From: Streptomyces ambofaciens ATCC 23877
GTDB lineage: Bacteria; Actinomycetota; Actinomycetes; Streptomycetales; Streptomycetaceae
Reading direction: 5' to 3'
Length of the DNA stretch: 64,000 bases
Assembly: GCF_001267885.1 (NCBI RefSeq)
Contig: NZ_CP012382.1
Coordinates: forward strand, 310,001 to 374,000
Part shown: piece by piece, positions 1-64,000 of the stretch
Position numbering within the stretch: position 1 is the first letter of the stretch
Layout: each line of letters starts with the position of its first letter
Notes under the pieces: model-generated
Databases searched by the model: none
Told to the model about the DNA's origin: nothing
Seen by the model: only the letters and a program-made list of their open reading frames with translations
Program-made: the position numbers and the translations under genes

Positions 1-62
1 ACGTCGACAAGAACCTGAGGGGCATCCGGGAGACCGGCAACGACAACGGTGCCGGCGTCAGC

Positions 63-2423
63 GTGACCGACCCCGGACAGGACTCCGAGCGGACGGCGAA
101 GGCCGACGGCGCGGCGTTCGCGGCGGGTGCCCGCACGGCTCCGTCGGCCGGCGCAGGTCCCCTCGAAACCACACCGGCCGGGGCGGTCCAGCGATCGGCC
201 GACGGGGCCGCCATAGCTCGGACGCGCTTGCTGCAGGGCACGGCAGGCAACAACGCCGTCGCACGCCTTCTCGGTCCGGGTACGGCTCCCGTACAGCGCG
301 CGGGCAAGGGCGACAAGAAGAAGACTCCCCGGCAGACGGCGAAGGAGATCGACGAGGCCGTCAAGGACAAGTGGGACAAGGCCTACGGCGGCGGACGGCA
401 CGGCCAGGGACCCGACCAGGTCCGGCGACGGTACGCGCGTTCCATGGAGGACGACGCGACCTCCCAGACCCTGTCTCACCAGGCCTTCCTGGTATACGAC
501 GCCATCGCGGGGGTCCAGGAGGAGCAGGGCGCCCGGGACGACCGGGAGCGCGAGGTCCAGGGCATGCTGATCAACAACCGGCTGCTCTTCGCCTCGAACT
601 ACAACGAGTCGATGGATGCGCTCAAGGGCTTCACGACCAACGGCACCGAAGACGGCTACGCGAATATGGTGGCCACGCACCAGAGCACGGCCGGCCGGGA
701 GCGCGGGATGGCGGGACCGGACGCCCAGGAGTACTCGGACCGGGTGAACCGGGCCGACCTCAAGACTCAAGCGGTCATGGCGGGGCAGCGAGGCGGAGAG
801 GACGACGCCACGGCCGAAGCGCTGCGCAAGCGCCACGGCAAGCCCGTGGCCCTCGTGGACGTCAGTCATCCGCAGCTGCACACGCTGCTCACCAGTGAGC
901 AGTTCGAGGGCTCGGTCTTCCTGCTCACCTTCAAGGAGGAGAAGGGGCTGCTGCACGCCGAACAGAAGCTGCTGCTGGCCCTGCGCCGGTCCGGGATCAA
1001 ACCCAAGGAAGTCCGCGGCGAACACGCCATCATGGGCCGGTACCGAGGCTGCCTCTGCTGCACCGCGGCCCTGGCGTACTACCGGAACAAGGCCGGCTTC
1101 GGGAACCTCGACTTCGACCCGAACCCCGGCTTCTACTACTGGGAATCGCTCGAGAACCTCTACCGGCACCAGGCGCACGTCGTCAGCGACCCCGATTTCA
1201 AGGACTACATGCTGCACCTGGCGTCGCAGATGCCGGCCACGCCCGCCCTGTCGCGCATGCAGCCGCCCCCGGACGCCTACGACAACAACGGCCCGGAGAG
1301 CGTCGTGGACGCCGGGCTCGCCGCACGGCGGAACTACCGGACCCCGTCGCTCAGCGACATCGAGATGGACCACGACGAGAGTGGTCAACCGGTCTTCTCC
1401 TCCCACAACCGTAAGCAGGACATCGCGGGGACCGAGGCGGGCACCGCCCGTGTCGGCCGGGGGTCGGATCAGATCAAGTCGAGGCTGCGCGCCGATCGGA
1501 TCATCACCGACCCCGAACACCGGCGGCAGATCCAGAACACCTGGCTCAGCGGAACGTCGGAGGAGAAGAAGACCCTCTTCAAGTACTGGGAGGAAACGGC
1601 GAGAGCAAGCCGTCCGGAGCTTGCCGAGATCATCAGCGAGGTGGACGGCGAACGGTCCATGGAGGGCATCAAGTCCGCCATCTACCGGTACGTGAAGGAC
1701 CGGACCGGCCATGAGGCCCGCGACGGCCGTGAGGCCGGAGCGCCCGTCACCCGCAGGCCGGACAAGGGCAAGTACGCCGAGAAGAAGCCGGACTCGGGCA
1801 AGAAGAAGTCGTCCAAGCCCAGCCGCAAGTCGATGAACAAGGATTCCTCCGGCTGGGCCACGATCAAGTCGGTGATGGCGGCCGACGACGACTTCTACTC
1901 CGAGTGGCGCCGCAGGGAGAAGGGCAAGGAGAAGTCGCACATCGAGCCCAGGAGCATGCCCGACGCCCTGGCCCAGACGGTGGCCGCACTCAGCAACGAG
2001 TACACCGTGTCGTCGATGGCGCGGATGCTGCACATGGCAGAACGGTCCCTCACCCGTCTCGTCAACACTGTGGAAGCGGCCAACGTGCCGGACGGCCAGG
2101 CATCCGGGCCGACGTACGACGAGGACGTGCCGATGTCCGGGACGGGCAGCGGCGACGGCGACGCTCCGGGGGCCGGCTACCCCAGGACCCCGTCCGCCAC
2201 GGGCAGTGCCTACACCTACGCGATCGCGGACGTGGGAACGTCCACCGGAACCGCCCAGTACCGCGACTTCCCGGGCTACACCCGGCAGGTCGACCGCATC
2301 GGGCAGGTGACCTACGTCGACGACGAAACCGGCTCCGTCAGCATCTGGGACGAGACCACCCAGCGCATGGTCGTGATCAGGGAACCAGTCCAGGACAGCG
2401 GCATGGACTGGAGCTACTCCTGA
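63..2423 (+). CDS. Putative eCIS-associated effector with deaminase-like toxin domain
   Basis: The protein is 786 residues long from GTG 63. The reading frame stays open to the left edge and no ribosome binding site precedes this GTG, so the real start may lie outside the window. Residues 54-71 (RLLQGTAGNNAVARLLG) followed by PVQR match the short N-terminal signature seen on many proteins linked to extracellular contractile injection systems. A central segment has an HAE triad at 298-300 and a C330-L-C-C333 motif about 30 residues later. This is the arrangement of zinc-binding residues in nucleotide and nucleic-acid deaminases, including polymorphic toxin deaminases. A Lys/Ser-rich linker (about 560-610) and an acidic, Tyr-rich tail follow. 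I infer an eCIS cargo with deaminase activity. No immunity gene is evident; the small protein at 2536 is the only nearby candidate. The HAE/CxxC reading is by eye. Confidence 0.6.
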   Translation: MTDPGQDSERTAKADGAAFAAGARTAPSAGAGPLETTPAGAVQRSADGAAIARTRLLQGTAGNNAVARLLGPGTAPVQRAGKGDKKKTPRQTAKEIDEAVKDKWDKAYGGGRHGQGPDQVRRRYARSMEDDATSQTLSHQAFLVYDAIAGVQEEQGARDDREREVQGMLINNRLLFASNYNESMDALKGFTTNGTEDGYANMVATHQSTAGRERGMAGPDAQEYSDRVNRADLKTQAVMAGQRGGEDDATAEALRKRHGKPVALVDVSHPQLHTLLTSEQFEGSVFLLTFKEEKGLLHAEQKLLLALRRSGIKPKEVRGEHAIMGRYRGCLCCTAALAYYRNKAGFGNLDFDPNPGFYYWESLENLYRHQAHVVSDPDFKDYMLHLASQMPATPALSRMQPPPDAYDNNGPESVVDAGLAARRNYRTPSLSDIEMDHDESGQPVFSSHNRKQDIAGTEAGTARVGRGSDQIKSRLRADRIITDPEHRRQIQNTWLSGTSEEKKTLFKYWEETARASRPELAEIISEVDGERSMEGIKSAIYRYVKDRTGHEARDGREAGAPVTRRPDKGKYAEKKPDSGKKKSSKPSRKSMNKDSSGWATIKSVMAADDDFYSEWRRREKGKEKSHIEPRSMPDALAQTVAALSNEYTVSSMARMLHMAERSLTRLVNTVEAANVPDGQASGPTYDEDVPMSGTGSGDGDAPGAGYPRTPSATGSAYTYAIADVGTSTGTAQYRDFPGYTRQVDRIGQVTYVDDETGSVSIWDETTQRMVVIREPVQDSGMDWSYS

Positions 2424-2535
2424 GCAGTCCTGTTGAATCAGTCGGTCATTGGTCCGGGTGTGCCGTTGTCAGACGCGCGGTGGGTAGCTGGTCCTGACAG
2501 CGCCAGCTGATCATCGCCGCGGCTAGGGTGCGGAC

Positions 2536-2901
2536 ATGGCTGTCATGGAGGTCCGCAACGATTCCCGAGGGTGGCTCGTCATGTGGCTGGAGCCGCTTGG
2601 TGAGGATCGATGGCTCAGGCCGGACGAGACGTTCCGGGTCCGATCCGACTACCACGGCGATGAGCTGGCCTTCTCCCTGACCTTCTGGGTGGATGACGAC
2701 GACCGGTCGGCGGGGATCGAGAACGTCGCCGTCTGGATCGAGAAGGGTGACTGCTACGCGGAAGTCACCGACAGGGCGGGCAACCTTGTCGAGTGCGGGC
2801 ACCAGAGGCCTGACGAGGTCAACAGACGGTGGCAGGCCGCGCTCGCGGACGCGCACAGGCGTACGGCGGAGCGGAAGGCCGGAGGGGAGGCAGTCGGATG
2901 A
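2536..2901 (+). CDS. Hypothetical protein, 121 aa
   Basis: This small acidic soluble protein has no motif I recognise. It is rich in Trp, Asp and Glu in the first 90 residues (for example RGWLVMWLEPLGED and FWVDDDDRS), which suggests a beta-sandwich-like domain, and it ends in a charged helix from about residue 90. It lies 112 bp downstream of the deaminase-like effector on the same strand. An immunity or chaperone role for that protein is possible on position alone, but nothing in the sequence proves it. The ATG at 2536 has only a weak GGGTG upstream. Codon use looks normal for the window. Confidence 0.6.
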   Translation: MAVMEVRNDSRGWLVMWLEPLGEDRWLRPDETFRVRSDYHGDELAFSLTFWVDDDDRSAGIENVAVWIEKGDCYAEVTDRAGNLVECGHQRPDEVNRRWQAALADAHRRTAERKAGGEAVG

Positions 2902-2994
2902 TCGCGGCACCGCGCCGCACCTCGGCCGCGTCGGCCCCTCCGCCCGGCCGACGCTGTGCCGGCAGGACATCGCTCAGCCCCGGGTGGAGGTTGG

Positions 2995-3672
2995 TCATTC
3001 TTCCGCGTCGCGGACCAGGAGGGCGATTTGCACCCGGTTCTCGACCTCCAGCTTGGCGAACAGGCTGCCTGTGTGCGCCTTGACGGTCGCGACGCTGATG
3101 CGCAGCCGCTGAGCGATCTCCGGGTTGCCCAGTCCGTCCGCGATGGCCCGAGCGGTCTCGCGTTCTCGTTCGGTCAACGCGGAAAGCCGTTTCCGTGCGG
3201 CCTCGCGGGAGGAGCCGCGAGCGTGAGCGGACTGCGGTCCGGTGGCTGCGGCGATCACCCGTGCCGTGGCTGCCGGAGACAGCGCGGGGACGCCGTCCGC
3301 GACGGCCCGCACCGCGTCGAGGATCTGCGCCGGCCGGGTGTCCTTGAGGACGAACCCGAGGGCTCCGGCGCGCAGTGCGCCGAGCACCAGATCGTCGGAG
3401 TCGAAGGTGGTCAGCATGAGCACCCGCGGCGGCGCCGGCCGGGTGAGGAGTTCCCGGGCCGCACTGAGACCGTCACGGCCGGGCATACGCACGTCCATCA
3501 GTACGACGTCCGGCCGCTGCTCGTCCACCACGGTGATCGCGGCGTCTCCGTCGGCCGCCTCCCCGACGACGGTCAGGTCCGGTTCGCCGTCGATGACGAG
3601 CCGCAGCGCCATGCGTACCAGCTGTTCGTCGTCGACGATGACGACACGCACCGGCTTCCGCTCGCTGTCCAC
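2995..3672 (-). CDS. NarL/FixJ-family response regulator
   Basis: The 225-residue protein has an N-terminal receiver domain (about 8-125) with the acidic pair DD at 14-15, the phospho-acceptor Asp60 in LMDVRMPG and the conserved Lys in FVLKD. A LuxR-type helix-turn-helix follows at about 160-220 (LTERERETARAIADG, then ATVKAHTGSLFAKL). It is a DNA-binding output protein for the adjacent kinase. Its GTG start directly abuts the TGA of the kinase gene, so the two are co-transcribed and probably translationally coupled. Target genes cannot be told from sequence; the divergent secreted peptidase is the nearest candidate. Confidence 0.95.
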   Translation of the reverse strand: MDSERKPVRVVIVDDEQLVRMALRLVIDGEPDLTVVGEAADGDAAITVVDEQRPDVVLMDVRMPGRDGLSAARELLTRPAPPRVLMLTTFDSDDLVLGALRAGALGFVLKDTRPAQILDAVRAVADGVPALSPAATARVIAAATGPQSAHARGSSREAARKRLSALTERERETARAIADGLGNPEIAQRLRISVATVKAHTGSLFAKLEVENRVQIALLVRDAEE

Positions 3673-4854
3673 TCAGGTCCTCTTCTCGTGGGTGGGGTCC
3701 GGCCAGGGCAGTTGTGCGGTGAGGAGGTATCCGTCGTCGGGGGTGGGGTGGTGACTGAGTTCGCCGCCGGCGAGGTCGATCCGTTCGGTGAGGCCGAGCA
3801 GGCCGAATCCCGAAGCCGGTGGCTGTGCGTTCCTCGCGGCCGCCGGGGAGTTGCGGACGCTGACGTTGAGTTTGTCTCCTGCTCTCCCTTCGAGGGTGAT
3901 GTGTACGTGTGCGCCTGGGGCGTGTTTGGCGGCGTTGGTGAGTCCTTCCTGGACGATCCGGTAGCAGGTTCGTCCGGCGACGTCGGGTGGTTCTCCCGCC
4001 ACGGTTGTGGTGAACGTGACGTCCAGTCCGGAGGCGCGGGCGTCGGCTGCCAGTTCGGGGATGCGGTCGAGGGAGGGCTGGGGTGGTTCCAGGCGGCCCG
4101 GATCGGCCCGGAGCACTCCGAGGACGTCCCGTAGCTCTTCCAGGGCTTGGTGGGAGCCGTCGGCGATGCCGCGGACCAGCACGCGGTTCTCCTCTGCGGT
4201 GAGGTCGCTGCGGTGGTTCAGCACTCCGGCCTGCATGGCGACCAGGGAGATCCGGTGCGCGAGCACGTCGTGCATCTCGCGGGCGATCCGGTTGCGTTCC
4301 AGGGCCCGTGCCTGCGCCGCTCGGGCCGTCTGTTCCCGTTCCGCGCTCTCCGCCCGCTCCCGCAGGGAGCGCACTTCGGCACGCCGCGCGCCGATGGCCA
4401 TGCCCACGGCCGTCGCGATGCCCGCGGTCAGTGCCGGGAACGCGAGCTGGAACCACAACGAGCCGGGCGGGCTCTGGACCGGGTAGAGCCCGACAGCGAA
4501 CTGCGACGCGGTCACGTAGGCCAGCCCGACGACCCCGATCTCCACCGGACGGCGGCGGATGGAGACCGAGGCCAGCGCCAGAAGCGCAGCGCCGGTGGCG
4601 AGTGCCGACGCGGGTGAGGCGACCGCGACCGTCGTGGCGACGGTGAGCGGGAACCGCCGTCGCCACACGAGCGCCGTCAGGCAGCAGAGTGCCACCAGTG
4701 GATCACCGATGAGGTACCAGGAGCCCGTTTTGGCCCCCTGCTCGTGCAGCAGCACGCCGATGGAGAGCCAGGTCGATGTGCCCACTGCCGCGGCTGCCGC
4801 CAGCCGCCAGGTCTGCTGCCACCCCCCGAGCGGTGGCACGACGTCCGTATTCAC
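3673..4854 (-). CDS. Two-component sensor histidine kinase (HisKA_3 type)
   Basis: The frame extends to 5124, but the upstream part is Arg-rich and unlike a kinase. The GTG at 4854 (V-N-T-D-V-V) gives a sensible 393-residue protein. Several hydrophobic segments lie between about residues 15 and 155 and form a short membrane sensor without a large extracellular loop. A coiled linker follows, then the dimerisation/phospho-acceptor box RNRIAREMHDVLAH with His195, and a C-terminal HATPase_c domain with an N-box (QEGLTNAAKHA) and G-box (GFGLLGLTERI). It autophosphorylates and passes phosphate to the response regulator encoded immediately downstream. The signal is unknown. The gene runs divergently from the secreted aminopeptidase. 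Confidence 0.92.
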   Translation of the reverse strand: MNTDVVPPLGGWQQTWRLAAAAAVGTSTWLSIGVLLHEQGAKTGSWYLIGDPLVALCCLTALVWRRRFPLTVATTVAVASPASALATGAALLALASVSIRRRPVEIGVVGLAYVTASQFAVGLYPVQSPPGSLWFQLAFPALTAGIATAVGMAIGARRAEVRSLRERAESAEREQTARAAQARALERNRIAREMHDVLAHRISLVAMQAGVLNHRSDLTAEENRVLVRGIADGSHQALEELRDVLGVLRADPGRLEPPQPSLDRIPELAADARASGLDVTFTTTVAGEPPDVAGRTCYRIVQEGLTNAAKHAPGAHVHITLEGRAGDKLNVSVRNSPAAARNAQPPASGFGLLGLTERIDLAGGELSHHPTPDDGYLLTAQLPWPDPTHEKRT

Positions 4855-5118
4855 CTGGCCATTGTCGCGAAACCGTGGGGCCGGTGAGTCAGACCGAGGG
4901 CTGATGTGTCCTTCGACCAGAGTCGAATCGCCGTCTCGACCCTGGGCGAAGGCGATAGGAGCCGCCGGACCGATGTGCCGGCGGCACCGCGCGGACAGAC
5001 TCGTCGAGGCGGTCGGGATGGTGATCACAGCCCTGTCCGCCCCGGCGCTGAGCCGCGGCGGCCCGTCCCGAGCAGTCCGGTTGCGGCGCCCCCCGTGCAC
5101 CCTTGAGGAGGACATCAG

Positions 5119-6585
5119 ATGCACCGAACCTTGTCCCTCGCCATCGCCGCGACCGCGGTGGCGGTGACCGCGATTCCAGGTGGGCCGGTGGCGGCGACGC
5201 CGGACTCCGTGCAGTGGGGCCCGTGCTCGGAGAGGGCCACCCCGCAGAAGGCCGCGTTACCCCCTCTGGAGTGTTCGACGCTCAAGGTCCCGCTGGACTA
5301 CCGGGATCCGGACGGCCGGCAGATCGAGATCGCTATCTCCCGGCTCGCGAGCAAGGTACCTTCACAGCGCCGCGGCGTACTGCTGACCAGTCCGGGCGGC
5401 CCGGGTATCACGGGACTGGGCTACCCGGCCGTTCTCGCCGGCTCAGGGCTGCCGCAGGAGGTGCTGGACTCCTACGACCTGATCGGCTTCGACCCGCGTG
5501 GCGTCGGCCGCAGCACACCGGTGACCTGCGATCTGACGCCGGAACAGCAGGCGCGCGGCAACGTCCCACCGTACGCGCACACCGCGGCTGATGTGGCGCG
5601 CGAGGCGCCGAACGCGCGGGCCGTCGCCGAGCAGTGCGCCACCTCACGGACGGCGTGGATGCTGCCGCACACCACCACCGCGAACACCGCGCGCGACATG
5701 GACCGGATCCGGGCGGCGCTGGGTGAGCCGCGGCTCTCGTACCTCGGTGCTTCCTACGGAAGCTACCTCGGCGCGGTGTACACGACGATGTTCCCGAAGC
5801 GCAGCGACCGCATTGTGCTCGACAGCAACCTGGGCCCCGGTGGCTACGATGTCACGGCCATGCGGTTGCTGGCCCGTGGAATGGAGGACCGGTTCCCGGA
5901 CTTCGCGGCGTTCGCGGCCGCGCGTCCCGAGTACGGTCTGGGCGCCACGCCGGAGCGGGTGAAGGCGAAGTTCTTCGACCTCGCGGAGCGGCTGGAGACG
6001 GAACCGGTCCAGGGTTTCGACGCGACGTGGTTCCGCGGGGTCACGTTCGACCGTCTCTACAGCGATGCGGACATGCCCCTGGTGGCCAGGGTCTGGCAGG
6101 CCCTCGACGCGGGCCAGGCGCCGCCGGCGACCCCGGCGTTTCCAAACATGGAGAACTTCATGGCCGCCCGCTTCTCGGTGATATGCGGTGACAACCGCTG
6201 GCCCCAGACGGTCCGGCAGTATCAGCGCAACGTCGCGGTCGACCGGCTCAAGTACCCCATGCTGGGCGGGGCCACGGCCGGCATCGGACCGTGCGCCTTC
6301 TGGCCGGACGAGCGGGTCGAGCCGCCGGTGCGCATCGGTCATCGGGGCCCGTCGAACGTGCTCATGGTGCAGAACGAGCGTGACCCGGGGACACCGCTGG
6401 CCGGCGCCCAGAAGCTGCGGCGGGCGTTCGGGAAGCGAGCCACGCTGGTGACGGCCGACCAGGGCGGACACGGTGTCTATCCGTTCGGGCCCAGCGCGTG
6501 CGCGAACGACGCGGCGACCGCGTTCCTGACCACTGGCCGGCGCCCGTCCCAGGACCTCGCCTGCGCAGCGGAACCCAGCAAGTAA
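5119..6585 (+). CDS. Secreted tripeptidyl aminopeptidase, alpha/beta-hydrolase fold
   Basis: The 488-residue serine peptidase has a Sec signal peptide (MHRTLSLAIAATAVAVTA, cleavage near GPVAA-TP). The N-terminal hydrolase domain carries an oxyanion-type SPGGPG segment and the nucleophile elbow GASYGSY, with Ser212. The C-terminal TAP-like domain supplies the Asp (about residue 424, NERDPGTP) and the His (QGGHGVYP). Streptomyces members remove tripeptides from exported proteins in the medium. A GAGGAGG ribosome binding site sits 8 nt before the ATG. It is divergent from the two-component pair and is followed 13 bp later by a membrane protein gene, so the two are probably one operon. Confidence 0.93.
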   Translation: MHRTLSLAIAATAVAVTAIPGGPVAATPDSVQWGPCSERATPQKAALPPLECSTLKVPLDYRDPDGRQIEIAISRLASKVPSQRRGVLLTSPGGPGITGLGYPAVLAGSGLPQEVLDSYDLIGFDPRGVGRSTPVTCDLTPEQQARGNVPPYAHTAADVAREAPNARAVAEQCATSRTAWMLPHTTTANTARDMDRIRAALGEPRLSYLGASYGSYLGAVYTTMFPKRSDRIVLDSNLGPGGYDVTAMRLLARGMEDRFPDFAAFAAARPEYGLGATPERVKAKFFDLAERLETEPVQGFDATWFRGVTFDRLYSDADMPLVARVWQALDAGQAPPATPAFPNMENFMAARFSVICGDNRWPQTVRQYQRNVAVDRLKYPMLGGATAGIGPCAFWPDERVEPPVRIGHRGPSNVLMVQNERDPGTPLAGAQKLRRAFGKRATLVTADQGGHGVYPFGPSACANDAATAFLTTGRRPSQDLACAAEPSK

Positions 6586-6598
6586 CAGGAGTAGAGGC

Positions 6599-7252
6599 AT
6601 GCTCAAGGAGTGGCGGCATCGTCGGGCTGTGCAACGGGTCAAGCCCGGGGACGGGCGACCGTTGAAGCGCTTCCGCTGGTGGCAGATGCTCACCCGCGCA
6701 CTGTTCCGTCTTCGGCTGGTGAACCAAGACGGCCGACACACGGTCTACGCCATCGACGTCAGGCATCAGAATCAGTCGAAGGGGCACGTCAGGGCCCACC
6801 TGTACCTCGATGGCAGGCATCACGCCGAGTCCAAAGTCCCCGCCGTCTTCCCCGTCCGGGGCGGCACCGTCGAGGTGAGAACCAGCACCTTCGGTCTCAA
6901 ACGCTGCCACTACGTCACCACCGAGGGAACCGAGCACCAGCTCGTCCCGGACCCCGCCTCCGCCGAAGGCCGCCGCGCCCACCTCGACCGCGCACACCCC
7001 GCACTGAGCCGCTGGATCGGCGTCCTCTCCTCGATCGTGCTCGTCACCGGTCTGGTTCTTCTGATCCTTCAGCTCGCCGAACAGGTCACCCGGGCACCGG
7101 AGGGCGTCGCCCAATACGTCGGGACCTTCACCTCGCCCCTTGACCTATCGGCATGGGGCAACGTGGTGGTCGGGCTCGCTACTGTGGCAGCCAGCACGGA
7201 GCGGGCGCTGCGGCTGCGCTACAACTGGCTGCTCGACGGCGGAGCGGGCTGA
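6599..7252 (+). CDS. Membrane protein of unknown function, 217 aa
   Basis: A basic cytoplasmic N-terminal part (about 1-135) with several beta-like stretches (HTVYAIDVRHQ, HVRAHLYLDG) leads to a membrane segment at about 138-162 (GVLSSIVLVTGLVLLILQL) and a second weaker one at about 188-202. The start ATG follows an AGGAG motif in the 13-bp gap after the aminopeptidase stop, so it is likely its operon partner. No enzyme motif is seen. It could be a membrane-anchored accessory of the secreted peptidase, but that is inference from position. Confidence 0.75.
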   Translation: MLKEWRHRRAVQRVKPGDGRPLKRFRWWQMLTRALFRLRLVNQDGRHTVYAIDVRHQNQSKGHVRAHLYLDGRHHAESKVPAVFPVRGGTVEVRTSTFGLKRCHYVTTEGTEHQLVPDPASAEGRRAHLDRAHPALSRWIGVLSSIVLVTGLVLLILQLAEQVTRAPEGVAQYVGTFTSPLDLSAWGNVVVGLATVAASTERALRLRYNWLLDGGAG

Positions 7253-7344
7253 CCCGCTTCTTTGCCAGGACAACCGAGCCGGATGGACGATCAAGCCCTC
7301 AGCGGCCGATCCGGCCACCGCGCTCAGCAGCCTTTCGGCGCGGA

Positions 7345-7599
7345 TCAGCTCCAGCCGAACCGGCGGTCCACCACCGCCGTGAACTCCTCGAAGGTGAGTG
7401 CCGCGTCGCCGTTCTGGTCGGCGGCGTCGAACAGAGCGGAGGACGCGTCGGCGTCCTGTACCCCCCAGGACGGGATGACGCCCATGGCGGCCAGCGACGG
7501 TCCCTTCCTCCGCAGGGCGACGATCACCTCTTCACGGATCAGCAGCCCGTCGCCGTCCAGGTCGAGAGCCTCGAAGAGGCTCCGGGCCTTGTCACTCAT
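7345..7599 (-). CDS. EF-hand calcium-binding protein, 84 aa
   Basis: Two canonical EF-hand loops are visible: DLDGDGLLIREE near residues 11-22 and DQNGDAALTFEE near 61-72. Side chains 1, 3, 5 and 12 are in place for Ca2+ binding. The frame is open further upstream, but the ATG at 7599 has a GGGGG motif 7 nt before it and gives a compact calmodulin-like protein of the usual Streptomyces length. It is probably a cytosolic calcium sensor or buffer. It is convergent with the membrane protein gene, and no obvious operon partner exists. Confidence 0.85.
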   Translation of the reverse strand: MSDKARSLFEALDLDGDGLLIREEVIVALRRKGPSLAAMGVIPSWGVQDADASSALFDAADQNGDAALTFEEFTAVVDRRFGWS

Positions 7600-7913
7600 C
7601 ACGTGCCCCCGTTGGTCTGTGGCCGGCGGGCAAGCCATCCCGCTCAGGTGGAAGGACGCAAGCCGAATGGTTCGGGTTCCCCCGCCCTTCACCAGCAGCC
7701 CACCTGACCGCCCGCGGCCAGGGGTCCGCCTGGGAGCTGAGGTTCACGACGGAAAGCAGTCGTGAACAAGTCCGGCGGACACGCTCCCGCGGGCGTGTCG
7801 AGCGCATCGTCCAGGCACGCCTGCCCGGTCGCCGGCGCCGCCGATCCAGTGGGAATCCAGCGACTTCGTACGGCGCCGGCCCGCGTGGACGCCCACGTGG
7901 GTGGCGCCGACGG
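7600..7913. other. Intergenic stretch with one perfect hairpin
   Basis: I see no supported gene here. The only structure is a perfect 9-bp inverted repeat, GTTCACGAC at 7742-7750 and GTCGTGAAC at 7759-7767, with an 8-nt loop. It could be a terminator or an operator. The short frames in this stretch are Arg/Pro-rich and look like shadows. Confidence 0.5.
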
Positions 7914-8041
7914 TCAGCGGTCGATGCTGGCCATGTTGGCCTCCTCGTGGCGTTCGCCGGCGGCGGGTGTGAGGTTGTTCAGCCGCTCCAGCTGGGCCGG
8001 GGTGAGTTCGATGCCGTCGGCGGCGACGATCCGCAGCTCAC
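7914..8041 (-). pseudogene. 3' remnant of an aldo/keto reductase
   Basis: The last 40 or so codons before the TGA at 7914 read LRIVAADGIELTPAQLERL ... AAGERHEEANMASIDR. This is the characteristic C-terminal end of the NADP-dependent aldo/keto reductase family (ENVAA..IELT..xL...APAAGxRY...M..xDR). Everything upstream of about 8041 in this frame is antisense to the next remnant, so the catalytic barrel is missing. It is a 5'-truncated pseudogene facing away from the XRE-family remnant that starts at the same point. Confidence 0.7.
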
Positions 8042-8333
8042 CGAACTGATCGGCGAGCTGTCCCTGCACAGCGACACGTTCCGCAGGCTCTGGGCCGACC
8101 ACGACGTCCACGCCCAGACCACCGGGACCAAACGCTTCCACCACCCGGTCGTCGGCGACCTCGCCCTCGACTACGTCGTCCTCGCCGACGAGGACGACCC
8201 CGAGCAGAGCCTCGTCATCTACAGCCCCGAACCCGCCTCACCCTCCGCCGAAGCACTCGGCATACTCGCCAGCTGGACCAGCGCCACCACGGTCGCACCC
8301 ACGCCGGAACAGACCCTCAATCCGCCCGGCTGA
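8042..8333 (+). pseudogene. 3' remnant of an XRE regulator with MmyB-like ligand-binding domain
   Basis: From about 8042 to the TGA at 8331 the frame reads LHSDTFRRLWADHDV, GTKRFHHPVVGDLALDY and SLVIYSPEPASPSAEAL. These are the hallmark blocks of the C-terminal MmyB-like ligand-binding domain of actinobacterial helix-turn-helix regulators. The N-terminal HTH and about two thirds of the protein are absent, so it is a 5'-truncated remnant. It meets the aldo/keto reductase remnant head to head, as expected if one internal deletion removed the 5' halves of a divergent gene pair together with their shared promoter. Confidence 0.75.
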
Positions 8334-8390
8334 CCTTGCGGGCCGCCTCCGCAACCGTCAGTTACGGGGATACGTGCACCCACAGGCGGC

Positions 8391-8981
8391 TCATGTCAGC
8401 GCGTGGGCGGGGCGGTGAACCTCCAGGACGACCGCGGTGCCGGCCACGGTTCGGTCCTCGTGCATGGTGATGTGCCGGCCGGGCTGGACGTGCGTCCAGT
8501 GGGAGGGAGTGAGGGGCACGAGGCGAACCGTGGCTCGCCCGCCGGGCTCCAGCGTGAGCGTGTTCTCAACCCAGAGCGCGGCGACGCTGACCGCGCGTCC
8601 GCCGGTGGGCGACAGGAGTCCGATGTCCCACATGGGTCGCAGAACACCGGCGGCGGGTATGGGCTTCGTGCGTCGCGCATCGGCGGCAGGGCGGAGCGTC
8701 AGATCCGCCCTGATCACGCCGTTGCGGATCTCGGAGCATCGCCAGTGGCACCAAGTCGCGCTCCGCTCCAGCCGAAGTTGCTCAGCCGCTTCGGCGAGTT
8801 TCTCCCAGAACGCCAGAGGGAGCGGGCGAGCACCTCCGAGTTCCTCCAGCAGACCCAGGGCGATCTCCCATTCGTCGTCTACGAGGTAGTCCCAGATGTC
8901 CCGCACCGTGATGTCGTTCGCGGTGGCGGTCTCTTCCGGGACCAGCAGGGAAGCTGCCTCCAGCAGTTCAGGGACGTCCAT
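8391..8981 (-). CDS. Hypothetical protein with EF-Tu domain III-like C-terminus
   Basis: The 196-residue protein has a helical N-terminal half (about 1-85). The C-terminal half (about 90-190) resembles the third beta-barrel of elongation factor Tu: a RADLTL strand, then LEPGGRATVRLVPL, QPGRHITMHED and RTVAGTAVVLEV, matching the EF-Tu pattern of a Gly-Arg-Thr-Val-Gly strand after the reg/heg loop. There is no GTPase domain, so it is not a translation factor. The ATG lies four nucleotides past the stop of the ANTAR gene (TGAGCGCATG), so the two are co-translated. Stand-alone proteins with such a domain are common hypotheticals in Streptomyces; I do not know a function. Confidence 0.75.
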   Translation of the reverse strand: MDVPELLEAASLLVPEETATANDITVRDIWDYLVDDEWEIALGLLEELGGARPLPLAFWEKLAEAAEQLRLERSATWCHWRCSEIRNGVIRADLTLRPAADARRTKPIPAAGVLRPMWDIGLLSPTGGRAVSVAALWVENTLTLEPGGRATVRLVPLTPSHWTHVQPGRHITMHEDRTVAGTAVVLEVHRPAHALT

Positions 8982-8985
8982 GCGC

Positions 8986-9627
8986 TCATTGTCGACCCTG
9001 TGAACTATTGGGCTGCGCTTTCCTGGTCTCGCGCGATGGCAGCCAGCCGGTTGTTGAGGCGACAGCTGGGGTCGTTTCGGTCTGGCCTGACTTGTCGGAC
9101 TCTGTGCTTGAAGAGGCGAAGAAGTCGGTGAAATGTCGGTTCAGGCCAGTGTGCTTCTCCAACCGCAGCACCCCGTGCTCGGCGAGCTGGACGTTGCCCA
9201 TATCGGTTTCGGTGACATGCAGGACCCGCCGCAGCGCCGCCCGAAGAACCACTGCGTGGCCTTCGGACCCCGCCCCTTGCAGCGCCAGACCCGGCAGCGC
9301 GGGGGCGGCGAAGCGGGCCCGGCGCGGAAACCACTGACCAGCACCGGCGTCCGGCTCGGCGACACGCAGCACGGCATCAGCGAGCGTGTGCAGTTTGATA
9401 TTGAAGCGCTGAGACGTCTGCTTCAGCAGTTCGAACGCCTCGGAGGGGCCGGCTAGACGGTAACGGTGGGCCAGGATTCGTTGCGCCGGTTGGACCGCGG
9501 CCCGCGCCAGCTGCCGGTTGCGGATCTCAAGTGCACCCGCCGAAGCGGCGGGTGCGTCCTCACCAGGGCCGTCCGTGTAGGGACTGGCCGGCAAGGTATG
9601 GGACATCCCCTGGCTTCCGTCGATCAC
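8986..9627 (-). CDS. ANTAR-domain protein with partial GAF domain
   Basis: Residues about 30-95 form an ANTAR RNA-binding domain (EIRNRQLARAAVQPAQRILA, then SEAFELLKQTSQRFN and KLHTLADAVL). Proteins with this domain usually bind paired hairpins in nascent RNA and act as antiterminators. A GAF-like segment follows at about 140-172 (TDMGNVQLAEHGVLRLE, then FTDFFA). It stops short, and the rest (SSSTESDKSGQTET onward) is low-complexity, so the GAF domain looks truncated. The order ANTAR then GAF is the reverse of the common GAF-ANTAR arrangement. The GTG at 9627 has GAGGAGG 8 nt upstream. Confidence 0.8.
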   Translation of the reverse strand: MIDGSQGMSHTLPASPYTDGPGEDAPAASAGALEIRNRQLARAAVQPAQRILAHRYRLAGPSEAFELLKQTSQRFNIKLHTLADAVLRVAEPDAGAGQWFPRRARFAAPALPGLALQGAGSEGHAVVLRAALRRVLHVTETDMGNVQLAEHGVLRLEKHTGLNRHFTDFFASSSTESDKSGQTETTPAVASTTGWLPSRETRKAQPNSSQGRQ

Positions 9628-10012
9628 AACGGCACCTCCTCAAGGCAACTGGACACGAAAGGGCCGCAGGAGCGCACGCTTGCCAGTGACGCGTCCCGCG
9701 GTGTGCCTGTGGCCTAAGCACTCACCCTGCGTAGGCCGTCCCGTCGCACTCGCGGCGCAGATGGCCAGCCTGCGATGCCGAGTACCAGGCGGCCTGACTC
9801 GGTCGTCCCCGCCCGCCCCCAGGGCGACGGGAGCAGCCGCGCGCGGTGGAGAGAGGCCGTCGCTCCCCGCTCGCCTCGCTGCGCCCGCCACCAGAACACG
9901 CGAGATCGGCGCGTTACCGGGAGGGTGATGCGGGCAGCCCTCCGCAGTGTCGGACTGCTACGGACCGGGCATGCCATAGGCGAAAGAGCGGTGGTCACAA
10001 GGGGGATGGGCG
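9628..10012. other. Intergenic stretch without a supported gene
   Basis: Only Arg-rich frames on both strands with no initiation signal are present. I see no repeat, hairpin or RNA gene. It holds the upstream region of the ANTAR gene and of the small ORF at 10013. Confidence 0.5.
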
Positions 10013-10210
10013 ATGACAATGCTCGGCGCAGGGGCACTGTACCTGTTCTGCTACCTCGACGTTGTCGCTTGTCTCGCCATTGGGGACTGGATTTCCGATG
10101 TGGGTCCTCCTTTGCTTTACGGCAGCCCGGCCTCTTTCGTCGCTGGGTTCGTCACCCAGGCCGCACGTGACGTCTATCGGCGAAAGGCGGAGCGCAACGC
10201 GCCTATGTAA
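10013..10210 (+). CDS. Possible small membrane protein, 65 aa
   Basis: The ORF starts with ATG after AGGGGGATGGGCG, a good ribosome binding site at proper spacing. It encodes a hydrophobic stretch (ALYLFCYLDVVACLAIGDW, about residues 8-26), a second apolar part (GSPASFVAGFVTQA) and a basic tail. The third codon positions are less GC-biased than in neighbouring genes, which lowers confidence. No family is recognised. It could be a small inner-membrane protein or a non-coding coincidence. Confidence 0.4.
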   Translation: MTMLGAGALYLFCYLDVVACLAIGDWISDVGPPLLYGSPASFVAGFVTQAARDVYRRKAERNAPM

Positions 10211-10568
10211 GCGTCCGGTTGGACAGTGCGCCCTCGTACTGGGCGTGGTACAGAAGGTTTTTGCGCCGCCGGCCGCATCGGCACCCGGCGGGGTGGTCAC
10301 ACAGACTGGGTGCGCATGGCATCGAGGCGGTCCGAGGCGCCGCGCGGCGGGGTCACCACGAGGAGGGGCACAGAGCCGCATCTTCGAACCGGTGAGAGGC
10401 CTGACCGCGATACGGGTCAACGGAGCATCGGGATGGATAGCTGCCGTGGGGACGAGTTCTGTGACGGTTCCTGTGACCCCTCGCCGTATCTCAAGGGAAT
10501 GCCCGCGCGGCTCTGCCAGCGGCAGAACAACGGCCGGACCGGGCTCGACGATCACTACAGTCCAGCTC
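10211..10568. other. Upstream region of the hydrolase-like gene
   Basis: The hydrolase frame remains open through this stretch, but the translated residues are Arg/Gly-rich and unlike the family, so I treat it as non-coding. No hairpin or repeat stands out. Confidence 0.4.
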
Positions 10569-11309
10569 ATGACGACGACGATTACGACGCGTACGGTCGA
10601 GTACCCGGCCGACGGTCTGACGATGACCGGGCACCTCGCGCTTCCTGCCGGTGTCGACCGCCGGCCCGCCGTGCTGCTCGGACCGGAGGGCACGGGGCTC
10701 AGTGACGTCGAGCGGCGCCGGGCCGATGCTCTCGCCGAACTGGGATACGTAGCGCTGGCCTTCGACCTTCACGGCGGACGCTATTTGAGCGACCCCGAGG
10801 AGATGCTGGCCCGTTGCATGCCATTGCTCGCTGATCCCGACCGGATGCGGAGCATCGGCCATGCTGCGCTCGACGTGTTGCGCGCCGAACCGCGGACCGA
10901 CCCCGACCGTATCGCCGCCGTCGGTTACGGCACCGGGGGCGCCATCGCGCTGGAGCTCGGACGCGACGGCGTCAACCTGCGCGCGATCGGCACAGTCAAC
11001 GCAACGACCACGGGCCGACCGGGCGAGGCGGCACGTATTCGCTGCCCGGTGTGGGCCGGGGTCGGGTCGGAAGACCCGATCATGCCGCCCGCGCAACGCA
11101 ACGCGTTCACCGCTGAGATGCAGGCAGCAGGCGTCGACTGGCGCCTCACGGTCTACGGCGGCGCCTTGCACGCCTTCCACCACCCGCCGGTCGACCACCC
11201 CACGGTCCCCGGCGTCGGCTACCACCCGCAGCACGCGCAGCGCGCCTGGCGCGACGTCGTCGGCCTGCTCGCCGAGTGCCTGCCCGTGACGGACGATCTG
11301 GAGGCATGA
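10569..11309 (+). CDS. Dienelactone hydrolase family protein lacking the nucleophile
   Basis: The ATG at 10569 gives 246 residues, the normal length for this alpha/beta-hydrolase family. Recognisable blocks are AVLLGPEGTGL near the N-terminus, FDLHGGRYLSDPEEM, the nucleophile elbow VGYGTGGAIAL at about 118-128, the Asp region GVGSEDPIMP and the His region YGGALHAFHHP. In active members the elbow is GxCxGG or GxSxGG; here a Gly codon (GGC at 10927) sits where the Cys or Ser should be. The Asp and His are kept. The fold is clear, but catalysis by the usual mechanism is unlikely, so it may be a non-catalytic or binding homologue. It is monocistronic. Confidence 0.8.
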   Translation: MTTTITTRTVEYPADGLTMTGHLALPAGVDRRPAVLLGPEGTGLSDVERRRADALAELGYVALAFDLHGGRYLSDPEEMLARCMPLLADPDRMRSIGHAALDVLRAEPRTDPDRIAAVGYGTGGAIALELGRDGVNLRAIGTVNATTTGRPGEAARIRCPVWAGVGSEDPIMPPAQRNAFTAEMQAAGVDWRLTVYGGALHAFHHPPVDHPTVPGVGYHPQHAQRAWRDVVGLLAECLPVTDDLEA

Positions 11310-11567
11310 CCGGGCACCGACGCGCTTCCTCATGGCCCTGACCGAGAGCTGATCGCTGCTGTGGCCGCCGCCGGCCCGCTCATCCGTTCCCCTGCCGTCG
11401 AGGGCCTTCAAGAGGCCGACGGGGGCGGGCTCGTGCGGTGACGCGGTGACGTACCCCTTCGCCAGGCGGCGTGCTGGTCCGTGGACCTCAGCCAATCGCT
11501 CCCGCCGACCGGCCTGGGGCGGTAGTGTTTCGGCAGGCCCTTTCTCAAGCTCATCCGTGCTGAACGA

Positions 11568-11604
11568 GCGGGCGGACGACCCCTTCCGGGGGTGGCTCGC
11601 CCGC
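11568..11604 (+). promoter_or_regulatory. Leader hairpin upstream of the tiny ORF
   Basis: GCGGGCG at 11568-11574 pairs with CGCCCGC at 11598-11604 and encloses a second hairpin, CCCC-TTCC-GGGG. The structure ends 36 nt before the possible TTG start at 11641. It could be a terminator of an upstream RNA or a leader element (attenuator) for the tiny gene. Confidence 0.35.
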
Positions 11605-11640
11605 GCCCAGTAGACACGGATAACGAGAAAGGAAACCCTC

Positions 11641-11748
11641 TTGGAGAAGTTGAAGAACATCATCACCTGGCGCAACGCCGGGCGGGTCGGGGTAAGGGTG
11701 GCCGGCGTCGTACTCGCCAAGGTCATCTGTTCATGGCTCGGCCTGTAG
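11641..11748 (+). CDS. Possible 35-residue cationic amphipathic peptide
   Basis: From TTG 11641 to TAG 11746 the frame encodes a peptide with a charged start (MEKLKNIITWRN) and a hydrophobic, basic remainder (VRVAGVVLAKVICSWLGL). GAGAAAGGAAACCC provides a ribosome binding site 8-9 nt upstream; an internal TTG at 11650 is an alternative start. The net charge is clearly positive, with one Cys and two Trp, like membrane-active peptides or leaderless bacteriocins. No modification or export gene is adjacent. Its brevity and rare start codon keep confidence low, but the flanking hairpins support a real transcript. Confidence 0.35.
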   Translation: MEKLKNIITWRNAGRVGVRVAGVVLAKVICSWLGL

Positions 11749-11775
11749 AGGTGAGGAAGGGCTTACGGGGAACGA

Positions 11776-11794
11776 CCCGGCAGTACGAGCCGGG
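11776..11794 (+). terminator. Hairpin after the tiny ORF
   Basis: CCCGGC (11776-11781) pairs with GCCGGG (11789-11794) around a 7-nt loop, 28 nt after the stop of the tiny ORF. It has no U-run, as is usual for Streptomyces terminators. Confidence 0.4.
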
Positions 11795-11873
11795 CCCCGG
11801 CCATCGGATCACCCAAGGTGATAGCACCCGTCGGTGCGCCTCGGTCGGCCACCCCCTCGTCGTGACCGTTCCC

Positions 11874-11888
11874 TCACCCTGAGGGTGA
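11874..11888. promoter_or_regulatory. 15-bp palindrome TCACCC-TGA-GGGTGA
   Basis: A perfect inverted repeat with 6-bp arms and a 3-nt centre lies about 130 bp beyond the stop of the flavoprotein gene. The arms equal those of the 17-bp palindromes at 39971, 41975 and 42787, but the centre is two bases shorter, so it would present the half-sites differently. Function unknown. Confidence 0.3.
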
Positions 11889-12015
11889 CGAAACGGTCTG
11901 CTGCATCTTGAAGATGTCGGACAGGTCCTGACTGGCCGACCCGTCCGGCCGCTGCCCCTCCCCCGAGCAGGGTGAGATCGGGCGACGCACCCTGCCCCGG
12001 TAGAAGCAGCGATTC

Positions 12016-13848
12016 TCAGCGCAGCAACGCGTCGAGGAACGGGCTGGAGATCACGTGGTGGGGATCGAGCCGGTTCAGGATCGCGACCGCCTCGTCCCAG
12101 CCCGGGCCGCCTCCGGCGCGCAGGGCGGCGGGGACGGCTCTCGTGAGGACGTCCGGGTCGGACCATGCGGCGGTGTCGGTGTAACCCCAGCCCTTCGACC
12201 ACTCCACACGGACGGTCGCCCGGTCCCCGTCCATGGCCAGGAGGAACTGCTCGATGTCCCGGTAGAAGCGGTGCAGGGCGGGTGTGGTCGGCAAGGAGAG
12301 GACGTCGATCCACACGGCCGTGTCGACGTCCGGCCGGTCCGGACGCGGCCGCAGGGCGGACAGCAGCGGTGGCCGGGCTCCGGGGACGCCGCTCACGGAC
12401 GGATCCTCCAGGCCGGTCACCCGGATCTCCACCTGGCCGTTGACCGGGTACTCGCCTCGTGCCGCGTACTCGGCGAGCAGCGTGCGGTAGAAGTCGGCGA
12501 ACCGGCTGACCACCCACTGCAGATCGGCGCGGCGGGTGAGGACGGCATAGCCGTTGGCCGTCTCGCGCAGGGTGGTGGGCCGGACGTACTCCAGCAGGTT
12601 GCGGGAGGCACCCCACAGGTCCGAGCGCAGCCCGCCCGCCAGCAGGTGGGTGAGCACGTCGCCGGTCAGCACGTCCCGCACGAGGGTTCTGGACAGCAGG
12701 ACGTCGGTGATGTCACCGGTCAGTGCGACCTTGGCCAGCAGGTACTGGATCTGTCCGAAGAGCGGGGCGCTCGCCCACGCTCCCGAGACGAGCGTTCCGG
12801 CGAGCCGGGCCACCGGCTCGGGAAGCGAGTCGGAGAACGGGTAGTTGTACGGCCCGTCGACCGCCCGGGAGGCGAACGGCCGGTCGGGGGCGACGCTCCA
12901 GACCTTCAGCCAGGGCTTGTCCGTGAACGCGAACCAGATCGCCTCCGCCCGGCCGGTCCTGTCCACGAAGCCGGCCAGGGTCCTGGTGCCGGCCGGGGCC
13001 CCGGGGGCGGCGAACAGTTCGGTGGCGGGGATGTCCAGGAAGGACCGGCAGCGCAGGTTGTGGTCGGTGCCCATCCGCACCACGGCCTCGGTGACGAGAG
13101 AACGGCCGAGGTGGGTGAGGAGCGCGTCGCAGTCGGGATCGGCCCGGCCGACCGTCCGCAGGAGGTACCGTCCGGCGCCGTCGTCCCAGACGACAGCGGT
13201 CAGCTCGGTGACCAGGTTGCTCAACGAGCCGTATCCGTGGCCGGGTGAGGGGTTCTCACCGTTGGCGGGGACGGCCGTGCCGTGCGCGCCGATGGCCAGC
13301 GCGCCGCCGACCGACAGTTCCCCGGGCGCCGGCGCGGCGACGACCCCGTATCCGTGCGCTCCGGCGAACGCGAGGAGATTTTCCAGCAGGGCTCCGGCTT
13401 GGACCCGGATCAGGGCCGACCCGTCGGCGTCCTGCCGCTCCAGCGACATCCCGGTGAGGTGCGCGGTGGTGTCCACCAGGACGACCCGGGCCGCGGCGGG
13501 TGTGCCGTCGGCCACCGTGAGCGGGGCCCAGCCGTGCCGCTTGCCCTGGGCGCGTACCGTCCAGCCGGCACCGTGGGCCCAGTTCACTACGTCGAGTACG
13601 TCCTGCGGGGTGCGTGGCGCGCACGTCCACAACTGGTCGGCGCGGATCTCACCGGCCCAGTTCTCGTATACGCGCCGGTAGACGTCGAGCCCGGGCGGAA
13701 AGCCGGGCGGTGAGGGGGTGTCGGCGTAGGCGCTGCCCGGCCGGACCACTCCGCGTAACAGCCAGACCCCGCCGCCCGCGGCGACGGACGAGGCGAGCAG
13801 CCTGCGCCGCGACAGTCCGCCGCCCTGAACCGAAGACTCGTCCGTCAT
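12016..13848 (-). CDS. Tat-exported FAD-linked oxidase, type II cholesterol-oxidase-like
   Basis: The 610-residue flavoprotein is of the vanillyl-alcohol-oxidase fold. A Tat signal (LSRRRLLASSVAAGGG, residues 12-27) directs export of the folded protein. The FAD-binding PCMH domain spans about 70-245, and His105 in GKRHGWAPL is the likely covalent FAD attachment site. SVGGALAIGAHGTAV is the typical flavin-contacting loop. The C-terminal two thirds resemble the cholesterol oxidase substrate-binding domain of the Brevibacterium-type enzyme. It would oxidise a sterol or other bulky alcohol with O2, giving H2O2. The ATG at 13848 has AGGGGAGG 9 nt upstream; an ATG 10 codons earlier lacks one. Substrate is inferred from the family only. 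Confidence 0.82.
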   Translation of the reverse strand: MTDESSVQGGGLSRRRLLASSVAAGGGVWLLRGVVRPGSAYADTPSPPGFPPGLDVYRRVYENWAGEIRADQLWTCAPRTPQDVLDVVNWAHGAGWTVRAQGKRHGWAPLTVADGTPAAARVVLVDTTAHLTGMSLERQDADGSALIRVQAGALLENLLAFAGAHGYGVVAAPAPGELSVGGALAIGAHGTAVPANGENPSPGHGYGSLSNLVTELTAVVWDDGAGRYLLRTVGRADPDCDALLTHLGRSLVTEAVVRMGTDHNLRCRSFLDIPATELFAAPGAPAGTRTLAGFVDRTGRAEAIWFAFTDKPWLKVWSVAPDRPFASRAVDGPYNYPFSDSLPEPVARLAGTLVSGAWASAPLFGQIQYLLAKVALTGDITDVLLSRTLVRDVLTGDVLTHLLAGGLRSDLWGASRNLLEYVRPTTLRETANGYAVLTRRADLQWVVSRFADFYRTLLAEYAARGEYPVNGQVEIRVTGLEDPSVSGVPGARPPLLSALRPRPDRPDVDTAVWIDVLSLPTTPALHRFYRDIEQFLLAMDGDRATVRVEWSKGWGYTDTAAWSDPDVLTRAVPAALRAGGGPGWDEAVAILNRLDPHHVISSPFLDALLR

Positions 13849-13952
13849 CCCCGAGAACCTCCCCTGGTCCCGCCTCATCCGGGCCGGCCCTGATGGGTCG
13901 ACCGAGCCCGCACGCTAATCGGCGACCAAGAGCCTTGTAGTCATATAGTCGT

Positions 13953-13969
13953 TCGATCTACACGATCGA
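13953..13969. promoter_or_regulatory. Operator-like palindrome upstream of the flavoprotein gene
   Basis: TCGATC-tacac-GATCGA is a perfect 6-bp inverted repeat with a 5-nt centre. It lies in an AT-richer stretch (GTCATATAGTCG next to it) about 105 bp upstream of the flavoprotein start. It is a plausible repressor site overlapping a promoter. Confidence 0.35.
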
Positions 13970-14114
13970 GTGAGAATCGCGCGAACGCCCCTCCTGGGCA
14001 TCCCAGACCAGATGCGGCCCCGCTGGCGTTCAGGCTGGAACGCGCCGTCCGCTTCGGCCACGGAATCGACGTGCCGCACGCAGCCGCCTTGAGGGCTGTC
14101 CGTACGGCGGACAC

Positions 14115-14151
14115 GGCTGGGCGGCACCCAGGCTCCGGGTGCCGCCCAGCC
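14115..14151. terminator. Perfect 15-bp stem, 7-nt loop
   Basis: GGCTGGGCGGCACCC (14115-14129) pairs completely with GGGTGCCGCCCAGCC (14137-14151). This is a very stable hairpin and a likely terminator. No intact gene ends beside it on either strand, so it may serve a lost gene or a non-coding transcript. Confidence 0.6.
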
Positions 14152-14624
14152 CGGCAGCCGTCCGGTACCGCCGTTCTACCGGGCGCTGCGTCTCGGTCAC
14201 CGCGAGGCGGGAAGATCAGCGCTGGAGAGTGAGGGCACCAGACCGCCACGACAGTCGGTCGTTCCCCTTCGAAGAGAACGCGGACGGCTACTGCACCACG
14301 AACGACCGCGAGGCCCCGAAGACGCTGGTGCGCCCATGACCGCTCGCAAGAGCAGGCCGGTGAGGACGGCGGCCACCACATGCGACGTCATCGGAGAGAT
14401 GTCGGCTTGCGTGAGGCGCAGAAAAGATCAGTTCAGATCAGTTCAGAGCCCCTTTGCCGACTCGCTGTCCCGTGCGTGGACGTCCCGAGCGTCATGCCCA
14501 ACAGTCCCCGGGGCCGAAGGGCCGGGCTGACGACGGCATTGGCATTCGGGCGTGTGGTCGACTTAGGCTGCGTCAGTTCGTGTCGTTCACGGCGGCAGCC
14601 CATCGACGGAGAGGAAAGCCGACA

Positions 14625-16106
14625 ATGCAGCAGGCATCGGCCACCGACCCGGCTCCCGGGCGCCGCCCCGAGCTGGTCCCTGACCCTGATGTGGAGGCAG
14701 CCCGTATCGCGGCGGTGCGCCGCTACGACATCCTCGACACTCCGCCCGACGGGGCGTTCGACCGGGTGGCGGCGATGGCCGCCCGGCTCTTCGACGTGCC
14801 GGTGGCCACCGTCACGATCGTGGACACCGACCGTATCTGGTTCAAGGCCGCCCACGGTCTGGAGGGTGTCGCGGAGATCGGTCGTGATCCGGGCCTGTGC
14901 GGCTCGGCGATCCTACGCGATGACACGATGGTCATCCCCGACACTCTCAAGGACCCCGTCGCGGCGGACAATCCTCTGGTTGCCGGAGATATGGGGGTGC
15001 GCTTCTACGCCGCCGCACCGATCATCACCCCGGAAGGACACCGGCTGGGCACGGTCAACGTCCTCGACACTCGGCCGCGCTCGATCACCGAGGAGGACAC
15101 CGCCACTCTTGCCGATCTCGCCGCGATCGTGCTGGACGAGATGGAGTTGCGGCTGTCGGCGCTGCGCGCGCTGCGCGACGAACAAGCCCGCCGGGAGGCG
15201 GAGAGGCGGCACGCCGAGGCGGAACGGGCGCGGGCCGAGGGGGAACGGGCGGCGCGGGAGAAGGCGGAGCAGGACAAGGCCGCCATCGCCGCGTTCGCCT
15301 CCACCCTCCAGCGCACCTTGCTTCCCCCGGCCCTGCCCGTGGTGCCGGGACTGGAACTGGCCTGCCACTACCGCACCGCCTCCAGGCACGACGTGGGCGG
15401 CGACTTCTACGACGTCTTCCCCCTCAACGGCGGCCGGTGGGCGTTCTTCCTCGGTGACGTGTGCGGCAAAGGACCCGAGGCGGCAACCGTCACCGCCCTG
15501 ACCCGCCACACCCTGCGCACTGCGGCTCAGATCAACGCCAACCCCGTCACCGTGCTGAGCGCGCTCAACACCATGCTGCTTGCTGACGTCACCGCCGGCC
15601 GCCGTTTCTGCACCGTCCTCTTCGGCCTCCTGGAGCCCCGGGAGGACGGCGGCTTTACCGTCACCGTCGCCACCGGCGGCCACCCGCCGGCCTACCACGT
15701 GCGCCCCGACGACAGCGGCGCTGTCTGGGTGCGAACCGTACACCCCAAGGGCGGCATGCTCGTCGGCGCCTTCCCGCAGGCGCCTTTCACCCAAACCACC
15801 TTCTCCCTGACAGCCGGGGAAAGCCTGTTCCTCTACACCGATGGGCTGATCGAAGCCCGCACCACCGAGGGAGCCATGCTCGGCGAGGACGGCCTGGTCG
15901 GCTTCCTCCACCAGCGCACAGGGCCCGTCACCGCCACCTCCCTGGTCGAGGACAGCATCACCCTGCTGGCCTCGCTGCCCGACGGAGCCGGCGACGACGT
16001 GGCCCTGCTGGCCCTGTCCGTCCCCCACCCTCACACCACACCCGACGGCAGTGTCGCTGCCACCGTCCACACAGCCGCCGCGCCCGAACACTTCGGCCAG
16101 GAGTAA
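14625..16106 (+). CDS. GAF-domain PP2C/SpoIIE-type serine phosphatase
   Basis: The 493-residue protein has an N-terminal GAF domain (about 25-170, ending GTVNVLDTRPRSIT), a charged coiled coil (about 185-225, rich in EAERARAEGERAA) and a C-terminal SpoIIE phosphatase (about 230-465) with the metal-binding motifs DVGGDFYDVF, FLGDVCGKG, TGGHPPAY and GAGDDVALL. Such proteins dephosphorylate STAS anti-anti-sigma factors in response to small molecules sensed by GAF. The ATG at 14625 follows GGAGAGGAAAG. The STAS gene 8 bp downstream is the obvious partner, so this is a partner-switching module. The cognate anti-sigma kinase is not in the window. Confidence 0.93.
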   Translation: MQQASATDPAPGRRPELVPDPDVEAARIAAVRRYDILDTPPDGAFDRVAAMAARLFDVPVATVTIVDTDRIWFKAAHGLEGVAEIGRDPGLCGSAILRDDTMVIPDTLKDPVAADNPLVAGDMGVRFYAAAPIITPEGHRLGTVNVLDTRPRSITEEDTATLADLAAIVLDEMELRLSALRALRDEQARREAERRHAEAERARAEGERAAREKAEQDKAAIAAFASTLQRTLLPPALPVVPGLELACHYRTASRHDVGGDFYDVFPLNGGRWAFFLGDVCGKGPEAATVTALTRHTLRTAAQINANPVTVLSALNTMLLADVTAGRRFCTVLFGLLEPREDGGFTVTVATGGHPPAYHVRPDDSGAVWVRTVHPKGGMLVGAFPQAPFTQTTFSLTAGESLFLYTDGLIEARTTEGAMLGEDGLVGFLHQRTGPVTATSLVEDSITLLASLPDGAGDDVALLALSVPHPHTTPDGSVAATVHTAAAPEHFGQE

Positions 16107-16114
16107 TAACCGAC

Positions 16115-16597
16115 GTGACCGACACGCTGCAGCTGACCGTCCGGCACCCCCGCCCCGGCCTGGCGATCGCCACTGTCGCCGGGGACGTGGACACACGCAC
16201 CGCGGACACCCTGCGCCGAGAAGCCTCGGAGATCATCCAGCAAGGGTGTCCGCGCCTGGTTCTGGACCTGTCAGGGGTCCGCTTTTGCGATTCCGCCGGC
16301 CTGAGCGCGCTCATCGGCCTCTGGCACGCCGCTCAGGCGGCGGGCGGCGCACTCAGACTCGCCGACGTCCCCGACCGCCTGATGCGAATGCTCGTCATCA
16401 CCGGTGTCGACGCGGTGCTGCCGGTCCACGCCACCGCTGCCGAAGCAGTCACCGCCATGACCGACAGCTCATTCGCAGGCACCAGCGAGCATGGCTCGAT
16501 CATCGACGCCTCCACAAGGGGCGGGACCGGCGAACCTGCCGGGGTGGAGCCCATGGCCTGCGACAGCGCGCACACCCCCGCTGCCGACCTGAGCTGA
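16115..16597 (+). CDS. STAS-domain anti-anti-sigma factor
   Basis: Residues about 5-105 form a STAS domain. The core VLDLSGVRFCDSAGLSALIG holds the Ser that is normally phosphorylated by an anti-sigma kinase (Asp-Ser-Ala-Gly). A tail of about 50 residues of low complexity follows. It would bind an anti-sigma factor when unphosphorylated, and the upstream SpoIIE phosphatase would reactivate it. The GTG start lies 8 bp after the phosphatase stop, and the AGGAG ribosome binding site is inside that gene's end. Confidence 0.92.
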   Translation: MTDTLQLTVRHPRPGLAIATVAGDVDTRTADTLRREASEIIQQGCPRLVLDLSGVRFCDSAGLSALIGLWHAAQAAGGALRLADVPDRLMRMLVITGVDAVLPVHATAAEAVTAMTDSSFAGTSEHGSIIDASTRGGTGEPAGVEPMACDSAHTPAADLS

Positions 16598-16798
16598 TCG
16601 CGACAGGCGCGCGAAGGTCGGAGCGGCGGTCTCGGCCGGGACGACGCGTCCCGCACGGCGTACCGATTCAGTCCAGCGTAAGGCGCCTGGTGGGAGGCGC
16701 TTCTCAGCTCGTCTTCGGCCGTTCGGCAGGCGGAGCGTCGGTGAACCACTGCCGACAGCGGTCGGTGCGGGCCATGACGGTGCATCTGTGGGACCTCG

Positions 16799-17326
16799 TC
16801 ATCGCTGGCTGGGCCCATCCGCCCCGAACCGGACTTTCACCAGAGGATCGTCGAGCAGGCGCGGCGGGTAGCCCGGTCCCGTGCGTACGGTGACGTTCTT
16901 GTCGTCCAGGAGTTCACCGCAGGAGGAGCACACCACCCGGGCCTGCATGTCATGTCCGCACGCGGTGTGCCGCATGACCACCGGGACGCCCTCGTCGTCC
17001 GCCAGCCAACGGTCGCCCCAGGCGTTGATGGCCGCCAGGACCCCGAAGAAGTCACGCCCCTTCTCCGTGGGCAGGTACTCGTGGCGGACCGGGTCCGTCT
17101 GATAGCTGCGGCGCGTCAAGAGCCCCGCCTCCTCCAAGCGGCGCAGACGGTCGGTCAGGGTGTTGCGGGCGATGCCCAGGGAGTCGATGAAGCCGTCGAA
17201 GCGCGATTCGCCGTAGAAGATCTCACGCAGCACCAGCAGGGTCCATGCGTCGCCGAGCAGGTCGGCAGTTCGGGCGATCGAGCAGGGCCAGCCGGCGAAC
17301 GAGGTCCTTCTCATGGCCCGGACCAT
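16799..17326 (-). CDS. HxlR-family transcriptional regulator
   Basis: The winged helix-turn-helix spans about residues 10-105 (CSIARTADLLGDAWTLLVLR, then GIARNTLTDRLRRLEEAGLL), which is the HxlR signature. The C-terminal extension has paired cysteines and histidines (HTACGHDM and CSSCGELL) that look like a small zinc ribbon, found in one HxlR subgroup. Neither ATG 17326 nor ATG 17314 has a good ribosome binding site, so a leaderless transcript is possible. It is divergent from the crotonase gene and flanked by matching repeats (17330-17400), so it probably regulates that gene and itself. Confidence 0.9.
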   Translation of the reverse strand: MVRAMRRTSFAGWPCSIARTADLLGDAWTLLVLREIFYGESRFDGFIDSLGIARNTLTDRLRRLEEAGLLTRRSYQTDPVRHEYLPTEKGRDFFGVLAAINAWGDRWLADDEGVPVVMRHTACGHDMQARVVCSSCGELLDDKNVTVRTGPGYPPRLLDDPLVKVRFGADGPSQR

Positions 17327-17329
17327 ATC

Positions 17330-17400
17330 AGTTTCATCATGAGATGGACTTGCTTCCGAGGAGCCGCGTCCCCTAGCGTCCAGTGAGTCTCATCATGCAA
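17330..17400. promoter_or_regulatory. Paired operator candidates in the HxlR/crotonase intergenic region
   Basis: AGTTTCATCATGAGA (17330-17344) and AGTCTCATCATGCAA (17386-17400) share AGTnTCATCATG in direct orientation, 56 bp apart. One copy touches the HxlR start and the other lies just before the crotonase ribosome binding site. This is the expected layout for autoregulation plus repression of the divergent gene. Confidence 0.5.
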
Positions 17401-17416
17401 CTAACCAGGAGGAGAC

Positions 17417-18217
17417 ATGAGTCCTGTCCAGTCGCGCCCAGAAACGGTCACCGTCGAGCGCAAGGGCCACGTGCTCCTGATGGGCCTGAACCGTCCGGCC
17501 AAGCGCAACGCCTTCACCCGGGACATGCTCAGCGAACTGGCAGCCGCCTACGGGCTCCTGGAAACCGACGACGACCTGTGGTGCGGGGTCCTCTTCGCCC
17601 ACGGGGAGCACTTCACCGGCGGCCTGGACATGGTCGATGTCGGCGCCGAACTCGCCGCGGGCGACTTCTCGCTCCCCGAGGGCGGCCGGGACCCCTGGCG
17701 CTTGGACGGCCCCTGGACCAAGCCCGTCGTCGCGGCCGCGCAGGGTTGGGTGATGACGCTCGGCATCGAGTTGCTGCTCGCCGCGGACATCCGTGTGGCC
17801 TCCCGCGACGCGCGCTTCGCCCAGTACGAGATCCGCCGCGGCATCTACCCCTTCGGCGGCGCCACCTTCCGCTTCCCGCGCCAGGCGAGCTGGGGCAACG
17901 CCATGCGCTGGGTCCTGACCGGCGAGGAGTTCGACGCCGTGGAGGCTCACCGCATCGGTCTGGTCCAGGAGGTCGCGGACGACGGGGCGACGGCCACCGC
18001 CCGGGCCACCGAGATCGCTGGCTTGATCGCGGAGAAATCCGCGCCTCTGGGCGTGCGTACCGCCCTGAACTCCGCTCACCTCGCCCAGGAGCGTGGCGAC
18101 CAGGCGGCCGTGGAGCGCCTGCGTCCCGACGTCGCCCGACTCCTGGCCACCGCCGACGGCGCTGAGGGAATCCAGTCCTTCGTCGAGCGCCGCGACGCTG
18201 TCTTCACCGGCCGCTGA
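17417..18217 (+). CDS. Crotonase/enoyl-CoA hydratase family protein
   Basis: The 266-residue protein has crotonase-fold landmarks: LMGLNRPAKRNAFTRDML, the oxyanion segment GEHFTGGLDMVDVG, and the second oxyanion helix QGWVMTLGIELLLAADIRVA, followed by GIYPFGGATFRFPR. It would bind an acyl-CoA; whether it hydrates, isomerises or does something else is not decided by the motifs, since the usual Glu positions are not both clear. It has an AGGAGGAGAC ribosome binding site. It stands alone and is probably controlled by the divergent HxlR regulator. Confidence 0.88.
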   Translation: MSPVQSRPETVTVERKGHVLLMGLNRPAKRNAFTRDMLSELAAAYGLLETDDDLWCGVLFAHGEHFTGGLDMVDVGAELAAGDFSLPEGGRDPWRLDGPWTKPVVAAAQGWVMTLGIELLLAADIRVASRDARFAQYEIRRGIYPFGGATFRFPRQASWGNAMRWVLTGEEFDAVEAHRIGLVQEVADDGATATARATEIAGLIAEKSAPLGVRTALNSAHLAQERGDQAAVERLRPDVARLLATADGAEGIQSFVERRDAVFTGR

Positions 18218-18290
18218 CCGTCTCCCAGCCAACGAGTACCGCCGTGCGTTTCGCTGCGTCCGACGCTCTGTCGAGTTCGGCGAGTGGGAC

Positions 18291-20669
18291 TCATTTCCTC
18301 GTCTTGGTACTGGACTTCCTCCGTCGTTGCGCCGGCGTGACGGCGCCGCGGGGTCCTGCGGGCTCGTCCGGGCGCAGGCACTCGATCAGGTAGTCGCCGC
18401 TGTCGGGGGCGCGGGTTACTCCGTGTGTCTCGCTGCCGAAGCCGGGGAAGCGGCGGTCGAAGGACTCCAGGGCCTTGAGGTAGCGCAGGAGAGGGCCGTC
18501 TTCTTCCCCGATGTCTTCACCCGGCATGAGGACGGGGATGCCGGGCGGCGTCACGGTGACCATCGCCGCGGCGACGCGGCCTGCCGCGTCCGCCAGCGGG
18601 ATCCGTTCCGTGCCACCGCGGATCAGCCGCTGGTAGCACAGTTGGGGCGAGGCGACCGGCGTCGGGAGTTGCTGGAAGGCCGTGTCGAGCAGTTCGACCA
18701 GGCGGGCGTCGCGCAGGTGGGTGTGCATCTCCTGGCACAGGTCGCGCAGGCTACGTCCCGCGTAGCGCCGCGGGTGCTCGGCGACCAGGGCGGGCAGCAC
18801 GCGGTCGAGCGGGACATCACTGTCGTAGTGGTCCTTGAAGTCCATCAGGGCGTCCAGCAGCGTGCCCCACTTACCCTTGGTGATGCCCATGGAGAACAGC
18901 ACCAGCGTGGTGTAGCCGTCGGTCTTCTCCACGACGATGCCGCGCGTGGTCAGATAGGCGGTGAGGACGCGTGCCGGGACGCCCCAGTCCGACATCACAC
19001 CGCTCGCGTCGAGCCCCGGGCAGGTCAGGGTGACCTTGATCGGGTCGAGCATGGAGTAGCCGTCGGTCAGACCGGGAAAACCGTGCCAGTCCGCGTCGGG
19101 GTCGAGGTGCCAGCAGGACGCCTCGGTCCGCAGCAGGTCCGCCGGTGCCTCCTCGAACGGCAGCCGCGCCCCGCTCGCAGGGTCGGTCACCTCATCCGGC
19201 TGCCACACGCCGAAGAACCATGGCGGCCGGTCGCCTGCGGCCTCGATCCGCCGCCCGATCCGCACCATCTCCTGACGGAAACGGACGGCCTCCGAGATCG
19301 CCTCGTCGATCAGCCACTGCCCCTGCGGGCCGTCCATCATCGCCGTGGCCACGTCCAATGAGGCGATCATCGGATACAGCGGCGACGTCGTGCCGTGCAT
19401 CATCAGCGCCTCGTTGAACCGGTCGTGTTCCACCGGCGCTCGCGGGGCGGGCCGGACGTGCACCATGGCGCCCTGGGACAGTGCGGCCAGCAGCTTGTGG
19501 GTGGACTGGGTCGCGAAGATCGTCGGCCGATCGGGGCCCGGGAAGGTCTCCTCGTCCACCGCCATGCCGTAGCGCCCCGCGTAGAGCGGATGGAAGCGTG
19601 CGTACGCGAACCACGCCTCGTCGAAGTGCAGCCGGGGTGTGCTGGACGCGAAGGCCCGGGCCACCGTCGGCGACGCGTAACACACGCCGTCGTAGGTGGA
19701 GTTGGTGAGCACCGCGTACTGAGCACGCGGTGAGACCGCGTCCGCTGTGAGAGGGCTTCGCGCGATCCGCTCCGCCACCGAGTCCGCCGCGAGCTCGGTC
19801 GGAGGCAGCGGCCCGGCGAGCCCGTAGCCGTTGCGGGTCGGGACCAGGTACACCGGCCGGGCACCGGAGACGACCAGGCCGTGCAGAATCGACTTGTGGC
19901 AGTTGCGGTCCACCAGGGCGATCTCGTCGCGCGTCACACTGAAGTGGCCGACCAGGCGGTTGCAGGTGGAGTCACCATGCAGGACGAAGTACGTGCGGTC
20001 GGAGCCGAAGACGCGCGCGGCGTTGTGTTCCGCCTCGCCGATCGGTCCGGTGTGTTCGAACAGGGAGCCGAGCTCCTCCACCGAGATCGACAGGTCGCTG
20101 CGCAGCAGCCGTTCCCCGAAGTAGTCGTGGAAGGCCCGGCCCACGGGCGACTTGAGAAAGGCGACGCCGCCGGAGTGCGCGGGGGTGTGCCATGAGTATT
20201 CGTGTGCGTCGTCGAAGCGCCGCAGTGCTTTGAAGAACGGCGGGAGCAGCGCGTCCTGGTAGCCGCGTGCGGCGGTGGTGATCCGCCCCGCGATGAACGC
20301 CGGCGTGTCCTCCAGCGGCCATACGTAGCCCACCACCGACTGCGACACCCACAGGGGCAGCTCACGCAGCCCTTCGTCCGCCATGACCAGGAACACCGGC
20401 AGGTTCCGGAACCGGCGCCCGATCCCGTGCAGGACCGTCGCGCCACCCGGCCCGTCCTCGGCTGCGGGCAGAAGGTCCCAGGCCACCACCGCGGCGGCCA
20501 AGCCGGCCTCCGTCCTGAGCACCGCCTCGGCGTCGGAGACGCTCACCACCCACCGGACCTGGAAGCCGCGCGCCCGGATGCCCTCGGCGATGCGCGTCAA
20601 CTGCCCAGCGGTGGCACACCTGTCTTCCGGGTGCTCCCTCACCGCCACCAGAACCGTGCCGTCAGTCAT
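18291..20669 (-). CDS. Orn/Lys/Arg decarboxylase, fold type I PLP enzyme
   Basis: The 792-residue protein has the domain order of biodegradative basic amino-acid decarboxylases: an N-terminal receiver-like wing (about 1-120), a large PLP domain with HGDSTCNRLVGH, HFDEAWFAY and the Schiff-base Lys392 in QSTHKLLAAL, and a C-terminal domain with PPGIPVLMPGE. It would convert arginine, lysine or ornithine to the polyamine and CO2. The ORF is open further upstream, but ATG 20669 has a GAGGGGGG ribosome binding site and begins the conserved part. A basic tail (RRRKSSTKTRK) is unusual. It is convergent with the crotonase gene; no antiporter is adjacent. Confidence 0.93.
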   Translation of the reverse strand: MTDGTVLVAVREHPEDRCATAGQLTRIAEGIRARGFQVRWVVSVSDAEAVLRTEAGLAAAVVAWDLLPAAEDGPGGATVLHGIGRRFRNLPVFLVMADEGLRELPLWVSQSVVGYVWPLEDTPAFIAGRITTAARGYQDALLPPFFKALRRFDDAHEYSWHTPAHSGGVAFLKSPVGRAFHDYFGERLLRSDLSISVEELGSLFEHTGPIGEAEHNAARVFGSDRTYFVLHGDSTCNRLVGHFSVTRDEIALVDRNCHKSILHGLVVSGARPVYLVPTRNGYGLAGPLPPTELAADSVAERIARSPLTADAVSPRAQYAVLTNSTYDGVCYASPTVARAFASSTPRLHFDEAWFAYARFHPLYAGRYGMAVDEETFPGPDRPTIFATQSTHKLLAALSQGAMVHVRPAPRAPVEHDRFNEALMMHGTTSPLYPMIASLDVATAMMDGPQGQWLIDEAISEAVRFRQEMVRIGRRIEAAGDRPPWFFGVWQPDEVTDPASGARLPFEEAPADLLRTEASCWHLDPDADWHGFPGLTDGYSMLDPIKVTLTCPGLDASGVMSDWGVPARVLTAYLTTRGIVVEKTDGYTTLVLFSMGITKGKWGTLLDALMDFKDHYDSDVPLDRVLPALVAEHPRRYAGRSLRDLCQEMHTHLRDARLVELLDTAFQQLPTPVASPQLCYQRLIRGGTERIPLADAAGRVAAAMVTVTPPGIPVLMPGEDIGEEDGPLLRYLKALESFDRRFPGFGSETHGVTRAPDSGDYLIECLRPDEPAGPRGAVTPAQRRRKSSTKTRK

Positions 20670-20875
20670 GCCGCCCCCCTCGCCCGGTGGCCCGCGCCAC
20701 CCTTCGACCAGTGTTCGCGGCCTGCACGCGCTTGGTCTTGAGATGGCCGTCCAAACCACCCCGACGGGTCGCGGCGTCGACCACTCCTTGACGTGTCGAT
20801 CCGGCGCGTCCGGAATCCCGTCGAAGTAGCAGACCACGGTCTTGCACATCGTCCCGGACATCACCGACTTCGTAA

Positions 20876-20890
20876 TGACATCCATTTTCA
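20876..20890 (+). promoter_or_regulatory. Zur-box-like site upstream of rpmF
   Basis: TGACATCCATTTTCA (reverse strand TGAAAATGGATGTCA) resembles the Streptomyces Zur operator (TGAAAATnATTTTCA type) with strong TGAAAAT and TCA arms. It lies 42 bp before the L32 start. Cysteine-free ribosomal protein paralogues are standard Zur targets, which supports the call. Confidence 0.7.
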
Positions 20891-20932
20891 TGTAACGTCT
20901 GTCTCGTTCACCGATCGCACCCGGAGGTCCCC

Positions 20933-21103
20933 ATGGCCGTACCCAAACGCAAGATGTCGCGCAGCAACACCCGGCACCGTCGCGCGCAGTGGAAGGCCAC
21001 GACGCCGCAGCTGGTGACGGTCACGGTGGACAGAGTGCCGTACCTCGTTCCCCAGCGGCTGGCCAAGGCGTACGCGCGCGGCCTGCTCCGCCCCGAAGCC
21101 TGA
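20933..21103 (+). CDS. rpmF: 50S ribosomal protein L32, zinc-independent paralogue
   Basis: This 56-residue protein starts [20 protein letters not shown], the typical L32 beginning. It has no cysteines at all, so it is the C-minus form that replaces the zinc-ribbon L32 during zinc starvation and frees zinc from ribosomes. A GGAGG ribosome binding site precedes the ATG, and a Zur-box-like site lies 42 bp upstream, matching known Zur control of such paralogues in Streptomyces. A CobW remnant follows immediately, as in other zinc-responsive ribosomal protein loci. Confidence 0.95.
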
Positions 21104-21384
21104 CACAGGCCGTCGCCCTCGTGCGCGGCGGCGAGGCCGCCCTGTCCCGCACCGAGGAACCCCTGGTCGGGATGACCAACGGGGGCAGCTGCCGCACCCT
21201 GCGCGACGACCTCCCGGAGGAAGGGGACCGGCTGGCGCGCGAGGGGCGTTTCGACCAGGCGTTCCTCGGTGGAGGAAGACGAAGCCCTGCCGCGTTTGAT
21301 TCCGTCACCTCCTGGGACACCTGCGGCATCGACGAGAGCTGCGCGCACGAGCACCAACCCCTCACGCCGGTGACGGAGCACTGA
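21104..21384 (+). pseudogene. CobW/COG0523 GTPase remnant
   Basis: Directly after the L32 stop a frame reads ALVRGGEAALSRTEEPLVGM, then TNGGSCRTLRDDLPEE and DRLAREGRFDQAF, ending at TGA 21384. This matches the stretch of CobW-family metal chaperones around the metal-binding GCxCCTLR motif. Here that motif is degraded (G-G-S-C-R-T-L-R), and the Walker A part and the C-terminal half are missing. It is therefore a decayed gene. CobW paralogues are common members of Zur regulons next to L32, L31 and L33 genes, so this remnant fits the locus history. Confidence 0.7.
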
Positions 21385-21388
21385 TACC

Positions 21389-21431
21389 CCGGGCCGGGCG
21401 GTGGTCGCAGCCACGGCACCGTCCGGCCCGG
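21389..21431 (+). terminator. Strong hairpin ending the rpmF-cobW transcript
   Basis: CCGGGCCGGGCGGTG (21389-21403) pairs with CACCGTCCGGCCCGG (21417-21431), a 15-bp stem with a single G-T wobble, starting 4 nt after the CobW remnant stop. Confidence 0.75.
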
Positions 21432-21809
21432 CACATACCGCGCTGCTGCGCCCGCCTCTCCTCTACCAGGGGTGGCGGTTTTCCTGTCCGCGCATCCCGA
21501 CGCCGCGTGGTCGAGAGCGGCACCAAGCCCAACACACGCCACGAGCGTGCCGACAACGGCAGCGCCCGCTGGTCCGGGCTCGGCCTACCCGATGCGATCG
21601 ACCCGCTCCGGCGCTGCTTCACGAACAGCCGGCCCCCGCCAGCACGCCGCCCTCAGCGACGTCCAGGCACGTTTGCACTGGTACCCCCTGATCCGGCCCA
21701 GCCGGCCAGCCGGCGCGGGGTGCATGTGCACTGGCCTCACGCACCCTCACCCCCCCGGACCCCGGCCGGCCCGATCGCCACTCCCCCGCCGGCGGACGCC
21801 TGTGGCGGC
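21432..21809. other. Intergenic stretch without a supported gene
   Basis: I find only Pro/Arg-rich shadow frames between the rpmF terminator and the end of the zinc-regulated operon. No further hairpin, repeat or start signal was noticed. Confidence 0.5.
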
Positions 21810-22823
21810 CTACCTGAGGAGTGCTCCCTCGGGCGCGGGTGACCCGTCCCAGCTCATACGGGACCACGGGAGGGTCAGTTCGTCCGTTCGGCTCACCGTC
21901 TGAGGGGTCAGGTCCTCGATCCGTGCGGCCTCCCGGTGCCGGGCGAACACGGTGTCGACGTAGCGGTGGCCGGTGTCGGCGGCGATGAACAGGGCGGTAC
22001 GGCGGGGCTCTTCGTGGCGTTCCCACCGGGCGGCGAGGTAGGCGGCTCCGGTGGACAGGCCCGCGAACACGGCGTGGCGGCGCAGCAGGTCGACGCTGCC
22101 GGCGAGGGCGGCGTCGAAGGCCAGCCAGTGCAGGACGTCGTAGAGGTCGTGGCGGACGTTGCCGAAGGGGATGGAGCTGCCGATGCCGGCGATGATGATC
22201 TCCGGGTCGGCGACGTGTCCGCTGCCGAAGGTGACGCTCCCGTAGGGCTGGACGCCCACGAGTCGTACGTCGACGGAGCGTTTCCTCAGGTAGTGGGTGA
22301 GGGCGCCGGTGGAGGCCCCGGAGCCCACTCCGCCGACCAAGGTGAGGCAATCGCCGCCGCTCCGGGCGTATATCTGTTCGGCGACGGCTTCGTAGCCGAG
22401 GTAGTGGATGTCGTCGTGGTACTGGCGCATCCAGTGGTAGTCCGGGTGTTCCCGCAGGATCTCGCGCACCCGGGCGACACGGCGGTTCTGGTCGAGTTTG
22501 AGGCTGTCGCTGGGCGGCATCTGCTCCAGGTGCGCACCGAGTACGTCGAGTTGCGTGCGCAGGGTGTGGTCGACGGTGGTGGAGCCGACGATGTGGCAGC
22601 GCAGGCCGTGGCGGTGGCAGGCCAGGGCGAGTGCGTAGGCGTAGATGCCGCTGGAGCTGTCGATGAGTGTGTCGCCGCGTCGTACGGCTCCGGTGTCGAG
22701 CAGGTGGCGTACGGCGGCGAGGGCGGAGACGACCTTCATGGTCTCGAAGCGCAGGCAGAGGAGGCCGTCTTCGAGGCGTATCAGGTCCGGGCGGCCGATG
22801 GCTTCCGAGATGTGTTCGTCCAC
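21810..22823 (-). CDS. PLP-dependent cysteine-synthase-fold enzyme (SbnA-like)
   Basis: The 337-residue fold type II PLP enzyme has the likely Schiff-base Lys30 in RFETMKVVSA, the substrate-loop equivalent DSSSGIYAYALA, the glycine-rich phosphate loop VGGVGSGASTGAL and GLSTGA near the PLP ring nitrogen. The set is divergent from cysteine synthase (no NxSGS-K-R block), nearer to diaminopropionate-type synthases such as SbnA. It would replace a beta leaving group on an amino acid with an amine or other nucleophile. GTG 22823 has GAGGAG 5 nt upstream and overlaps the kinase gene end by 43 bp. It is the last gene of the Zur-box operon. The kinase next to it could supply a phospho-amino-acid substrate. 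Confidence 0.82.
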   Translation of the reverse strand: MDEHISEAIGRPDLIRLEDGLLCLRFETMKVVSALAAVRHLLDTGAVRRGDTLIDSSSGIYAYALALACHRHGLRCHIVGSTTVDHTLRTQLDVLGAHLEQMPPSDSLKLDQNRRVARVREILREHPDYHWMRQYHDDIHYLGYEAVAEQIYARSGGDCLTLVGGVGSGASTGALTHYLRKRSVDVRLVGVQPYGSVTFGSGHVADPEIIIAGIGSSIPFGNVRHDLYDVLHWLAFDAALAGSVDLLRRHAVFAGLSTGAAYLAARWERHEEPRRTALFIAADTGHRYVDTVFARHREAARIEDLTPQTVSRTDELTLPWSRMSWDGSPAPEGALLR

Positions 22824-23785
22824 GGGAACTCCTCGCTGATGGGGGACGCGAAGGTGGTGAAGGTCCGGGTCGGTGTGATGCCCTCCCGGTCCAGGGCACG
22901 GGTGCAGCGGCGCAGCCCGTGGTGCAGGCCGGGAGCGCGGGGGTCGAAGAGGATGCCGGCGACGTTGCCGCTGTGGGCGATCTGGACGCCGACAGCGCCC
23001 GTGCTGTCGGCGATGCCGGTGAGGGCGGGGAACTCCTGGTGGCGCAGGACGCGTTGGCGCAGGCGCGCACTGGCGGTGCTGACCCGGCCGAGCAGGGCGG
23101 TGTCGGCGGCGGTCACCGCGCGGCGGAGCATGCGGCGCAGGTGCCCGTAGGCGGCGAGGTCGTCGTCGTGGTGGAGGGCGGGGAGGGAGAGGGTGTCGAC
23201 CGGGGCTCCTCCCGCGAGCGCGCACCCGACCACCACGGCGGGCGGCAGCGCGGCGCCCAGCACTTCGAGGATCCGGCCCTCGCGCTGCGCGAAGAGCAGA
23301 GGGTGCGAACCGTGCATCAGGGGGTCGCTCGCGCCTTCGGCGCGCACCGCGATCCGGGCGATCGTCTCCGCCGGCAGCGGCACGCCCCAGGAGTCGGCGA
23401 CCGCCCGCACGGTGGCGATGACGTCGCTGGTGGAGGAGCCCATGCCGAGGCCGATGGGCAGGTCCCCGGCGAGGGTCAGCTCCCCGCCGCAGGGCTCCGC
23501 GTCACGGTGTGCGGCGCACTCCCGTACCGCGAGGAGGGCCGCCGCCCGTGCCTTGGTCCGGCCGGCGGGTGTCACCGTCACCTCGTCCGGCGCGCTGCCG
23601 GGCCGGTGCGCGAACCGGGCGGTGCTGCCCGGTCCGTGCATCGGCAGGGTGACCAGCGCGTGGACGGGGCGACGCCGCCGGTCGAGGAAGACGCCTTGCA
23701 GGATCTCGCCGTGATGGCACGCGGCGCGCCCGGTGCCCTCCGTGTCCCTGGCGGAGGGCACCGTTCGGCGGGTGGTGGCCGTCAT
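22781..23785 (-). CDS. GHMP-family kinase, L-threonine kinase (PduX)-like
   Basis: The 334-residue protein has the three GHMP motifs: an N-terminal CHHGEILQGVFL of the PduX-like type, the ATP loop PIGLGMGSSTSDVIATV, and the C-terminal HSGNVAGILFDP. PduX makes O-phospho-L-threonine for cobalamin synthesis. No cobalamin genes are nearby, and the gene sits between a putative metal-chelation protein and a PLP beta-replacement enzyme, so I infer that it phosphorylates a hydroxy amino acid (Thr or Ser) for the metallophore pathway. The ATG at 23785 overlaps the upstream stop (ATGA), so translation is coupled. Confidence 0.82.
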   Translation of the reverse strand: MTATTRRTVPSARDTEGTGRAACHHGEILQGVFLDRRRRPVHALVTLPMHGPGSTARFAHRPGSAPDEVTVTPAGRTKARAAALLAVRECAAHRDAEPCGGELTLAGDLPIGLGMGSSTSDVIATVRAVADSWGVPLPAETIARIAVRAEGASDPLMHGSHPLLFAQREGRILEVLGAALPPAVVVGCALAGGAPVDTLSLPALHHDDDLAAYGHLRRMLRRAVTAADTALLGRVSTASARLRQRVLRHQEFPALTGIADSTGAVGVQIAHSGNVAGILFDPRAPGLHHGLRRCTRALDREGITPTRTFTTFASPISEEFPWTNTSRKPSAART

Positions 23786-24591
23786 GCGTCGGCCGCCACC
23801 CGGTAGCGGTACAGGGTGGTGGGTTCGGCGCTGAACTGGGAGAAGGGGAAGGGCTCCGCGGACAGAGCGGTCACGCCCAGTCCGAGGAAGGCGCGCGCCA
23901 CGGCGCTGCCGGTCTGGGCGTAGACCACCAGGGGGACGCCGCGTTCGCGGCAGCGGGCCAGGACGGTGTCGAAGCTGCCGTTGCCGAGGGTCATGCCGGT
24001 GGCCACGACGGCGTCGGCGGTGTCGAGGACTTCGTACATGTCGTCGGTGACCGGGTCGCCCCACTGGGTGGTGCGCAGGTTGAAGTCGCAGAGCAGGGGA
24101 TCTCCGCCGCGCTCGCGGATGGCCGCGACGAGCGGGTTGACCACCCCGATCAGAGCGACCTTGGCCCCGGCCTCGATGTCCAGCAGCCCGGCGATGGCCG
24201 CGTCCCTGGCCCGCGCCCGGGTCTCGGGTGTCCCGGCGGGCAGGGTGACCGGTTGCGCCTCGGCCGCCTCCCGGTGCGGGCGGACCGAGCTGAGGTAGGC
24301 GTCGAGCGCGGCGATCCGCAGCGGCATCGGCGCCTCGCGCAGCAGGGTGTCGACGGGGGTACCGGAGGCGTCGTGGCATATGGACGGGTCGACCTCCCCC
24401 GCCTCGAAGGCGCAGCCACCGAAGGAGTCCCCCAGGCGGACGAGGACGTACTGGTTGAGGTAGGTGGTGTTCCCGCCGGCCAGCCGGGTGCCGTGGTGCG
24501 CCCAGAACACGCTGGTCGCGACGAGGTCGGCGGGACGGGGGCCGTGCTCGCCCGCGAGGACGGCGGCCAGGAGCTCCTCGGTGTTCTTCAT
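23782..24591 (-). CDS. DUF4213/DUF364 putative heavy-metal chelation protein
   Basis: The 269-residue protein has an N-terminal domain with SVFWAHHGTRLAGGNTTYLN and SFGGCAFEAGEVDPSI, the pattern of the enolase-N-like DUF4213. A Rossmann-like DUF364 domain follows (KVALIGVVNPLVAAI, ADAVVATGMTLGNGSFDTVL, VPLVVYAQTGS). The family is annotated as putative heavy-metal chelation; its reaction is not known to me. It follows a GGAGG ribosome binding site and overlaps the methyltransferase stop by 4 nt. In this Zur-box operon it may bind or act on the metal-ligand intermediate. Confidence 0.8.
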   Translation of the reverse strand: MKNTEELLAAVLAGEHGPRPADLVATSVFWAHHGTRLAGGNTTYLNQYVLVRLGDSFGGCAFEAGEVDPSICHDASGTPVDTLLREAPMPLRIAALDAYLSSVRPHREAAEAQPVTLPAGTPETRARARDAAIAGLLDIEAGAKVALIGVVNPLVAAIRERGGDPLLCDFNLRTTQWGDPVTDDMYEVLDTADAVVATGMTLGNGSFDTVLARCRERGVPLVVYAQTGSAVARAFLGLGVTALSAEPFPFSQFSAEPTTLYRYRVAADA

Positions 24592-25346
24592 CGCCGTCCT
24601 CCGGTGCGGGGCGTGTCGTGGGTGATGCGAAAGAGGAAGGTCAGCACGCCGTCCTGCCAGTCGTGGAGATGGTCGATGCGAGGGCTGAGCCCGTGGTCCA
24701 GGGCGTGTTGGACCAGGGCCCGCAGATCCGCTGTGTTGGAGGCGATGACGTATATCTCGCCGCCGGGGGCCAGCAGGTCCTTCTCCGCGATCTGCGCGAA
24801 GAACTTCGCCATCAGCGGCGCGCCCACGCACACGTTGCGTACGACGTCGGGGTCGTCACTGACGGTCTGGCTGACGGCGGGCGGGTTGAAGGTGACGACG
24901 TCCAGCTGGACGTCGTCGGGAAGGGCGTCGAAGACGTCGCTCACCGCGGGGAGGAACGCGGTGTCCGGGCGCTCGCCGATCAGGCGCCGGTAGTAACCGG
25001 TGGCGGCGGCCACGCTCTCCGGGTGGACGTCGAGCGCGTGGACCTCCCGGGCGCCCCGGATGCCCGCCGCGACGGCCTCGACGCCCAGGCCGACGCCCAT
25101 GGCGGCGTACCGGAGACCGCGGGTCTCGATACGGCCGTCGAGCACCCGCTCGTGGATCAGGCGGCTGGTCCAGCCGGGTATGAAGACGCCGGGCGGTACG
25201 TCGAACGTCCAGCCGTTCCACTCGTAGGAGCGAGTGGTGTGCAGGTCCGCCTTGGGCTGGTTGAGGGCGATGATCCGGTCGGCGGGCAGGGGCGGGGGCA
25301 ACTGCTCGAGGAGAGCCTGGCCGGTCGAGTCACGGTCTGTGTCCAT
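24588..25346 (-). CDS. SAM-dependent methyltransferase with NPPA motif
   Basis: The 252-residue class I methyltransferase has the SAM motif AAMGVGLGVEAVAAG, an acidic ribose-binding residue in VHALDVHPES, and motif IV VTFNPPAVS. NPPA/NPPY motifs are typical of enzymes that methylate planar or amide nitrogens (PrmC/HemK-like). A conserved N-terminal segment EWNGWTFDVPPGVFIPG recalls these enzymes. It is the first gene after a strong hairpin that separates transport from biosynthesis genes. N-methylation of a metallophore precursor is inferred from context only. Confidence 0.85.
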   Translation of the reverse strand: MDTDRDSTGQALLEQLPPPLPADRIIALNQPKADLHTTRSYEWNGWTFDVPPGVFIPGWTSRLIHERVLDGRIETRGLRYAAMGVGLGVEAVAAGIRGAREVHALDVHPESVAAATGYYRRLIGERPDTAFLPAVSDVFDALPDDVQLDVVTFNPPAVSQTVSDDPDVVRNVCVGAPLMAKFFAQIAEKDLLAPGGEIYVIASNTADLRALVQHALDHGLSPRIDHLHDWQDGVLTFLFRITHDTPRTGGRR

Positions 25347-25402
25347 GGGTTCCTGGGTCCTTTCCTTGTGATGCGAGGGGAGAGCGCGGGCGCGCTGAAG
25401 TG

Positions 25403-25442
25403 CGGCCTGCCCGGCGGGCGTTCACGTCTGCCGGGCAGGCCG
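25403..25442 (-). terminator. 13-bp perfect hairpin inside the operon, between transport and biosynthesis genes
   Basis: CGGCCTGCCCGGC (25403-25415) pairs completely with GCCGGGCAGGCCG (25430-25442) around a 14-nt loop. It lies 16 nt after the stop of the binding-protein gene and about 55 bp before the methyltransferase start. It probably acts as a partial terminator or a 3' stabiliser that lets the transport genes be expressed more strongly than the enzymes. Confidence 0.65.
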
Positions 25443-25458
25443 TGGTGGGCGCGAGGAC

Positions 25459-26469
25459 TCAGCCCTTGAGTTCGCGCAGGTAGGTGGCGAACTTCTCCAG
25501 GCCGTCGATGTTGCGGGGGCCGCTGATGCCCTCGTTGTAGTCGAGGACGAAGAAGTTGTTCTTCTTCACGGCCGGGAGTTCTCTGGTGTGGGGGGACTTC
25601 TTCAGGAAGTCGATCTTCTTCGCGGCGGGCAGGTCGCCGTAGTCGAGGATGACGACGACTTCGGGCTCGGTCTCGGCCACGGATTCCCAGTTGACCTGCG
25701 TCCAGCGCTCGTCGAGGCCGTCGAAGACGTTCTTGCCGCCCGCCGTCCTGATGATGTCGTCGGGGGGCACTTGGTTGCCCGCGGTGAACGGCTGGTCGGT
25801 ACCGGAGTCGTAGAGGAAGACGGGTACCGGGTCGCCGTCCGGGGCCTTGGCCGCGACCTCCGCGACGCGCTTCTTCAGCCCGGCCACGACGTCGGTGGCC
25901 TTCTCCTCGATTCGGAAGATCTTGCCCAGCCGTTCGAGGTCGGTGTAGAGAGCCTCGAAGGGTCTCATCTTCTCGGGGTGGCCCGGATAGTTGAAGCAGC
26001 TCTCGGTGTGCATGAAGCTCTGGATGCCGAGCTTGTCCAGGATCTCGGGCGTGATGCCCCGCTCGTCCTTGAAGCCGGAGTTCCAGCCGGCCACGACGAA
26101 GTCGGACTTGGCCTCGACCACGACCTCCTTGTTCAGGAGGTCGTCGCTGAGCATCTTCACCTTCGCGTACTCGGACGCCCACGGGGACTCGCTCACCGGC
26201 GGATTCGCGGGAGGCATCACGTAGCCGTGCACGTGCTCGGTCAGACCGAGGGCGAACAGCTTGTCCGCACTGCCGCCTTCGTAGGCGACGGCCCGCTCGG
26301 GCACCGTGTACTCCACCGGTTCACCGCAGCGCTTGACGGTGACCGTGCCGGAATCCTTGGCGTCCGACGCGACCTCGGCACCGCATCCGCTGAGCACCAG
26401 GGCCGCCGCCAGGGCGGAGCCGAGCGCGGCAGGCCGGCGGACCGCGGCGAGGGTTCGGGTTGTACGCAT
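25459..26469 (-). CDS. Metallophore ABC transporter substrate-binding lipoprotein
   Basis: The 336-residue protein begins with a lipoprotein signal peptide; the lipobox LVLSGC gives the lipidated Cys29. The body is of the FepB/BtuF class (type III binding protein): KLFALGLTEHVHGYV, KSDFVVAGWNSGFK, LGKIFRIEEKATDVV and VVVILDYGDLPAAKK. The family binds Fe-siderophores, haem or cobalamin. The Zur-box upstream of the operon argues for a Zn-metallophore complex here. It is the third gene of the operon, 14 nt after the ATPase gene. Confidence 0.9.
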   Translation of the reverse strand: MRTTRTLAAVRRPAALGSALAAALVLSGCGAEVASDAKDSGTVTVKRCGEPVEYTVPERAVAYEGGSADKLFALGLTEHVHGYVMPPANPPVSESPWASEYAKVKMLSDDLLNKEVVVEAKSDFVVAGWNSGFKDERGITPEILDKLGIQSFMHTESCFNYPGHPEKMRPFEALYTDLERLGKIFRIEEKATDVVAGLKKRVAEVAAKAPDGDPVPVFLYDSGTDQPFTAGNQVPPDDIIRTAGGKNVFDGLDERWTQVNWESVAETEPEVVVILDYGDLPAAKKIDFLKKSPHTRELPAVKKNNFFVLDYNEGISGPRNIDGLEKFATYLRELKG

Positions 26470-26483
26470 GCGTGAGTAGCCTT

Positions 26484-27257
26484 TCAGCGGGTGGAGTTGA
26501 GCGAGTAGAGGAGCTGGGGATCGCCCGTCAGCGGGTGAGGGACGACGCTGGCACTGACGCCGAAGACGTCACCGACGAGCTCTCTCGTGAGCACTTCCGC
26601 GGGTGTGCCGGAGGCGACCAGGCGGCCCCGGGAGAGCACGCCGAGCCGGTCGCAGGCCGCCGCGGCGAGGTTGAGGTCGTGCAGGACGACGAGGACGGTG
26701 AGGCCGGAGGCGCGCAGGAGCGAGAGCAGGTCGACCTGGTGGCGGACGTCGAGGTGGTTGGTCGGCTCGTCGAGGACGAGGATCTCCGGTTCCTGTACGA
26801 GCGCGCGGGCCAGCAGGACGCGCTGGCGCTCGCCGCCCGACAGCGTCATGACGCCCCGGTGCGCGAGGTGTCCGATGTCGAGCTGTTCCATCGCCCGCTC
26901 GCACAGCTCGCGTTCTCCGCCACTGAGCGCCTGGTTCCCGCGCAGGTGGGGCGCGCGTCCGAGCGCGACGACCTCCTCGACCGTGAAATCGAAGTCGACG
27001 CCCCCGTCCTGGGTCATGGCGGCGATGGTCCGTGCGCTGTGGCGCATCGGGAGCCGGGTCAGATCCTGCCCACCGACCCAGACGGTTCCCGAGCTGGGCC
27101 GCAGCGCCCGGTACACGCACCGCAGCGCGGTGGACTTGCCGCTTCCGTTGGGTCCCACGAGCCCCACGACCTGACCGTCAGGCACCGCCAGGGACAGCCC
27201 GCGCACGAGGCTCCTGCCGTCCGTCACCACGGACAGTTCATCGAGTTTCAGGTCCAC
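26484..27257 (-). CDS. Metallophore ABC transporter ATPase
   Basis: The 257-residue ATPase is of the FepC/FecE/BtuD class. Walker A is GPNGSGKSTALRC, the signature is LSGGERQRVLLARAL, Walker B is ILVLDEPTNHLD, and the H-loop lies in VVLHDLNLAA. It energises import by the adjacent FecCD permease. The GTG start is one base after the permease stop, with GGAGGG upstream inside that gene. Confidence 0.95.
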   Translation of the reverse strand: MDLKLDELSVVTDGRSLVRGLSLAVPDGQVVGLVGPNGSGKSTALRCVYRALRPSSGTVWVGGQDLTRLPMRHSARTIAAMTQDGGVDFDFTVEEVVALGRAPHLRGNQALSGGERELCERAMEQLDIGHLAHRGVMTLSGGERQRVLLARALVQEPEILVLDEPTNHLDVRHQVDLLSLLRASGLTVLVVLHDLNLAAAACDRLGVLSRGRLVASGTPAEVLTRELVGDVFGVSASVVPHPLTGDPQLLYSLNSTR

Positions 27258-27258
27258 C

Positions 27259-28425
27259 TCAGCGCCCTCCGAAGGTGTAGCCCCTGTGCCGCATCAGGGC
27301 GATGAAGACGGGCACGCCTACGAGCGCGGTGATGACCCCGAGCGGCAGCTCGCGCGGTGCCACCAGGGTCCGCGCCGCCAGGTCGACCCACACCATGAAG
27401 ATCGCTCCGACCAGCGGGGCCACGGCGAGTACGCGGGCGTGTGTGGCGCCGACGACCATCCGCACCACATGCGGCATCACGAGTCCGACGAAGGCGATGG
27501 CACCACTGACGGCGACCATGACGCCCGTCACCAGCGAGACGAGCACCAGCAGCACCCTGCGGTGCCGGTCGGGATCGAAGCCGAGGCTCGCGGCGGTCTC
27601 GTCGCCGAGGGAGAGCACGTCCAGCGCCCGCCCCTGCCGGTACAGGACCGCGAGGCCGGCCAGCACGACCACGGAGACGACGGGCAGCGCGCCCCAGGTC
27701 GCGGCACCGAAACTGCCCATGGTCCAGTACAGGACCATGCTCGTCGCCTCGCTGTCCGGGGCGACATAGATGATCAGGCTCATGACAGCCTGGAAGCCCA
27801 GGGACATGGCCACGCCCGTCAGGACGAGGCGCAGCGGCGACAGCGAGCCCCGGCCGGCGGAGGCGGCGTACACCAGGAGCGAGGCGACGAGCGCACCGAT
27901 GAAGGCACCGACGGAGACGGCGTACATGCCCAGTGCGGCGAACCCGCCGGTGACCGTGATCCCGACGGCGCCTACGGAGGCGCCCGAGGAGACCCCGAGA
28001 ACGAAGGGGTCGGCCAGCGCATTGCGCACCATGGCCTGGATCGCCACTCCGACCGCACTCAGTCCGGCGCCCACCAGCGCCGCGAGCAGCACGCGCGGCG
28101 TACGGATCTGCCAGATGATCTGATACGTCGTCACCTCGTCGCGGCCGATGCGCCCTCCGCTGAGAGCCGCCCACAGGTGGCGGGCGGTCTCCCCCGGGGT
28201 GACGACCGCGGGCCCGAGCCCGATGGCGACGACGACGGACACGAGCAGGAGGGCGGCCAGCGCCGCACAGTTGAGGAGCAGCACCTTCCGGGACGCGAGT
28301 CGAGCACGCACAGCCCTCGCGGGCCGGGGCGCCGGCGCCTCGGCCGGGTCGACCGCGTCTACATCCGCGTCCGCGTTCGCCGAGGACGCGGAGCTCAAGG
28401 GCGGAGGCTTGTGCGGCACCTTCAC
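27259..28425 (-). CDS. Metallophore ABC transporter permease (FecCD family)
   Basis: The 388-residue permease has a Pro/Ala/Asp-rich cytoplasmic start (about 1-45). About nine to ten membrane segments follow, with typical family blocks: QIIWQIRTPRVLLAALVGAG, DPFVLGVSSGASVGAV, FVGLVMPHVVRMVVG and PRELPLGVITALVG. It would form a homodimeric channel for a metal-chelate complex. GTG 28425 has GAGGGGGA just upstream. It is the first gene of the operon, and a Zur-box-like palindrome at 28439-28453 lies 14-28 bp before the start, so repression would block the whole operon. Confidence 0.93.
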   Translation of the reverse strand: MKVPHKPPPLSSASSANADADVDAVDPAEAPAPRPARAVRARLASRKVLLLNCAALAALLLVSVVVAIGLGPAVVTPGETARHLWAALSGGRIGRDEVTTYQIIWQIRTPRVLLAALVGAGLSAVGVAIQAMVRNALADPFVLGVSSGASVGAVGITVTGGFAALGMYAVSVGAFIGALVASLLVYAASAGRGSLSPLRLVLTGVAMSLGFQAVMSLIIYVAPDSEATSMVLYWTMGSFGAATWGALPVVSVVVLAGLAVLYRQGRALDVLSLGDETAASLGFDPDRHRRVLLVLVSLVTGVMVAVSGAIAFVGLVMPHVVRMVVGATHARVLAVAPLVGAIFMVWVDLAARTLVAPRELPLGVITALVGVPVFIALMRHRGYTFGGR

Positions 28426-28438
28426 TCCCCCTCGCTAA

Positions 28439-28453
28439 TGAAAACCATGTTCA
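28439..28453 (-). promoter_or_regulatory. Zur-box-like operator of the metallophore operon
   Basis: TGAAAACCATGTTCA has the arms TGAA and TTCA of the Streptomyces Zur operator and matches a TGAAAATGATTTTCA-type consensus at 12 of 15 positions. It overlaps the expected promoter of the permease gene. The known iron box for DmdR1 (TTAGGTTAGGCT type) is not seen here. Confidence 0.7.
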
Positions 28454-28556
28454 TGTGCAGGAACCTAGCATGCCTCCGACCCGGCAGGAAGCCCGGACCG
28501 ACTGGCGACACAGGGCCGCGACGCTCGTCGCGAGGATGCGGCCGACAGCACTCTAA

Positions 28557-28571
28557 TGGAAATGATTATCA
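28557..28571 (+). promoter_or_regulatory. Zur-box-like operator upstream of the MFS gene
   Basis: TGGAAATGATTATCA matches the same consensus at 13 of 15 positions. It lies about 140 bp before the MFS start, on the other side of the divergent intergenic region, 104 bp from the operon box. The exporter would thus share zinc control with the import and biosynthesis genes. Confidence 0.7.
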
Positions 28572-28709
28572 CTGCGATAGTGTGGTGCCCGCGCCGTGCC
28601 GCCCGCCGTGTGCCACGGCCGGTCCCGTGCCAACCTCATTGCCGGGCAAGGACGTTGGAGCCGGTTCGCGTCCGACCCGTCGCCACCGACAGGACAGGAG
28701 TACTTCCTC

Positions 28710-29993
28710 GTGCCCACCCCCTCCGCCCCTCCCAGCGCCGTCGAACCCCCTCCCGCGAAGCAGCGCTCGATCCTGCTCGACGTGCCCTTCCTCCGCCTCT
28801 GGACGGGCGCCACCGCATCGGGCCTGGCCACCTGGGCCCTGCCTTTCGTCCTCGGCCTCGCCGTCTTCGACCGGACCTTGGCCGCCACCGACCTCGGCCT
28901 GCTGCTCGCCGCACGTACCGTCGGGTTCCTCGCCGCGGTGCCCGTGGCAGGGGTGCTCGCCGACCGGCACTCGCGCCGGGGCGTCGTGCTGTGGGCCGGA
29001 CTCGCCTCCGGAGCCGCAGCACCGGTGATCGCCGCCGGGCTGGACCGTTCGGTGCTGTTGATGGCGGCGGCCGCCGCGGTGGCGGGAGCGGGCCAGGGTG
29101 CCTGCCGTCCCGCCTACCAGGCCCTCACCGCCGAGGTGGTCGACGCCGGTCGCCGGCAGCAGGCCAATGCCGCGATGACCCTGGCGGTACGGGTCACCAC
29201 GCTCGTGGGCCCCTCCCTGGCCGCGCTGCTCGCCGTCTTCCTGGACACGTGGGCCCTGTTGGTGGGCATCGGGCTGCTCTGGCTCGTCGCGGCCTGCGTT
29301 CCCGGACGCGGCGCACGGCCCGAGACCGCGGACGACACGTCGAAGCCTCCGGCCGGGGCGGGCAGGGCGTCCTTCCTGGCCGAGTTCACCGAGGGCGTCC
29401 GCGAGGCGCGCCGGCACCCCTGGTTCCTCGCCGGTCTGGGCGCGCTGACGGCCGTCATAGCCACCGGCTACTCCGCGACCGGCGTCGCCCTGCCCATGGT
29501 CAGCAGGGACGAGTACGGAACCGAGGTCGTCCTCGCGGGCGCGATGACCGCCTACACCGCCGGAGCGCTGGGCGGTGCCCTGCTCATGGCCCGCTGGCGC
29601 CCGCGCTCCCCTGGTTGGGCCGCCCTCGCCGGCCTGGCCTCCTACGGCTTCGCCCCGCTCAGCCTGGTCTTCCCCGTGCACCCGGTCGCCGTGATGGCCG
29701 CCTACGCCGTCGCGGGCGTCGGTATCGAACTGTTCAACGTGCCGTGGTTCACCGCCGCCCAGCGCGAGGTCGCCCCGGACAAGCTGGCCCGTGTCTCCTC
29801 ACTGGACTTCCTGCTCTCCTACGGCCTCGCCCCGATCGGACTCGCCGTCATCGCCCCCGCCATCGACGCCTTCGGCGCCACGGCGGTCCTCGCGGCTTGC
29901 GCGCTCATCTGCTTCGCGGCACCCGCCACCGCCGCCCTCGCCCCCAGCGCCCGTGCCTTCTCGACCGCACGAAGGGGAAGCGACGCCCGCTGA
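28710..29993 (+). CDS. MFS transporter, probable metallophore exporter
   Basis: The 427-residue transporter has twelve predicted membrane segments and the enterobactin-exporter-like MFS pattern: FLRLWTGATASGLATWALPF, the loop GVLADRHSRRGVVLW, and ACRPAYQALTAEVVDAGRRQ. GTG 28710 follows an AGGAG about 10 nt upstream. It is divergent from the import/biosynthesis operon, with its own Zur-box-like site. Export of the newly made metallophore is the natural reading, though direction and substrate are inferred. Confidence 0.88.
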   Translation: MPTPSAPPSAVEPPPAKQRSILLDVPFLRLWTGATASGLATWALPFVLGLAVFDRTLAATDLGLLLAARTVGFLAAVPVAGVLADRHSRRGVVLWAGLASGAAAPVIAAGLDRSVLLMAAAAAVAGAGQGACRPAYQALTAEVVDAGRRQQANAAMTLAVRVTTLVGPSLAALLAVFLDTWALLVGIGLLWLVAACVPGRGARPETADDTSKPPAGAGRASFLAEFTEGVREARRHPWFLAGLGALTAVIATGYSATGVALPMVSRDEYGTEVVLAGAMTAYTAGALGGALLMARWRPRSPGWAALAGLASYGFAPLSLVFPVHPVAVMAAYAVAGVGIELFNVPWFTAAQREVAPDKLARVSSLDFLLSYGLAPIGLAVIAPAIDAFGATAVLAACALICFAAPATAALAPSARAFSTARRGSDAR

Positions 29994-30453
29994 CGGCAAC
30001 CACGAGGAATCGACCCCTGGCAAGGGCAGCCGGGAGTCGTGCAGCCTCGCAACGCCCGTTGCCCCGACGCCCCCTTGGAGCTGGGTCTCGTCACCGGACG
30101 GGAACGTCCCCTTGGACCGTTTCTCGGCAGGACGGCTCATCGAGGTACGGCCGTTCTCCCGGTCGGTACCGCAAGGCCGTCTCGGGCAACGGCTTTGCGT
30201 GCACCCGGGAGAGGGCCCACCGGAACGCCGACAGGCCCCCCCACGCACCCAAGCAGCTGACCGGACGAGGCAGGACGGCTGTCACGCCGGGCCTGACGTT
30301 CTGCTCACGGTCCGCACCGCCTCCTTCGTCGGAGTCACCCGCCGCGTCCCGCTCGCGACAGGTCGGGTGTCGGAAGCCGACCCTGCGGGTACCTGCGTCC
30401 GGCGGCACGCCGGAGACGGTCCGCATCCGCGCTTCAACGCAGTGGGAGAGAGA
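29994..30453. other. Intergenic stretch before the kinase gene
   Basis: The kinase frame is open through this region, but the residues are unlike the kinase family and there is no ribosome binding site until 30440. No hairpin, repeat or RNA gene was recognised. Confidence 0.5.
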
Positions 30454-31905
30454 ATGGGACTACGCGAGTCGGCCCGGGTCATGGCTTCCCGGTGCTCCGC
30501 CGAGGTGATGTGCGGCCGCTACCGTCTGGACGGCCTCATCGGTTCGGGCGGCGCCGCGGACGTCCATCGAGGTTTCGATCTGCGGTTGAGGCGGCCGGTG
30601 GCGGTCAAGGTGTTCCGGCCCGGCACCGGCTTCGACATGGAAGAGGCCTCCACCCGCGAAGCGGTGATCCTGGCGCGGTTGCACCACCCCGGACTCGTCA
30701 CCGCATATGACGCCGGACAGCACAACGACCGGGTCTTCCTGGTCATGCAACTGATCGAAGGTGACACGCTCAAGAAGCGCATCGCCCGAGCCCCACTGTC
30801 ACCGGCGGCCACGGCCGCGGTCGGCGCCGGCGTGGCCCACGCCCTGGCTCACGCACACGAAGCGGGCGTCGTCCACCGAGACGTCAAACCGTCCAATATC
30901 CTCCTGGACGCTGCGCACCACACCTACCTCACGGACTTCGGCATCTCCCGTCTGTTGGACGCCACCACCCGCACCGCCACCGGTGTGCTCATCGGCACCG
31001 CCGCCTACCTCTCCCCCGAGCAGGTGGTCGGCCGCCCCGTCGGCCGGCCCGCCGACGTGTACGCCCTCGGCCTCGTCCTCCTCGAATGCCTCACAGGCAG
31101 GCTCGAATACGACGGTGGCCCCCTCGAAGCCGCGATCGCCCGGCTCCACCGTCCACCCGTCCTGCCCGACGGCCTGCCGAAGGAGTGGGACGGTCTGCTG
31201 CGGGACATGACAGCCCTGGACGAACGGGACCGCCCGACAGCCCGTGACTGCGCCCGCGCCCTGTCGGAATTCGCCGACCCGGACCAACTCTCGCTCGCCC
31301 CGCGGGCGCCCGCCGTGAGCCTCGTCCCGCACCACGAGCCGTCGCGGACTGTCGACGGCACGCATGCGAAACCGCCGACCGTCGGGCCCCGGACCGCTCC
31401 CTACGCGACACGATCGCGAAGGCGCACCCTCGTCGCGACCGCGAGCGTCACCCTCACCGCCGTCATGGCAACCGCCCTCGCCGTCACCGACGACTCCGCG
31501 TCATCGGGGAACGACCGCAGCGCGACCAGGGTCACCAGTGCCCCCACTGAAGAGACGGATCCTCCTCGCACCACACAGCAGAAGGAGGCAGCCGCGCCGT
31601 CCACCGATACAGCGCCATCCCCTGCCCGCGGCGCCTCCGCCGGTGCACTCCCCGCTGACGGCACCGGACGCCGCGCTGCCTCCCCCTCCCACGGCCCGGG
31701 CCGCGCGACCGGCATCGGAACAGCCACCCACGACTTTGGCACCCCGACGTCACAAGCAGCACCAAGCGCCACGGGTCAGTCTCCCGCGCGCAACGGGACG
31801 CCAGACAAAGCCCCGAACCGCCCACCAGGTCAGGCGAAGAAGACGGAAAGGGCCGGTGCCAAGGACCCGCGCCACCACGCCAAGTCGTCGGCCGCGAAAC
31901 GCTGA
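30454..31905 (+). CDS. Membrane Ser/Thr protein kinase (PknB/Hanks type)
   Basis: The kinase domain (about residues 20-285) has the glycine loop LIGSGGAADVHRG, Lys52 in VAVKVF, the catalytic HRDVKPSN (Asp143), the DFG motif (Asp161) and GTAAYLSPEQ of the activation loop. A basic stop-transfer stretch and one membrane segment (LVATASVTLTAVMATALAV) lie at about 325-345. A Ser/Thr/Pro-rich extracellular tail of about 130 residues follows, without PASTA repeats. ATG 30454 follows GGGAGAGAGA. It stands alone; substrates are unknown. Confidence 0.93.
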   Translation: MGLRESARVMASRCSAEVMCGRYRLDGLIGSGGAADVHRGFDLRLRRPVAVKVFRPGTGFDMEEASTREAVILARLHHPGLVTAYDAGQHNDRVFLVMQLIEGDTLKKRIARAPLSPAATAAVGAGVAHALAHAHEAGVVHRDVKPSNILLDAAHHTYLTDFGISRLLDATTRTATGVLIGTAAYLSPEQVVGRPVGRPADVYALGLVLLECLTGRLEYDGGPLEAAIARLHRPPVLPDGLPKEWDGLLRDMTALDERDRPTARDCARALSEFADPDQLSLAPRAPAVSLVPHHEPSRTVDGTHAKPPTVGPRTAPYATRSRRRTLVATASVTLTAVMATALAVTDDSASSGNDRSATRVTSAPTEETDPPRTTQQKEAAAPSTDTAPSPARGASAGALPADGTGRRAASPSHGPGRATGIGTATHDFGTPTSQAAPSATGQSPARNGTPDKAPNRPPGQAKKTERAGAKDPRHHAKSSAAKR

Positions 31906-31931
31906 GGCCACGAGGGCGAAGGTGGGGCCGG

Positions 31932-32501
31932 TCAGCCCGCTGGGGCGGGCCCAGGTGGTCCGAACATCACGCCCGCCAACGCCTCGAAGGTCTCTTCGGG
32001 ATCGCGTCCGTCGAGCAGACCGTCGAGGTTGCGGGAGAGCAGCAGCGTCGCGAAACCATGGGCCATCGACCAGGCCGCCATGAAGCCGATGGCCGGATCG
32101 TCGCCGTAGGGCTCCACGGCGGTACGGAGCATGCTCCGCGTCCGCTCCCGCGCCGCGAGGAGTTCCGGGTCGTCCGGGCGCAGGAGCTCCGGGCGGAACA
32201 TGATCTGGAAGTGCGCTGGGTGCGCGGCGGCGAAACGCACGTACCGGACGCCCAGGTCGCGCAGATCTTCCGCCTCGCCGAGCGCGGTCGACAGGAGGCC
32301 GTACCCCTCGGTGGCGACGGCGGTGAGAAGGCCCGCTCGGTCCTTGAAGTGATGTGCGGGCGCGGCATGCGAGACGCCCGCGCGACGGGCCAGGTCACGC
32401 AGGGACAGGGCTGCCGGGCCGTGAGTGGCGATGACATCGAGAGCCGCGGTGAGCACGGCCCGTCGCAAGTCTCCGTGGTGATAGGAGCGTTCGGTGGGCA
32501 T
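31932..32501 (-). CDS. TetR-family regulator
   Basis: The 189-residue protein has an N-terminal HTH at about 8-55 (YHHGDLRRAVLTAALDVI, then LSLRDLARRAGVSHAAPAHH) with the GVSxxAxxxHF pattern of the AlkX/WHG-type TetR subgroup. The C-terminal ligand domain includes HPAHFQIMFRPELL, typical of the same subgroup. It is divergent from the SCO6745-like gene; repeated sites lie between them, so it probably controls both. Confidence 0.92.
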   Translation of the reverse strand: MPTERSYHHGDLRRAVLTAALDVIATHGPAALSLRDLARRAGVSHAAPAHHFKDRAGLLTAVATEGYGLLSTALGEAEDLRDLGVRYVRFAAAHPAHFQIMFRPELLRPDDPELLAARERTRSMLRTAVEPYGDDPAIGFMAAWSMAHGFATLLLSRNLDGLLDGRDPEETFEALAGVMFGPPGPAPAG

Positions 32502-32521
32502 GACGAGCAGCCTAGCGCAAA

Positions 32522-32574
32522 CTAGTCATTGACAAGATGCCGCGCCGACCGCAGTCTAGGCAGTGACAAGATGC
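32522..32574. repeat. 19-bp direct repeat in the TetR/SCO6745-like intergenic region
   Basis: CTAGTCATTGACAAGATGC (32522-32540) and CTAGGCAGTGACAAGATGC (32556-32574) differ at two positions and are spaced 34 bp apart, start to start. The first contains TTGACA, a possible -35 element. A partial inverted match, CTAGcgcaaACTAG (32512-32525), overlaps the first copy. These are good candidates for TetR binding sites or a duplicated promoter. Confidence 0.55.
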
Positions 32575-32600
32575 GGGATCGCGGAAATAGGGGAGCCGTT

Positions 32601-33467
32601 TTGAGTGACGACGACGGGCGCGTCAGGCAGATGTGGCACCTCCTGGAGCCCCTGCATGCGGTCCTGTACTTCGCGCCACAGGTATTCGAGGAGGCCGACT
32701 CCCTCGGCTACGACACCGGTGAGCGCTGGCCGAGCTACTTCGCCTTGCGGGCAGCACCGCTCGGGGCGCCCGGACACCGTCAGGTGGCCTCCGCGTTCTA
32801 CAGCTTCAGCCCGCGCACGGTCGCCGAACACATCCCCGCCGTCTGGGGCGTCGCCGCACCGGGCACGGTGCTCGACGCCAGGACGCGCGGGATCGACCGC
32901 GCCTACCGCGCTCTCCTCGGTGCGTGGACGGAAGGTCCCGAGGTCACCGAGGCCGCCGCACTCGCCCGCCGGGCAGCGGAGTCCGTACCCCTGGAGGGCC
33001 GGCCGCTCGCCGCCGCCAATGCCGAGTTGCCCTGGCCCCAGGAGCCGCACCTCGCGCTCTGGCAGGCCGCGACGATCCTGCGCGAGCACCGCGGCGACGG
33101 TCATCTCGCCGCACTCCTGACCGCGGGCCTCGACCCGGTGGAGGCGCTGGTGTCCTTCGCCGCGATCGGCGCGGCGCCGGTCGGCGTCTTCGCGAGCCGC
33201 GGCTGGAGCGGGAGCGAGTGGGCGGCGGCCTGCGAACGGCTGGTCGCAAGAGGGCTGCTGAACGCCGACCACACCGCGACCGACGCGGGCCGCGCCCTGC
33301 GCGCAGAGGTCGAACGCCGCACCGACGCCCTGGCCGCTGCCCCCTGGCGGACACTCGGCGACCAGGGCACCGCGCGGCTCGCCGAACTCCTCGGCCCGCC
33401 CTGGCTGGAGGTGTTGGGCTCAGGCATGCTGCCCCGAGAGACCACGCTCGGTATCGGGAAGGTCTGA
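32601..33467 (+). CDS. SCO6745-family protein, helix-rich with winged-helix part
   Basis: The protein has 288 residues from TTG 32601, which has GGGGAG 5 nt upstream; in-frame ATG 32571 is an alternative. Recognisable family text: LLEPLHAVLYFAPQ, GYDTGERWPSYFALRAAPLG, VASAFYSFSPRTVAEHIPAVW, and later PHLALWQAATILREHRGDGH and SRGWSGSEWAAACERLVARG. The family is widespread in actinomycetes and linked with helix-turn-helix folds; no reaction is established to my knowledge. The divergent TetR gene suggests ligand-responsive expression. Confidence 0.85.
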   Translation: MSDDDGRVRQMWHLLEPLHAVLYFAPQVFEEADSLGYDTGERWPSYFALRAAPLGAPGHRQVASAFYSFSPRTVAEHIPAVWGVAAPGTVLDARTRGIDRAYRALLGAWTEGPEVTEAAALARRAAESVPLEGRPLAAANAELPWPQEPHLALWQAATILREHRGDGHLAALLTAGLDPVEALVSFAAIGAAPVGVFASRGWSGSEWAAACERLVARGLLNADHTATDAGRALRAEVERRTDALAAAPWRTLGDQGTARLAELLGPPWLEVLGSGMLPRETTLGIGKV

Positions 33468-33542
33468 CGGTCAGGATGCAGGTGGCATCGCCCGGTGAAC
33501 GGAGCGCCGCCACCCCTCTCTTGCCCGAGGCGCGGCAGATCG

Positions 33543-34454
33543 TCAGGTGTTGAGCCGCAGCTGCTCGATCACGGTGGCGACGCGGGCGCGTTCCTCGGCG
33601 TTCAGGCCGCGCAGCGGCAGCGGCAGGTTGTGGTGGGAGGTGAGGCCCAGGTGAGCGGCGGCCGCGGCGACGACCCGCAAGGATCCTCCGTGCCGCGCGA
33701 ACAGGTCCCACAGGGGCTGGAGCCGCTGGGATTCTTGAAGGGCGTGCTCGTGCCGGCCCGCCTGGGCTGCGCGGGTGAGGGCGAGGGCCGGCTCGGGGAA
33801 GGTGCCGCCGATCACCGAGTACCAGGTGTCACATCCGGCGTTCAGGCCCCGGGCTGCAGCCGCGTCTCCACTGATGCCGATCGTCACCGTGGCGGGCAGA
33901 AGCCGACGCAAGTGCTCCACACGAGCCCGGGCCTCGGCCGGGTCGGCGGGAAGCGCGGGGAGTTTGACGGACGCCACCTGCGGCAACGAGGCCAGGCGCG
34001 CATACAGCTGGTCGGTGAAGGTGAAGTGCGTGGTGCGGGGGTTGTCGTAGATCACCAGGGGGATCGACAGGTTCGCGGTGACCTCTTCGAACAGGCCGAA
34101 GACCTCGTCGTCGGTCAGCGGCTGGTAGGACACCGGCGCCAGCAGAACTCCGGCGGCCCCAGCGTTCTGCGCGTCCTCGGCGGCCTGGAGCACCTGACGG
34201 GTGCGCAGCGCGCCGACGCCGACGATGACCGGCACCCCGTCGGCGTGCCCGACCGCGATACGGGCGACGCGGGCGCGTTCCTCGCGGGTCAGGTAGGCAT
34301 AGGAACCGGTGGATCCCAGTGCCCCGATCGAGTCGACGCCGGCGACGGCGAGCCGTTCGACCAGCGCGGCGAACGCCTTCTCGTCGACGCTGCCGTTGCC
34401 GGGGACGGGAGTGAGCGGGAAAGCGCTCAGGCCGGTGAACAAGGGGAACTCCAA
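33543..34454 (-). CDS. DapA-family lyase (dihydrodipicolinate synthase/N-acetylneuraminate lyase superfamily)
   Basis: The 303-residue TIM-barrel protein has GALGSTGSYAYLTREERARV near residues 45-64 (the family GxxGE-like region with Ser-Thr-Gly), VPVIVGVGALRT, IPLVIYDNPRT with the catalytic Tyr, and SVKLPALP with the Schiff-base Lys. The Glu of the canonical GTTGE motif is replaced (GSTGSY), so it is not a true DapA but one of the broader pyruvate-aldolase/dehydratase subfamilies. It is encoded 90 bp downstream of the B3/B4-domain gene on the same strand, likely as a unit. Confidence 0.9.
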   Translation of the reverse strand: MEFPLFTGLSAFPLTPVPGNGSVDEKAFAALVERLAVAGVDSIGALGSTGSYAYLTREERARVARIAVGHADGVPVIVGVGALRTRQVLQAAEDAQNAGAAGVLLAPVSYQPLTDDEVFGLFEEVTANLSIPLVIYDNPRTTHFTFTDQLYARLASLPQVASVKLPALPADPAEARARVEHLRRLLPATVTIGISGDAAAARGLNAGCDTWYSVIGGTFPEPALALTRAAQAGRHEHALQESQRLQPLWDLFARHGGSLRVVAAAAAHLGLTSHHNLPLPLRGLNAEERARVATVIEQLRLNT

Positions 34455-34544
34455 GGGATGCGGGGTCGTCCTTCAGCGGTGGTGGGCCGCGCGGTCACCC
34501 CTGGCCCGTGCCGCCGTGCGGGTCGGCGGGCCAGACGGTGCCGG

Positions 34545-35252
34545 TCAGACGGTGGTGTCGGGGTGTGCCGGGCTGAGGTGGTGCACGGTGCTCCGCTCGC
34601 AGTGCGGCTCGAGCAGGGTCTGCAGTTCGTCGGCCGCGGTCTTGAGCAGGTGCCCGTCGCGGGTGGCCGCGACGGTCTCCAGGACGAAGGCGACGTGCGT
34701 GGACGCTTCGGTGACGCGGGTGCGGTGGGCGTCACGGTGGTTCCAGTGCCGGGTGAGTACATCGGTGGCGTCGGTGTAGATGATCTCGCCGGGCTTGGGG
34801 ATCTCGGTGGTGCCCGGTTCGCCGAGCGGGGTGAAGGTCTCGGTGCCGTCGGCGTGACGGATGTCGACGTCGCCGGTGACGTGGTCCAGGTCGAAGGCAC
34901 CGGCGGGCAGGCCATGGCGGACGGAGACGGAGTTGTAGGAGTCGACGGCCGGATTGATTCGGGGCAGGGTGCCCTTCTTGACCATGCGGCGGCCCAGGGC
35001 GTCGACGCTGGGCCGGATGCGGCGGGGGTTGGTGCCGAAGGAACGGTAGGCGGCGTGCCATGCCTCGATGCGCGGGTCGTTCTCGTCGGCGGGCTGCCAG
35101 GCACCGCCGGCGAGCTGAGCCTCCAGGTCCTCCAGGGCGGCGGCGGTGGCGGGCCAGGGCTCTCCACCGCGCAGGCCGGTGGCGGTGACGACGGCGATGA
35201 GGGTGTCGGGGAAGGTGTCGGCGACGGCGGGGGTGATACGGAAGACGGTCAT
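34545..35252 (-). CDS. B3/B4 tRNA-binding-domain protein
   Basis: The 235-residue stand-alone protein has the B3/B4 domain otherwise found in the beta subunit of phenylalanyl-tRNA synthetase: AAYRSFGTNPRRIRPSVDAL, RRMVKKGTLPRINPAVDSYN and GAFDLDHVTGDVDIRHADG. Free-standing versions are thought to edit mis-aminoacylated tRNA or bind amino acids. In many Streptomyces it is next to a DMT transporter and an XRE-cupin regulator, as here, which suggests amino-acid handling. Confidence 0.9.
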   Translation of the reverse strand: MTVFRITPAVADTFPDTLIAVVTATGLRGGEPWPATAAALEDLEAQLAGGAWQPADENDPRIEAWHAAYRSFGTNPRRIRPSVDALGRRMVKKGTLPRINPAVDSYNSVSVRHGLPAGAFDLDHVTGDVDIRHADGTETFTPLGEPGTTEIPKPGEIIYTDATDVLTRHWNHRDAHRTRVTEASTHVAFVLETVAATRDGHLLKTAADELQTLLEPHCERSTVHHLSPAHPDTTV

Positions 35253-35289
35253 CAGTGGTCCGTTCCAGGAGGGTGGTCGAGGTGGCGGG

Positions 35290-35420
35290 TCAGGTGAGGG
35301 CGAGGAGGCTGACGGCGACGGCGGCGGTGCCCAGGCCGATCAGCCGGCCCGGGGGATCCGCTCGGCGAGGACGCCGCGGGCGAGCAGGACGGTGTCGGCC
35401 GGATACAGGGCCGTGATCAC
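35290..35420 (-). pseudogene. EamA/DMT-family transporter remnant, C-terminal end only
   Basis: On the minus strand from 35420 the frame reads VITALYPADTVLLARGVLAE, then RIPRAG and a stop. A frame shift then continues as GRLIGLGTAAVAVSLLALT to 35290. Together these are the last two helices of a drug/metabolite transporter (SLYPAxTVLLAR...E.xxxxQxxGLxLAxxAVxLLA). The rest of the gene is missing, so it is both truncated and frameshifted. It lies between the B3/B4 gene and the XRE-cupin regulator, where an intact DMT gene is usually found. Confidence 0.7.
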
Positions 35421-35437
35421 GGGTGCATCCCTTACTA

Positions 35438-35498
35438 TCAACGGAACGACCACACCGTACAACGCACCGACCGATAGTCGTCAACCGAACGACCGCAC
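35438..35498. promoter_or_regulatory. 18-bp direct repeat upstream of the XRE-cupin gene
   Basis: TCAACGGAACGACCACAC (35438-35455) and TCAACCGAACGACCGCAC (35481-35498) match at 16 of 18 positions, 43 bp apart. Each is preceded by a short AT-rich element (TACTA or GATAG). They lie in the regulator/transporter intergenic region and are likely operator sites of the XRE-cupin regulator. Confidence 0.5.
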
Positions 35499-35537
35499 GG
35501 CCCAGTGCACTGAACCACTGCCTGAAGGGTGAGAGTG

Positions 35538-36122
35538 ATGGCCGAGACCGACGCGGCACTGCGGACGCTCGCGCACAACGTCCGCGCGGCCCGCACCCGC
35601 GCCGGGCTGTCCCTGGACGAACTCGGCCGCCGCGCCAAGGTCAGCAAGGGCGCCCTGGTCGCCCTGGAGAAGGCCCAGGGCAACCCGAACTTCGCCACCC
35701 TGGTCCGCCTCGCCGACACCCTCGGCATCTCGGTGTCCTCGCTGATGGAAGGGCCCGCCGAAGGCCGCGTGAGGGTCGTGTCCGCCGATGCCGTCATGCC
35801 CTTGTGGGCCGGGGAGAAGGGCAGCGAGGCACGGCTCATGCTGACCACGTCGGGACCGGCCCCGGTCGAGGTGTGGCGCTGGAGACTGGAACCGGGCGAG
35901 GAGTACCCCAGCCACCCGCACCAGAGCGGTGTCGTGGAGACCGTGAGCGTCACAACCGGGCAGATGGTGCTCGTCGTCGACGGCACCGAGCACGCGGTCG
36001 AAGCCGGGCAGACCGCCACGTTCGACGGCGACGCCCCTCACACCTACCGCGGCTCGGGCACCGCGACGTGTCACCTGATCATGACCGTCCACATCCCGCC
36101 CGGTCCCGTCTCCGCGGCGTGA
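35538..36122 (+). CDS. XRE-family regulator with C-terminal cupin domain
   Basis: The 194-residue protein from ATG 35538 (AAGGG 8 nt upstream) has an N-terminal HTH at about 8-65 (NVRAARTRAGLSLDELGRRA, then KVSKGALVALEKAQGNPN) and a cupin at about 105-185 (RLEPGEEYPSHPHQSG for the first metal-binding motif, FDGDAPHTYRGSG for the second). Such regulators sense a small ligand through the cupin and control adjacent transporter genes. Matching repeats upstream are its probable sites. The transporter it would control has decayed. Confidence 0.92.
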   Translation: MAETDAALRTLAHNVRAARTRAGLSLDELGRRAKVSKGALVALEKAQGNPNFATLVRLADTLGISVSSLMEGPAEGRVRVVSADAVMPLWAGEKGSEARLMLTTSGPAPVEVWRWRLEPGEEYPSHPHQSGVVETVSVTTGQMVLVVDGTEHAVEAGQTATFDGDAPHTYRGSGTATCHLIMTVHIPPGPVSAA

Positions 36123-36591
36123 CCAGCCCCGTCGGACGGCGTACATCGAAGGACGCCGGCGTCCTGCCGCGGCGGCCCCGTCACGACGCGAAGGCACCGC
36201 CCGCGCTCACGGCGCAGGCGCCTCGTCCCGGCCACCGGCGAGCACGGGGCCGACGCGCTCCCCGGCGTCGGTGAGGCGCCGTTCCAGCGCGCGACCACGG
36301 GCACGGTCCGTCCGCATGCCCGGATGGCTGCCGGAAGCGATACTGGTAGCGGTAGCGGGACGACGTCTGCCGTGCGGCGGGGCTGTGGACCATCGCAGTC
36401 GGCGGCCGCGGTGGCGCCTTCGCCGCCGGAAGGGGCGTCACGATGTGCCGCTGGATCGCCTACCCGGGTACACCCGTCCTCCTCAGCCAGGTTCTGTGCC
36501 CGCCGGAGCAGTCCTCGACCGACCGGAGTCCGCACTCCCGCATGGGCGTGGAGACGACCGACGGCGGTCCGGGGCCGCGGAGGTGAGGAGC
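36123..36591. other. Intergenic stretch before the LAL regulator
   Basis: There is no supported gene here. A minus-strand frame near 36180-36300 (LERRLTDAGERVGPVLAG) looks like the tail of a lost regulator gene, but it is too short to call. No strong hairpins were seen. Confidence 0.4.
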
Positions 36592-39273
36592 GTGGGCACG
36601 GCCAAGGGCAGGGCTGCCCGGGCACCGGCCGACGCGGGCACCGACCCGCTGGGCGATCCCTACCTGCGCACACGGTTCACCCTCCCCTCCCGGCCCGCCA
36701 CCTTCCTGCGGCGGCAGCGGTTGGTCCTGCATCTGCATCAGGCTCTGCGCACACCGCTGACGCTGGTCAACGGTTCGGCCGGCGCCGGCAAGACGCTCCT
36801 GACGGCCGACTGGGCCGCGACGCTGCGGCTGCCGGTCGCCTGGCTGACCGTCGAGGCCGGAGATCACCGGCCCGGTGTCTTCTGGGCCTATGTCTTCGAG
36901 TCCCTGCGCGTGTGCGGGGCACGGGCGGGCGGCGCCGCCGGGGGGCCCGCGGATTCCAGCGGCGTGGGACGCGGGCTGCTGGCCTCGCTCGCCGCCGAGC
37001 TGAACGCCCGGGACCGTCCCGTGGTCCTCGTGCTCGACGAGTACGACCGGATGACCGTCCCTGAGGTCGCGGAGCAGTTGGAGTTCGTCCTGCACCACTC
37101 CGGACAGGGACTGCGCCTCGTACTCGTCACCCGCACCGAGCCGCTGCTCCCGTTGCACCGCTACCGGGCCGCCGGCGAACTGACCGAGATCCGCGGCGCC
37201 GAGCTGTCCTTCACCCCGGAAGAAGCCGACGCGCTGCTGCGACTGCACGGACTGCACCTTCCCGCGCACGCCGCCTCCGCTCTGGTGGACCGCACCCGGG
37301 GCTGGGCCGCCGGGCTGCGGCTGTCCGCCTTGGCGGCCGGGGAGAGCACCGACCCCGAGCAGTACCTGAAGGAGTTCGAGGCGGACCACAGCACGGTCGC
37401 GGACTTCCTGCTGGCGGAGGTCCTGAAGGGAAGGACGGAGGAGATGCAGGATCTGCTGCTGCGGGTCAGCGTCCTGGACCGTTTCTGCCCGGACCTGGCC
37501 GACGCCCTGACGCTGCGGACGGACGCCGAACCCCTCCTCGCCGGGCTGCACCGCGAGAACGCGTTCATCGAGCGGCTGGGGCACTCCTGGTACCGGCTGC
37601 ACCCGCTCTTCCGGGAGATACTCCGGGCCCACCTGCGCGAACGCATGCCCGGGGCGGAGGCGGAGCTGCATCTGCGAGCGGCGCGATGGCTGCGCCGTTG
37701 CGGCTTCCTTTCGGACTCGCTCGCCCATGGAGCCGCGGGCGGCGACTTCGATCTGGCCGCCGGTGCGCTCGTCGACGACCTGGCGATCGGGCAGCTCTTC
37801 ACGGGCCTCCGTTCGGACGCTCTCGTCCAGCTCTTCGCCGGCATGGGGCCCGAAGCGGGGAGCCCGGCGAGCGACCTCGTGCGGGCGGCCGTCGCACTGG
37901 CCCGACGCGACCTCGATCACGGTCTGGGCCGGCTGCGGCGGGCCCAGGAAAGGCTGTCCGCCACCGACGCTTCTCCCGGCCTGGCGGCGGCCCGGCTGAG
38001 CTGCACGCTGCTGGAGGCACTCGCCGCCCGGCTCACCGGATGCCCCCCGAAGGCCGAGCAGGCAGCCGCGACGGCCGAGGAACTGCGCCGGGACCTGCCG
38101 GAACAGTTGCTGGAGGCGCATCCGGAACTGACCGGCCTGCTGCTGACGCATGTGGGCTCGGCCCGTCTGTGGGAAGGCCGCTTCGACGACGCACGTGCCG
38201 TGCTGACCCGTGTGGCCGGTGCCCCGGGCGGATCCGCCACCGTCCTGCCCCGCGTGGAGTCGATGGGGCACCTGGCCCTGCTCGACTACGTGAACGGCTG
38301 GCTCGGCCGGGCGGAACGCAGGGCTCTGGCCGCGGTGTCCGAGGCGGAGCGGGCGGGTCTGCCCCGGCCTCCCGGCGCCGGCCTCGGCCGGCTGGTCCTG
38401 GCCGCGGTGGCCGTGGACCGACAGGAACTGGACCGGGCCCGGGTCCTGCTCGACGAGACGGCCCGGCTCCCGGCGCGGGAGCACGATCCGGTGCCGACGG
38501 CGGTGCGGGCCCTTGCCGTCTCACGCCTTCTCCTCGACGACGGTGAGACGCACGCAGCCGCCGAGGCGGCGGAACCGGCCCTCTCCACGGCGGTGGCGTC
38601 CCCTTGGGCGGAGAGTCACTCGGCGGTCGTCCGCTCCGCCGCCTGCCTCGCCGACGGACGGCCGGACGAAGCCGTACGACTTCTCCGCGGCGTCCGTGGT
38701 GACCAACCGGTGTGCGCTGTGGAAGCGGCGGCGATCCAGGTCGCCGCCGGGCGCCCCCGTGCGGCGGCCGAAGTGCTCGGTGCCGTGCGTGCCGAGGGAC
38801 GTACCGGCCCCGCGGTGAGCGTCGGGGCGGCGCTGGTGCGGGCCCGGGTGGCGCAGGAGTCGGGAGACACGGTCACCGCCCGCCGGCTCGTCGCACGTGC
38901 CCTGCTCGACGCCCGGCGCGAGCGTCTGCGGCGTCCTTTCCTCCAGGCGGGAGACTGGATCAGACCGCTGCTGGACACATCCCCGCCGCGCGAACTCGCC
39001 GAGGGCTGGCTCCTGTCCGGCCGGCCGGGAGAGCACGGTGAGCCGGCGCGGCCCCTGCCCAATCCCGCGCTTCTGGTCCCGGCGGAGCTGAGCGGACGCG
39101 AGCGTGACGTCCTGCGACGGCTGGCGCGCATGATGTCCACGGAGGAGATAGCGGGCGATCTGTACGTGTCGGTCAACACGGTCAAGACCCACCTCAAGAG
39201 CGTCTACCGGAAGCTGGCGGTGAACCGGCGCAGCGACGCGGTACGCCGGGCGCGCGACCTCGGTCTCCTGTGA
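36592..39273 (+). CDS. LAL/MalT-type LuxR-family transcriptional regulator
   Basis: The 893-residue regulator has a STAND-type ATPase near the N-terminus (Walker A NGSAGAGKTLLTADW at about residue 62, and VVLVLDEYDRM as Walker B) and the MalT-like RTRGWAAGLRLSALA block. A long alpha-helical repeat region (about 400-790) and a C-terminal LuxR HTH (LSGRERDVLRRLARMMSTEE, then VSVNTVKTHLKSVYRKL) follow. GTG 36592 has GGAGG 8 nt upstream; the frame is open further upstream but non-homologous. It opens a block of stress-type membrane genes and may be their activator. Confidence 0.9.
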   Translation: MGTAKGRAARAPADAGTDPLGDPYLRTRFTLPSRPATFLRRQRLVLHLHQALRTPLTLVNGSAGAGKTLLTADWAATLRLPVAWLTVEAGDHRPGVFWAYVFESLRVCGARAGGAAGGPADSSGVGRGLLASLAAELNARDRPVVLVLDEYDRMTVPEVAEQLEFVLHHSGQGLRLVLVTRTEPLLPLHRYRAAGELTEIRGAELSFTPEEADALLRLHGLHLPAHAASALVDRTRGWAAGLRLSALAAGESTDPEQYLKEFEADHSTVADFLLAEVLKGRTEEMQDLLLRVSVLDRFCPDLADALTLRTDAEPLLAGLHRENAFIERLGHSWYRLHPLFREILRAHLRERMPGAEAELHLRAARWLRRCGFLSDSLAHGAAGGDFDLAAGALVDDLAIGQLFTGLRSDALVQLFAGMGPEAGSPASDLVRAAVALARRDLDHGLGRLRRAQERLSATDASPGLAAARLSCTLLEALAARLTGCPPKAEQAAATAEELRRDLPEQLLEAHPELTGLLLTHVGSARLWEGRFDDARAVLTRVAGAPGGSATVLPRVESMGHLALLDYVNGWLGRAERRALAAVSEAERAGLPRPPGAGLGRLVLAAVAVDRQELDRARVLLDETARLPAREHDPVPTAVRALAVSRLLLDDGETHAAAEAAEPALSTAVASPWAESHSAVVRSAACLADGRPDEAVRLLRGVRGDQPVCAVEAAAIQVAAGRPRAAAEVLGAVRAEGRTGPAVSVGAALVRARVAQESGDTVTARRLVARALLDARRERLRRPFLQAGDWIRPLLDTSPPRELAEGWLLSGRPGEHGEPARPLPNPALLVPAELSGRERDVLRRLARMMSTEEIAGDLYVSVNTVKTHLKSVYRKLAVNRRSDAVRRARDLGLL

Positions 39274-39397
39274 CCTCCCCCGCGAGGGGTGAGGCACTCG
39301 GCGTCACCGCCGGGTGCGATGGCAGGAACGTGCGGCAGCGCAACGGACCGACCCGGCGAGAGGCCGGACCGGCGGGCCGACCTCGGAAGGAGACCTG

Positions 39398-39931
39398 GTG
39401 TCCAGGAGTGCGAGCAAGGTCGACTGGGCCTCGGACCGACGCAAGCGCCGCGCCGACCACCGGGCCCACGCGGACTACACCGGCGGCGTCTACGGTTCCA
39501 TGCTCGCGGCTTCCGTCGTGATCGGCGCCGGCACCCTGGGATCGTTCCCCCGTGTCGAGTTGGTCCTGTTGCTGTTGCTCACCAGCCTGGTGTTCTGGAT
39601 CGCCCACGTGCACGCCGAACTGTTCGGAGCGCGCCTCGCGCGGCGCCCTCCGGACCGGCGGGTGATCCTGCGTGTGTGCCGCGACGAGTGGCCGATCGTC
39701 AAGGCCGCCGTGCCTCCGGCCGTGGCGATCGCCGTCAGCCCCGTGCTGGGGCTGGAGGTTCAGGGCGCCCTGTGGCTGGCGCTGTCCGTCGCCGTGGCCG
39801 GACAGGTGGGCTGGTCCGTCGCAGCCGCGCACCGCGCGGGCGCCTCGCGACGGCTGGTGGCCACCACCGCGACGGTCAACGTACTGCTCGGTCTGGTGAT
39901 CGTCGTCGTCAAGATCGCACTGACGCACTGA
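39398..39931 (+). CDS. Four-helix membrane protein, 177 aa
   Basis: Four hydrophobic segments are visible (GSMLAASVVIGAGTLG, VELVLLLLLTSLVFWIAHVH, AVPPAVAIAVSPVLGLEVQG with ALWLALSVAVAGQV, and TATVNVLLGLVIVVVKIAL). The N-terminus is basic and cytoplasmic (RRKRRADHRAHADY). Such proteins accompany universal stress and LuxR genes in Streptomyces; function unknown. GTG 39398 has GGAAGGAG upstream. It follows the LAL gene by 124 bp on the same strand. Confidence 0.8.
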   Translation: MSRSASKVDWASDRRKRRADHRAHADYTGGVYGSMLAASVVIGAGTLGSFPRVELVLLLLLTSLVFWIAHVHAELFGARLARRPPDRRVILRVCRDEWPIVKAAVPPAVAIAVSPVLGLEVQGALWLALSVAVAGQVGWSVAAAHRAGASRRLVATTATVNVLLGLVIVVVKIALTH

Positions 39932-39970
39932 GGCACTCGGGGCACTGACGCACTGACTGTGCGGCCGGAC

Positions 39971-39987
39971 TCACCTGTACCGGGTGA
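39971..39987. promoter_or_regulatory. Shared 17-bp palindrome, copy 1
   Basis: TCACCT-gtacc-GGGTGA, one mismatch from the TCACCC-N5-GGGTGA form, 102 bp upstream of the small-protein start at 40089. Copies 2 and 3 lie upstream of 42107 and 42888. Confidence 0.5.
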
Positions 39988-40088
39988 GGGCGCCGGAGGG
40001 CGACCAGGCGCAGGATCGTCACAGAGAGCACCGTCCGCCCCGGAGCCTCGGACGGTGTCCCGAGCCCGTCCGGTGGAAAGGACCGCTC

Positions 40089-40286
40089 GTGCGCTACGAG
40101 ATCCGCATCGAGGGACACCTGTCGGAGACGCTGGCCAACGCGTTCCCGGAATTGGAGCACGTCCTCATGTCCGGCCAGACCGTCCTGTTCGGCTCGGTGA
40201 TCGACGACGCCCAGCTCTTCGGGTTGCTCACACGCTGCCAGTCACTGGGCCTGCGCGTCATGGAGATGCGGCAGCTTCCGGAATGA
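40089..40286 (+). CDS. Small conserved protein, 65 aa
   Basis: It begins VRYEIRIEGHLSETLANAFP and ends VMEMRQLPE. The mix of two beta strands and an amphipathic helix (DDAQLFGLLTRCQSLGLRVM) suggests a compact alpha/beta domain. GTG 40089 has GAAAGGA 7 nt upstream; the frame is open earlier but without homology-like text. Proteins of this type are frequent hypotheticals in Streptomyces stress-gene regions. A regulatory palindrome lies about 100 bp upstream, as for other genes of the block. Confidence 0.75.
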   Translation: MRYEIRIEGHLSETLANAFPELEHVLMSGQTVLFGSVIDDAQLFGLLTRCQSLGLRVMEMRQLPE

Positions 40287-40332
40287 CGCCGACGCACGGT
40301 GTACGCCGTCCCGCGCGTTGCTCTCGGGTGCC

Positions 40333-41742
40333 TCACGACCGGGCGGCCGTGATCCGGCCGGAGACGTGGGCCGCCCGCAGGGCTTCGTGGTCGCGTTCGT
40401 TCTGGTCCGCGTAGGACTGGGCGAACCCGGTGAGCGCCCGGTCGAAGCGGTCGCTGCCACCCAGGTACGCGGCGAGCGCGACGGGGTCGCCCGAGCGGGC
40501 GTGGGCCCGCGCCAGGCAGGCGCCGCACAGCCGGGCGAAGAGGGAGAGCAGGTCGGGGCCCATGGTCTCCGGCCGCGCGATGCCCTTCCAGTCCCACAGC
40601 TGGCGCACGTAGAAGTCCCGGCCCTTCCCGTCGAGGCCGGTGACGTGCGTCCAGCCGAGAAAGATGTCACTGGTGGTCTGGATCAGACGCTGGCCGGTCA
40701 CGACCCTGCGGCCCTGGTTGTCGTGACCTTCGCCGCCCGTGTGGGCGGCCAGCACCGATTCCGAGGCTTCCTTGGCCTGGAGCAGCAGCGGGTCGTCGTC
40801 GTCCTTGCCGAGCAGGAGCAGTACCCAGCAGCGGGTGCCGACGCTGCCGACGCCGACCACCTTGCGGGCCATGTCCACGAGCCGGTAGTGGCGCAGCAGG
40901 TGCCGGCGCTCGGGCGACAGGGTCCGTGCGTAGCCGTTCACCACGGACCGCAGTTCCTCCTCCCGGCCGGCCTCGGCCGGGTCGGTGAGCAGATCGACGA
41001 GCGGGGTGATCAGCGGCGGGTCGGGGGTGATGCGCCGGCCCTCGGCCGTGACGCGGGTGAGCTTCGCGAAGGCCCTCGTGTGGGTGCGTGTGCGGGCTTT
41101 CGCGGCCGCGTCCCTGAGCCGGTGCTCCGCTTCCCCCGCGGCCTCCGTCGCCAGCAGTCGCCGTACGTGGTCGGCGTCGTCCTGGGCGTACCAGATGTCC
41201 AGGGTCGGCATGCCGGCGAACTCCCGCATGCGCTCCCGGTAGGCCCGCACGCAGGCCCGTACCGTGCGGTTCTGCTCCTTGGGCGAGAAGCCGTTCGCCC
41301 GGGCCGCGATCACGAACCCGGTCGCCAGCCGTTTGACGTCCCACTCGAAGGGGCCGGGCGAGGTCTCGTCGAAGTCGTTGATGTCGAAGACCAGCCGACG
41401 CTCCGGTGAGGCCAGGAGCCGGAAGTTCAGCGGATGCGCGTCCCCGCACAACTGCACCCTGAGTCCGCTGCTGGGCAGAGGTGCCAGGTCCGCCGCCATG
41501 ATCGCTGCCGCGCCGCGGTAGAAGCGGAACGGCGACTCCAGCATGCGGCCGTAGCGGATCGGCACCAGCGCCCGGACGCGCTCGCCGGACTGGCGCTCCA
41601 GCACCTCGACCGGGTCGCCCCGCCGTGGTTCCGTCTCGTACCAGCCGTGGCACGAACGTGAGGCCCGTTCCCGGGCCTTCCTGCCGTACGCGGCTCGCTC
41701 CGCCGGCGGCAGGGAGGCGGTGAAGGCGCTGGGTATCGTCAT
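40333..41742 (-). CDS. DUF2252 family protein
   Basis: The 469-residue protein has a kinase-like fold. Visible blocks: FRFYRGAAAIMAADLAPLP, VQLCGDAHPLNFRLLASPER, VFDINDFDETSPGPFEWDVK and ARKVVGVGSVGTRCWVLLL. The GDAHPxNF and DxNDFDE motifs correspond to catalytic-loop-like and metal-loop-like positions of aminoglycoside-phosphotransferase-type kinases. The biochemical role is unestablished to my knowledge. ATG 41742 has GGAGG 7 nt upstream. It is divergent from the HdeD-like gene across the palindrome at 41975. Confidence 0.9.
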   Translation of the reverse strand: MTIPSAFTASLPPAERAAYGRKARERASRSCHGWYETEPRRGDPVEVLERQSGERVRALVPIRYGRMLESPFRFYRGAAAIMAADLAPLPSSGLRVQLCGDAHPLNFRLLASPERRLVFDINDFDETSPGPFEWDVKRLATGFVIAARANGFSPKEQNRTVRACVRAYRERMREFAGMPTLDIWYAQDDADHVRRLLATEAAGEAEHRLRDAAAKARTRTHTRAFAKLTRVTAEGRRITPDPPLITPLVDLLTDPAEAGREEELRSVVNGYARTLSPERRHLLRHYRLVDMARKVVGVGSVGTRCWVLLLLGKDDDDPLLLQAKEASESVLAAHTGGEGHDNQGRRVVTGQRLIQTTSDIFLGWTHVTGLDGKGRDFYVRQLWDWKGIARPETMGPDLLSLFARLCGACLARAHARSGDPVALAAYLGGSDRFDRALTGFAQSYADQNERDHEALRAAHVSGRITAARS

Positions 41743-42106
41743 GGTCCGGCCTCCGGTTCTTCCACGCGCCCGGCTCCGGAGCGCGGCGGAGCCGTCGGCT
41801 CCCGGTGCTGTCGGTCCAGCCCCGCCTGCACCGCGCTCGTCAGCACCCGCGCGGTGACACCGACGAGCAGCGCACCTTCCGGCATCGAGGTCGCTCACGT
41901 CGCTTCGTCTCGTCCGGGCGCCGGTGGGCGGATGTTCGCACGTCCCACCATCCCGCCCGGCCGGCAGGCCGGGATCACCCCTGACGGGTGACCCCGGCCC
42001 CAGTGCCCGCCCCGACCCTGGAACGGATCCGTACCAGTCCTCCGGCGTCACCGACCGTCCCCGTCGGGCGGTCCGGCGACGACCGGCCGGTCCATGAGGA
42101 GGCGCC
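41743..42106. other. Divergent intergenic region with stacked palindromes
   Basis: It holds CCCGGCC-ggca-GGCCGGG (41956-41973), immediately followed by TCACCC-ctgac-GGGTGA (41975-41991). I see no gene. Promoters for the DUF2252 gene (leftwards) and the HdeD-like gene (rightwards) must lie here. Confidence 0.5.
41975..41991. promoter_or_regulatory. Shared 17-bp palindrome, copy 2
   Basis: TCACCC-ctgac-GGGTGA, perfect 6-bp arms, 116 bp upstream of the HdeD-like start at 42107 and 233 bp upstream of the DUF2252 start. Confidence 0.55.
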
Positions 42107-42763
42107 ATGACCGTGCCCCGTGATGCGGCGGAACCCACCGGCCGGGGGCGCGGGTCCGGCAGGGCGGTTCCCGGAGCCATGGACGACCCTGCGCACGTGC
42201 TCGCCCGGCTCGGCGGTTCCTGGACCTGGCTCATGGGATCGGCCGTCGCGACGCTGGTCCCCGGCGTCCTGGTCCTGGTCTGGCCGGAGGCGACCCTGCA
42301 TGTCCTGGCCGTCCTCATCGGCCTGTATCTGCTGTCGGCCGGTGTGTTCCGGTTCGTCGCCGTCTTCGCGCGGCAGGGACACGAGCGGTTGCCCGGGCTC
42401 CTGCTGGCCGTGCTGTACGTGCTGGCCGGGGTGCTGTGCCTGCGCAATCCGCTGCAGACCATCGCCGCGCTCTCGCTGATCGTCGGGATGGTCTGGCTGG
42501 TGTCCGGCATCCTCACCCTCTACGCCGCCCTCGTCACCGAGAACCTGCCGCACCGCGGCCTCGTCATGGGGATGGCGGTACTCGCCGTCGTCGCGGGGAT
42601 CGTCGTCCTCGCGCTGCCCGCAGAATCGGCCCGCGCCCTCACCCGACTTCTCGGCCCGTGGCTGACACTGCTCGGTCTGGCCGAGGCGGTGGTCGCCCTG
42701 GGCCTGCGGTCCGCGCTGCGCGGGGCGCGTCCCGGTGACCATGGCCCGATGACCAGAACCTGA
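42107..42763 (+). CDS. HdeD-family (DUF308) membrane protein
   Basis: The 218-residue protein has about six membrane segments in three pairs and repeated DUF308 text (SWTWLMGSAVATLVPGVLVL, PEATLHVLAVLIGLYLLSAG, GLLLAVLYVLAGVLCLRNP). HdeD of E. coli is an acid-stress membrane protein. The ATG has GAGGAGG upstream. It belongs to the block sharing the TCACCC-N5-GGGTGA palindrome. Function in Streptomyces is unknown, probably envelope stress. Confidence 0.88.
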   Translation: MTVPRDAAEPTGRGRGSGRAVPGAMDDPAHVLARLGGSWTWLMGSAVATLVPGVLVLVWPEATLHVLAVLIGLYLLSAGVFRFVAVFARQGHERLPGLLLAVLYVLAGVLCLRNPLQTIAALSLIVGMVWLVSGILTLYAALVTENLPHRGLVMGMAVLAVVAGIVVLALPAESARALTRLLGPWLTLLGLAEAVVALGLRSALRGARPGDHGPMTRT

Positions 42764-42786
42764 ACGCGACGGCCGCCACGGCTCGG

Positions 42787-42803
42787 TCACCCGTGACGGG
42801 TGA
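42787..42803. promoter_or_regulatory. Shared 17-bp palindrome, copy 3
   Basis: TCACCC-gtgac-GGGTGA, perfect arms, 85 bp upstream of the SHOCT-protein start at 42888. A tighter palindrome, TCAC-gcg-GTGA (42806-42816), follows at once. Confidence 0.55.
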
Positions 42804-42887
42804 TGTCACGCGGTGAACCGGTCAGGAGCCTGAAGTCAGTACGAACGGCGGCCGGGCCGCGCCCGGGACGGAGGACGGAGGACGGAC

Positions 42888-43352
42888 ATGAGCGCTCAGA
42901 CCTACCTGGCGTACGACTATCCGCTGCTGGGGGCCTTCTGGACCATGCTGATGATCTTCTTGTGGATCATGTGGTTCGTCCTGCTGTTCCGCATCATCAC
43001 CGACATCTTCCGGGACGACGGACTGAGCGGCTGGGCGAAGGCCGGCTGGCTGGTGTTCTGCATCGTCCTGCCCTTCCTGGGCGTGTTCGTCTACGTGATC
43101 GCCCGCGGCAGGAACATGGGGCACCGGGAGACGACCCGGGCCCGTGCGCAGCAGGAGGAGTTCAACGCCTACATCAGGAAGACCGCGACCGGCGGGTCGA
43201 GCAGCGTCGACGAGCTGGCCCGGCTCTCCGAAATCCGGGACCGGGGTGCCATCACGGACGAGGAGTTCCGGAGGGCGAAGGAACTGGTCCTGTCCGGTCA
43301 CGGGCCGGCAGGAGGCGCGACCACGGCGGGCACCGGCGCTTCCGCTCGCTGA
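42888..43352 (+). CDS. SHOCT-domain membrane protein with PLDc_N-like segment
   Basis: Two membrane segments (MLMIFLWIMWFVLLFRII and GWLVFCIVLPFLGVFVYVIA) form a phospholipase D-nuclease N-terminal-like hairpin. A short SHOCT domain follows at about 105-135 (VDELARLSEIRDRGAITDEE, then FRRAKELVL). SHOCT is a small oligomerisation or lipid-linked module. The ATG follows GGAGGACGGAC. It is first of a three-gene run on the plus strand, with short gaps to the next two genes. Confidence 0.88.
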   Translation: MSAQTYLAYDYPLLGAFWTMLMIFLWIMWFVLLFRIITDIFRDDGLSGWAKAGWLVFCIVLPFLGVFVYVIARGRNMGHRETTRARAQQEEFNAYIRKTATGGSSSVDELARLSEIRDRGAITDEEFRRAKELVLSGHGPAGGATTAGTGASAR

Positions 43353-43383
43353 AACACCCCCATCCCACGAAACGAGGTCCGAG

Positions 43384-43830
43384 ATGACCGCCACACACAC
43401 CCACCCGGCACCCTCCGCGAGACAGGAATGGGCGACCGGTCTGACCGCCTTCGCCGCCGTGATGCTCTTCCTCGCCGGGCTGCTCACCCTCTTCCGGGGC
43501 ATCATGGCCATCGCCGAGGACGACGTCTTCGTCACCACGCCCGACTACGTCTTCCAGTTCGACCTCACCAGCTGGGGCTGGATCCACCTCGTTCTGGGCG
43601 CACTCGCCATGGTCGTCAGTGTCGGGCTGCTCAAGACGGCGGTATGGGCGCGTGTCACCGGGGTCGCCATCGCCGCTCTGGTGATCATCGCCAACTTCCT
43701 TTCCATGCCGTACTACCCGGTGTGGTCCGTCGTCATGATCACCATCTCCGGCTTCATCATCTGGGCCCTGTGCGTGGTGCAGCGCGGCGGCAACCTGTAC
43801 GACCTGTCCGGGGAACGCCAGTCGCGTTGA
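43384..43830 (+). CDS. DUF7144-type four-helix membrane protein
   Basis: The 148-residue protein has four membrane helices. Family-like text: ALVIIANFLSMPYYPVWSVV preceded by TSWGWIHLVLGALAMVVSVG and GLLTLFRGIMAIAEDDVFV. Such proteins are frequent next to SHOCT and stress genes in Streptomyces; the biochemical role is unknown. ATG 43384 follows CGAGG. It lies 31 bp after the SHOCT gene, so they are probably co-transcribed. Confidence 0.85.
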   Translation: MTATHTHPAPSARQEWATGLTAFAAVMLFLAGLLTLFRGIMAIAEDDVFVTTPDYVFQFDLTSWGWIHLVLGALAMVVSVGLLKTAVWARVTGVAIAALVIIANFLSMPYYPVWSVVMITISGFIIWALCVVQRGGNLYDLSGERQSR

Positions 43831-43919
43831 CGGCGCGGCGGATCACCGGCGTCACCGCCACCGCGACGTGTGCTCGGGGGACGCTGGACGTAGGGGGCAA
43901 TGAGAGGGAGAGACACCTC

Positions 43920-44186
43920 ATGACTCAGGCAAGCACGGACAAGACCCACAGGTCGTTCCTTTCCCGCCCCGCTGTCCGCCGCCTCATACCCTTCACCCTG
44001 ATCACGGCGGTCGCTCTGGTCTTCATCTTCGAGAACCGTTCGAGTGTGGAGATCCGCCTGCTCGTACCCATCGTGACCATGCCGCTGTGGGGTGCCCTCC
44101 TGATCGCCTGGGCCCTCGGCATGCTCGCCTGCCTCTTCACCGTCCGACGACGCTCCGACCGGCACGCACGACGACAGGGGTTGTGA
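43920..44186 (+). CDS. LapA-like (DUF1049) membrane protein, 88 aa
   Basis: Two membrane segments are visible (LIPFTLITAVALVFIFENRS and MPLWGALLIAWALGMLACLF), separated by the conserved SSVEIRLLVPIVTMPLW. This is the usual small LapA/YciS pattern, with a basic tail. ATG 43920 has GAGAGGGAGAG upstream. It closes the stress-type membrane gene block. Confidence 0.85.
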   Translation: MTQASTDKTHRSFLSRPAVRRLIPFTLITAVALVFIFENRSSVEIRLLVPIVTMPLWGALLIAWALGMLACLFTVRRRSDRHARRQGL

Positions 44187-44213
44187 CCAAGGTGCCCCCG
44201 ACGGCACGCGAAG

Positions 44214-44776
44214 TCATATGCGGCGCGGTCCGGCCCCGTCCTGCCGGCGGTAGAGGTCGCGCAGCAGGGAAATCTCGGCGCCGTGATGGATCAGTTCCCT
44301 GTTGACGTGCAGGACGATGCCCTCCATGGGAAACCGCTCGGGGCCCACCGCGGGCGGGTTCTCCAGGTCGGCGTCCGAGAGTTCACGGACCCCCGCGTCC
44401 CATCTCCCATACATCTCATCGAGCTGCTTCAGGGCCTCGTCAGCGGTCCCCGCGTAGGGGAACGTCCGGGCGTCGACGTCCTGGCCGCCGAAGTGCCATC
44501 CGACCCGATAGCCAGGCAGGAGACGATGATGTGCGCCAGCCGCCAGGCAATCGTGGTGACCGGCGCCGGCACCGGATCGGGGGACGCGAAGTCCATCGTC
44601 CACTCCCCCGAACCCGCCGGCATCGGTGCGGCCGACGTGCCGCGGGGGCGGATGCTCCAGCAGTCACGCACCGGCTCCCAGAAGTACTCCTCATCGGCAA
44701 GGCCCTGCAGCCGCGGCCGCAGGTTCTTCTGCCAGTGCCGGTCCAACTGGTCCGCGATGCGTTGGCTGTTCGTCAT
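44214..44776 (-). pseudogene. DinB-family protein gene interrupted by a frameshift
   Basis: The N-terminal part (from ATG 44776: MTNSQRIADQLDRHWQKNLR ... ITIAWRLAHIIV, preceded by text typical of DinB) is in one frame. The C-terminal part (HFGGQDVDARTFPYAG ... GIVLHVNRELIHHGAEISLL) is in another. The switch falls near 44505-44525. The joined protein would be about 187 residues, the usual DinB length, with metal-binding His residues in the C-terminal part. Either the gene is broken or the assembly has a one- or two-base error in this GC-rich stretch. Confidence 0.8.
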
Positions 44777-44851
44777 CTTCGTACGCTACATACGACACGG
44801 ATCCGGCCGCGCCCCGGTCCCCCGCTCAGATGCGGCCGGCAGTGTCGGTCG

Positions 44852-45448
44852 TCACCGCAGCTGATCGAATGCCAGGTCGGCGTCGGCCACGGCTTCGGGG
44901 TGGACGTCGTCCGCGCTCCGACCGTCAGCGATCTTCTGCCAGTTGGTCCGGGCGAGCACCCGCTGGACCGCGAGTACCTGGGCGGCCCGAAGACGCGCCC
45001 GCACGCCCGTGCCGAGGGCGTCCGCCAGCGACTCCTCGTCCTCGAGCTGGTATCGCGTGAGCCGCCCGGCCAGGCTCGGCGTCGTGAACACCAGGCGATG
45101 GAAGGCCACCACCTCGGGGTGGTCGTTGAGGCCGGTGACGGGGTCGTTGCGATCGAGACCGGAGCGGAAGTGCCGGTGCAGCGCCGTCACCGGCTCGGTG
45201 CCGGGGCCGCGGTCACGTACGACGCGTGCCGCCTCGCCCTGGTGGTCCGCGAACCGGTGCAGGACCAGGTCTTCCTTGGTGGGGAAGTACCGGAAGAGCG
45301 TCGGCTTGGAGATCTCGGCGGCGGCGGCGATGTCGCTGACCGAGACGCGGTCGAAGCCGTGCTCCAGGAACAGGGCGACGGCCGCGTCGCCGATGGCCTC
45401 GCGCGTCCGCTCCGTCTTTCGGGCTCGCAGTCCCGTCGGCTCGCTCAT
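44852..45448 (-). CDS. TetR/AcrR-family regulator
   Basis: The 198-residue protein from ATG 45448 has an HTH at about 10-55 (TREAIGDAAVALFLEHGFDR, then VSVSDIAAAAEISKPTLFRY). The alpha-helical C-terminal ligand domain has no recognised family text beyond the AcrR type. It is divergent from the NmrA-like reductase gene; the intergenic region holds AT-rich palindromes, so it probably represses that gene and itself. Confidence 0.93.
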   Translation of the reverse strand: MSEPTGLRARKTERTREAIGDAAVALFLEHGFDRVSVSDIAAAAEISKPTLFRYFPTKEDLVLHRFADHQGEAARVVRDRGPGTEPVTALHRHFRSGLDRNDPVTGLNDHPEVVAFHRLVFTTPSLAGRLTRYQLEDEESLADALGTGVRARLRAAQVLAVQRVLARTNWQKIADGRSADDVHPEAVADADLAFDQLR

Positions 45449-45460
45449 CTGACCAGGGTA

Positions 45461-45490
45461 ACATATGTAATCGAGTTGCTTTTTTAACTC
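45461..45490. promoter_or_regulatory. AT-rich palindromes between TetR and NmrA-like genes
   Basis: ACATATGT (45461-45468) is a perfect 8-bp palindrome just before the TetR start. GAGTT (45473-45477) and AACTC (45486-45490) form an inverted repeat around CTTTTTT. In this GC-rich genome such AT-rich symmetry in a divergent gap is a likely promoter/operator. Confidence 0.45.
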
Positions 45491-45510
45491 AGTAACGTTT
45501 TTATGGCGCC

Positions 45511-46386
45511 ATGACTCACGCAGACACCCCTCCTGTGCTCGTGACCGGCGCAACGGGTCGGATCGGCCGCCTCGTCACCGACCTCCTCCTCGACGCGGGC
45601 GTACCGGTCCGCGCCCTCACCCACCGCTCCGGGACGGCCGCGACGCTGCCGGCGAAGGCGCAGGTCTTCACCGGCGACCTCACCGTGCCCGAGTCGCTGG
45701 AACCGGCGTTGCACGGTGCCGGTGCGGTCTTCCTCGTCTGGACCGCCCCACCCGAGACGGCCGCAGCAGTCGTCGAGCGTCTCTCCCGTCACGTGCGGCG
45801 GGTCGTGTTCCTCTCCTCCCCGCACCAGACCCCGCATCCCTTCTTCCAGCAGCCCAACGCGATGGCGAGGTTGCACGCCGACATCGAGCGGCTCATCGCG
45901 GCGGCCGGACTCGAGACGACGATCATCCGTCCGGGAATGCTCGCGTCGAACTCGCCGGCCTGGTGGGCGCCCGCGATCCGGGCCGGTCAGGCCGTCCGGT
46001 GGCCTTACGGGGCTGCCGAGACGGCACCGGTCGACGACCGCGACGTCGCAGCCGTCGCGGCGCTGACGCTCCACCACGACGGGCACGTCGGAGGCGACTA
46101 CGTCCTCACGGGCCCCCAGTCGCTGACCCAGGCGGCACAAGTGGAGGTCATCGGTCACGCCCTGGGGCGACGGATCGCGTTCGAGGAGATGACCCCGGCC
46201 GAGTTCCGGAACCTGTCGAAGGACGCGCCCCGTTCGACCGTCGACATGCTGCTCGCCGCGTGGAGCGCGGCGGTCGGGCGGCCGGCGTACGTCACCACTT
46301 CGGTCGCCGACATCCTCGGGACGGCGCCCCGAACCCTGCACCGATGGGCGGCCGATCACGCCGCCGAGTTCACGGAGCGTCCGTGA
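45511..46386 (+). CDS. NmrA-like NAD(P)-binding reductase
   Basis: The 291-residue atypical SDR has a Rossmann start (VLVTGATGRIGRLVTDLLLD) and an NmrA-type body (VFLSSPHQTPHPFFQQPNAM, IIRPGMLASNSPAWWAP, then GDYVLTGPQSLTQAAQVEVI). There is no YxxxK pair, so the protein may be a redox sensor or a quinone-type reductase. Proteins of this class are commonly under a divergent TetR regulator, as here. Confidence 0.88.
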   Translation: MTHADTPPVLVTGATGRIGRLVTDLLLDAGVPVRALTHRSGTAATLPAKAQVFTGDLTVPESLEPALHGAGAVFLVWTAPPETAAAVVERLSRHVRRVVFLSSPHQTPHPFFQQPNAMARLHADIERLIAAAGLETTIIRPGMLASNSPAWWAPAIRAGQAVRWPYGAAETAPVDDRDVAAVAALTLHHDGHVGGDYVLTGPQSLTQAAQVEVIGHALGRRIAFEEMTPAEFRNLSKDAPRSTVDMLLAAWSAAVGRPAYVTTSVADILGTAPRTLHRWAADHAAEFTERP

Positions 46387-46412
46387 CTTCATCGACCGCC
46401 ACGTATCCCCGG

Positions 46413-46532
46413 TCAGTTCCGGCCGTCCGGGACGACCGGGCGGTCCGCCCCGGTGGCGGTGGCGAGGTCCGCGGCGAGGGCGTGCAGCCACACCTCCAGA
46501 TCGACCAGGAGGGACCACGCCCCGGGCGTCAT
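46413..46532 (-). CDS. Possible 39-residue ORF after the metallophosphoesterase
   Basis: The ATG at 46532 lies 10 nt beyond the stop of the phosphoesterase gene. The frame reads MTPGAWSLLVDLEVWLHALA and ends VVPDGRN before TGA 46413. The helix-like text resembles the end of a PadR-type regulator, so it may be a remnant. There is no clear ribosome binding site. Weakly supported. Confidence 0.25.
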   Translation of the reverse strand: MTPGAWSLLVDLEVWLHALAADLATATGADRPVVPDGRN

Positions 46533-46542
46533 GGAGCGCCGG

Positions 46543-47280
46543 TCAGATCACGACCCGGTAATGGGTGGTCAGGCGCCGCGTGTCGTCCAGGATGTGGAAC
46601 GCGAGACCGGGCGGCTGGTCTCGGTCCGCCGCCTGGTCGCCCTCCCAGGGCAGGCGCAGGGTCCAGGTGACGGCCGGTCCGACGATCAGCGGGCGAGCGG
46701 CGAACGTCGAGGCGGCCGCCGTGTGGGCGTGGCCGGTGAGGACGGCGGCGACCTGCGGGTGGGCGGCGAGCAGGTCGGCCAGTCGTTCCGGCTCTTCGAG
46801 CATGTAGGAGTCGGGCAGGGGGTGGTGGAGTGCGACCGGCGGCTGATGGAAGGCGATCAGTGCCGGGGTGTCCTGCGGCAGTGCGGTGAGCTCGGTGTCG
46901 ATCCAGGCGAGGGTCCCGGTGTCCAGGAGGCCCTGGTCGCTGCCGGGAATGGTGGAGTCGCACATCAGGATCGCGGTTCCGTCGACGTGGTGGGCCTGGT
47001 TGATGGGACCGTCGTCGGGTTCCTGTCCGAGCAGGGCCTTGCGGTAGGCCGGTCGCGCGTCGTGGTTGCCGGGGCAGGTGAGCACCGGGAAGGGGGCGCT
47101 CAGGATTCGGGCCGCCTCCTCGTACTCGGCCTCCTCGCCGTGATCGGCGATGTCTCCGGTGACCAGGAGGGCGTCCGGCGGGTGCGGCAGGGCTCGCAGG
47201 TGGTCCATGACACGGGTGGCGCGTCGGGTGGCCCGCTCACTGCCGTCCAGGTGCAGGTCGCTGATGTGCGCAAGCAGCAT
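46543..47280 (-). CDS. Calcineurin-like metallophosphoesterase
   Basis: The 245-residue protein carries all metal-site motifs: AHISDLHLDG (residues 4-13), LLVTGDIADHG, CPGNHDARPAY, FHQPPVALHHP and GHAHTAAAS. It resembles the CpdA/3',5'-cyclic-nucleotide phosphodiesterase and Icc class, so cyclic nucleotides or similar phosphodiesters are possible substrates. ATG 47280 has GAGGAG 8 nt upstream. It is divergent from the CGNR regulator gene across a long-spaced inverted repeat. Confidence 0.92.
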   Translation of the reverse strand: MLLAHISDLHLDGSERATRRATRVMDHLRALPHPPDALLVTGDIADHGEEAEYEEAARILSAPFPVLTCPGNHDARPAYRKALLGQEPDDGPINQAHHVDGTAILMCDSTIPGSDQGLLDTGTLAWIDTELTALPQDTPALIAFHQPPVALHHPLPDSYMLEEPERLADLLAAHPQVAAVLTGHAHTAAASTFAARPLIVGPAVTWTLRLPWEGDQAADRDQPPGLAFHILDDTRRLTTHYRVVI

Positions 47281-47350
47281 GCCGCGGTCTCCTCTCAAGG
47301 CGGGCCCGGCCGCCGCCCCGGTGAGGGAAGGTGTCCGCCCGCTCCAGCAC

Positions 47351-47378
47351 CTAACGGTATTTCTCCGTATTCCGTTAG
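47351..47378. promoter_or_regulatory. Inverted repeat CTAACGG-N14-CCGTTAG
   Basis: Seven-bp arms at 47351-47357 and 47372-47378 are exactly 21 bp apart, two helical turns. They lie in the divergent gap between the phosphoesterase and CGNR genes, about 70 bp before one start and 90 bp before the other. This is a strong candidate operator for the CGNR regulator. Confidence 0.55.
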
Positions 47379-47468
47379 AGAGCCTAGAGTGGGTGCGGCA
47401 ATGCGATCAAGTGGTCGGCCGCCGCAAGGGCGGTGGCGACCGGGCACCTGACGGGAAGGGGCTGTCTC

Positions 47469-48089
47469 ATGGAACGCTGGCCGGCCTTGGAACTGGCGAG
47501 CACGATCCGCCACGACGGAGAGGGTGGCGTGGCCGATGACCTCGCCACGGTCCCGGGAACGACGCGATGGATCCAGGAGCAGGGGGAGTTGCTGGCCGGT
47601 CTCGTCCCGACCGGAGGAGTCGCCGCGGACGAGAGCCTGAGGCTCGAGATCGTCGGACTCCGACAGGCGGTCCGGTCCCTGTTCGCCTGGGCCGTCAGTC
47701 CCGCTCCCCCGAGCCGGGCGGACGCCCATCGCCTGATGACCGTCGACCGGGCCCTGGCTCATCTCAACAGGTGCGCGGCGCGGGACACCGTTGCCCCGCA
47801 GCTGGACTGGCCCGCCGACGGAGTCCCCAGCGCGCGATGGGTGTCGGCGGAGAAGGATCCGTACGTTCGGCTTGTCGCGGGCCTGGCCAGGGCTGCCATC
47901 GACTTCCTGAGCGGCCCGCAGCGCGCACGCCTGTGCGCCTGCACGGCCCCCCGCTGCGTGCGCTACTTCGTCAAGAGCCATGGGCGGCAGGAGTGGTGCA
48001 AGCCGTCCTGCGGAAACCGAGCCCGAGCGGCTCGCCACTACAGGCGTCACCGCACCGCGGCCGAGCCCGGCACCGCCCCGCCCGAATGA
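47469..48089 (+). CDS. CGNR zinc-finger regulator (ABATE domain)
   Basis: The 206-residue protein has an N-terminal ABATE-like ligand domain, with the text LELASTIRHDGEGGVADDL and LRQAVRSLFAWAVSP. The C-terminal CGNR zinc finger (about 158-200) reads LCACTAPRCVRYFVKSHGRQ followed by EWCKPSCGNRARAARHYRR; the Cys ligands and the name-giving CGNR are present. Such proteins act as stress-linked transcription regulators. It is divergent from the metallophosphoesterase, with a shared operator-like repeat. Confidence 0.93.
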   Translation: MERWPALELASTIRHDGEGGVADDLATVPGTTRWIQEQGELLAGLVPTGGVAADESLRLEIVGLRQAVRSLFAWAVSPAPPSRADAHRLMTVDRALAHLNRCAARDTVAPQLDWPADGVPSARWVSAEKDPYVRLVAGLARAAIDFLSGPQRARLCACTAPRCVRYFVKSHGRQEWCKPSCGNRARAARHYRRHRTAAEPGTAPPE

Positions 48090-48189
48090 CCTGAACGACG
48101 CACATCCGACCGCTGCGGACTCGACCGACGCACACACAGACAAGCCACGGCGCGGGTCGACGCCGTGGGCAGGACAGGGCCACGAGGCC

Positions 48190-48230
48190 GGTGCTGTCGG
48201 CGCCTTGCGGTCACCGGCGCCGACAGCACC
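48190..48230. terminator. Bidirectional terminator, perfect 15-bp stem
   Basis: GGTGCTGTCGGCGCC (48190-48204) pairs fully with GGCGCCGACAGCACC (48216-48230) around an 11-nt loop, between the convergent CGNR and SRPBCC genes. Confidence 0.85.
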
Positions 48231-48253
48231 GCGCCTCAGCGAAGGGGAAAGGG

Positions 48254-48715
48254 TCACTCACCCGGCCGGATGCGGCCGCGCCAGGCCCCGGATTCTCCGC
48301 CGCGGCCCTCGATGTACTCCTTGAAGCGCTGCATGTCGCCCTTCACCCGCCGGTCGATCACTCCCAGCATGTCACCGGTCTTCTCCGCCACACCGGTGGG
48401 CTCGACGTCCATGACGAGCTCGACCCGGGTGCGTGTGTCGTCCAGGCGCTGGAAACTGACCGTGCCCTTCTGCTTCGTGTCCCCGGTGGTGGTGCGCCAC
48501 GTGATGCGCTCGTCGGGGAGCTGGTCGACGATCTCGGTGTCGAACTCGCGCTTCACTCCGCTGACCTTGGTGGTCCAGTGGTTGTGCCGCTCGTCGAGCT
48601 GCCTGACTTCCTCGACACCCTCCATGAAGTGCGGGAACTCCTCGAACTGGGTCCACTGGTTGTAGGCGGTGTGCACAGGAACCTCGACGTCCACAGCTTC
48701 CTTGACCATGCTCAT
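48254..48715 (-). CDS. SRPBCC-family (polyketide cyclase/dehydrase-like) protein
   Basis: The 153-residue helix-grip-fold protein reads MSMVKEAVDVEVPVHTAYNQ, then WTQFEEFPHFMEGVEEVRQ, and a later VSFQRLDDTRTRVELVMDVE. This matches the CoxG/START-like SRPBCC proteins that are common near stress genes in actinomycetes and bind hydrophobic ligands in a central cavity. The ligand is unknown. It starts at ATG near 48715 after a GGGAGG motif. It is monocistronic and ends in the shared terminator. Confidence 0.88.
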   Translation of the reverse strand: MSMVKEAVDVEVPVHTAYNQWTQFEEFPHFMEGVEEVRQLDERHNHWTTKVSGVKREFDTEIVDQLPDERITWRTTTGDTKQKGTVSFQRLDDTRTRVELVMDVEPTGVAEKTGDMLGVIDRRVKGDMQRFKEYIEGRGGESGAWRGRIRPGE

Positions 48716-49109
48716 TCGGGAACCTCCCTCTCTGCTCAACTCGTCACGGCCGAGGCCGGCATCCAGCCCGCGGCCTCGGCACGCCGGGCGAGTACCCGAG
48801 GATCACGCCCCTAACGTCCCCGTTGCCGTTGCCGTCCGTGTTGCCGTTGCCCTGCCGGAGGCCGGGGTCGTCAGCCGCTGATGGGCGGTGACCCCCCGCA
48901 GCGGGCCGATAAACCGCATTCAACCGATTGTCACCGCTTCGAGGTAAGCACCCCGTCTCCCTGGTGGATGCAGCCAGTTGACCCGCTAGCTTCGGGGACG
49001 TGGACGGATTCCCACGATCCCTCCCACTCGTTGCCCGCCCCCTCCCCGTCTCCCGGTCGGCGCACCCGTGTGCGCCGCACGACCCGTCGTGCTAGGAGTA
49101 AGCCCGCCG
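48716..49109. other. Promoter region of the 2-methylisoborneol operon
   Basis: A 390-bp divergent gap without a supported gene. It contains short tandem TTGCCGTTGCC-like repeats (about 48822-48853) and an AGGAG ribosome binding site for the encapsulin gene at its right end. No clear operator was recognised. Confidence 0.45.
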
Positions 49110-50525
49110 ATGTCCGTCGACAGCATCCCGGAAGCTCGGACCACACCCGACGCGCCGCAGCAGTCCCTGAGCACCGCAGCCGCCCGCAACCTCGCCACCA
49201 CCACCAAGTCCGCGCCGCAGATGCAGGAGATCACCTCCCGCTGGCTGCTGCGGATGCTGCCCTGGGTCGAGGCCCAGGGCGGCGCCTACCGGGTCAACCG
49301 GCGGCTGCGCCACACCCTCGGCGACGGGCGCGTCGAGTTCGTCCAGGAGGGCGCCACGGTCCGGGTGATCCCCCGGGAGCTCACCGAACTGGCCGTCCTG
49401 CGCGGATTCGAGGACATCGACGTGCTCACCGCCCTCGCCGGCCGCTGCACGCAGCGTGACTTCGCGGCGGGTGAGGTCCTCGTCGAGCGTGGCAGTCCCG
49501 CCGGCCGTATCCATCTGATCGCCCACGGCCGGGTCAGCCAGACGTCCGAGGGCAGGTACGGAGAAGAGGTCGCCCTCGCGGTACTCGCGGACGGCGACCA
49601 CTTCGGGGAGAACGCGCTGTCGGACTCCGACGCCCGCCACGACTGCACGGTCACCGCCGAGACGGCCGGCACTCTCCTGACCCTCTCCCGTGCCGACTTC
49701 ACCGCGGTCCAGGCGTCCGCCCCACACCTCCGGGCCCACGTCGAGGAGTACGACTCCCGCAGGCGGCAGCGGCAGAACAAACACGGTGAGGCCGAGATCG
49801 CCGTGTCGGCCGGCCACTTCGGCGAGGCGGACCTGCCAAACACCTTCGTCGACTACGAACTCAATCCCCGTGAGTACGAGCTCTCCGTCGCACAGACCGT
49901 GCTGAAGATCCACACCCGGGTCGTCGACCTCTACAACGGTCCGATGAACCAGACCGAGGAACAACTCCGGCTGACGGTCGAGGCCTTGCGTGAGCGCCAG
50001 GAACACGAACTGATCAACAACCGCGAGTTCGGGCTGCTGCACAACGCCGACTTCAAACAGCGGATCCAGCCCCGCAGCGGTCCCCCGACCCCGGACGACA
50101 TGGACGATCTGCTCTGCCGCCGACGCGGCACCAAACTGTTCCTCGCCCATCCCCGGACGATCGCCGCCATCGGACGCGGCTTCAGCGCCTGCGGTCTCTA
50201 CCCCGACCACGTCGACCTCGGCGGCCAGTCCGTCCCCGCCTGGCGCGGTGTCCCCATCCTCCCCTGCAACAAGATCCCGATCAGCAAGGAGCAGACCAGC
50301 TCCATCATCGCGATGCGTACCGGCGAGGACAACCAGGGCGTCATCGGGCTGCGGCAGACCGGACTGCCGGACGAGTACGAACCGGGGCTCTCCGTACGGT
50401 TCATGGGCATCAACGAACAGGCGATCATCTCCTACCTCGTCAGCACCTACTACTCCGCCGCGGTGCTCCTGCCCGACGCGCTCGGCGTGATGGAGAACGT
50501 GCAGGTCGCCCACGGGCCGCGCTGA
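49110..50525 (+). CDS. eshA: Family 2B encapsulin shell protein with cyclic-nucleotide-binding domain (EshA-type)
   Basis: The 471-residue HK97-fold nanocompartment shell protein reads [20 protein letters not shown] near the N-terminus, then [20 protein letters not shown]. An inserted cyclic-nucleotide-binding domain follows at about 105-220 ([20 protein letters not shown], then [20 protein letters not shown]), after which the HK97 body returns. Family 2B shells enclose terpene cyclases; in Streptomyces griseus the homologue EshA is linked to antibiotic production and development. ATG 49110 has AGGAG 11 nt upstream. It is first of three genes for 2-methylisoborneol, and the synthase downstream is its likely cargo. 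Confidence 0.95.
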
Positions 50526-50600
50526 CGTCCCGGTCCGCCGCGGGTTCACGCCTCACCCGCCCCCGTACCGCAGAGCCCTCACCGCAGCAAGGAGCCGCCG

Positions 50601-51923
50601 ATGCCCGACTCCGGGCCCCTCGGACCCCATAGCCCTGACCACCGGCCGACGCCGGCCACCACCGTGCCGGACGCCCCGGCGTCGAAGCCGCCGGACGTCG
50701 CGGTCACCCCGACCGCCTCGGAATTCCTGGCAGCGCTGCACCCCCCGGTCCCGATTCCCTCCCCCTCACCGCCCTCGGGGTCTGCCTCCGCCGCAGCGGA
50801 CACGCCTGACGCGACCACCGTCGGCTCCGCGCTCCAGCGGATCCTGCGCGGACCGACCGGCCCGGGCACGGCTGCGCTCGCCCTGTCCGTCAGGCACGAC
50901 CCCCCGTCGCTTCCAGGGTCTCCGGCTCCCGCCGAGCCCGCCGCGGGGCGGGCCGTCCCCGGCCTCTACCACCACCCCGTCCCGGAGCCCGACCCGGCAC
51001 GCGTGGAGGAGGTGAGCCGCCGGATCAAGCGCTGGGCCGAGGACGAGGTCCAGCTCTACCCCGAGGACTGGGAGGGGGAGTTCGACGGCTTCTCCGTCGG
51101 CCGTTACATGGTGGCCTGCCACCCCGACGCCCCGACGGTCGACCACCTGATGCTCGCGACGCGGCTGATGGTCGCGGAGAACGCGGTGGACGACTGCTAC
51201 TGCGAGGACCACGGCGGGTCGCCCGTCGGCCTCGGCGGACGCCTCCTCCTCGCGCACACCGCGATCGACCCCTTCCACACCACCGCGGAGTACGCGCCGC
51301 CGTGGCGGGAGTCGCTCACGTCGGACGCCCCGCGGCGGGCGTACCGCAGCGCGATGGACTACTTCGTCCGCGCGGCCACCCCCTCCCAGGCCGACCGCTA
51401 CCGGCACGACATGGCCCGGCTCCACCTGGGCTACCTCGCCGAGGCCGCCTGGGCACAGACCGATCACGTTCCGGAGGTGTGGGAGTACCTGGCGATGCGC
51501 CAGTTCAACAACTTCCGCCCCTGCCCGACGATCACCGACACCGTCGGCGGCTACGAGCTGCCCGCGGACCTGCACGCCCGTCCGGACATGCAACGGGTCA
51601 TCGCCCTCGCCGGCAACGCGACCACCATCGTCAACGACCTCTACTCGTACACCAAGGAACTCGACAGCCCGGGCCGCCACCTGAACCTCCCGGTGGTGAT
51701 CGCCGAACGCGAGCGGCTCTCCGAGCGCGACGCCTATCTGAAGGCCGTCGAGGTCCACAACGAACTGCAGCACGCCTTCGAGGCCGCCGCGGCCGAACTC
51801 GCCAAGGCCTGCCCCCTGCCCACCGTGCTGCGCTTCCTCAAGGGCGTGGCCGCCTGGGTCGACGGCAACCACGACTGGCACCGCACCAACACCTACCGCT
51901 ACAGCCTGCCCGACTTCTGGTAA
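50601..51923 (+). CDS. 2-Methylisoborneol synthase (class I terpene cyclase)
   Basis: The 440-residue enzyme converts 2-methylgeranyl diphosphate to 2-methylisoborneol. The Mg2+-binding motifs are D197-D198-C-Y-C-E (ENAVDDCYCED) and the NSE triad N345-D-x-x-S349-x-x-x-E353 (NDLYSYTKE). The C-terminal RY pair (TYRYSLPDFW) is present. The first 115 or so residues are disordered and Pro/Ser/Ala-rich; in such cyclases this region carries targeting signals for loading into the family 2B encapsulin encoded just upstream. It lies between the shell gene (75 bp) and the methyltransferase gene (15 bp). Confidence 0.96.
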   Translation: MPDSGPLGPHSPDHRPTPATTVPDAPASKPPDVAVTPTASEFLAALHPPVPIPSPSPPSGSASAAADTPDATTVGSALQRILRGPTGPGTAALALSVRHDPPSLPGSPAPAEPAAGRAVPGLYHHPVPEPDPARVEEVSRRIKRWAEDEVQLYPEDWEGEFDGFSVGRYMVACHPDAPTVDHLMLATRLMVAENAVDDCYCEDHGGSPVGLGGRLLLAHTAIDPFHTTAEYAPPWRESLTSDAPRRAYRSAMDYFVRAATPSQADRYRHDMARLHLGYLAEAAWAQTDHVPEVWEYLAMRQFNNFRPCPTITDTVGGYELPADLHARPDMQRVIALAGNATTIVNDLYSYTKELDSPGRHLNLPVVIAERERLSERDAYLKAVEVHNELQHAFEAAAAELAKACPLPTVLRFLKGVAAWVDGNHDWHRTNTYRYSLPDFW

Positions 51924-51938
51924 AGAACGGACATATCT

Positions 51939-52814
51939 GTGACCACTGAATCGACCTCCACCGTCACGGCGAAGATCCCGGCCCCGGCGACGCCCTACCA
52001 GGGGGACATCGCCCGCTACTGGAACAACGAGGCGCGGCCGGTCAACCTGCGCCTCGGTGACGTGGACGGGCTCTACCACCACCACTACGGCATCGGCGCC
52101 GTGGACCACGCCGCGCTCGGCGACCCGGCGGACAGCGAGTACGAGAAGAAGCTCATCGCCGAGCTGCACCGGCTGGAGTCGGCGCAGGCGGAGTTCCTCA
52201 TGGACCACCTCGGTCCGATCGGCTCCGACGACACGCTCGTCGACGCCGGATGCGGGCGCGGCGGGTCCATGGTCATGGCCCACCGCCGCTTCGGCTGCAA
52301 GGTCGAAGGCGTCACCCTGTCGGCCTCCCAGGCCGACTTCGGCAACGCCCGCGCACGAGAACTGCGGATCGAGGACCACGTCCGCTCCCGCGTGTGCAAC
52401 ATGCTCGACACCCCCTTCGACAAGGGCAGCATCGCGGCCTCGTGGAACAACGAGTCGACGATGTACGTCGACCTGCACGACCTGTTCGCCGAGCACTCCC
52501 GCTTCCTCGAGGTGGGCGGCCGGTACGTGACGATCACCGGGTGCTGGAACCCCCGCTACGGCCAGCCGTCGAAGTGGGTCTCCCAGATCAACGCCCACTT
52601 CGAGTGCAACATCCACTCCCGCCGCGAGTACCTGCGCGCCATGGCCGACAACCGGCTGGTGCCGCACACCATCGTCGACCTCACTCCGGACACCCTGCCC
52701 TACTGGGAACTGCGGGCCACGTCCTCGCTGGTCACCGGGATCGAGAAGGCGTTCATCGAGTCCTACCGCGACGGGTCCTTCCAGTACGTCCTGATCGCGG
52801 CCGACCGCGTGTAG
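51939..52814 (+). CDS. Geranyl diphosphate 2-C-methyltransferase
   Basis: The 291-residue class I SAM methyltransferase has the SAM motif LVDAGCGRGGSMVMAHRRFG. The text ARYWNNEARPVNLRLGDVDG, LYHHHYGIG and NNESTMYVDLHDLFAEHSRF is typical of the GPP 2-methyltransferase that acts before 2-methylisoborneol synthase. GTG 51939 follows the synthase stop by 15 bp. The shell, synthase and methyltransferase order is the standard 2-MIB operon. Confidence 0.96.
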   Translation: MTTESTSTVTAKIPAPATPYQGDIARYWNNEARPVNLRLGDVDGLYHHHYGIGAVDHAALGDPADSEYEKKLIAELHRLESAQAEFLMDHLGPIGSDDTLVDAGCGRGGSMVMAHRRFGCKVEGVTLSASQADFGNARARELRIEDHVRSRVCNMLDTPFDKGSIAASWNNESTMYVDLHDLFAEHSRFLEVGGRYVTITGCWNPRYGQPSKWVSQINAHFECNIHSRREYLRAMADNRLVPHTIVDLTPDTLPYWELRATSSLVTGIEKAFIESYRDGSFQYVLIAADRV

Positions 52815-52833
52815 GCCCGGCGGGTCCCGCACT

Positions 52834-52865
52834 GGCGTCCCGGCCCCGCGAGCCGCCGGGACGCC
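52834..52865. terminator. Bidirectional terminator after the 2-MIB operon
   Basis: GGCGTCCCGG (52834-52843) pairs with CCGGGACGCC (52856-52865), a perfect 10-bp stem with a 12-nt loop, between two convergent genes. Confidence 0.75.
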
Positions 52866-52916
52866 TGGCGCGCGTTCCCTCCCCGCACGGCACGCCGGCG
52901 CACCGCCTCTCGCGGC

Positions 52917-54140
52917 TCACACCTCCTCGCGCAGACCCCAGGGCGAGCCGTACGCGGTGAGCAGGTCCAGGAACGGGCCGGCCGGCAGTGCCTCCGGACC
53001 GAGGACGCCTTGGCCGGACCAGACGCCGGTGGCGAGCAGTTCGAGGGCGACCACCGGGTTGATGGCCGTCTGCCAGACCACGGCCTGCGAACCGTACTCG
53101 CGCATGGACCACTGGTTGTCGACCACGTGGTACAGGTACACCTCGCGCCGCCGGCCGTCCTTGGTGCCGGTGACCCAGGTGCCGGCGCAGGTCTTGCCGG
53201 TCATCCGGTCGCCGAGCGTCGCCGGGTCCGGGAGGCACGCGGCCACCACGTCACGCGGGGAGACCCGCACCGGCCCGTCCTCGCCCGGCACGGTGACCTT
53301 GCCGGTCGAGTCCAGGCCCAGCTCGTGGAGCGTCTTGAGCCGGGCGATGAAGGCGTCGCCGAGGCCGTACTTGAACGTGACCCGCCGGGCGTCCACCCAG
53401 CGCGGGATCAGCAGCACCTCCTCGTGCTCGACGTTGACGCACTCGACCGGCCCGATCCCCTCGGGGAACTCGAACACCTCCGGCTCGCTGAATGGCGCGG
53501 TGGTGAACCAGCCGCGCTCCTTCTCGTAGACCACGGGCGGGTTCAGGCACTCCTCGATGGTGGTCCAGATGCTGAACGAGGGGGCGAACTCGTAACCCTC
53601 GACCGTGAGGTTCGCCCCGTCGCGGACGCCGATCTCGTCGATCTCGTCGAAGAGCTCGTCGGCGGCGTAGCGGGCGAAGACATCGGAGAGGCCGGGTTCC
53701 ACGCCCATGCCCACCAGGGCCAGCCGTCCCGACGCGGCCCAGCGCTCACCCAGTTCGAACTGCGCGTCGCCGAGCTTCACCCCGCACTCCTCGTACGGCC
53801 GCGAGGCGTGCGGGGCGGACAGCGACATCGCCATGTCGACATAGTCGACTCCCCCGGCCAGGGCGGCCCGGAACAGCGGCATCACGAAGCGCGGGTCGGT
53901 CGCGTTCAGCAGGACGTCGCACCGGTGCGCGGTGAGGGCCCGGCGCACCGCCTCCTCGTCGGAGGCGTCCAGGCGCAGCGCGCTGAACCGGTCGCCCTGC
54001 CCCGGCAGCGCGTCGACCGCCGCCCGTGCGCGGGACAGGTCGTAGTCGGCCACGACCATGTGCGTCAGGAAATCCCTGCGGGCGGCGATCCGGGTGACGG
54101 CGCCGCCGACACCGCCCGCGCCGACGAGGAGTACTCGCAT
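52917..54140 (-). CDS. Saccharopine dehydrogenase family oxidoreductase
   Basis: The 407-residue protein has a Rossmann start (MRVLLVGAGGVGGAVTRIAA), then VLLNATDPRFVMPLFRAALA and LVGMGVEPGLSDVFARYAAD. The catalytic C-terminal domain includes PVVYEKERGWFTTAPFSEPE. This layout matches carboxynorspermidine/saccharopine reductase-like enzymes, which join amino acids or polyamines reductively with a carbonyl. The substrate is unknown. ATG 54140 has AAAGGTG upstream. The divergent TetR gene is the likely regulator. It is not part of the known antimycin gene set. Confidence 0.9.
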   Translation of the reverse strand: MRVLLVGAGGVGGAVTRIAARRDFLTHMVVADYDLSRARAAVDALPGQGDRFSALRLDASDEEAVRRALTAHRCDVLLNATDPRFVMPLFRAALAGGVDYVDMAMSLSAPHASRPYEECGVKLGDAQFELGERWAASGRLALVGMGVEPGLSDVFARYAADELFDEIDEIGVRDGANLTVEGYEFAPSFSIWTTIEECLNPPVVYEKERGWFTTAPFSEPEVFEFPEGIGPVECVNVEHEEVLLIPRWVDARRVTFKYGLGDAFIARLKTLHELGLDSTGKVTVPGEDGPVRVSPRDVVAACLPDPATLGDRMTGKTCAGTWVTGTKDGRRREVYLYHVVDNQWSMREYGSQAVVWQTAINPVVALELLATGVWSGQGVLGPEALPAGPFLDLLTAYGSPWGLREEV

Positions 54141-54252
54141 GACTGACACCTTTCGTACCGGAGGCGGGCGCCTCCGTGGTGGTGTCGATGCAACAGCGGG
54201 CCCTGCTTTAAGGTCAACCACGTTGGCATAAGGCTCGCGGTGGTTCGCCGCG

Positions 54253-54987
54253 ATGGCGGAGGGGAAGCGACCGATGCCCAAGAAGGTGGTGCCGGAGGAG
54301 GCGCGGCGCAGGCGCAGACCGACACGGCAGGGTGCGGTCCTGTCCGAGGCGCTCATCGTGGAGACCGCGCTGCGGGTGCTGCGCGAGCACGGCACCGGCG
54401 GGCTGACCGCCCGGCGTCTGGGCGCGGCGCTCGGTGCCGACCCGAGCACTCTCTACCGGTATTTCGGCGGCATGGACGACTTGGCGCGGGCCGTCGGCAA
54501 CGAGCTGATGGGGCGGGCGCTGGACGGATGGACGGCGCACGGCGACTGGCGCGGGGACCTGCGCTCCCTCGGCGTGGCCCTCCACTCCTCCTACCTCGCC
54601 CATCCCCAGGCCGCCGTGCTCACCGCCAGCCGGGTCAGCGGGCGGCCCCGCGAGATCGCCGTGGACGAGGCGATTCTCGGCCTGCTCCGGAGCGCCGGTC
54701 TCGGGGACCGGGCCGCGGTGCGCTTCTACCACGCCTTCATCGATCTGACCCTGGCCTTCGCCGCGCTGGACGCCGGCTCACTGGCGCTGCCCGAGGAAGC
54801 CCACAAGGCCGACGAGGACATGTGGGGCTCCCTCTACGCCCGGCTGCCCGCCACCACCCACCCGAACATCGCCGCGACGGCCGACCGTCTCGCGGCCCGG
54901 ATGCCGCACAGCGCCTACCCGGTGGTCCTGGACACGCTGCTGGACGGCATCGCCGCCGAACTGGCCGCGCCGCCCGCGGCCGGATGA
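54253..54987 (+). CDS. TetR-family regulator with TetR_C_1-like ligand domain
   Basis: The 244-residue protein has a basic start (KKVVPEEARRRRRPTRQGA) and an HTH at about 35-80 (IVETALRVLREHGTGGLTAR, then RLGAALGADPSTLYRYFGG). The C-terminal domain is helical. ATG 54253 or ATG 54274 could be the start. It is divergent from the saccharopine-dehydrogenase-like gene by 112 bp and converges on antP, so it marks the left border of the antimycin-type cluster and more likely regulates the dehydrogenase. Confidence 0.9.
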   Translation: MAEGKRPMPKKVVPEEARRRRRPTRQGAVLSEALIVETALRVLREHGTGGLTARRLGAALGADPSTLYRYFGGMDDLARAVGNELMGRALDGWTAHGDWRGDLRSLGVALHSSYLAHPQAAVLTASRVSGRPREIAVDEAILGLLRSAGLGDRAAVRFYHAFIDLTLAFAALDAGSLALPEEAHKADEDMWGSLYARLPATTHPNIAATADRLAARMPHSAYPVVLDTLLDGIAAELAAPPAAG

Positions 54988-55083
54988 GCCCCGCCGTCGC
55001 AGCGCCCGCGCGGCCACCTCGCCGAACGCTCCGCCGGCCGGGCGCCCTCGACGCCCTTGAGGGGCCCGACGGCCGGGCGTCCG

Positions 55084-56343
55084 TCAGGTCACCGGGCCCA
55101 CGGTCGGCGGCGCGGGGTCGTAGGCGGCCCGCCGAGTGAGGTCCCGCAGGCGCAGCGCGGCGGTGAGCAGGTCGCGGTGGCTGGTGTAGAGGGCGTTGAC
55201 GCCGAAGCGCAGCAGGTCGGGGGCGCGCATGTCGGCGATCACGCCGTGTTCGGCGAGGGCGACGACCAGTGCGCGGGCATGGGGGTGGCGAAGGCTGACC
55301 TGGCTGCCGCGGCGGCCGGGCTCGGCCGGAGTGACGGAGGTGAAGCCCACAGGGGTGAGGAGTTCGTCCGCGCAGCGCAGGAAGTAGTCCGTCAGGGAGA
55401 GGCTCTTGGCGCGGACCTGGGTCAGGTCGACGCCGTCGAAGGCGGTGAGGGCCGCTTCGAGGGCGAGCAGGGACAGGATCGGCGGGGTGCCGATGCGGGC
55501 GCGGGCGATGCCTGAGGCGGGCGCGTACTCGTCGGCCAGGCCGAACGGATCGGCATGACCGGTCCAGCCGGGCAACGGGGTCCGCAGCGAGGCGTGGTGG
55601 CGGCGCGCCACGTAGAGGAAGGCGGGCGCGCCGGGGCCACCGGAGAGGAACTTGTAGCCGCAGCCGACGGCCAGGTCGACGTCGAGGGCGTCGACGTCGA
55701 GGGGCAGGGCGCCGGCCGCGTGGCACAGGTCCCACAGCGCGAGCGCGCCGACGTCGTGGGCGGCGCCGGTCAGCGTCCGCATGTCGTACAGCTCGCCGGT
55801 GCGGAAGTCGACGGGCGCGTAGCTGACGACGGCGACCCGGTGGCCCTCGGCGGCGAGGAAGTGCGGAAGAGCGGCCGGTGGGACCCGCCGCACCTCCAGG
55901 CCCCGGCGGCGGGCGACCGCGTCGGCCAGGTAGCGGTCGGTGGGGAAGTGTCCGGGGTCGGTGACCAGCAGCGGACGGTCCGGACGGAGTTCGGCCGCGG
56001 CGTCGAGCGCGGTGAACAACTGCACGCTGGTGGAATCGCCCACCACGGTCTGCCCCGGCGCGGCTCCGATGAGCGCGCCGACGGTGTCCCCCACCCGCAG
56101 GGGTGCCTCCCACCAGCCGTCGGCGTTCCAGGAGCCGATGAGGCCGGCGCCCCACTGGCGCCTGACCACGTCGTCGAGGGCGGCCGGGACGGCGGCGGGC
56201 AGCGGACCCAGGGAGTTCCCGTCCAGGTAGACGACGTCCGGCGGGAGAAGGAAGCGGGCGCGGAGGGGAGCCAGGGCGTCGTCGGCGTCGAGTCGCGCGG
56301 CCCGCTCGTACAGGGCGGCGGGCACGGAGGGTGCGGTGGTCAT
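55084..56343 (-). CDS. antP: Kynureninase, antimycin-type AntP
   Basis: The 419-residue fold type I PLP enzyme reads VVYLDGNSLGPLPAAVPAAL near the N-terminus, VVSYAPVDFRTGELYDM and ALWDLCHAAGALPLDVDALD, with the Schiff-base Lys231 in GCGYKFLSGGPGAPAF. It cleaves kynurenine to anthranilate and alanine, feeding the aminosalicylate starter. Its start overlaps the antO stop (ATGA). It is the last gene of the minus-strand operon; in L-form antimycin clusters antQ (PPTase) follows antP, but there is no room for it here. Confidence 0.93.
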   Translation of the reverse strand: MTTAPSVPAALYERAARLDADDALAPLRARFLLPPDVVYLDGNSLGPLPAAVPAALDDVVRRQWGAGLIGSWNADGWWEAPLRVGDTVGALIGAAPGQTVVGDSTSVQLFTALDAAAELRPDRPLLVTDPGHFPTDRYLADAVARRRGLEVRRVPPAALPHFLAAEGHRVAVVSYAPVDFRTGELYDMRTLTGAAHDVGALALWDLCHAAGALPLDVDALDVDLAVGCGYKFLSGGPGAPAFLYVARRHHASLRTPLPGWTGHADPFGLADEYAPASGIARARIGTPPILSLLALEAALTAFDGVDLTQVRAKSLSLTDYFLRCADELLTPVGFTSVTPAEPGRRGSQVSLRHPHARALVVALAEHGVIADMRAPDLLRFGVNALYTSHRDLLTAALRLRDLTRRAAYDPAPPTVGPVT

Positions 56344-57188
56344 CGGCGTGCGGCCTCCTCGCCCGCGCGGCCGGGGCGTCCCGGGGTGAAGGCGGCCGCC
56401 ATCTCCCGGAGGGTGCCGGCGACCGCGCGGGCGCCGGGTGCTCCCGGCTCGATGAGGGTGTAGTGGCCGGTGCCGGGCAGGACGACCGTCCGCAGGTCCC
56501 GGTGGACGGCGGCGTAGTCGCTGAACTGGCTGAGCGGGACCTCCTCGTCGGCAGCGCCGTGCAGCAGCACGGTGGGCACACCGGTGGTGCCGGCGTCGCG
56601 CAGCAGGGTCAGGGGGTCGACCTCGGGCAGCCACTTCTCGAAATGCTGCTCGCCGCCGAGGAGCTGGAGGGCGGCGTCGTCGCTGAGGCGGTCGCGGCGG
56701 GTGGCGGTGAGGTCGGTGAGCGGTGCGAGGGCGAGCACGCTCGTCGGCAGGGTGCGCGTGTGCCAGCGGGAACCGGGCGGCAGCAGCCCCCGGGCGGCGC
56801 ACCACAGCGCCAGGTGGCCGCCGGAGCAGTGGCCCGCCAGGACGTAGGGCCGTCCTTCGGGCAGGGTGTCCACGACGCGGGCGACGTCGTCGAAGGTCTC
56901 GGGGCAGCCGCCGGCGCCGCCGGACCGCCGGAAGCCGGGGAGCAGCACGTCGAAGCCCTGCTGGGACAGGTACGCCGCGAACGGGGTCAGGTGCATCCGG
57001 TCGTAGCGCCAGTAGCCGCCGTGCAGCAGGATCACCAGCGGAGCGTCGGGGTCGTCGGACGGCCAGGCGTCGTAGGACTGGTGGGGGTGGTCACCGTAGC
57101 GGCCGTGCGCCGGGGCCAGCACCGGCTTCAGGCTCAGGACGCGCCGTTCCTCCTCGGCCGCGAAGGCGGAGATGGCCCTAGACGTCAC
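56340..57188 (-). CDS. antO: Kynurenine-formamidase-like alpha/beta-hydrolase, antimycin-type AntO
   Basis: The 282-residue hydrolase has the HGGYWR oxyanion motif (LVILLHGGYWRYDRMHLTPF), the nucleophile Ser in LAGHCSGGHLALW, and Asp and His late (LLHGAADEEVPLS, PGTGHYTLIEPG). HGGYW with a GxSxG elbow is typical of N-formylkynurenine formamidase. As I recall, antimycin studies assign AntO to N-formylation of the aminosalicylate unit. The gene sits between the Trp dioxygenase and kynureninase genes, overlapping both, where a deformylase is also needed. GTG 57188 overlaps the antN end by 11 bp. Confidence 0.88.
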   Translation of the reverse strand: MTSRAISAFAAEEERRVLSLKPVLAPAHGRYGDHPHQSYDAWPSDDPDAPLVILLHGGYWRYDRMHLTPFAAYLSQQGFDVLLPGFRRSGGAGGCPETFDDVARVVDTLPEGRPYVLAGHCSGGHLALWCAARGLLPPGSRWHTRTLPTSVLALAPLTDLTATRRDRLSDDAALQLLGGEQHFEKWLPEVDPLTLLRDAGTTGVPTVLLHGAADEEVPLSQFSDYAAVHRDLRTVVLPGTGHYTLIEPGAPGARAVAGTLREMAAAFTPGRPGRAGEEAARR

Positions 57189-58026
57189 CGCGCGCCTCCC
57201 ACAGTTCGGGGAAGACCGGGCGGGCCGCCCGCTGCTCCAGCCAGGTGAGCCCGGCGGAACCGGCGCTGCCCGGTTTGGCGCCCATGGCGCGGCGCACGAC
57301 CAGGACGTGCTCGAACCGCCAGCGGGTGACGAGTTCGGCGATGTCGGTGAGCAGTTCGCCGAGTGAGAGGTGGGGGTGGTGCCGGGGCCCGGCGTAGACG
57401 CGCCGCCACACCTCCACGACCCCCGGGTCGCTCGTGTAGGGGCTGGTCACATCGCGCTCGCGGACGTGGCGCGGGACGGGCAGATCCTGTCGGTGGAGGT
57501 AGGCCAGCACCTCGTCGTACAGGGACGGTTCCCGGTAGGTCTCGGCGAGCGCCTCGTGGACGGCCGGGTCTCCCCGGTGAGCGCGCAGCAGCCTGGACGA
57601 CTTGTCGCCGAGGAGGAACTCCATGTGCCGGTACATCGCCGACTGGAAACCCGACGCCTTGCCGAACGCGGCCCGGAAGCCGTTGAACTGGGCCGGGGTC
57701 AGCGCGGCGATGGGCGCCCAGGCGCCGCCCAGGGCGGTCAGCGCGCGGCGGCTGCGCGTCAGGGCGTCCAGGGCGGCGGGCAGGTCGTCCTTGGCGAAGG
57801 CCACCCGTGCCGTGCGCCACTCGTGCACGATCAGGGTGAACCACAGCTCCATCACCTGGGTGGTGACGAGGAAGCCCATCTCGTCCGGGGCCTCGGTGAG
57901 CGGCTGCTGGAGGGAGTTGAGGACGGAGGCGTGCACGTAGGTGTCGTAGGGGCTCGCACCCTGGAACGGCCGGGTCAGGGCGTCGTCCGTCACCGGCTCG
58001 CCGAGTGTGGTCGTGCTGTCGTTCAT
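57178..58026 (-). CDS. antN: Tryptophan 2,3-dioxygenase, antimycin-type AntN
   Basis: The 282-residue haem dioxygenase has YDTYVHASVLNSLQQPLTEA, then DEMGFLVTTQVMELWFTLIV, SGFQSAMYRHMEFLLG, and the C-terminal FEHVLVVRRAMGAKPGSAGS with the probable haem-ligating His. It opens tryptophan to N-formylkynurenine, the first step to anthranilate. ATG 58026 has AGGAG 5 nt upstream; an earlier in-frame start lacks one. It lies 25 bp after the antM stop. Confidence 0.94.
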   Translation of the reverse strand: MNDSTTTLGEPVTDDALTRPFQGASPYDTYVHASVLNSLQQPLTEAPDEMGFLVTTQVMELWFTLIVHEWRTARVAFAKDDLPAALDALTRSRRALTALGGAWAPIAALTPAQFNGFRAAFGKASGFQSAMYRHMEFLLGDKSSRLLRAHRGDPAVHEALAETYREPSLYDEVLAYLHRQDLPVPRHVRERDVTSPYTSDPGVVEVWRRVYAGPRHHPHLSLGELLTDIAELVTRWRFEHVLVVRRAMGAKPGSAGSAGLTWLEQRAARPVFPELWEARGDV

Positions 58027-58051
58027 CGCTTCTCCTAGGGGTGCGTGCGGG

Positions 58052-58828
58052 TCACACACCGAGGTGCGCGCCGCCGGAGGCGTCGATCCACTGGCCGGTG
58101 ACCCAGCGGGCGTCGTCGCCGGCGACGAAGGAGACGACGTCGGCGATGTCCACCGGGTCGCCGAGCCGGCCGAACGTGGAGGCCTCGGAGTACCTGCGGC
58201 GGATCTCCGGGACGGCGAGGGTGGGGTTGATCTCCGTCTCGGTGTAGCCGGGGGCGACGGCGTTGACCGTGATGCCTCGGGGGCCCAGCTCCTGGGCCAG
58301 GGCGAGGGTGAGGTAGTCGAGGGCGGCCTTGGTCATGGTGTACGAGACGATCGGCGGGAAGGCGACGCGGGTCGCGACGGAGGAGATGTTCACGATCCTG
58401 CCGCCGTCGCGCAGGCGGTCCAGCCCGCGTTGGATGATGAAGAACGGCGCCTTGGTGTTGACCGCGAAGACCCGGTCGTAGTCGGCTTCGGTGACGTCGG
58501 CGATGCTGCGGGGGACGGTGATGCCGGCGTTGTTGACGAGGATGTCCAGTCCCGTCGGTGCGTCCTGCTCGGCCAGGGCCCGGTCGAAGGCGGACCACAG
58601 GGTGTCGGCGTCGCCGGGGACGCCGAGTTCCGCGTGCACGGGGAAGGCGCGGCCGCCGTCGGCCTCGATCTCCTTGACGGTCCGCTCGGCGGCCGTCAGA
58701 TCGTGGCCGTAGTGGACCGCCACCAGGGCGCCCTCGCGGGCCAGGCGGCGGCTGACGGCTCTGCCGATGCCGCGGCTGCCCCCGGTGACCAGGGCGGTCT
58801 TTCCGTCGTGGCGGGCGGCGGTGGTCAT
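58052..58828 (-). CDS. antM: SDR ketoreductase, antimycin-type AntM
   Basis: The 258-residue classical short-chain dehydrogenase has the cofactor motif VTGGSRGIGRAVSRRLA, NNAG (LDILVNNAGITVP), the catalytic Ser in NISSVATRVAF and the YTMTK pair. The C-terminal GQWIDASGGAHLGV is normal for the family. In antimycin-type clusters AntM reduces the C8 ketone of the polyketide part before macrolactone closure. It lies 55 bp downstream of antL and is co-directional with the whole operon. Confidence 0.9.
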   Translation of the reverse strand: MTTAARHDGKTALVTGGSRGIGRAVSRRLAREGALVAVHYGHDLTAAERTVKEIEADGGRAFPVHAELGVPGDADTLWSAFDRALAEQDAPTGLDILVNNAGITVPRSIADVTEADYDRVFAVNTKAPFFIIQRGLDRLRDGGRIVNISSVATRVAFPPIVSYTMTKAALDYLTLALAQELGPRGITVNAVAPGYTETEINPTLAVPEIRRRYSEASTFGRLGDPVDIADVVSFVAGDDARWVTGQWIDASGGAHLGV

Positions 58829-58883
58829 CGTGGGGCTCCTTAGGTGAGGGGGCATGGAGGGGGGCGGGCGAGGCGGGTGGGGG

Positions 58884-60059
58884 TCAGGTGTCGAAGTCGA
58901 GGGCGATCTCGGGGGAACGGGGACGGGCCCGGCAGACGAGCGTGTAGCCGGCGGCACGGTCGCGGTCGTCCAGGGCGTACTGGCGGTCCGCCGCCACCTG
59001 ACCGGCGACGACTCGGGCGCGGCAGCTTCCGCACACGCCCTCGCGGCACGCGTACGGCACATCGGGGTGGGCACGCAGCAGCGCGTCGAGGAGGACCGTG
59101 TCGCCCGGCAGGACGGCGGCGTCGCGGCGGCGCCCGTCGAGCAGGGCGGTGACCCGGGCCGAAGGCGCCTCCGGCGCCCGTCCGGATGCCCGCGGGGACC
59201 GGGGTGCGCGTACCGCTCCCCCGGGTGCCTCCGTGGGGCGCGATGCCGTGCCGGCCGCTGTGAAGAGCTCTCGGCGGACGAGTGCGGGATCGGCGCCCCG
59301 GTCCGCAAGGACTCCCCGCACGGTGTCGACGAGGCCGGGCGGACCGCACAGGGCGTACGTGGTGCCGGGGCCGGCGTCCAGGGCCGTCAGCAGGCGGCCC
59401 AGCCCGGCCGCGTCGAGCCGCCGCGCGAGCGGGCCGTCGCTCCCCCTCCCCCGGTCCTCGCGGGTCAGCACGTGCAGGACGGTGAACCGGTCGACGAACT
59501 CGTCCTTGAGTTCCGCCAGTTCGTCGGCCAGCAAGGCGTCGGCGGAGGTGGGCACCGAGTGGACGAGGGTGACGCGGCAGGCCGGGTCGTGGCGCAGCGC
59601 GTGGGCGGCCATCGGGGCCAGCGGCGTGATGCCGGAGCCCCCCGCGATCAGGACGTGGTGGGCGCCGGGCAGCTCCGGCAGGGCGAAGGCGCCGGTGGGT
59701 GGGGAGAGTTCGAGGTGGTCGCCGGGAGTGAGCCGGGTGGCGGCGTGGACGCCGAAGCCGTCGGGGCTGCCGCGCCTGATCACCAGTCGGAGCCTGTCGG
59801 GGGCGTTCGGGGGCGGGCTGATCGAGTAGCTGCGGGGCGGTTCGGTGCCGGCCTCGGGACGCCGGACGGTGACGTGCTGGCCGGGGCGGTGGGTGAAGAC
59901 GGTACGCAGGGCGTCGGGGACGTCGAGGGTGACGGCCACGGTGTCGACGGTGAGGTGACGGACCTCGGTGACGCGGAGCCGGTGGCGGCGGACGCGATGG
60001 GCGGGGTCGGCCGCCGGGACGGACGACGCGATGGTGGCGGTGTTCACGGTGTGCCTCAC
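58884..60059 (-). CDS. antL: PaaE-type NADPH/FAD/2Fe-2S reductase, antimycin-type AntL
   Basis: The 391-residue reductase has an N-terminal FAD domain (PRSYSISPPPNAPDRLRLVI), an NAD(P)-binding domain (VLIAGGSGITPLAPMAAHAL) and a C-terminal plant-type 2Fe-2S ferredoxin domain with CREGVCGSCRARV and a later Cys (LVCRARP). An Ala/Pro/Arg-rich linker of about 40 residues (TEAPGGAVRAPRSPRASG) separates reductase and ferredoxin parts. It supplies electrons to the diiron oxygenase AntH. It overlaps the antK stop (ATGA). Confidence 0.93.
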   Translation of the reverse strand: MRHTVNTATIASSVPAADPAHRVRRHRLRVTEVRHLTVDTVAVTLDVPDALRTVFTHRPGQHVTVRRPEAGTEPPRSYSISPPPNAPDRLRLVIRRGSPDGFGVHAATRLTPGDHLELSPPTGAFALPELPGAHHVLIAGGSGITPLAPMAAHALRHDPACRVTLVHSVPTSADALLADELAELKDEFVDRFTVLHVLTREDRGRGSDGPLARRLDAAGLGRLLTALDAGPGTTYALCGPPGLVDTVRGVLADRGADPALVRRELFTAAGTASRPTEAPGGAVRAPRSPRASGRAPEAPSARVTALLDGRRRDAAVLPGDTVLLDALLRAHPDVPYACREGVCGSCRARVVAGQVAADRQYALDDRDRAAGYTLVCRARPRSPEIALDFDT

Positions 60060-60568
60060 AACGCGGTCATGTGGGGGAAGGGCTCACGGCACGCCGTGCA
60101 CCACAGCACCGACTGGCAGCGGGAGGGGCCGAAGGGGCTGTGCGGCCGGGTGGCCCGGGAGCCGCACCGCGGGCAGGGCACACCGGCCAGTTCGACGGGG
60201 ACCGCGCCGTCGGGGGCCGGGGACGCGGGCGGTGCGATGCCGTGCGCGGCGAGCTTGCGCCGGCCCTCGCGGGTGATGCGGTCCGTCGTCCAGGGCGGGG
60301 CCAGGACCTGCCGTACGCGGCCCTCGGGGTGGCCGCAGGCGATCAGGACCTCCCGTACCGCGGCCGTGATCTCGGGCAGCGCGGGGCAACCCAGATAGGT
60401 GGGCGTGATCTCCACCTCCAGCACACCGTCGGCGCCCGGGGCGACGGCGCCCACCACACCTAGGTCGCCGAGACCGATCACCGGCAGTTCCGGGTCCGGG
60501 AGCGCCCCCACCCTCTCCCGCACCTCCGGGGCGGAGAGCCGGACCTCGGCCTGCGCGGACCCGCTCAC
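60056..60568 (-). CDS. antK: PaaD-type protein, antimycin-type AntK
   Basis: The 170-residue protein has an N-terminal DUF59/MIP18-like domain (VRERVGALPDPELPVIGLGD, then VLEVEITPTYLGCPALPEIT) and a C-terminal zinc ribbon (CPRCGSRATRPH, then LWCTACREPF). PaaD is thought to help Fe-S or diiron maturation of the multicomponent oxygenase. GTG 60568 overlaps the antJ stop (GTGA), so the genes are translationally coupled. Confidence 0.9.
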   Translation of the reverse strand: MSGSAQAEVRLSAPEVRERVGALPDPELPVIGLGDLGVVGAVAPGADGVLEVEITPTYLGCPALPEITAAVREVLIACGHPEGRVRQVLAPPWTTDRITREGRRKLAAHGIAPPASPAPDGAVPVELAGVPCPRCGSRATRPHSPFGPSRCQSVLWCTACREPFPHMTAL

Positions 60569-61380
60569 CAGGTGCCTCCGGGGAACTGGCGCCGCACCGA
60601 CTGGAGTTCGGCGACCAGCGGTCCGAACTCCTCGGTGTGCAGGCCCGCACGGCCGCCCCTGGCCGACCAGGTGGGCGTGGGCGCGGTGAGTCCCGCCTCC
60701 GCGACGACGGCGGTGACCTGCCACAGCCACGTCTCGTACAGCGGTGCCGGGGAGGGCGCCGTACCGGAGGCGGCCAGGCGGCGCAGCACGGCGTCCTCCT
60801 CGAAGAGTTCGCCGGTGTACGGCCACACCCGCTCCAGGCCGTGCCGCATCCGGCGGGCGCTCTCCTCGGTGCCGCGTCCCAGCGTCACCGTCCAGCGGTC
60901 CGCGTGCATCCGGTGGAAGGCGACCTCTTTGGCGGCGCGCGACCCGAACGCGGCGAGCTCGGTGTCGGCGCTGTGGGCGAGCGCCTCGTAGAAGAGGACG
61001 GCGTAGTGGGTGTAGGCGAGCTGCCGGGCCACGGTCGTCGCGAAGTCCCCGTTGGGGAGTTCGGTGAGCAGGGCGTTGGTGAACTCGCGGTCCGAGCGGG
61101 CGTAGGCGAAGTCGTCCTCGGTGCGTCCGGTCCCGTCGAGCGCTCCGGCGCGGGTGAACAGGGCGCGGGCGTGGCCGATCAGGTCGAGAGCGATGTTGGA
61201 CAGGGCCAGGTCCTCGTCGACGGTGGGCGCGCGGGTGATCCACTGGCACAGGCGCTGTCCGAGGACGAGGGCGTCGTCGCCGAGACGCAGCAGGTGCAGG
61301 GACAGGTCGGCGGCGGAACAGGAGGGCTGGTCCGGCGGGAGGCCCGGGCGCACTCCCCTGACGTCACTGGTGGTGCTCAC
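60565..61380 (-). CDS. antJ: PaaC-type oxygenase subunit, antimycin-type AntJ
   Basis: The 271-residue ferritin-like subunit shows the text ADLSLHLLRLGDDALVLGQR, LSNIALDLIGHARALFTRAG, SRAAKEVAFHRMHADRWTVT and FEEDAVLRRLA. This is PaaC, the structural partner of PaaA in the phenylacetyl-CoA epoxidase family. In antimycin-type clusters the complex acts on anthraniloyl-thioester. GTG 61380 overlaps the antI stop by 17 bp. Confidence 0.92.
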   Translation of the reverse strand: MSTTSDVRGVRPGLPPDQPSCSAADLSLHLLRLGDDALVLGQRLCQWITRAPTVDEDLALSNIALDLIGHARALFTRAGALDGTGRTEDDFAYARSDREFTNALLTELPNGDFATTVARQLAYTHYAVLFYEALAHSADTELAAFGSRAAKEVAFHRMHADRWTVTLGRGTEESARRMRHGLERVWPYTGELFEEDAVLRRLAASGTAPSPAPLYETWLWQVTAVVAEAGLTAPTPTWSARGGRAGLHTEEFGPLVAELQSVRRQFPGGTW

Positions 61381-61675
61381 CTTCGGGGCCTTCCTCGGTC
61401 AGCGGTGCGAAGTGTTCGGGGTAGCGGTACGGCTTGTGCCGGGCGCTCGCGAAGTACGGGTCGCGTTCGTCCGGGGAGGCCGCGTGCACGGCGTCGGAAC
61501 GGACCACCCACAGGGAGAGCGGCTCGCCCCGGCGCGTGTACAGGTCGCGGGCCGCGGCCAGCGCCGCGTCCGGACCGGCCGCGCGCACCGATCCCACGTG
61601 CTGGTGGGCCAGGCCCCGGCGTCCCCTCAGGAACACCTCCCAGGAAGCCGGAGTGCCCTCCCGTGCCCCGCTCAT
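61364..61675 (-). CDS. antI: PaaB-type small subunit, antimycin-type AntI
   Basis: The 103-residue protein has the PaaB pattern: [20 protein letters not shown], then [20 protein letters not shown] and [20 protein letters not shown]. It is a bridging subunit of the epoxidase-like complex. ATG 61675 overlaps the antH stop (ATGA). Confidence 0.93.
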
Positions 61676-62682
61676 CCGGCCTCTCCTTCCGCCCTGTCCG
61701 TCCGGGCGGCGTACGCGGCGGCGGCCTCGCGGACCCAGGCGCCGTCCTCGTGGGCGGCCCGGCGGTGGGCGACGCGCTGACGCGACCAGTGGGTGTCGTC
61801 GCCCAGTGCCTCGCGGTAGGTGTTCCAGTCGACGGGCGTGAAGTCGTAGTGGCCGCGCTCCTCGTTCCAGCGGAGCGCCGGGTCGGGCAGGGTGAGGCCG
61901 AGGCGTTCGGCCTGCGGGACGCACGTGTCGACGAAGCGCTGGCGCAGCTCGTCGTTGGTGTGGCGTTTGATGCCCCAGGCCCTCGCGCGGCGGGAGACGG
62001 CGGCGCCCAGCGCGGCGGTCCGCGCGTCGACGCCGTCCGCCTCGGTGTCGGGCGGACCGAACATCAGGGCCACGGCCGGCAGCCACCACCGGTTCACCGC
62101 GTCCTGCGCCATCTCCTTCTGCTCGGGGGTCCCTTCGCAGAGCGCGCGCATCAGGTCGTAGCCCTGCCGTACGTGGAAGGCCTCCTCCTGGCAGACGCGG
62201 CGCATGGCGCGGGCGTACGGTCCGTACGAGGTGCGGCACAGGGGCGCCTGGTTGATGACGGCGGCGCCGTCCGTCAGCCAGGCGATGGCGCCGGTGTCGG
62301 CCCAGGTGAGCGCGGGGTGGTTGAAGGTGGCGGAGGCGCGCTGCCGGCCGCGGTGCAGGGCGTCCAGCAGGTCGGCCCGGTCCACGCCGAGGGTCTCGGC
62401 GGCGGAGTACAGGTACAGGCCGTGGCCGGCCTCGTCCTGGACCTTCGCGATGAGCACCGACTTGCGCCGCAGGGACGGGGCACGGGTGAGCCAGGCGCCC
62501 TCCGGCTGCATGCCGATGATCTCGGAGTGGGCGTGCTGGGCGATCTGGCGGACGAGCATGCGGCGGTATCCGTCGGGCATCCAGTCGCGCGGTTCGATCG
62601 TCCCGCCGTCGGCGACGAGCGCCTCGAAGCGCGCGAGCGCCTCCTGGTCGTCCGCGGTACCGGCGAGGGTCGGCGCGCTCAT
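61672..62682 (-). CDS. antH: PaaA-type diiron oxygenase subunit, antimycin-type AntH
   Basis: The 336-residue catalytic subunit has diiron ligands in helices: [40 protein letters not shown] (E-x-x-H), and [20 protein letters not shown] (E-x-x-x-H). It would hydroxylate or rearrange the AntG-bound anthranilate towards 3-aminosalicylate. No ribosome binding site precedes ATG 62682; instead the start overlaps the stop of a 34-codon upstream ORF that has a good ribosome binding site, so initiation by coupling is likely. It is divergent from antG-antF. Confidence 0.93.
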
Positions 62683-62783
62683 CGGGCGCCGCCCGCGTGT
62701 CCGGCGCCGGCGGCCGTGGTGGCGCGGCGCGTCGGGCCCCGCCCCGGGGCCCGGCCCCGTACCGGCTGCCTGGGCACTCGCAT
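62679..62783 (-). CDS. 34-residue leader ORF coupled to antH
   Basis: ATG 62783 follows GAAGGAG at ideal spacing. The frame encodes a basic peptide ([20 protein letters not shown], then Ala/Gly-rich) and stops with TGA 62679-62681, overlapping the antH ATG as ATGA. The peptide itself looks non-functional; the role would be to bring ribosomes to antH, or to regulate the operon through its ten or so arginine codons. Confidence 0.5.
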
Positions 62784-63015
62784 CACTCCTTCGCCTCGTG
62801 ACCGCCCGCGTCCGACCGAAGGGCCGGGCGGAACGGATCGTTTCGTTGCGGTAAGAGGCCGGGCGGGCGGCCCGGCTATCCCCGTGACGCGAGGTTCGGG
62901 CGCGTGACAAAGCTCACGGGTCGGCCCGGGGAGTGGAACGGCGCCGTGTCCGCCTCTTGAGGGGGTGTCATTCGAGAACCGCGGCGGCCGGCACGCCGAG
63001 GCGAAAGGGGAAACC

Positions 63016-63300
63016 ATGAGCACCATCAGGGAGTTGCTGGTCGAACTCACGGGCACGGCCGAGTACGCCGACCAGATCGGGGACGACGTCGACCTGGCCG
63101 CCAGCGGCATCGATTCCGGGGACCTCGTGCGCCTCGTGCTGCTGGTCGAGCAGCGGCTCGGCGTGGAGATCACCGCCGAGGACATGGAGGGGCTGCACAC
63201 GATCGCCGACTACGAGCGCTTCGTGGCCGAGCACGCCCCCGCCGGGACGCGTGGCACGGCAGGTGTCGGCGGTGCCGCCGGTGCGAGCGGCGGTGCGTGA
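63016..63300 (+). CDS. antG: Acyl carrier protein, antimycin-type AntG
   Basis: The 94-residue carrier protein has the phosphopantetheine Ser34 in ASGIDSGDLVRLVLLVEQRL. An Ala/Gly-rich tail (about 78-94) follows the four-helix core. It holds anthranilate as a thioester while AntHIJKL oxidises it. ATG 63016 follows AAAGGGG; an earlier in-frame start lacks homology. It overlaps the antF start, and the pair is divergent from antH. Confidence 0.92.
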   Translation: MSTIRELLVELTGTAEYADQIGDDVDLAASGIDSGDLVRLVLLVEQRLGVEITAEDMEGLHTIADYERFVAEHAPAGTRGTAGVGGAAGASGGA

Positions 63301-64000
63301 TGTGGCTGACACAGCTGTTGGAGCGCAACCGGCAGTGTCGGCCCGGCCGGACCGCGCTGGTGGACGAGGAACGCAGCGTCACCTGGGCCGAGTTCCACGA
63401 CCGCACCCTGGAACTGGCGCGCGGGCTGGCCGAACTGGGCATCGAGCGGGGTGACCGGGTCGCCGTACTCTCCAAGGACCGGATCGAGGTCCTGGAGAGC
63501 TACTTCGCGCTCGCCCGCCTCGGGGCACTGTTCGTGCCGCTCAACCACAGCCTGGCCGAGCCCGAGGTCGCCGGGATCGTCGAGCGCGTGGGGGCGGTGG
63601 CCGTCATCGGTGAGTCGGACCTGCTGGACCGGCATCCCGAACTGCCGTCCTCGGTGCGGATCAGGCTGGCCCTCGACAAACCCTCCTTCACGGCGCTGGG
63701 CACCCTGGCCGCCGACCGGGACCTGCCGGACGTCGCCGACACCGACCCCATCGCCGTGCTGCACACCTCGGCGACCACCGGACAGGCCAAGGGCGTCACC
63801 GTCGACGGCGGGTCGTTCCGGGCGATCGCCCTCGGCTGGCTCGTGATGGCCCGGCCCACCGACGACATCGTCATGGTCAACTGCTGCCCGCTGTACCACG
63901 GCAGCATGGTCGTGTCCCTGACCTATCTGGCGGCCGGCGCGACGGTCGTGCTGATGCCCGGCTTCACCCCGCAGCGGGCGCTGACCGCGGTGGAGCGGCA
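63300..64000 (+). CDS. antF: Acyl/aryl-AMP ligase, antimycin-type AntF, cut by the window end
   Basis: The first 233 residues are visible. ANL-superfamily text: ALVDEERSVTWAEFHDRTLE, ERGDRVAVLSKDRIEVLESY, ARLGALFVPLNHSLAE, the AMP-binding loop HTSATTGQAKGVTV (a variant of TSGTTGxPKG), and NCCPLYHGSMV. It activates anthranilate and loads AntG. The ATG overlaps the antG stop (TGATG). Note Ala and Gln in place of the usual Gly and Pro in the P-loop-like motif. Confidence 0.9.
   Translation, partial: MWLTQLLERNRQCRPGRTALVDEERSVTWAEFHDRTLELARGLAELGIERGDRVAVLSKDRIEVLESYFALARLGALFVPLNHSLAEPEVAGIVERVGAVAVIGESDLLDRHPELPSSVRIRLALDKPSFTALGTLAADRDLPDVADTDPIAVLHTSATTGQAKGVTVDGGSFRAIALGWLVMARPTDDIVMVNCCPLYHGSMVVSLTYLAAGATVVLMPGFTPQRALTAVER

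Follow-up and report, generated by a model that had tools for sequence, protein, structure and literature searches.

A probable Zur-controlled, NRPS-independent zincophore locus in Streptomyces ambofaciens

To our knowledge, few actinomycete zincophores have been described. In the staphyloferrin B route an SbnA-type PLP enzyme uses a phospho-amino acid, and the opine metallophores (staphylopine, pseudopaline) and coelibactin are linked to zinc and served by dedicated transport. Pseudopaline and coelibactin have been reported to be under Zur (PMC6103462), and ethylenediamine-disuccinate (EDDS) of Amycolatopsis japonicum is described as a Zur-repressed actinomycete aminopolycarboxylate metallophore (PMC9252823, PMC6103462). 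The synthase of aspergillomarasmine A (AMA) is described as adding O-phospho-L-serine to L-aspartate, giving a zinc-sequestering aminopolycarboxylate (PMC8319579). Here we compare with these systems a locus which, judging from its genes and promoter boxes, is probably a Zur-repressed zinc-starvation locus for making, exporting and re-importing a small aminocarboxylate zincophore.

Gene set and layout of the locus

Within the window, the whole stretch of 64,000 nucleotides that was analysed, eight genes lie at 21810..29993, seven on the minus strand and a divergent MFS gene on the plus strand. Reading frames together with Pfam and NCBIfam searches confirmed the gene order and strands given in an earlier note on this DNA. 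The importer genes encode a FecCD-type permease (27259..28419, minus strand; PF01032, 1.4e-88), an ABC transporter ATPase of the FecE/F420-0 type (26484..27257, minus; no NCBIfam cut-off reached) and a lipoprotein substrate-binding protein of the Peripla_BP_2 family (25459..26469, minus; PF01497, 1.3e-23), so that all three parts of a FecCD metal-chelate importer were found by domain searches. The divergent gene encodes an MFS exporter (28596..29993, plus; PF07690, 8.4e-32), for which a start at 28710 is likelier from comparison with a relative, L036. The sequence therefore supports export and import genes of the metallophore type, as that note had proposed.

Four enzyme genes follow on the minus strand, encoding a class I SAM methyltransferase of the NPPA type (motif FNPPAVSQ) with a HemK2/N6AMT1-like fold (24588..25346), the DUF364 protein that is the hallmark of the cassette (23782..24591; PF04016, E 9.5e-13), a PduX/ThrB-like GHMP kinase, presumably acting on an amino acid (22781..23785; PF00288, 1.6e-13), and an SbnA/CysK-like PLP enzyme of fold type II with a GTG start (21810..22823; PF00291, 4.5e-33). 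A close relative of the kinase (P0003) has been named 'involved in propanediol utilization' by one source. The overlaps claimed for these four genes measure 4 bp (methyltransferase/DUF364), 4 bp (DUF364/kinase) and 43 bp (kinase/PLP enzyme). The proposal of one operon stands as to order and strand, but a 112-bp gap splits the binding-protein gene from the four-enzyme block, and for that reason we consider a single transcript of the seven minus-strand genes likely and no more. Of the label DUF4213/DUF364, the second half is borne out by the Pfam gathering score and by the fold, whereas DUF4213 gave no Pfam match at E up to 0.1. No NRPS domain was found in the eight genes, which supports an NRPS-free small-molecule route, and we found no description of a pathway with this gene set in the open-access PMC literature, in agreement with the earlier note.

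Zur-type boxes and zinc-gene neighbours

The Zur box of Streptomyces has been given as tGaNNatSatNNtCa / taaTGaNAANNNTTNtCANta (PMC5472717). Allowing mismatches to this motif, a Zur-type box was found in each of the two divergent promoters, TGAAAACCATGTTCA before the permease gene (28439..28453; matrix score 29.3) and TGGAAATGATTATCA before the MFS gene (28557..28571; matrix score 33.1), and a third, TGACATCCATTTTCA, lies before decayed zinc genes (20876..20890; matrix score 26.8). When up to 3 mismatches are allowed, the window has three matches, whereas 100 shuffles gave 0.03 on average; when up to 2 are allowed, the 8.4-Mb genome has only 5, and a control pattern has 0. Two of the five are at this locus and the others are at znuA, at a NikA-like gene and at ribosomal-protein genes, where the site sits between L28/S14 in one direction and type B L31 in the other (genes at the genome-wide sites, L094 and L095, were named from their translations). 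The ChIP core motif without mismatch occurs at 4 other genomic places and at neither window site of this locus. The boxes predicted before both units are thus present far above chance. These matches support control of the locus by Zur, and the Streptomyces cassette appears to be turned on by zinc shortage.

The boxes are also conserved across related loci. A Zur matrix, trained on relatives of the loci that it scored, gave a best score of at least 24.5 in 29 of 30 DUF364 loci, the sole low-scoring one being a 3.5-kb contig, and of at most 10.6 in all 30 loci with a related kinase and without DUF364. Across 80 cassette loci, the promoter gaps of the cassettes (64 kb) hold 42 sites and the other gaps of these loci (192 kb) hold 2. 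A box was found in 75 of the 80 loci (58 by mismatch count and 17 by the matrix), and the remaining 5 are all on contigs ending near the cassette. Neighbouring aztABCD, ZigA-like or Fur-family genes were found in 4/30 DUF364 loci versus 0/30 of the others, and in 5 of the 61 named loci with full flanks; AztA-D scored above their NCBIfam cut-offs and a ZigA-like GTPase reached 523 bits against a cut-off of 600. Most cassettes had no other zinc gene within the stretch of DNA examined.

The third box is followed by the remains of a COG0523 zinc-chaperone GTPase gene of the ZigA-like type, two fragments (21112..21375, plus) with 78% and about 64% identity to separate parts of L036:4954-6141, and by a fragment of a decayed O-methyltransferase gene (21507..21629, plus; 63% identity over 41 residues). 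In L036 the same box precedes an intact ZigA-like gene, and the O-methyltransferase gene follows. We therefore rejected the box at 20876 as a promoter element of the Orn/Lys/Arg decarboxylase gene (18291..20891). This decarboxylase was matched in none of 60 kinase loci and in none of the 80 named cassette loci. Among seven other neighbour frames only two had matches in the 80 loci, all of them weak (best 33-35%): G17417 matched in one locus and a Ser/Thr-kinase frame in three. As a positive control, all eight neighbour frames recovered themselves in the window.

Related cassettes, alternatives and proposed pathway

A search across genomes showed that the four-enzyme set recurs with a varying make-up. 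The constant pair is the DUF364 protein and the PLP enzyme. The methyltransferase is optional, being present in 27 and absent from 34 of 61 full-flank cassettes. The kinase is absent from 10 of the 61, and in 6 of 10 searchable genomes of kinase-less loci, whose completeness is unstated, no PduX-like kinase was found at E 1e-8, so that the family as a whole cannot depend on the kinase step. Kinase-less cassettes occur, for example, in Umezawaea and Pseudonocardia.

A FecCD system, one of two sets, was found in 56 of the 61 full-flank loci and was absent from 5. One could suppose that the locus is Zur-controlled and yet makes a metabolite or cofactor that spares zinc or buffers it inside the cell, the ABC transporter importing another compound, for example a corrinoid- or F420-like one. 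The ATPase, permease and binding protein do match putative F420-0 transporter NCBIfam models best, all below cut-off, and both the two FecCD sets and different exporters swap among cassettes. However, exchange of importers is usual for metallophore clusters, and the MFS exporter is present in 61/61 full-flank loci and here has its own Zur box, which points to secretion, so we regard a non-secreted product as improbable.

The enzymes themselves bear on a second alternative. The best NCBIfam model for the PLP enzyme is SbnA (TIGR03945) at 135.7 bits against a cut-off of 349.95, which does not make it an SbnA equivalog. Its likely PLP lysine, K30 in RFETMK, and its substrate loop, DSSSGIYA, are in motifs common to cassette relatives; K30 is three residues before the aligned stretch, at the place where CysK-type enzymes carry the PLP lysine. 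The SSSGIYA loop is without the Asn that the SGN loop of CysK-type enzymes has and this, with the low score, indicates that substrate and nucleophile may differ from those of SbnA or AMA synthase. The kinase is 42-47% identical to genes of 13 loci (L052-L064), mostly NRPS clusters, and 10 of these also have a PLP enzyme of 30-36% identity. This recurrence would fit a cassette that supplies free 2,3-diaminopropionate or 2,3-diaminobutyrate to some other pathway as a building block, the role proposed for the NRPS relatives, but we think this very unlikely. The argininosuccinate-lyase-like enzyme that would free the diamino acid, present in 20/30 loci without DUF364, was found beside kinase and PLP enzyme in 0/30 DUF364 loci and in 0/80 named cassette loci at E 1e-15 (one 31% match, in L111, at E 1e-5), and neither an NRPS nor an ATP-grasp gene was seen alongside cassettes of this type. 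The kinase/PLP chemistry proposed in the earlier note is partly supported: it gains by analogy, as the same pair recurs in NRPS clusters with a lyase, but not with the kinase as an obligatory step.

That the product binds iron, cobalt, nickel or copper and that zinc control is incidental can be largely discounted: iron chelates or B12 are the usual cargo of FecCD and Peripla_BP_2 systems and Pfam calls DUF364 only 'putative heavy-metal chelation', but with up to 5 mismatches allowed an iron box was found nowhere in the window and in 2 of 60 loci (L084 and L091, the latter at 198, more than 3 kb from the cassette), and the aztABCD and ZigA-like neighbours are zinc-specific.

For a secreted zincophore, which we prefer, the following route can be proposed. 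When zinc is scarce, Zur would leave the boxes and both divergent units would be transcribed. The kinase would convert a hydroxy-amino acid to its O-phosphate, L-threonine being the better guess because O-phosphoserine is already a primary metabolite. By analogy with AMA synthase, the SbnA-like enzyme would eliminate the phosphate via an aminoacrylate-type intermediate and add the amine of, for example, aspartate or glutamate, and with no subsequent lyase the N-linked polycarboxylate would be retained as the ligand. The pairing of kinase and SbnA-like enzyme without the lyase of the NRPS type thus suggests an aminopolycarboxylate zincophore. DUF364 would carry out a finishing reaction, probably in the cleft between its domains, and in some species the product would be N-methylated by the NPPA methyltransferase. 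Export would be the task of the MFS protein, and the lipoprotein and FecCD transporter would return the metal complex.

A wider family and its relation to known systems

There is also a DUF364 operon of a second type, likewise with a Zur box. Of 293 genomes sampled from the order, 117 carry a DUF364 gene of one type or the other. Type I combines the PLP enzyme and DUF364 with FecCD import and an optional kinase, methyltransferase and 2-oxoglutarate oxygenase; type II has an ATP-grasp protein, DUF364, a PLP enzyme, an enolase-superfamily protein, a methyltransferase and SBP_bac_5 import. With moderate confidence, we propose that Streptomyces and other actinomycetes have a large, so far undescribed family of zincophores under Zur control, of which DUF364 is the signature enzyme and which comes in two architectures. 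Type I, the one seen here, would be the bacterial equivalent of aspergillomarasmine synthesis, and DUF364 would represent a new class of biosynthetic enzyme finishing or cyclising the zinc ligand. Judging from the 117 genomes, a large share of Streptomyces species may produce zinc ligands that escape genome mining because no NRPS gene flags them. The DUF364 family, with a structure from 2010 and no assigned function, would gain a testable role. It is also predicted that bacteria have a route to zinc chelators like AMA, compounds that have drawn interest as inhibitors of metallo-beta-lactamases (PMC8319579).

Among known systems, the opine metallophores and coelibactin share the zinc link and dedicated transport predicted for this locus; a domain search of the eight genes found no nicotianamine-synthase-like, opine dehydrogenase or NRPS domain. 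Compared with the SbnA/SbnB route to 2,3-diaminopropionate in staphyloferrin B, the PLP enzyme here scores below the SbnA cut-off and no SbnB-like gene is among the eight. The diaminobutyrate-type NRPS modules (kinase, PLP enzyme, ATP-grasp, lyase) share the adjacent homologous kinase and PLP enzyme, but have the lyase and ATP-grasp where the cassette has DUF364, and are without a Zur box. The DUF364 proteins Dhaf4260 (3l5o) and PH1506 (3npg), neither with an assigned function, are 14 and 20% identical to that of the cassette. EDDS is alike in its Zur-type control and in the aminopolycarboxylate nature proposed for the product here; its gene set is presumably different. The likeness to AMA, made in fungi by one PLP enzyme, is a formal one between that route and a kinase plus SbnA-like enzyme without lyase. 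A single synthase suffices for AMA, whereas here the PLP enzyme is accompanied by the kinase, DUF364 and the methyltransferase.

Layout and conservation of the cassette

The window occupies positions 310001-374000 of the 8.39-Mb genome (G000:C1), and gene and domain checks confirmed, with their boundaries, all eight genes that the earlier note had claimed at 21810-29993. The methyltransferase and DUF364 genes overlap by 4 bp, the DUF364 and kinase genes by 4 bp, and the kinase and PLP enzyme genes by 43 bp; because of these overlaps, the four enzyme genes look translationally coupled. They are separated from the transporter genes by 112 bp, and in three fetched loci (L035, L038, L048) the enzyme genes stand apart as a unit with a Zur-like box of its own. 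Among the 120 matches listed for each, most relatives of the kinase, the PLP enzyme and the methyltransferase are from Streptomyces, and the hosts of the cassette include, among others, Streptomyces, Amycolatopsis, Prauserella, Pseudonocardia, Umezawaea, Actinokineospora, Actinophytocola, Actinopolymorpha and Thermocrispum.

Cassette anatomy was counted in 61 loci of at least 18 kb, all of which contain DUF364 by selection; they belong to a set of 80 named loci, chosen as the best 80 among 276 loci with DUF364. The PLP enzyme and an MFS exporter (either of two types) were each present in 61/61, a FecCD importer (either of two sets) in 56/61, the kinase in 51/61, the methyltransferase in 27/61 and a TauD- or PhyH-type 2-oxoglutarate oxygenase in 16/61. 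Of the four-enzyme set that the earlier note had proposed to search for across genomes, the PLP enzyme and the DUF364 used for selection were constant, and the kinase and methyltransferase were optional. Oxygenase genes lie beside or within cassettes at, for example, L036:15934-16722, L065:10475-11248 and L166:8149-8928, and likely encode hydroxylases that tailor the product and make it more diverse.

DUF364 cassettes without the kinase include those at L164, L166, L167, L168, L171-L173, L176, L178 and L179. The whole genomes of ten kinase-less loci and of L180 were searched for a PduX-like kinase, an eleventh kinase-less locus, L174, being left out. Six of the ten, genomes of unstated completeness, gave no such kinase at E 1e-8, and the other four gave only weak matches elsewhere (E 1e-20 to 1e-28). 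L180 has a cassette kinase of another type and a strong PduX-like kinase in its genome. The PLP enzyme and DUF364 are therefore the fixed biosynthetic pair.

Zur-type boxes in the genome and across cassettes

With at most two mismatches, TGAAAATNATTTTCA matched five places in the genome, versus none for a control pattern. Two of the five (28439-28453 and 28557-28571) sit in the gap between the permease and MFS genes, which is 176 bp long, or 290 bp with an MFS start at 28710. Another lies at znuA (L094), and another between the L28 and S14 genes and an opposite-facing type B L31 gene (L095), the gene identities being read from translations. Part of PMC6103462 gives znuA and ribosomal-protein genes as known Zur targets. 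The fifth match (L096, G000:C1:6782371) precedes a NikA-like, SBP_bac_5-type lipoprotein (binding-protein) gene with an acetyltransferase-like frame nearby; its product may help to import a different zinc complex. Against the Zur reading, an exact-match search with the strict ChIP core motif hit four other places in the genome and none of these five.

Of the 60 loci collected through similarity to the kinase (L032-L091), 30 have DUF364 and 30 do not. A Zur matrix trained on 44 sites from the 80 other loci was scored as the best value anywhere in each fetched stretch, and gave 24.5-40.9 in 29 of the 30 DUF364 loci, a comparison that is not fully independent given that some genomes are common to training and test sets. 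The remaining DUF364 locus, a 3.5-kb contig, scored -6. The top score in the 30 loci without DUF364, a group unaffected by the shared genomes, was 10.6. In L065 the best-scoring site precedes a ZigA-like gene and another box precedes the cassette.

In the 80 named loci, sites with at most two mismatches numbered 42 in the cassette promoter gaps (64 kb in total) versus 2 in the remaining gaps (192 kb), and 58/80 had a site with at most three mismatches in the cassette promoter gap. Matrix scores of at least 16.9 were obtained for 17 of the other 22; in two of these (L132, L153) the site falls inside a frame drawn by a simple gene caller, and in two more (L174, L179) it is some 5 kb upstream, where it fronts transporter genes lying ahead of the cassette. 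For the last five (L115, L136, L137, L147, L163), the contig breaks off close to the cassette.

Zinc-related neighbours and related operons

Next to the L036 cassette lie a ZigA-like GTPase gene with a Zur box (523 bits against an NCBIfam cut-off of 600), a gene for an O-methyltransferase and a Fur-family gene that has a Zur-like site. L065 has the same neighbours in a different order, its Fur-family gene scoring below every NCBIfam cut-off. AztB and AztA (L077) and AztC and AztD (L176) score above theirs. In the window, a Zur box at 20876-20890 heads decayed zinc genes, namely two ZigA-like GTPase fragments (21112-21375) and an O-methyltransferase fragment (21507-21629), whose order is intact in L036; judged from sequence, 20876-21650 holds only ruins of zinc-neighbour genes. 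At E 1e-15, at least one zinc-neighbour gene was present within the fetched stretch in 4/30 DUF364 loci versus 0/30 without DUF364, and in 5/61 full-flank named loci; most cassettes are therefore without such genes. An Orn/Lys/Arg decarboxylase gene (18291-20891) lies directly downstream of the cassette on the same strand, and had no match in the 60 kinase loci or the 80 named loci.

In a sample of the order, 117/293 genomes matched DUF364 at E ≤1e-40, 54 of them of the cassette type (E <1e-90) and 63 of a second class only (E ~1e-63 to 1e-75). All ten hand-picked second-class loci (L190-L199) have consecutive ATP-grasp, DUF364 and PLP genes, followed in the three fully listed (L190, L192, L196) by one more enzyme gene and by genes for an MFS protein, a methyltransferase and a binding protein; by Pfam, the additional enzyme of L190 is MR_MLE and its binding protein SBP_bac_5 (peptide/nickel-type). 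A Zur-matrix site of at least 21.9 was found in nine of the ten, and of 13.3 in the tenth. L194 additionally carries a site resembling an iron box, at 10159.

The strain's own genome carries a paralogous locus (L083, G000:C1:6492000-6511000) with a distant kinase (30%) and a PLP enzyme (64%); L081, L082 and L085 are of the same type. These loci also encode an ATP-grasp ligase with a LAL_C2 domain, an MFS protein, a methyltransferase and a FecCD importer, and DUF364, a Zur-type box and an iron box are absent from them. One Nur-box-like site was seen in L085. The L083-type locus probably encodes a further metallophore-like pathway that is controlled differently.

Proposed chemistry and known systems

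Homologous kinase and PLP genes occur with an argininosuccinate-lyase-like enzyme in NRPS clusters (L052, L053, L060, L063, L070), the first four of which have a separate ATP-grasp enzyme. This set of enzymes fits a route of phosphorylation followed by displacement with aspartate, after which a diamino acid would be released and fumarate lost. L055, L062 and L064 have the kinase and no PLP gene. At E 1e-15 the lyase was found in 20/30 loci without DUF364, and in 0/30 DUF364 loci and 0/80 named loci; L111 has a single 31% match at E 1e-5. In the absence of the lyase, the displacement product would stay an N-linked polycarboxylate. The likely substrate would be threonine in cassettes with a dedicated kinase and phosphoserine in those lacking one, and the kinase-less cassettes are a natural test of which phospho-amino acid serves the PLP enzyme.

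The earlier note knew of no described pathway with this gene set, and searches of the open-access PMC literature yielded no description of the cassette. In part of the open-access literature naming DUF364, no activity is given for it. NRPS-free zincophores are a known kind, and we infer the metallophore function of the cassette from its regulation and transport genes. As described in part of PMC8319579, the synthase of aspergillomarasmine A (AMA), a fungal aminopolycarboxylate that sequesters zinc, joins O-phospho-L-serine to L-aspartate. Given this precedent and the lack of the lyase, our best guess by analogy is that the cassette would make an AMA-like zincophore.
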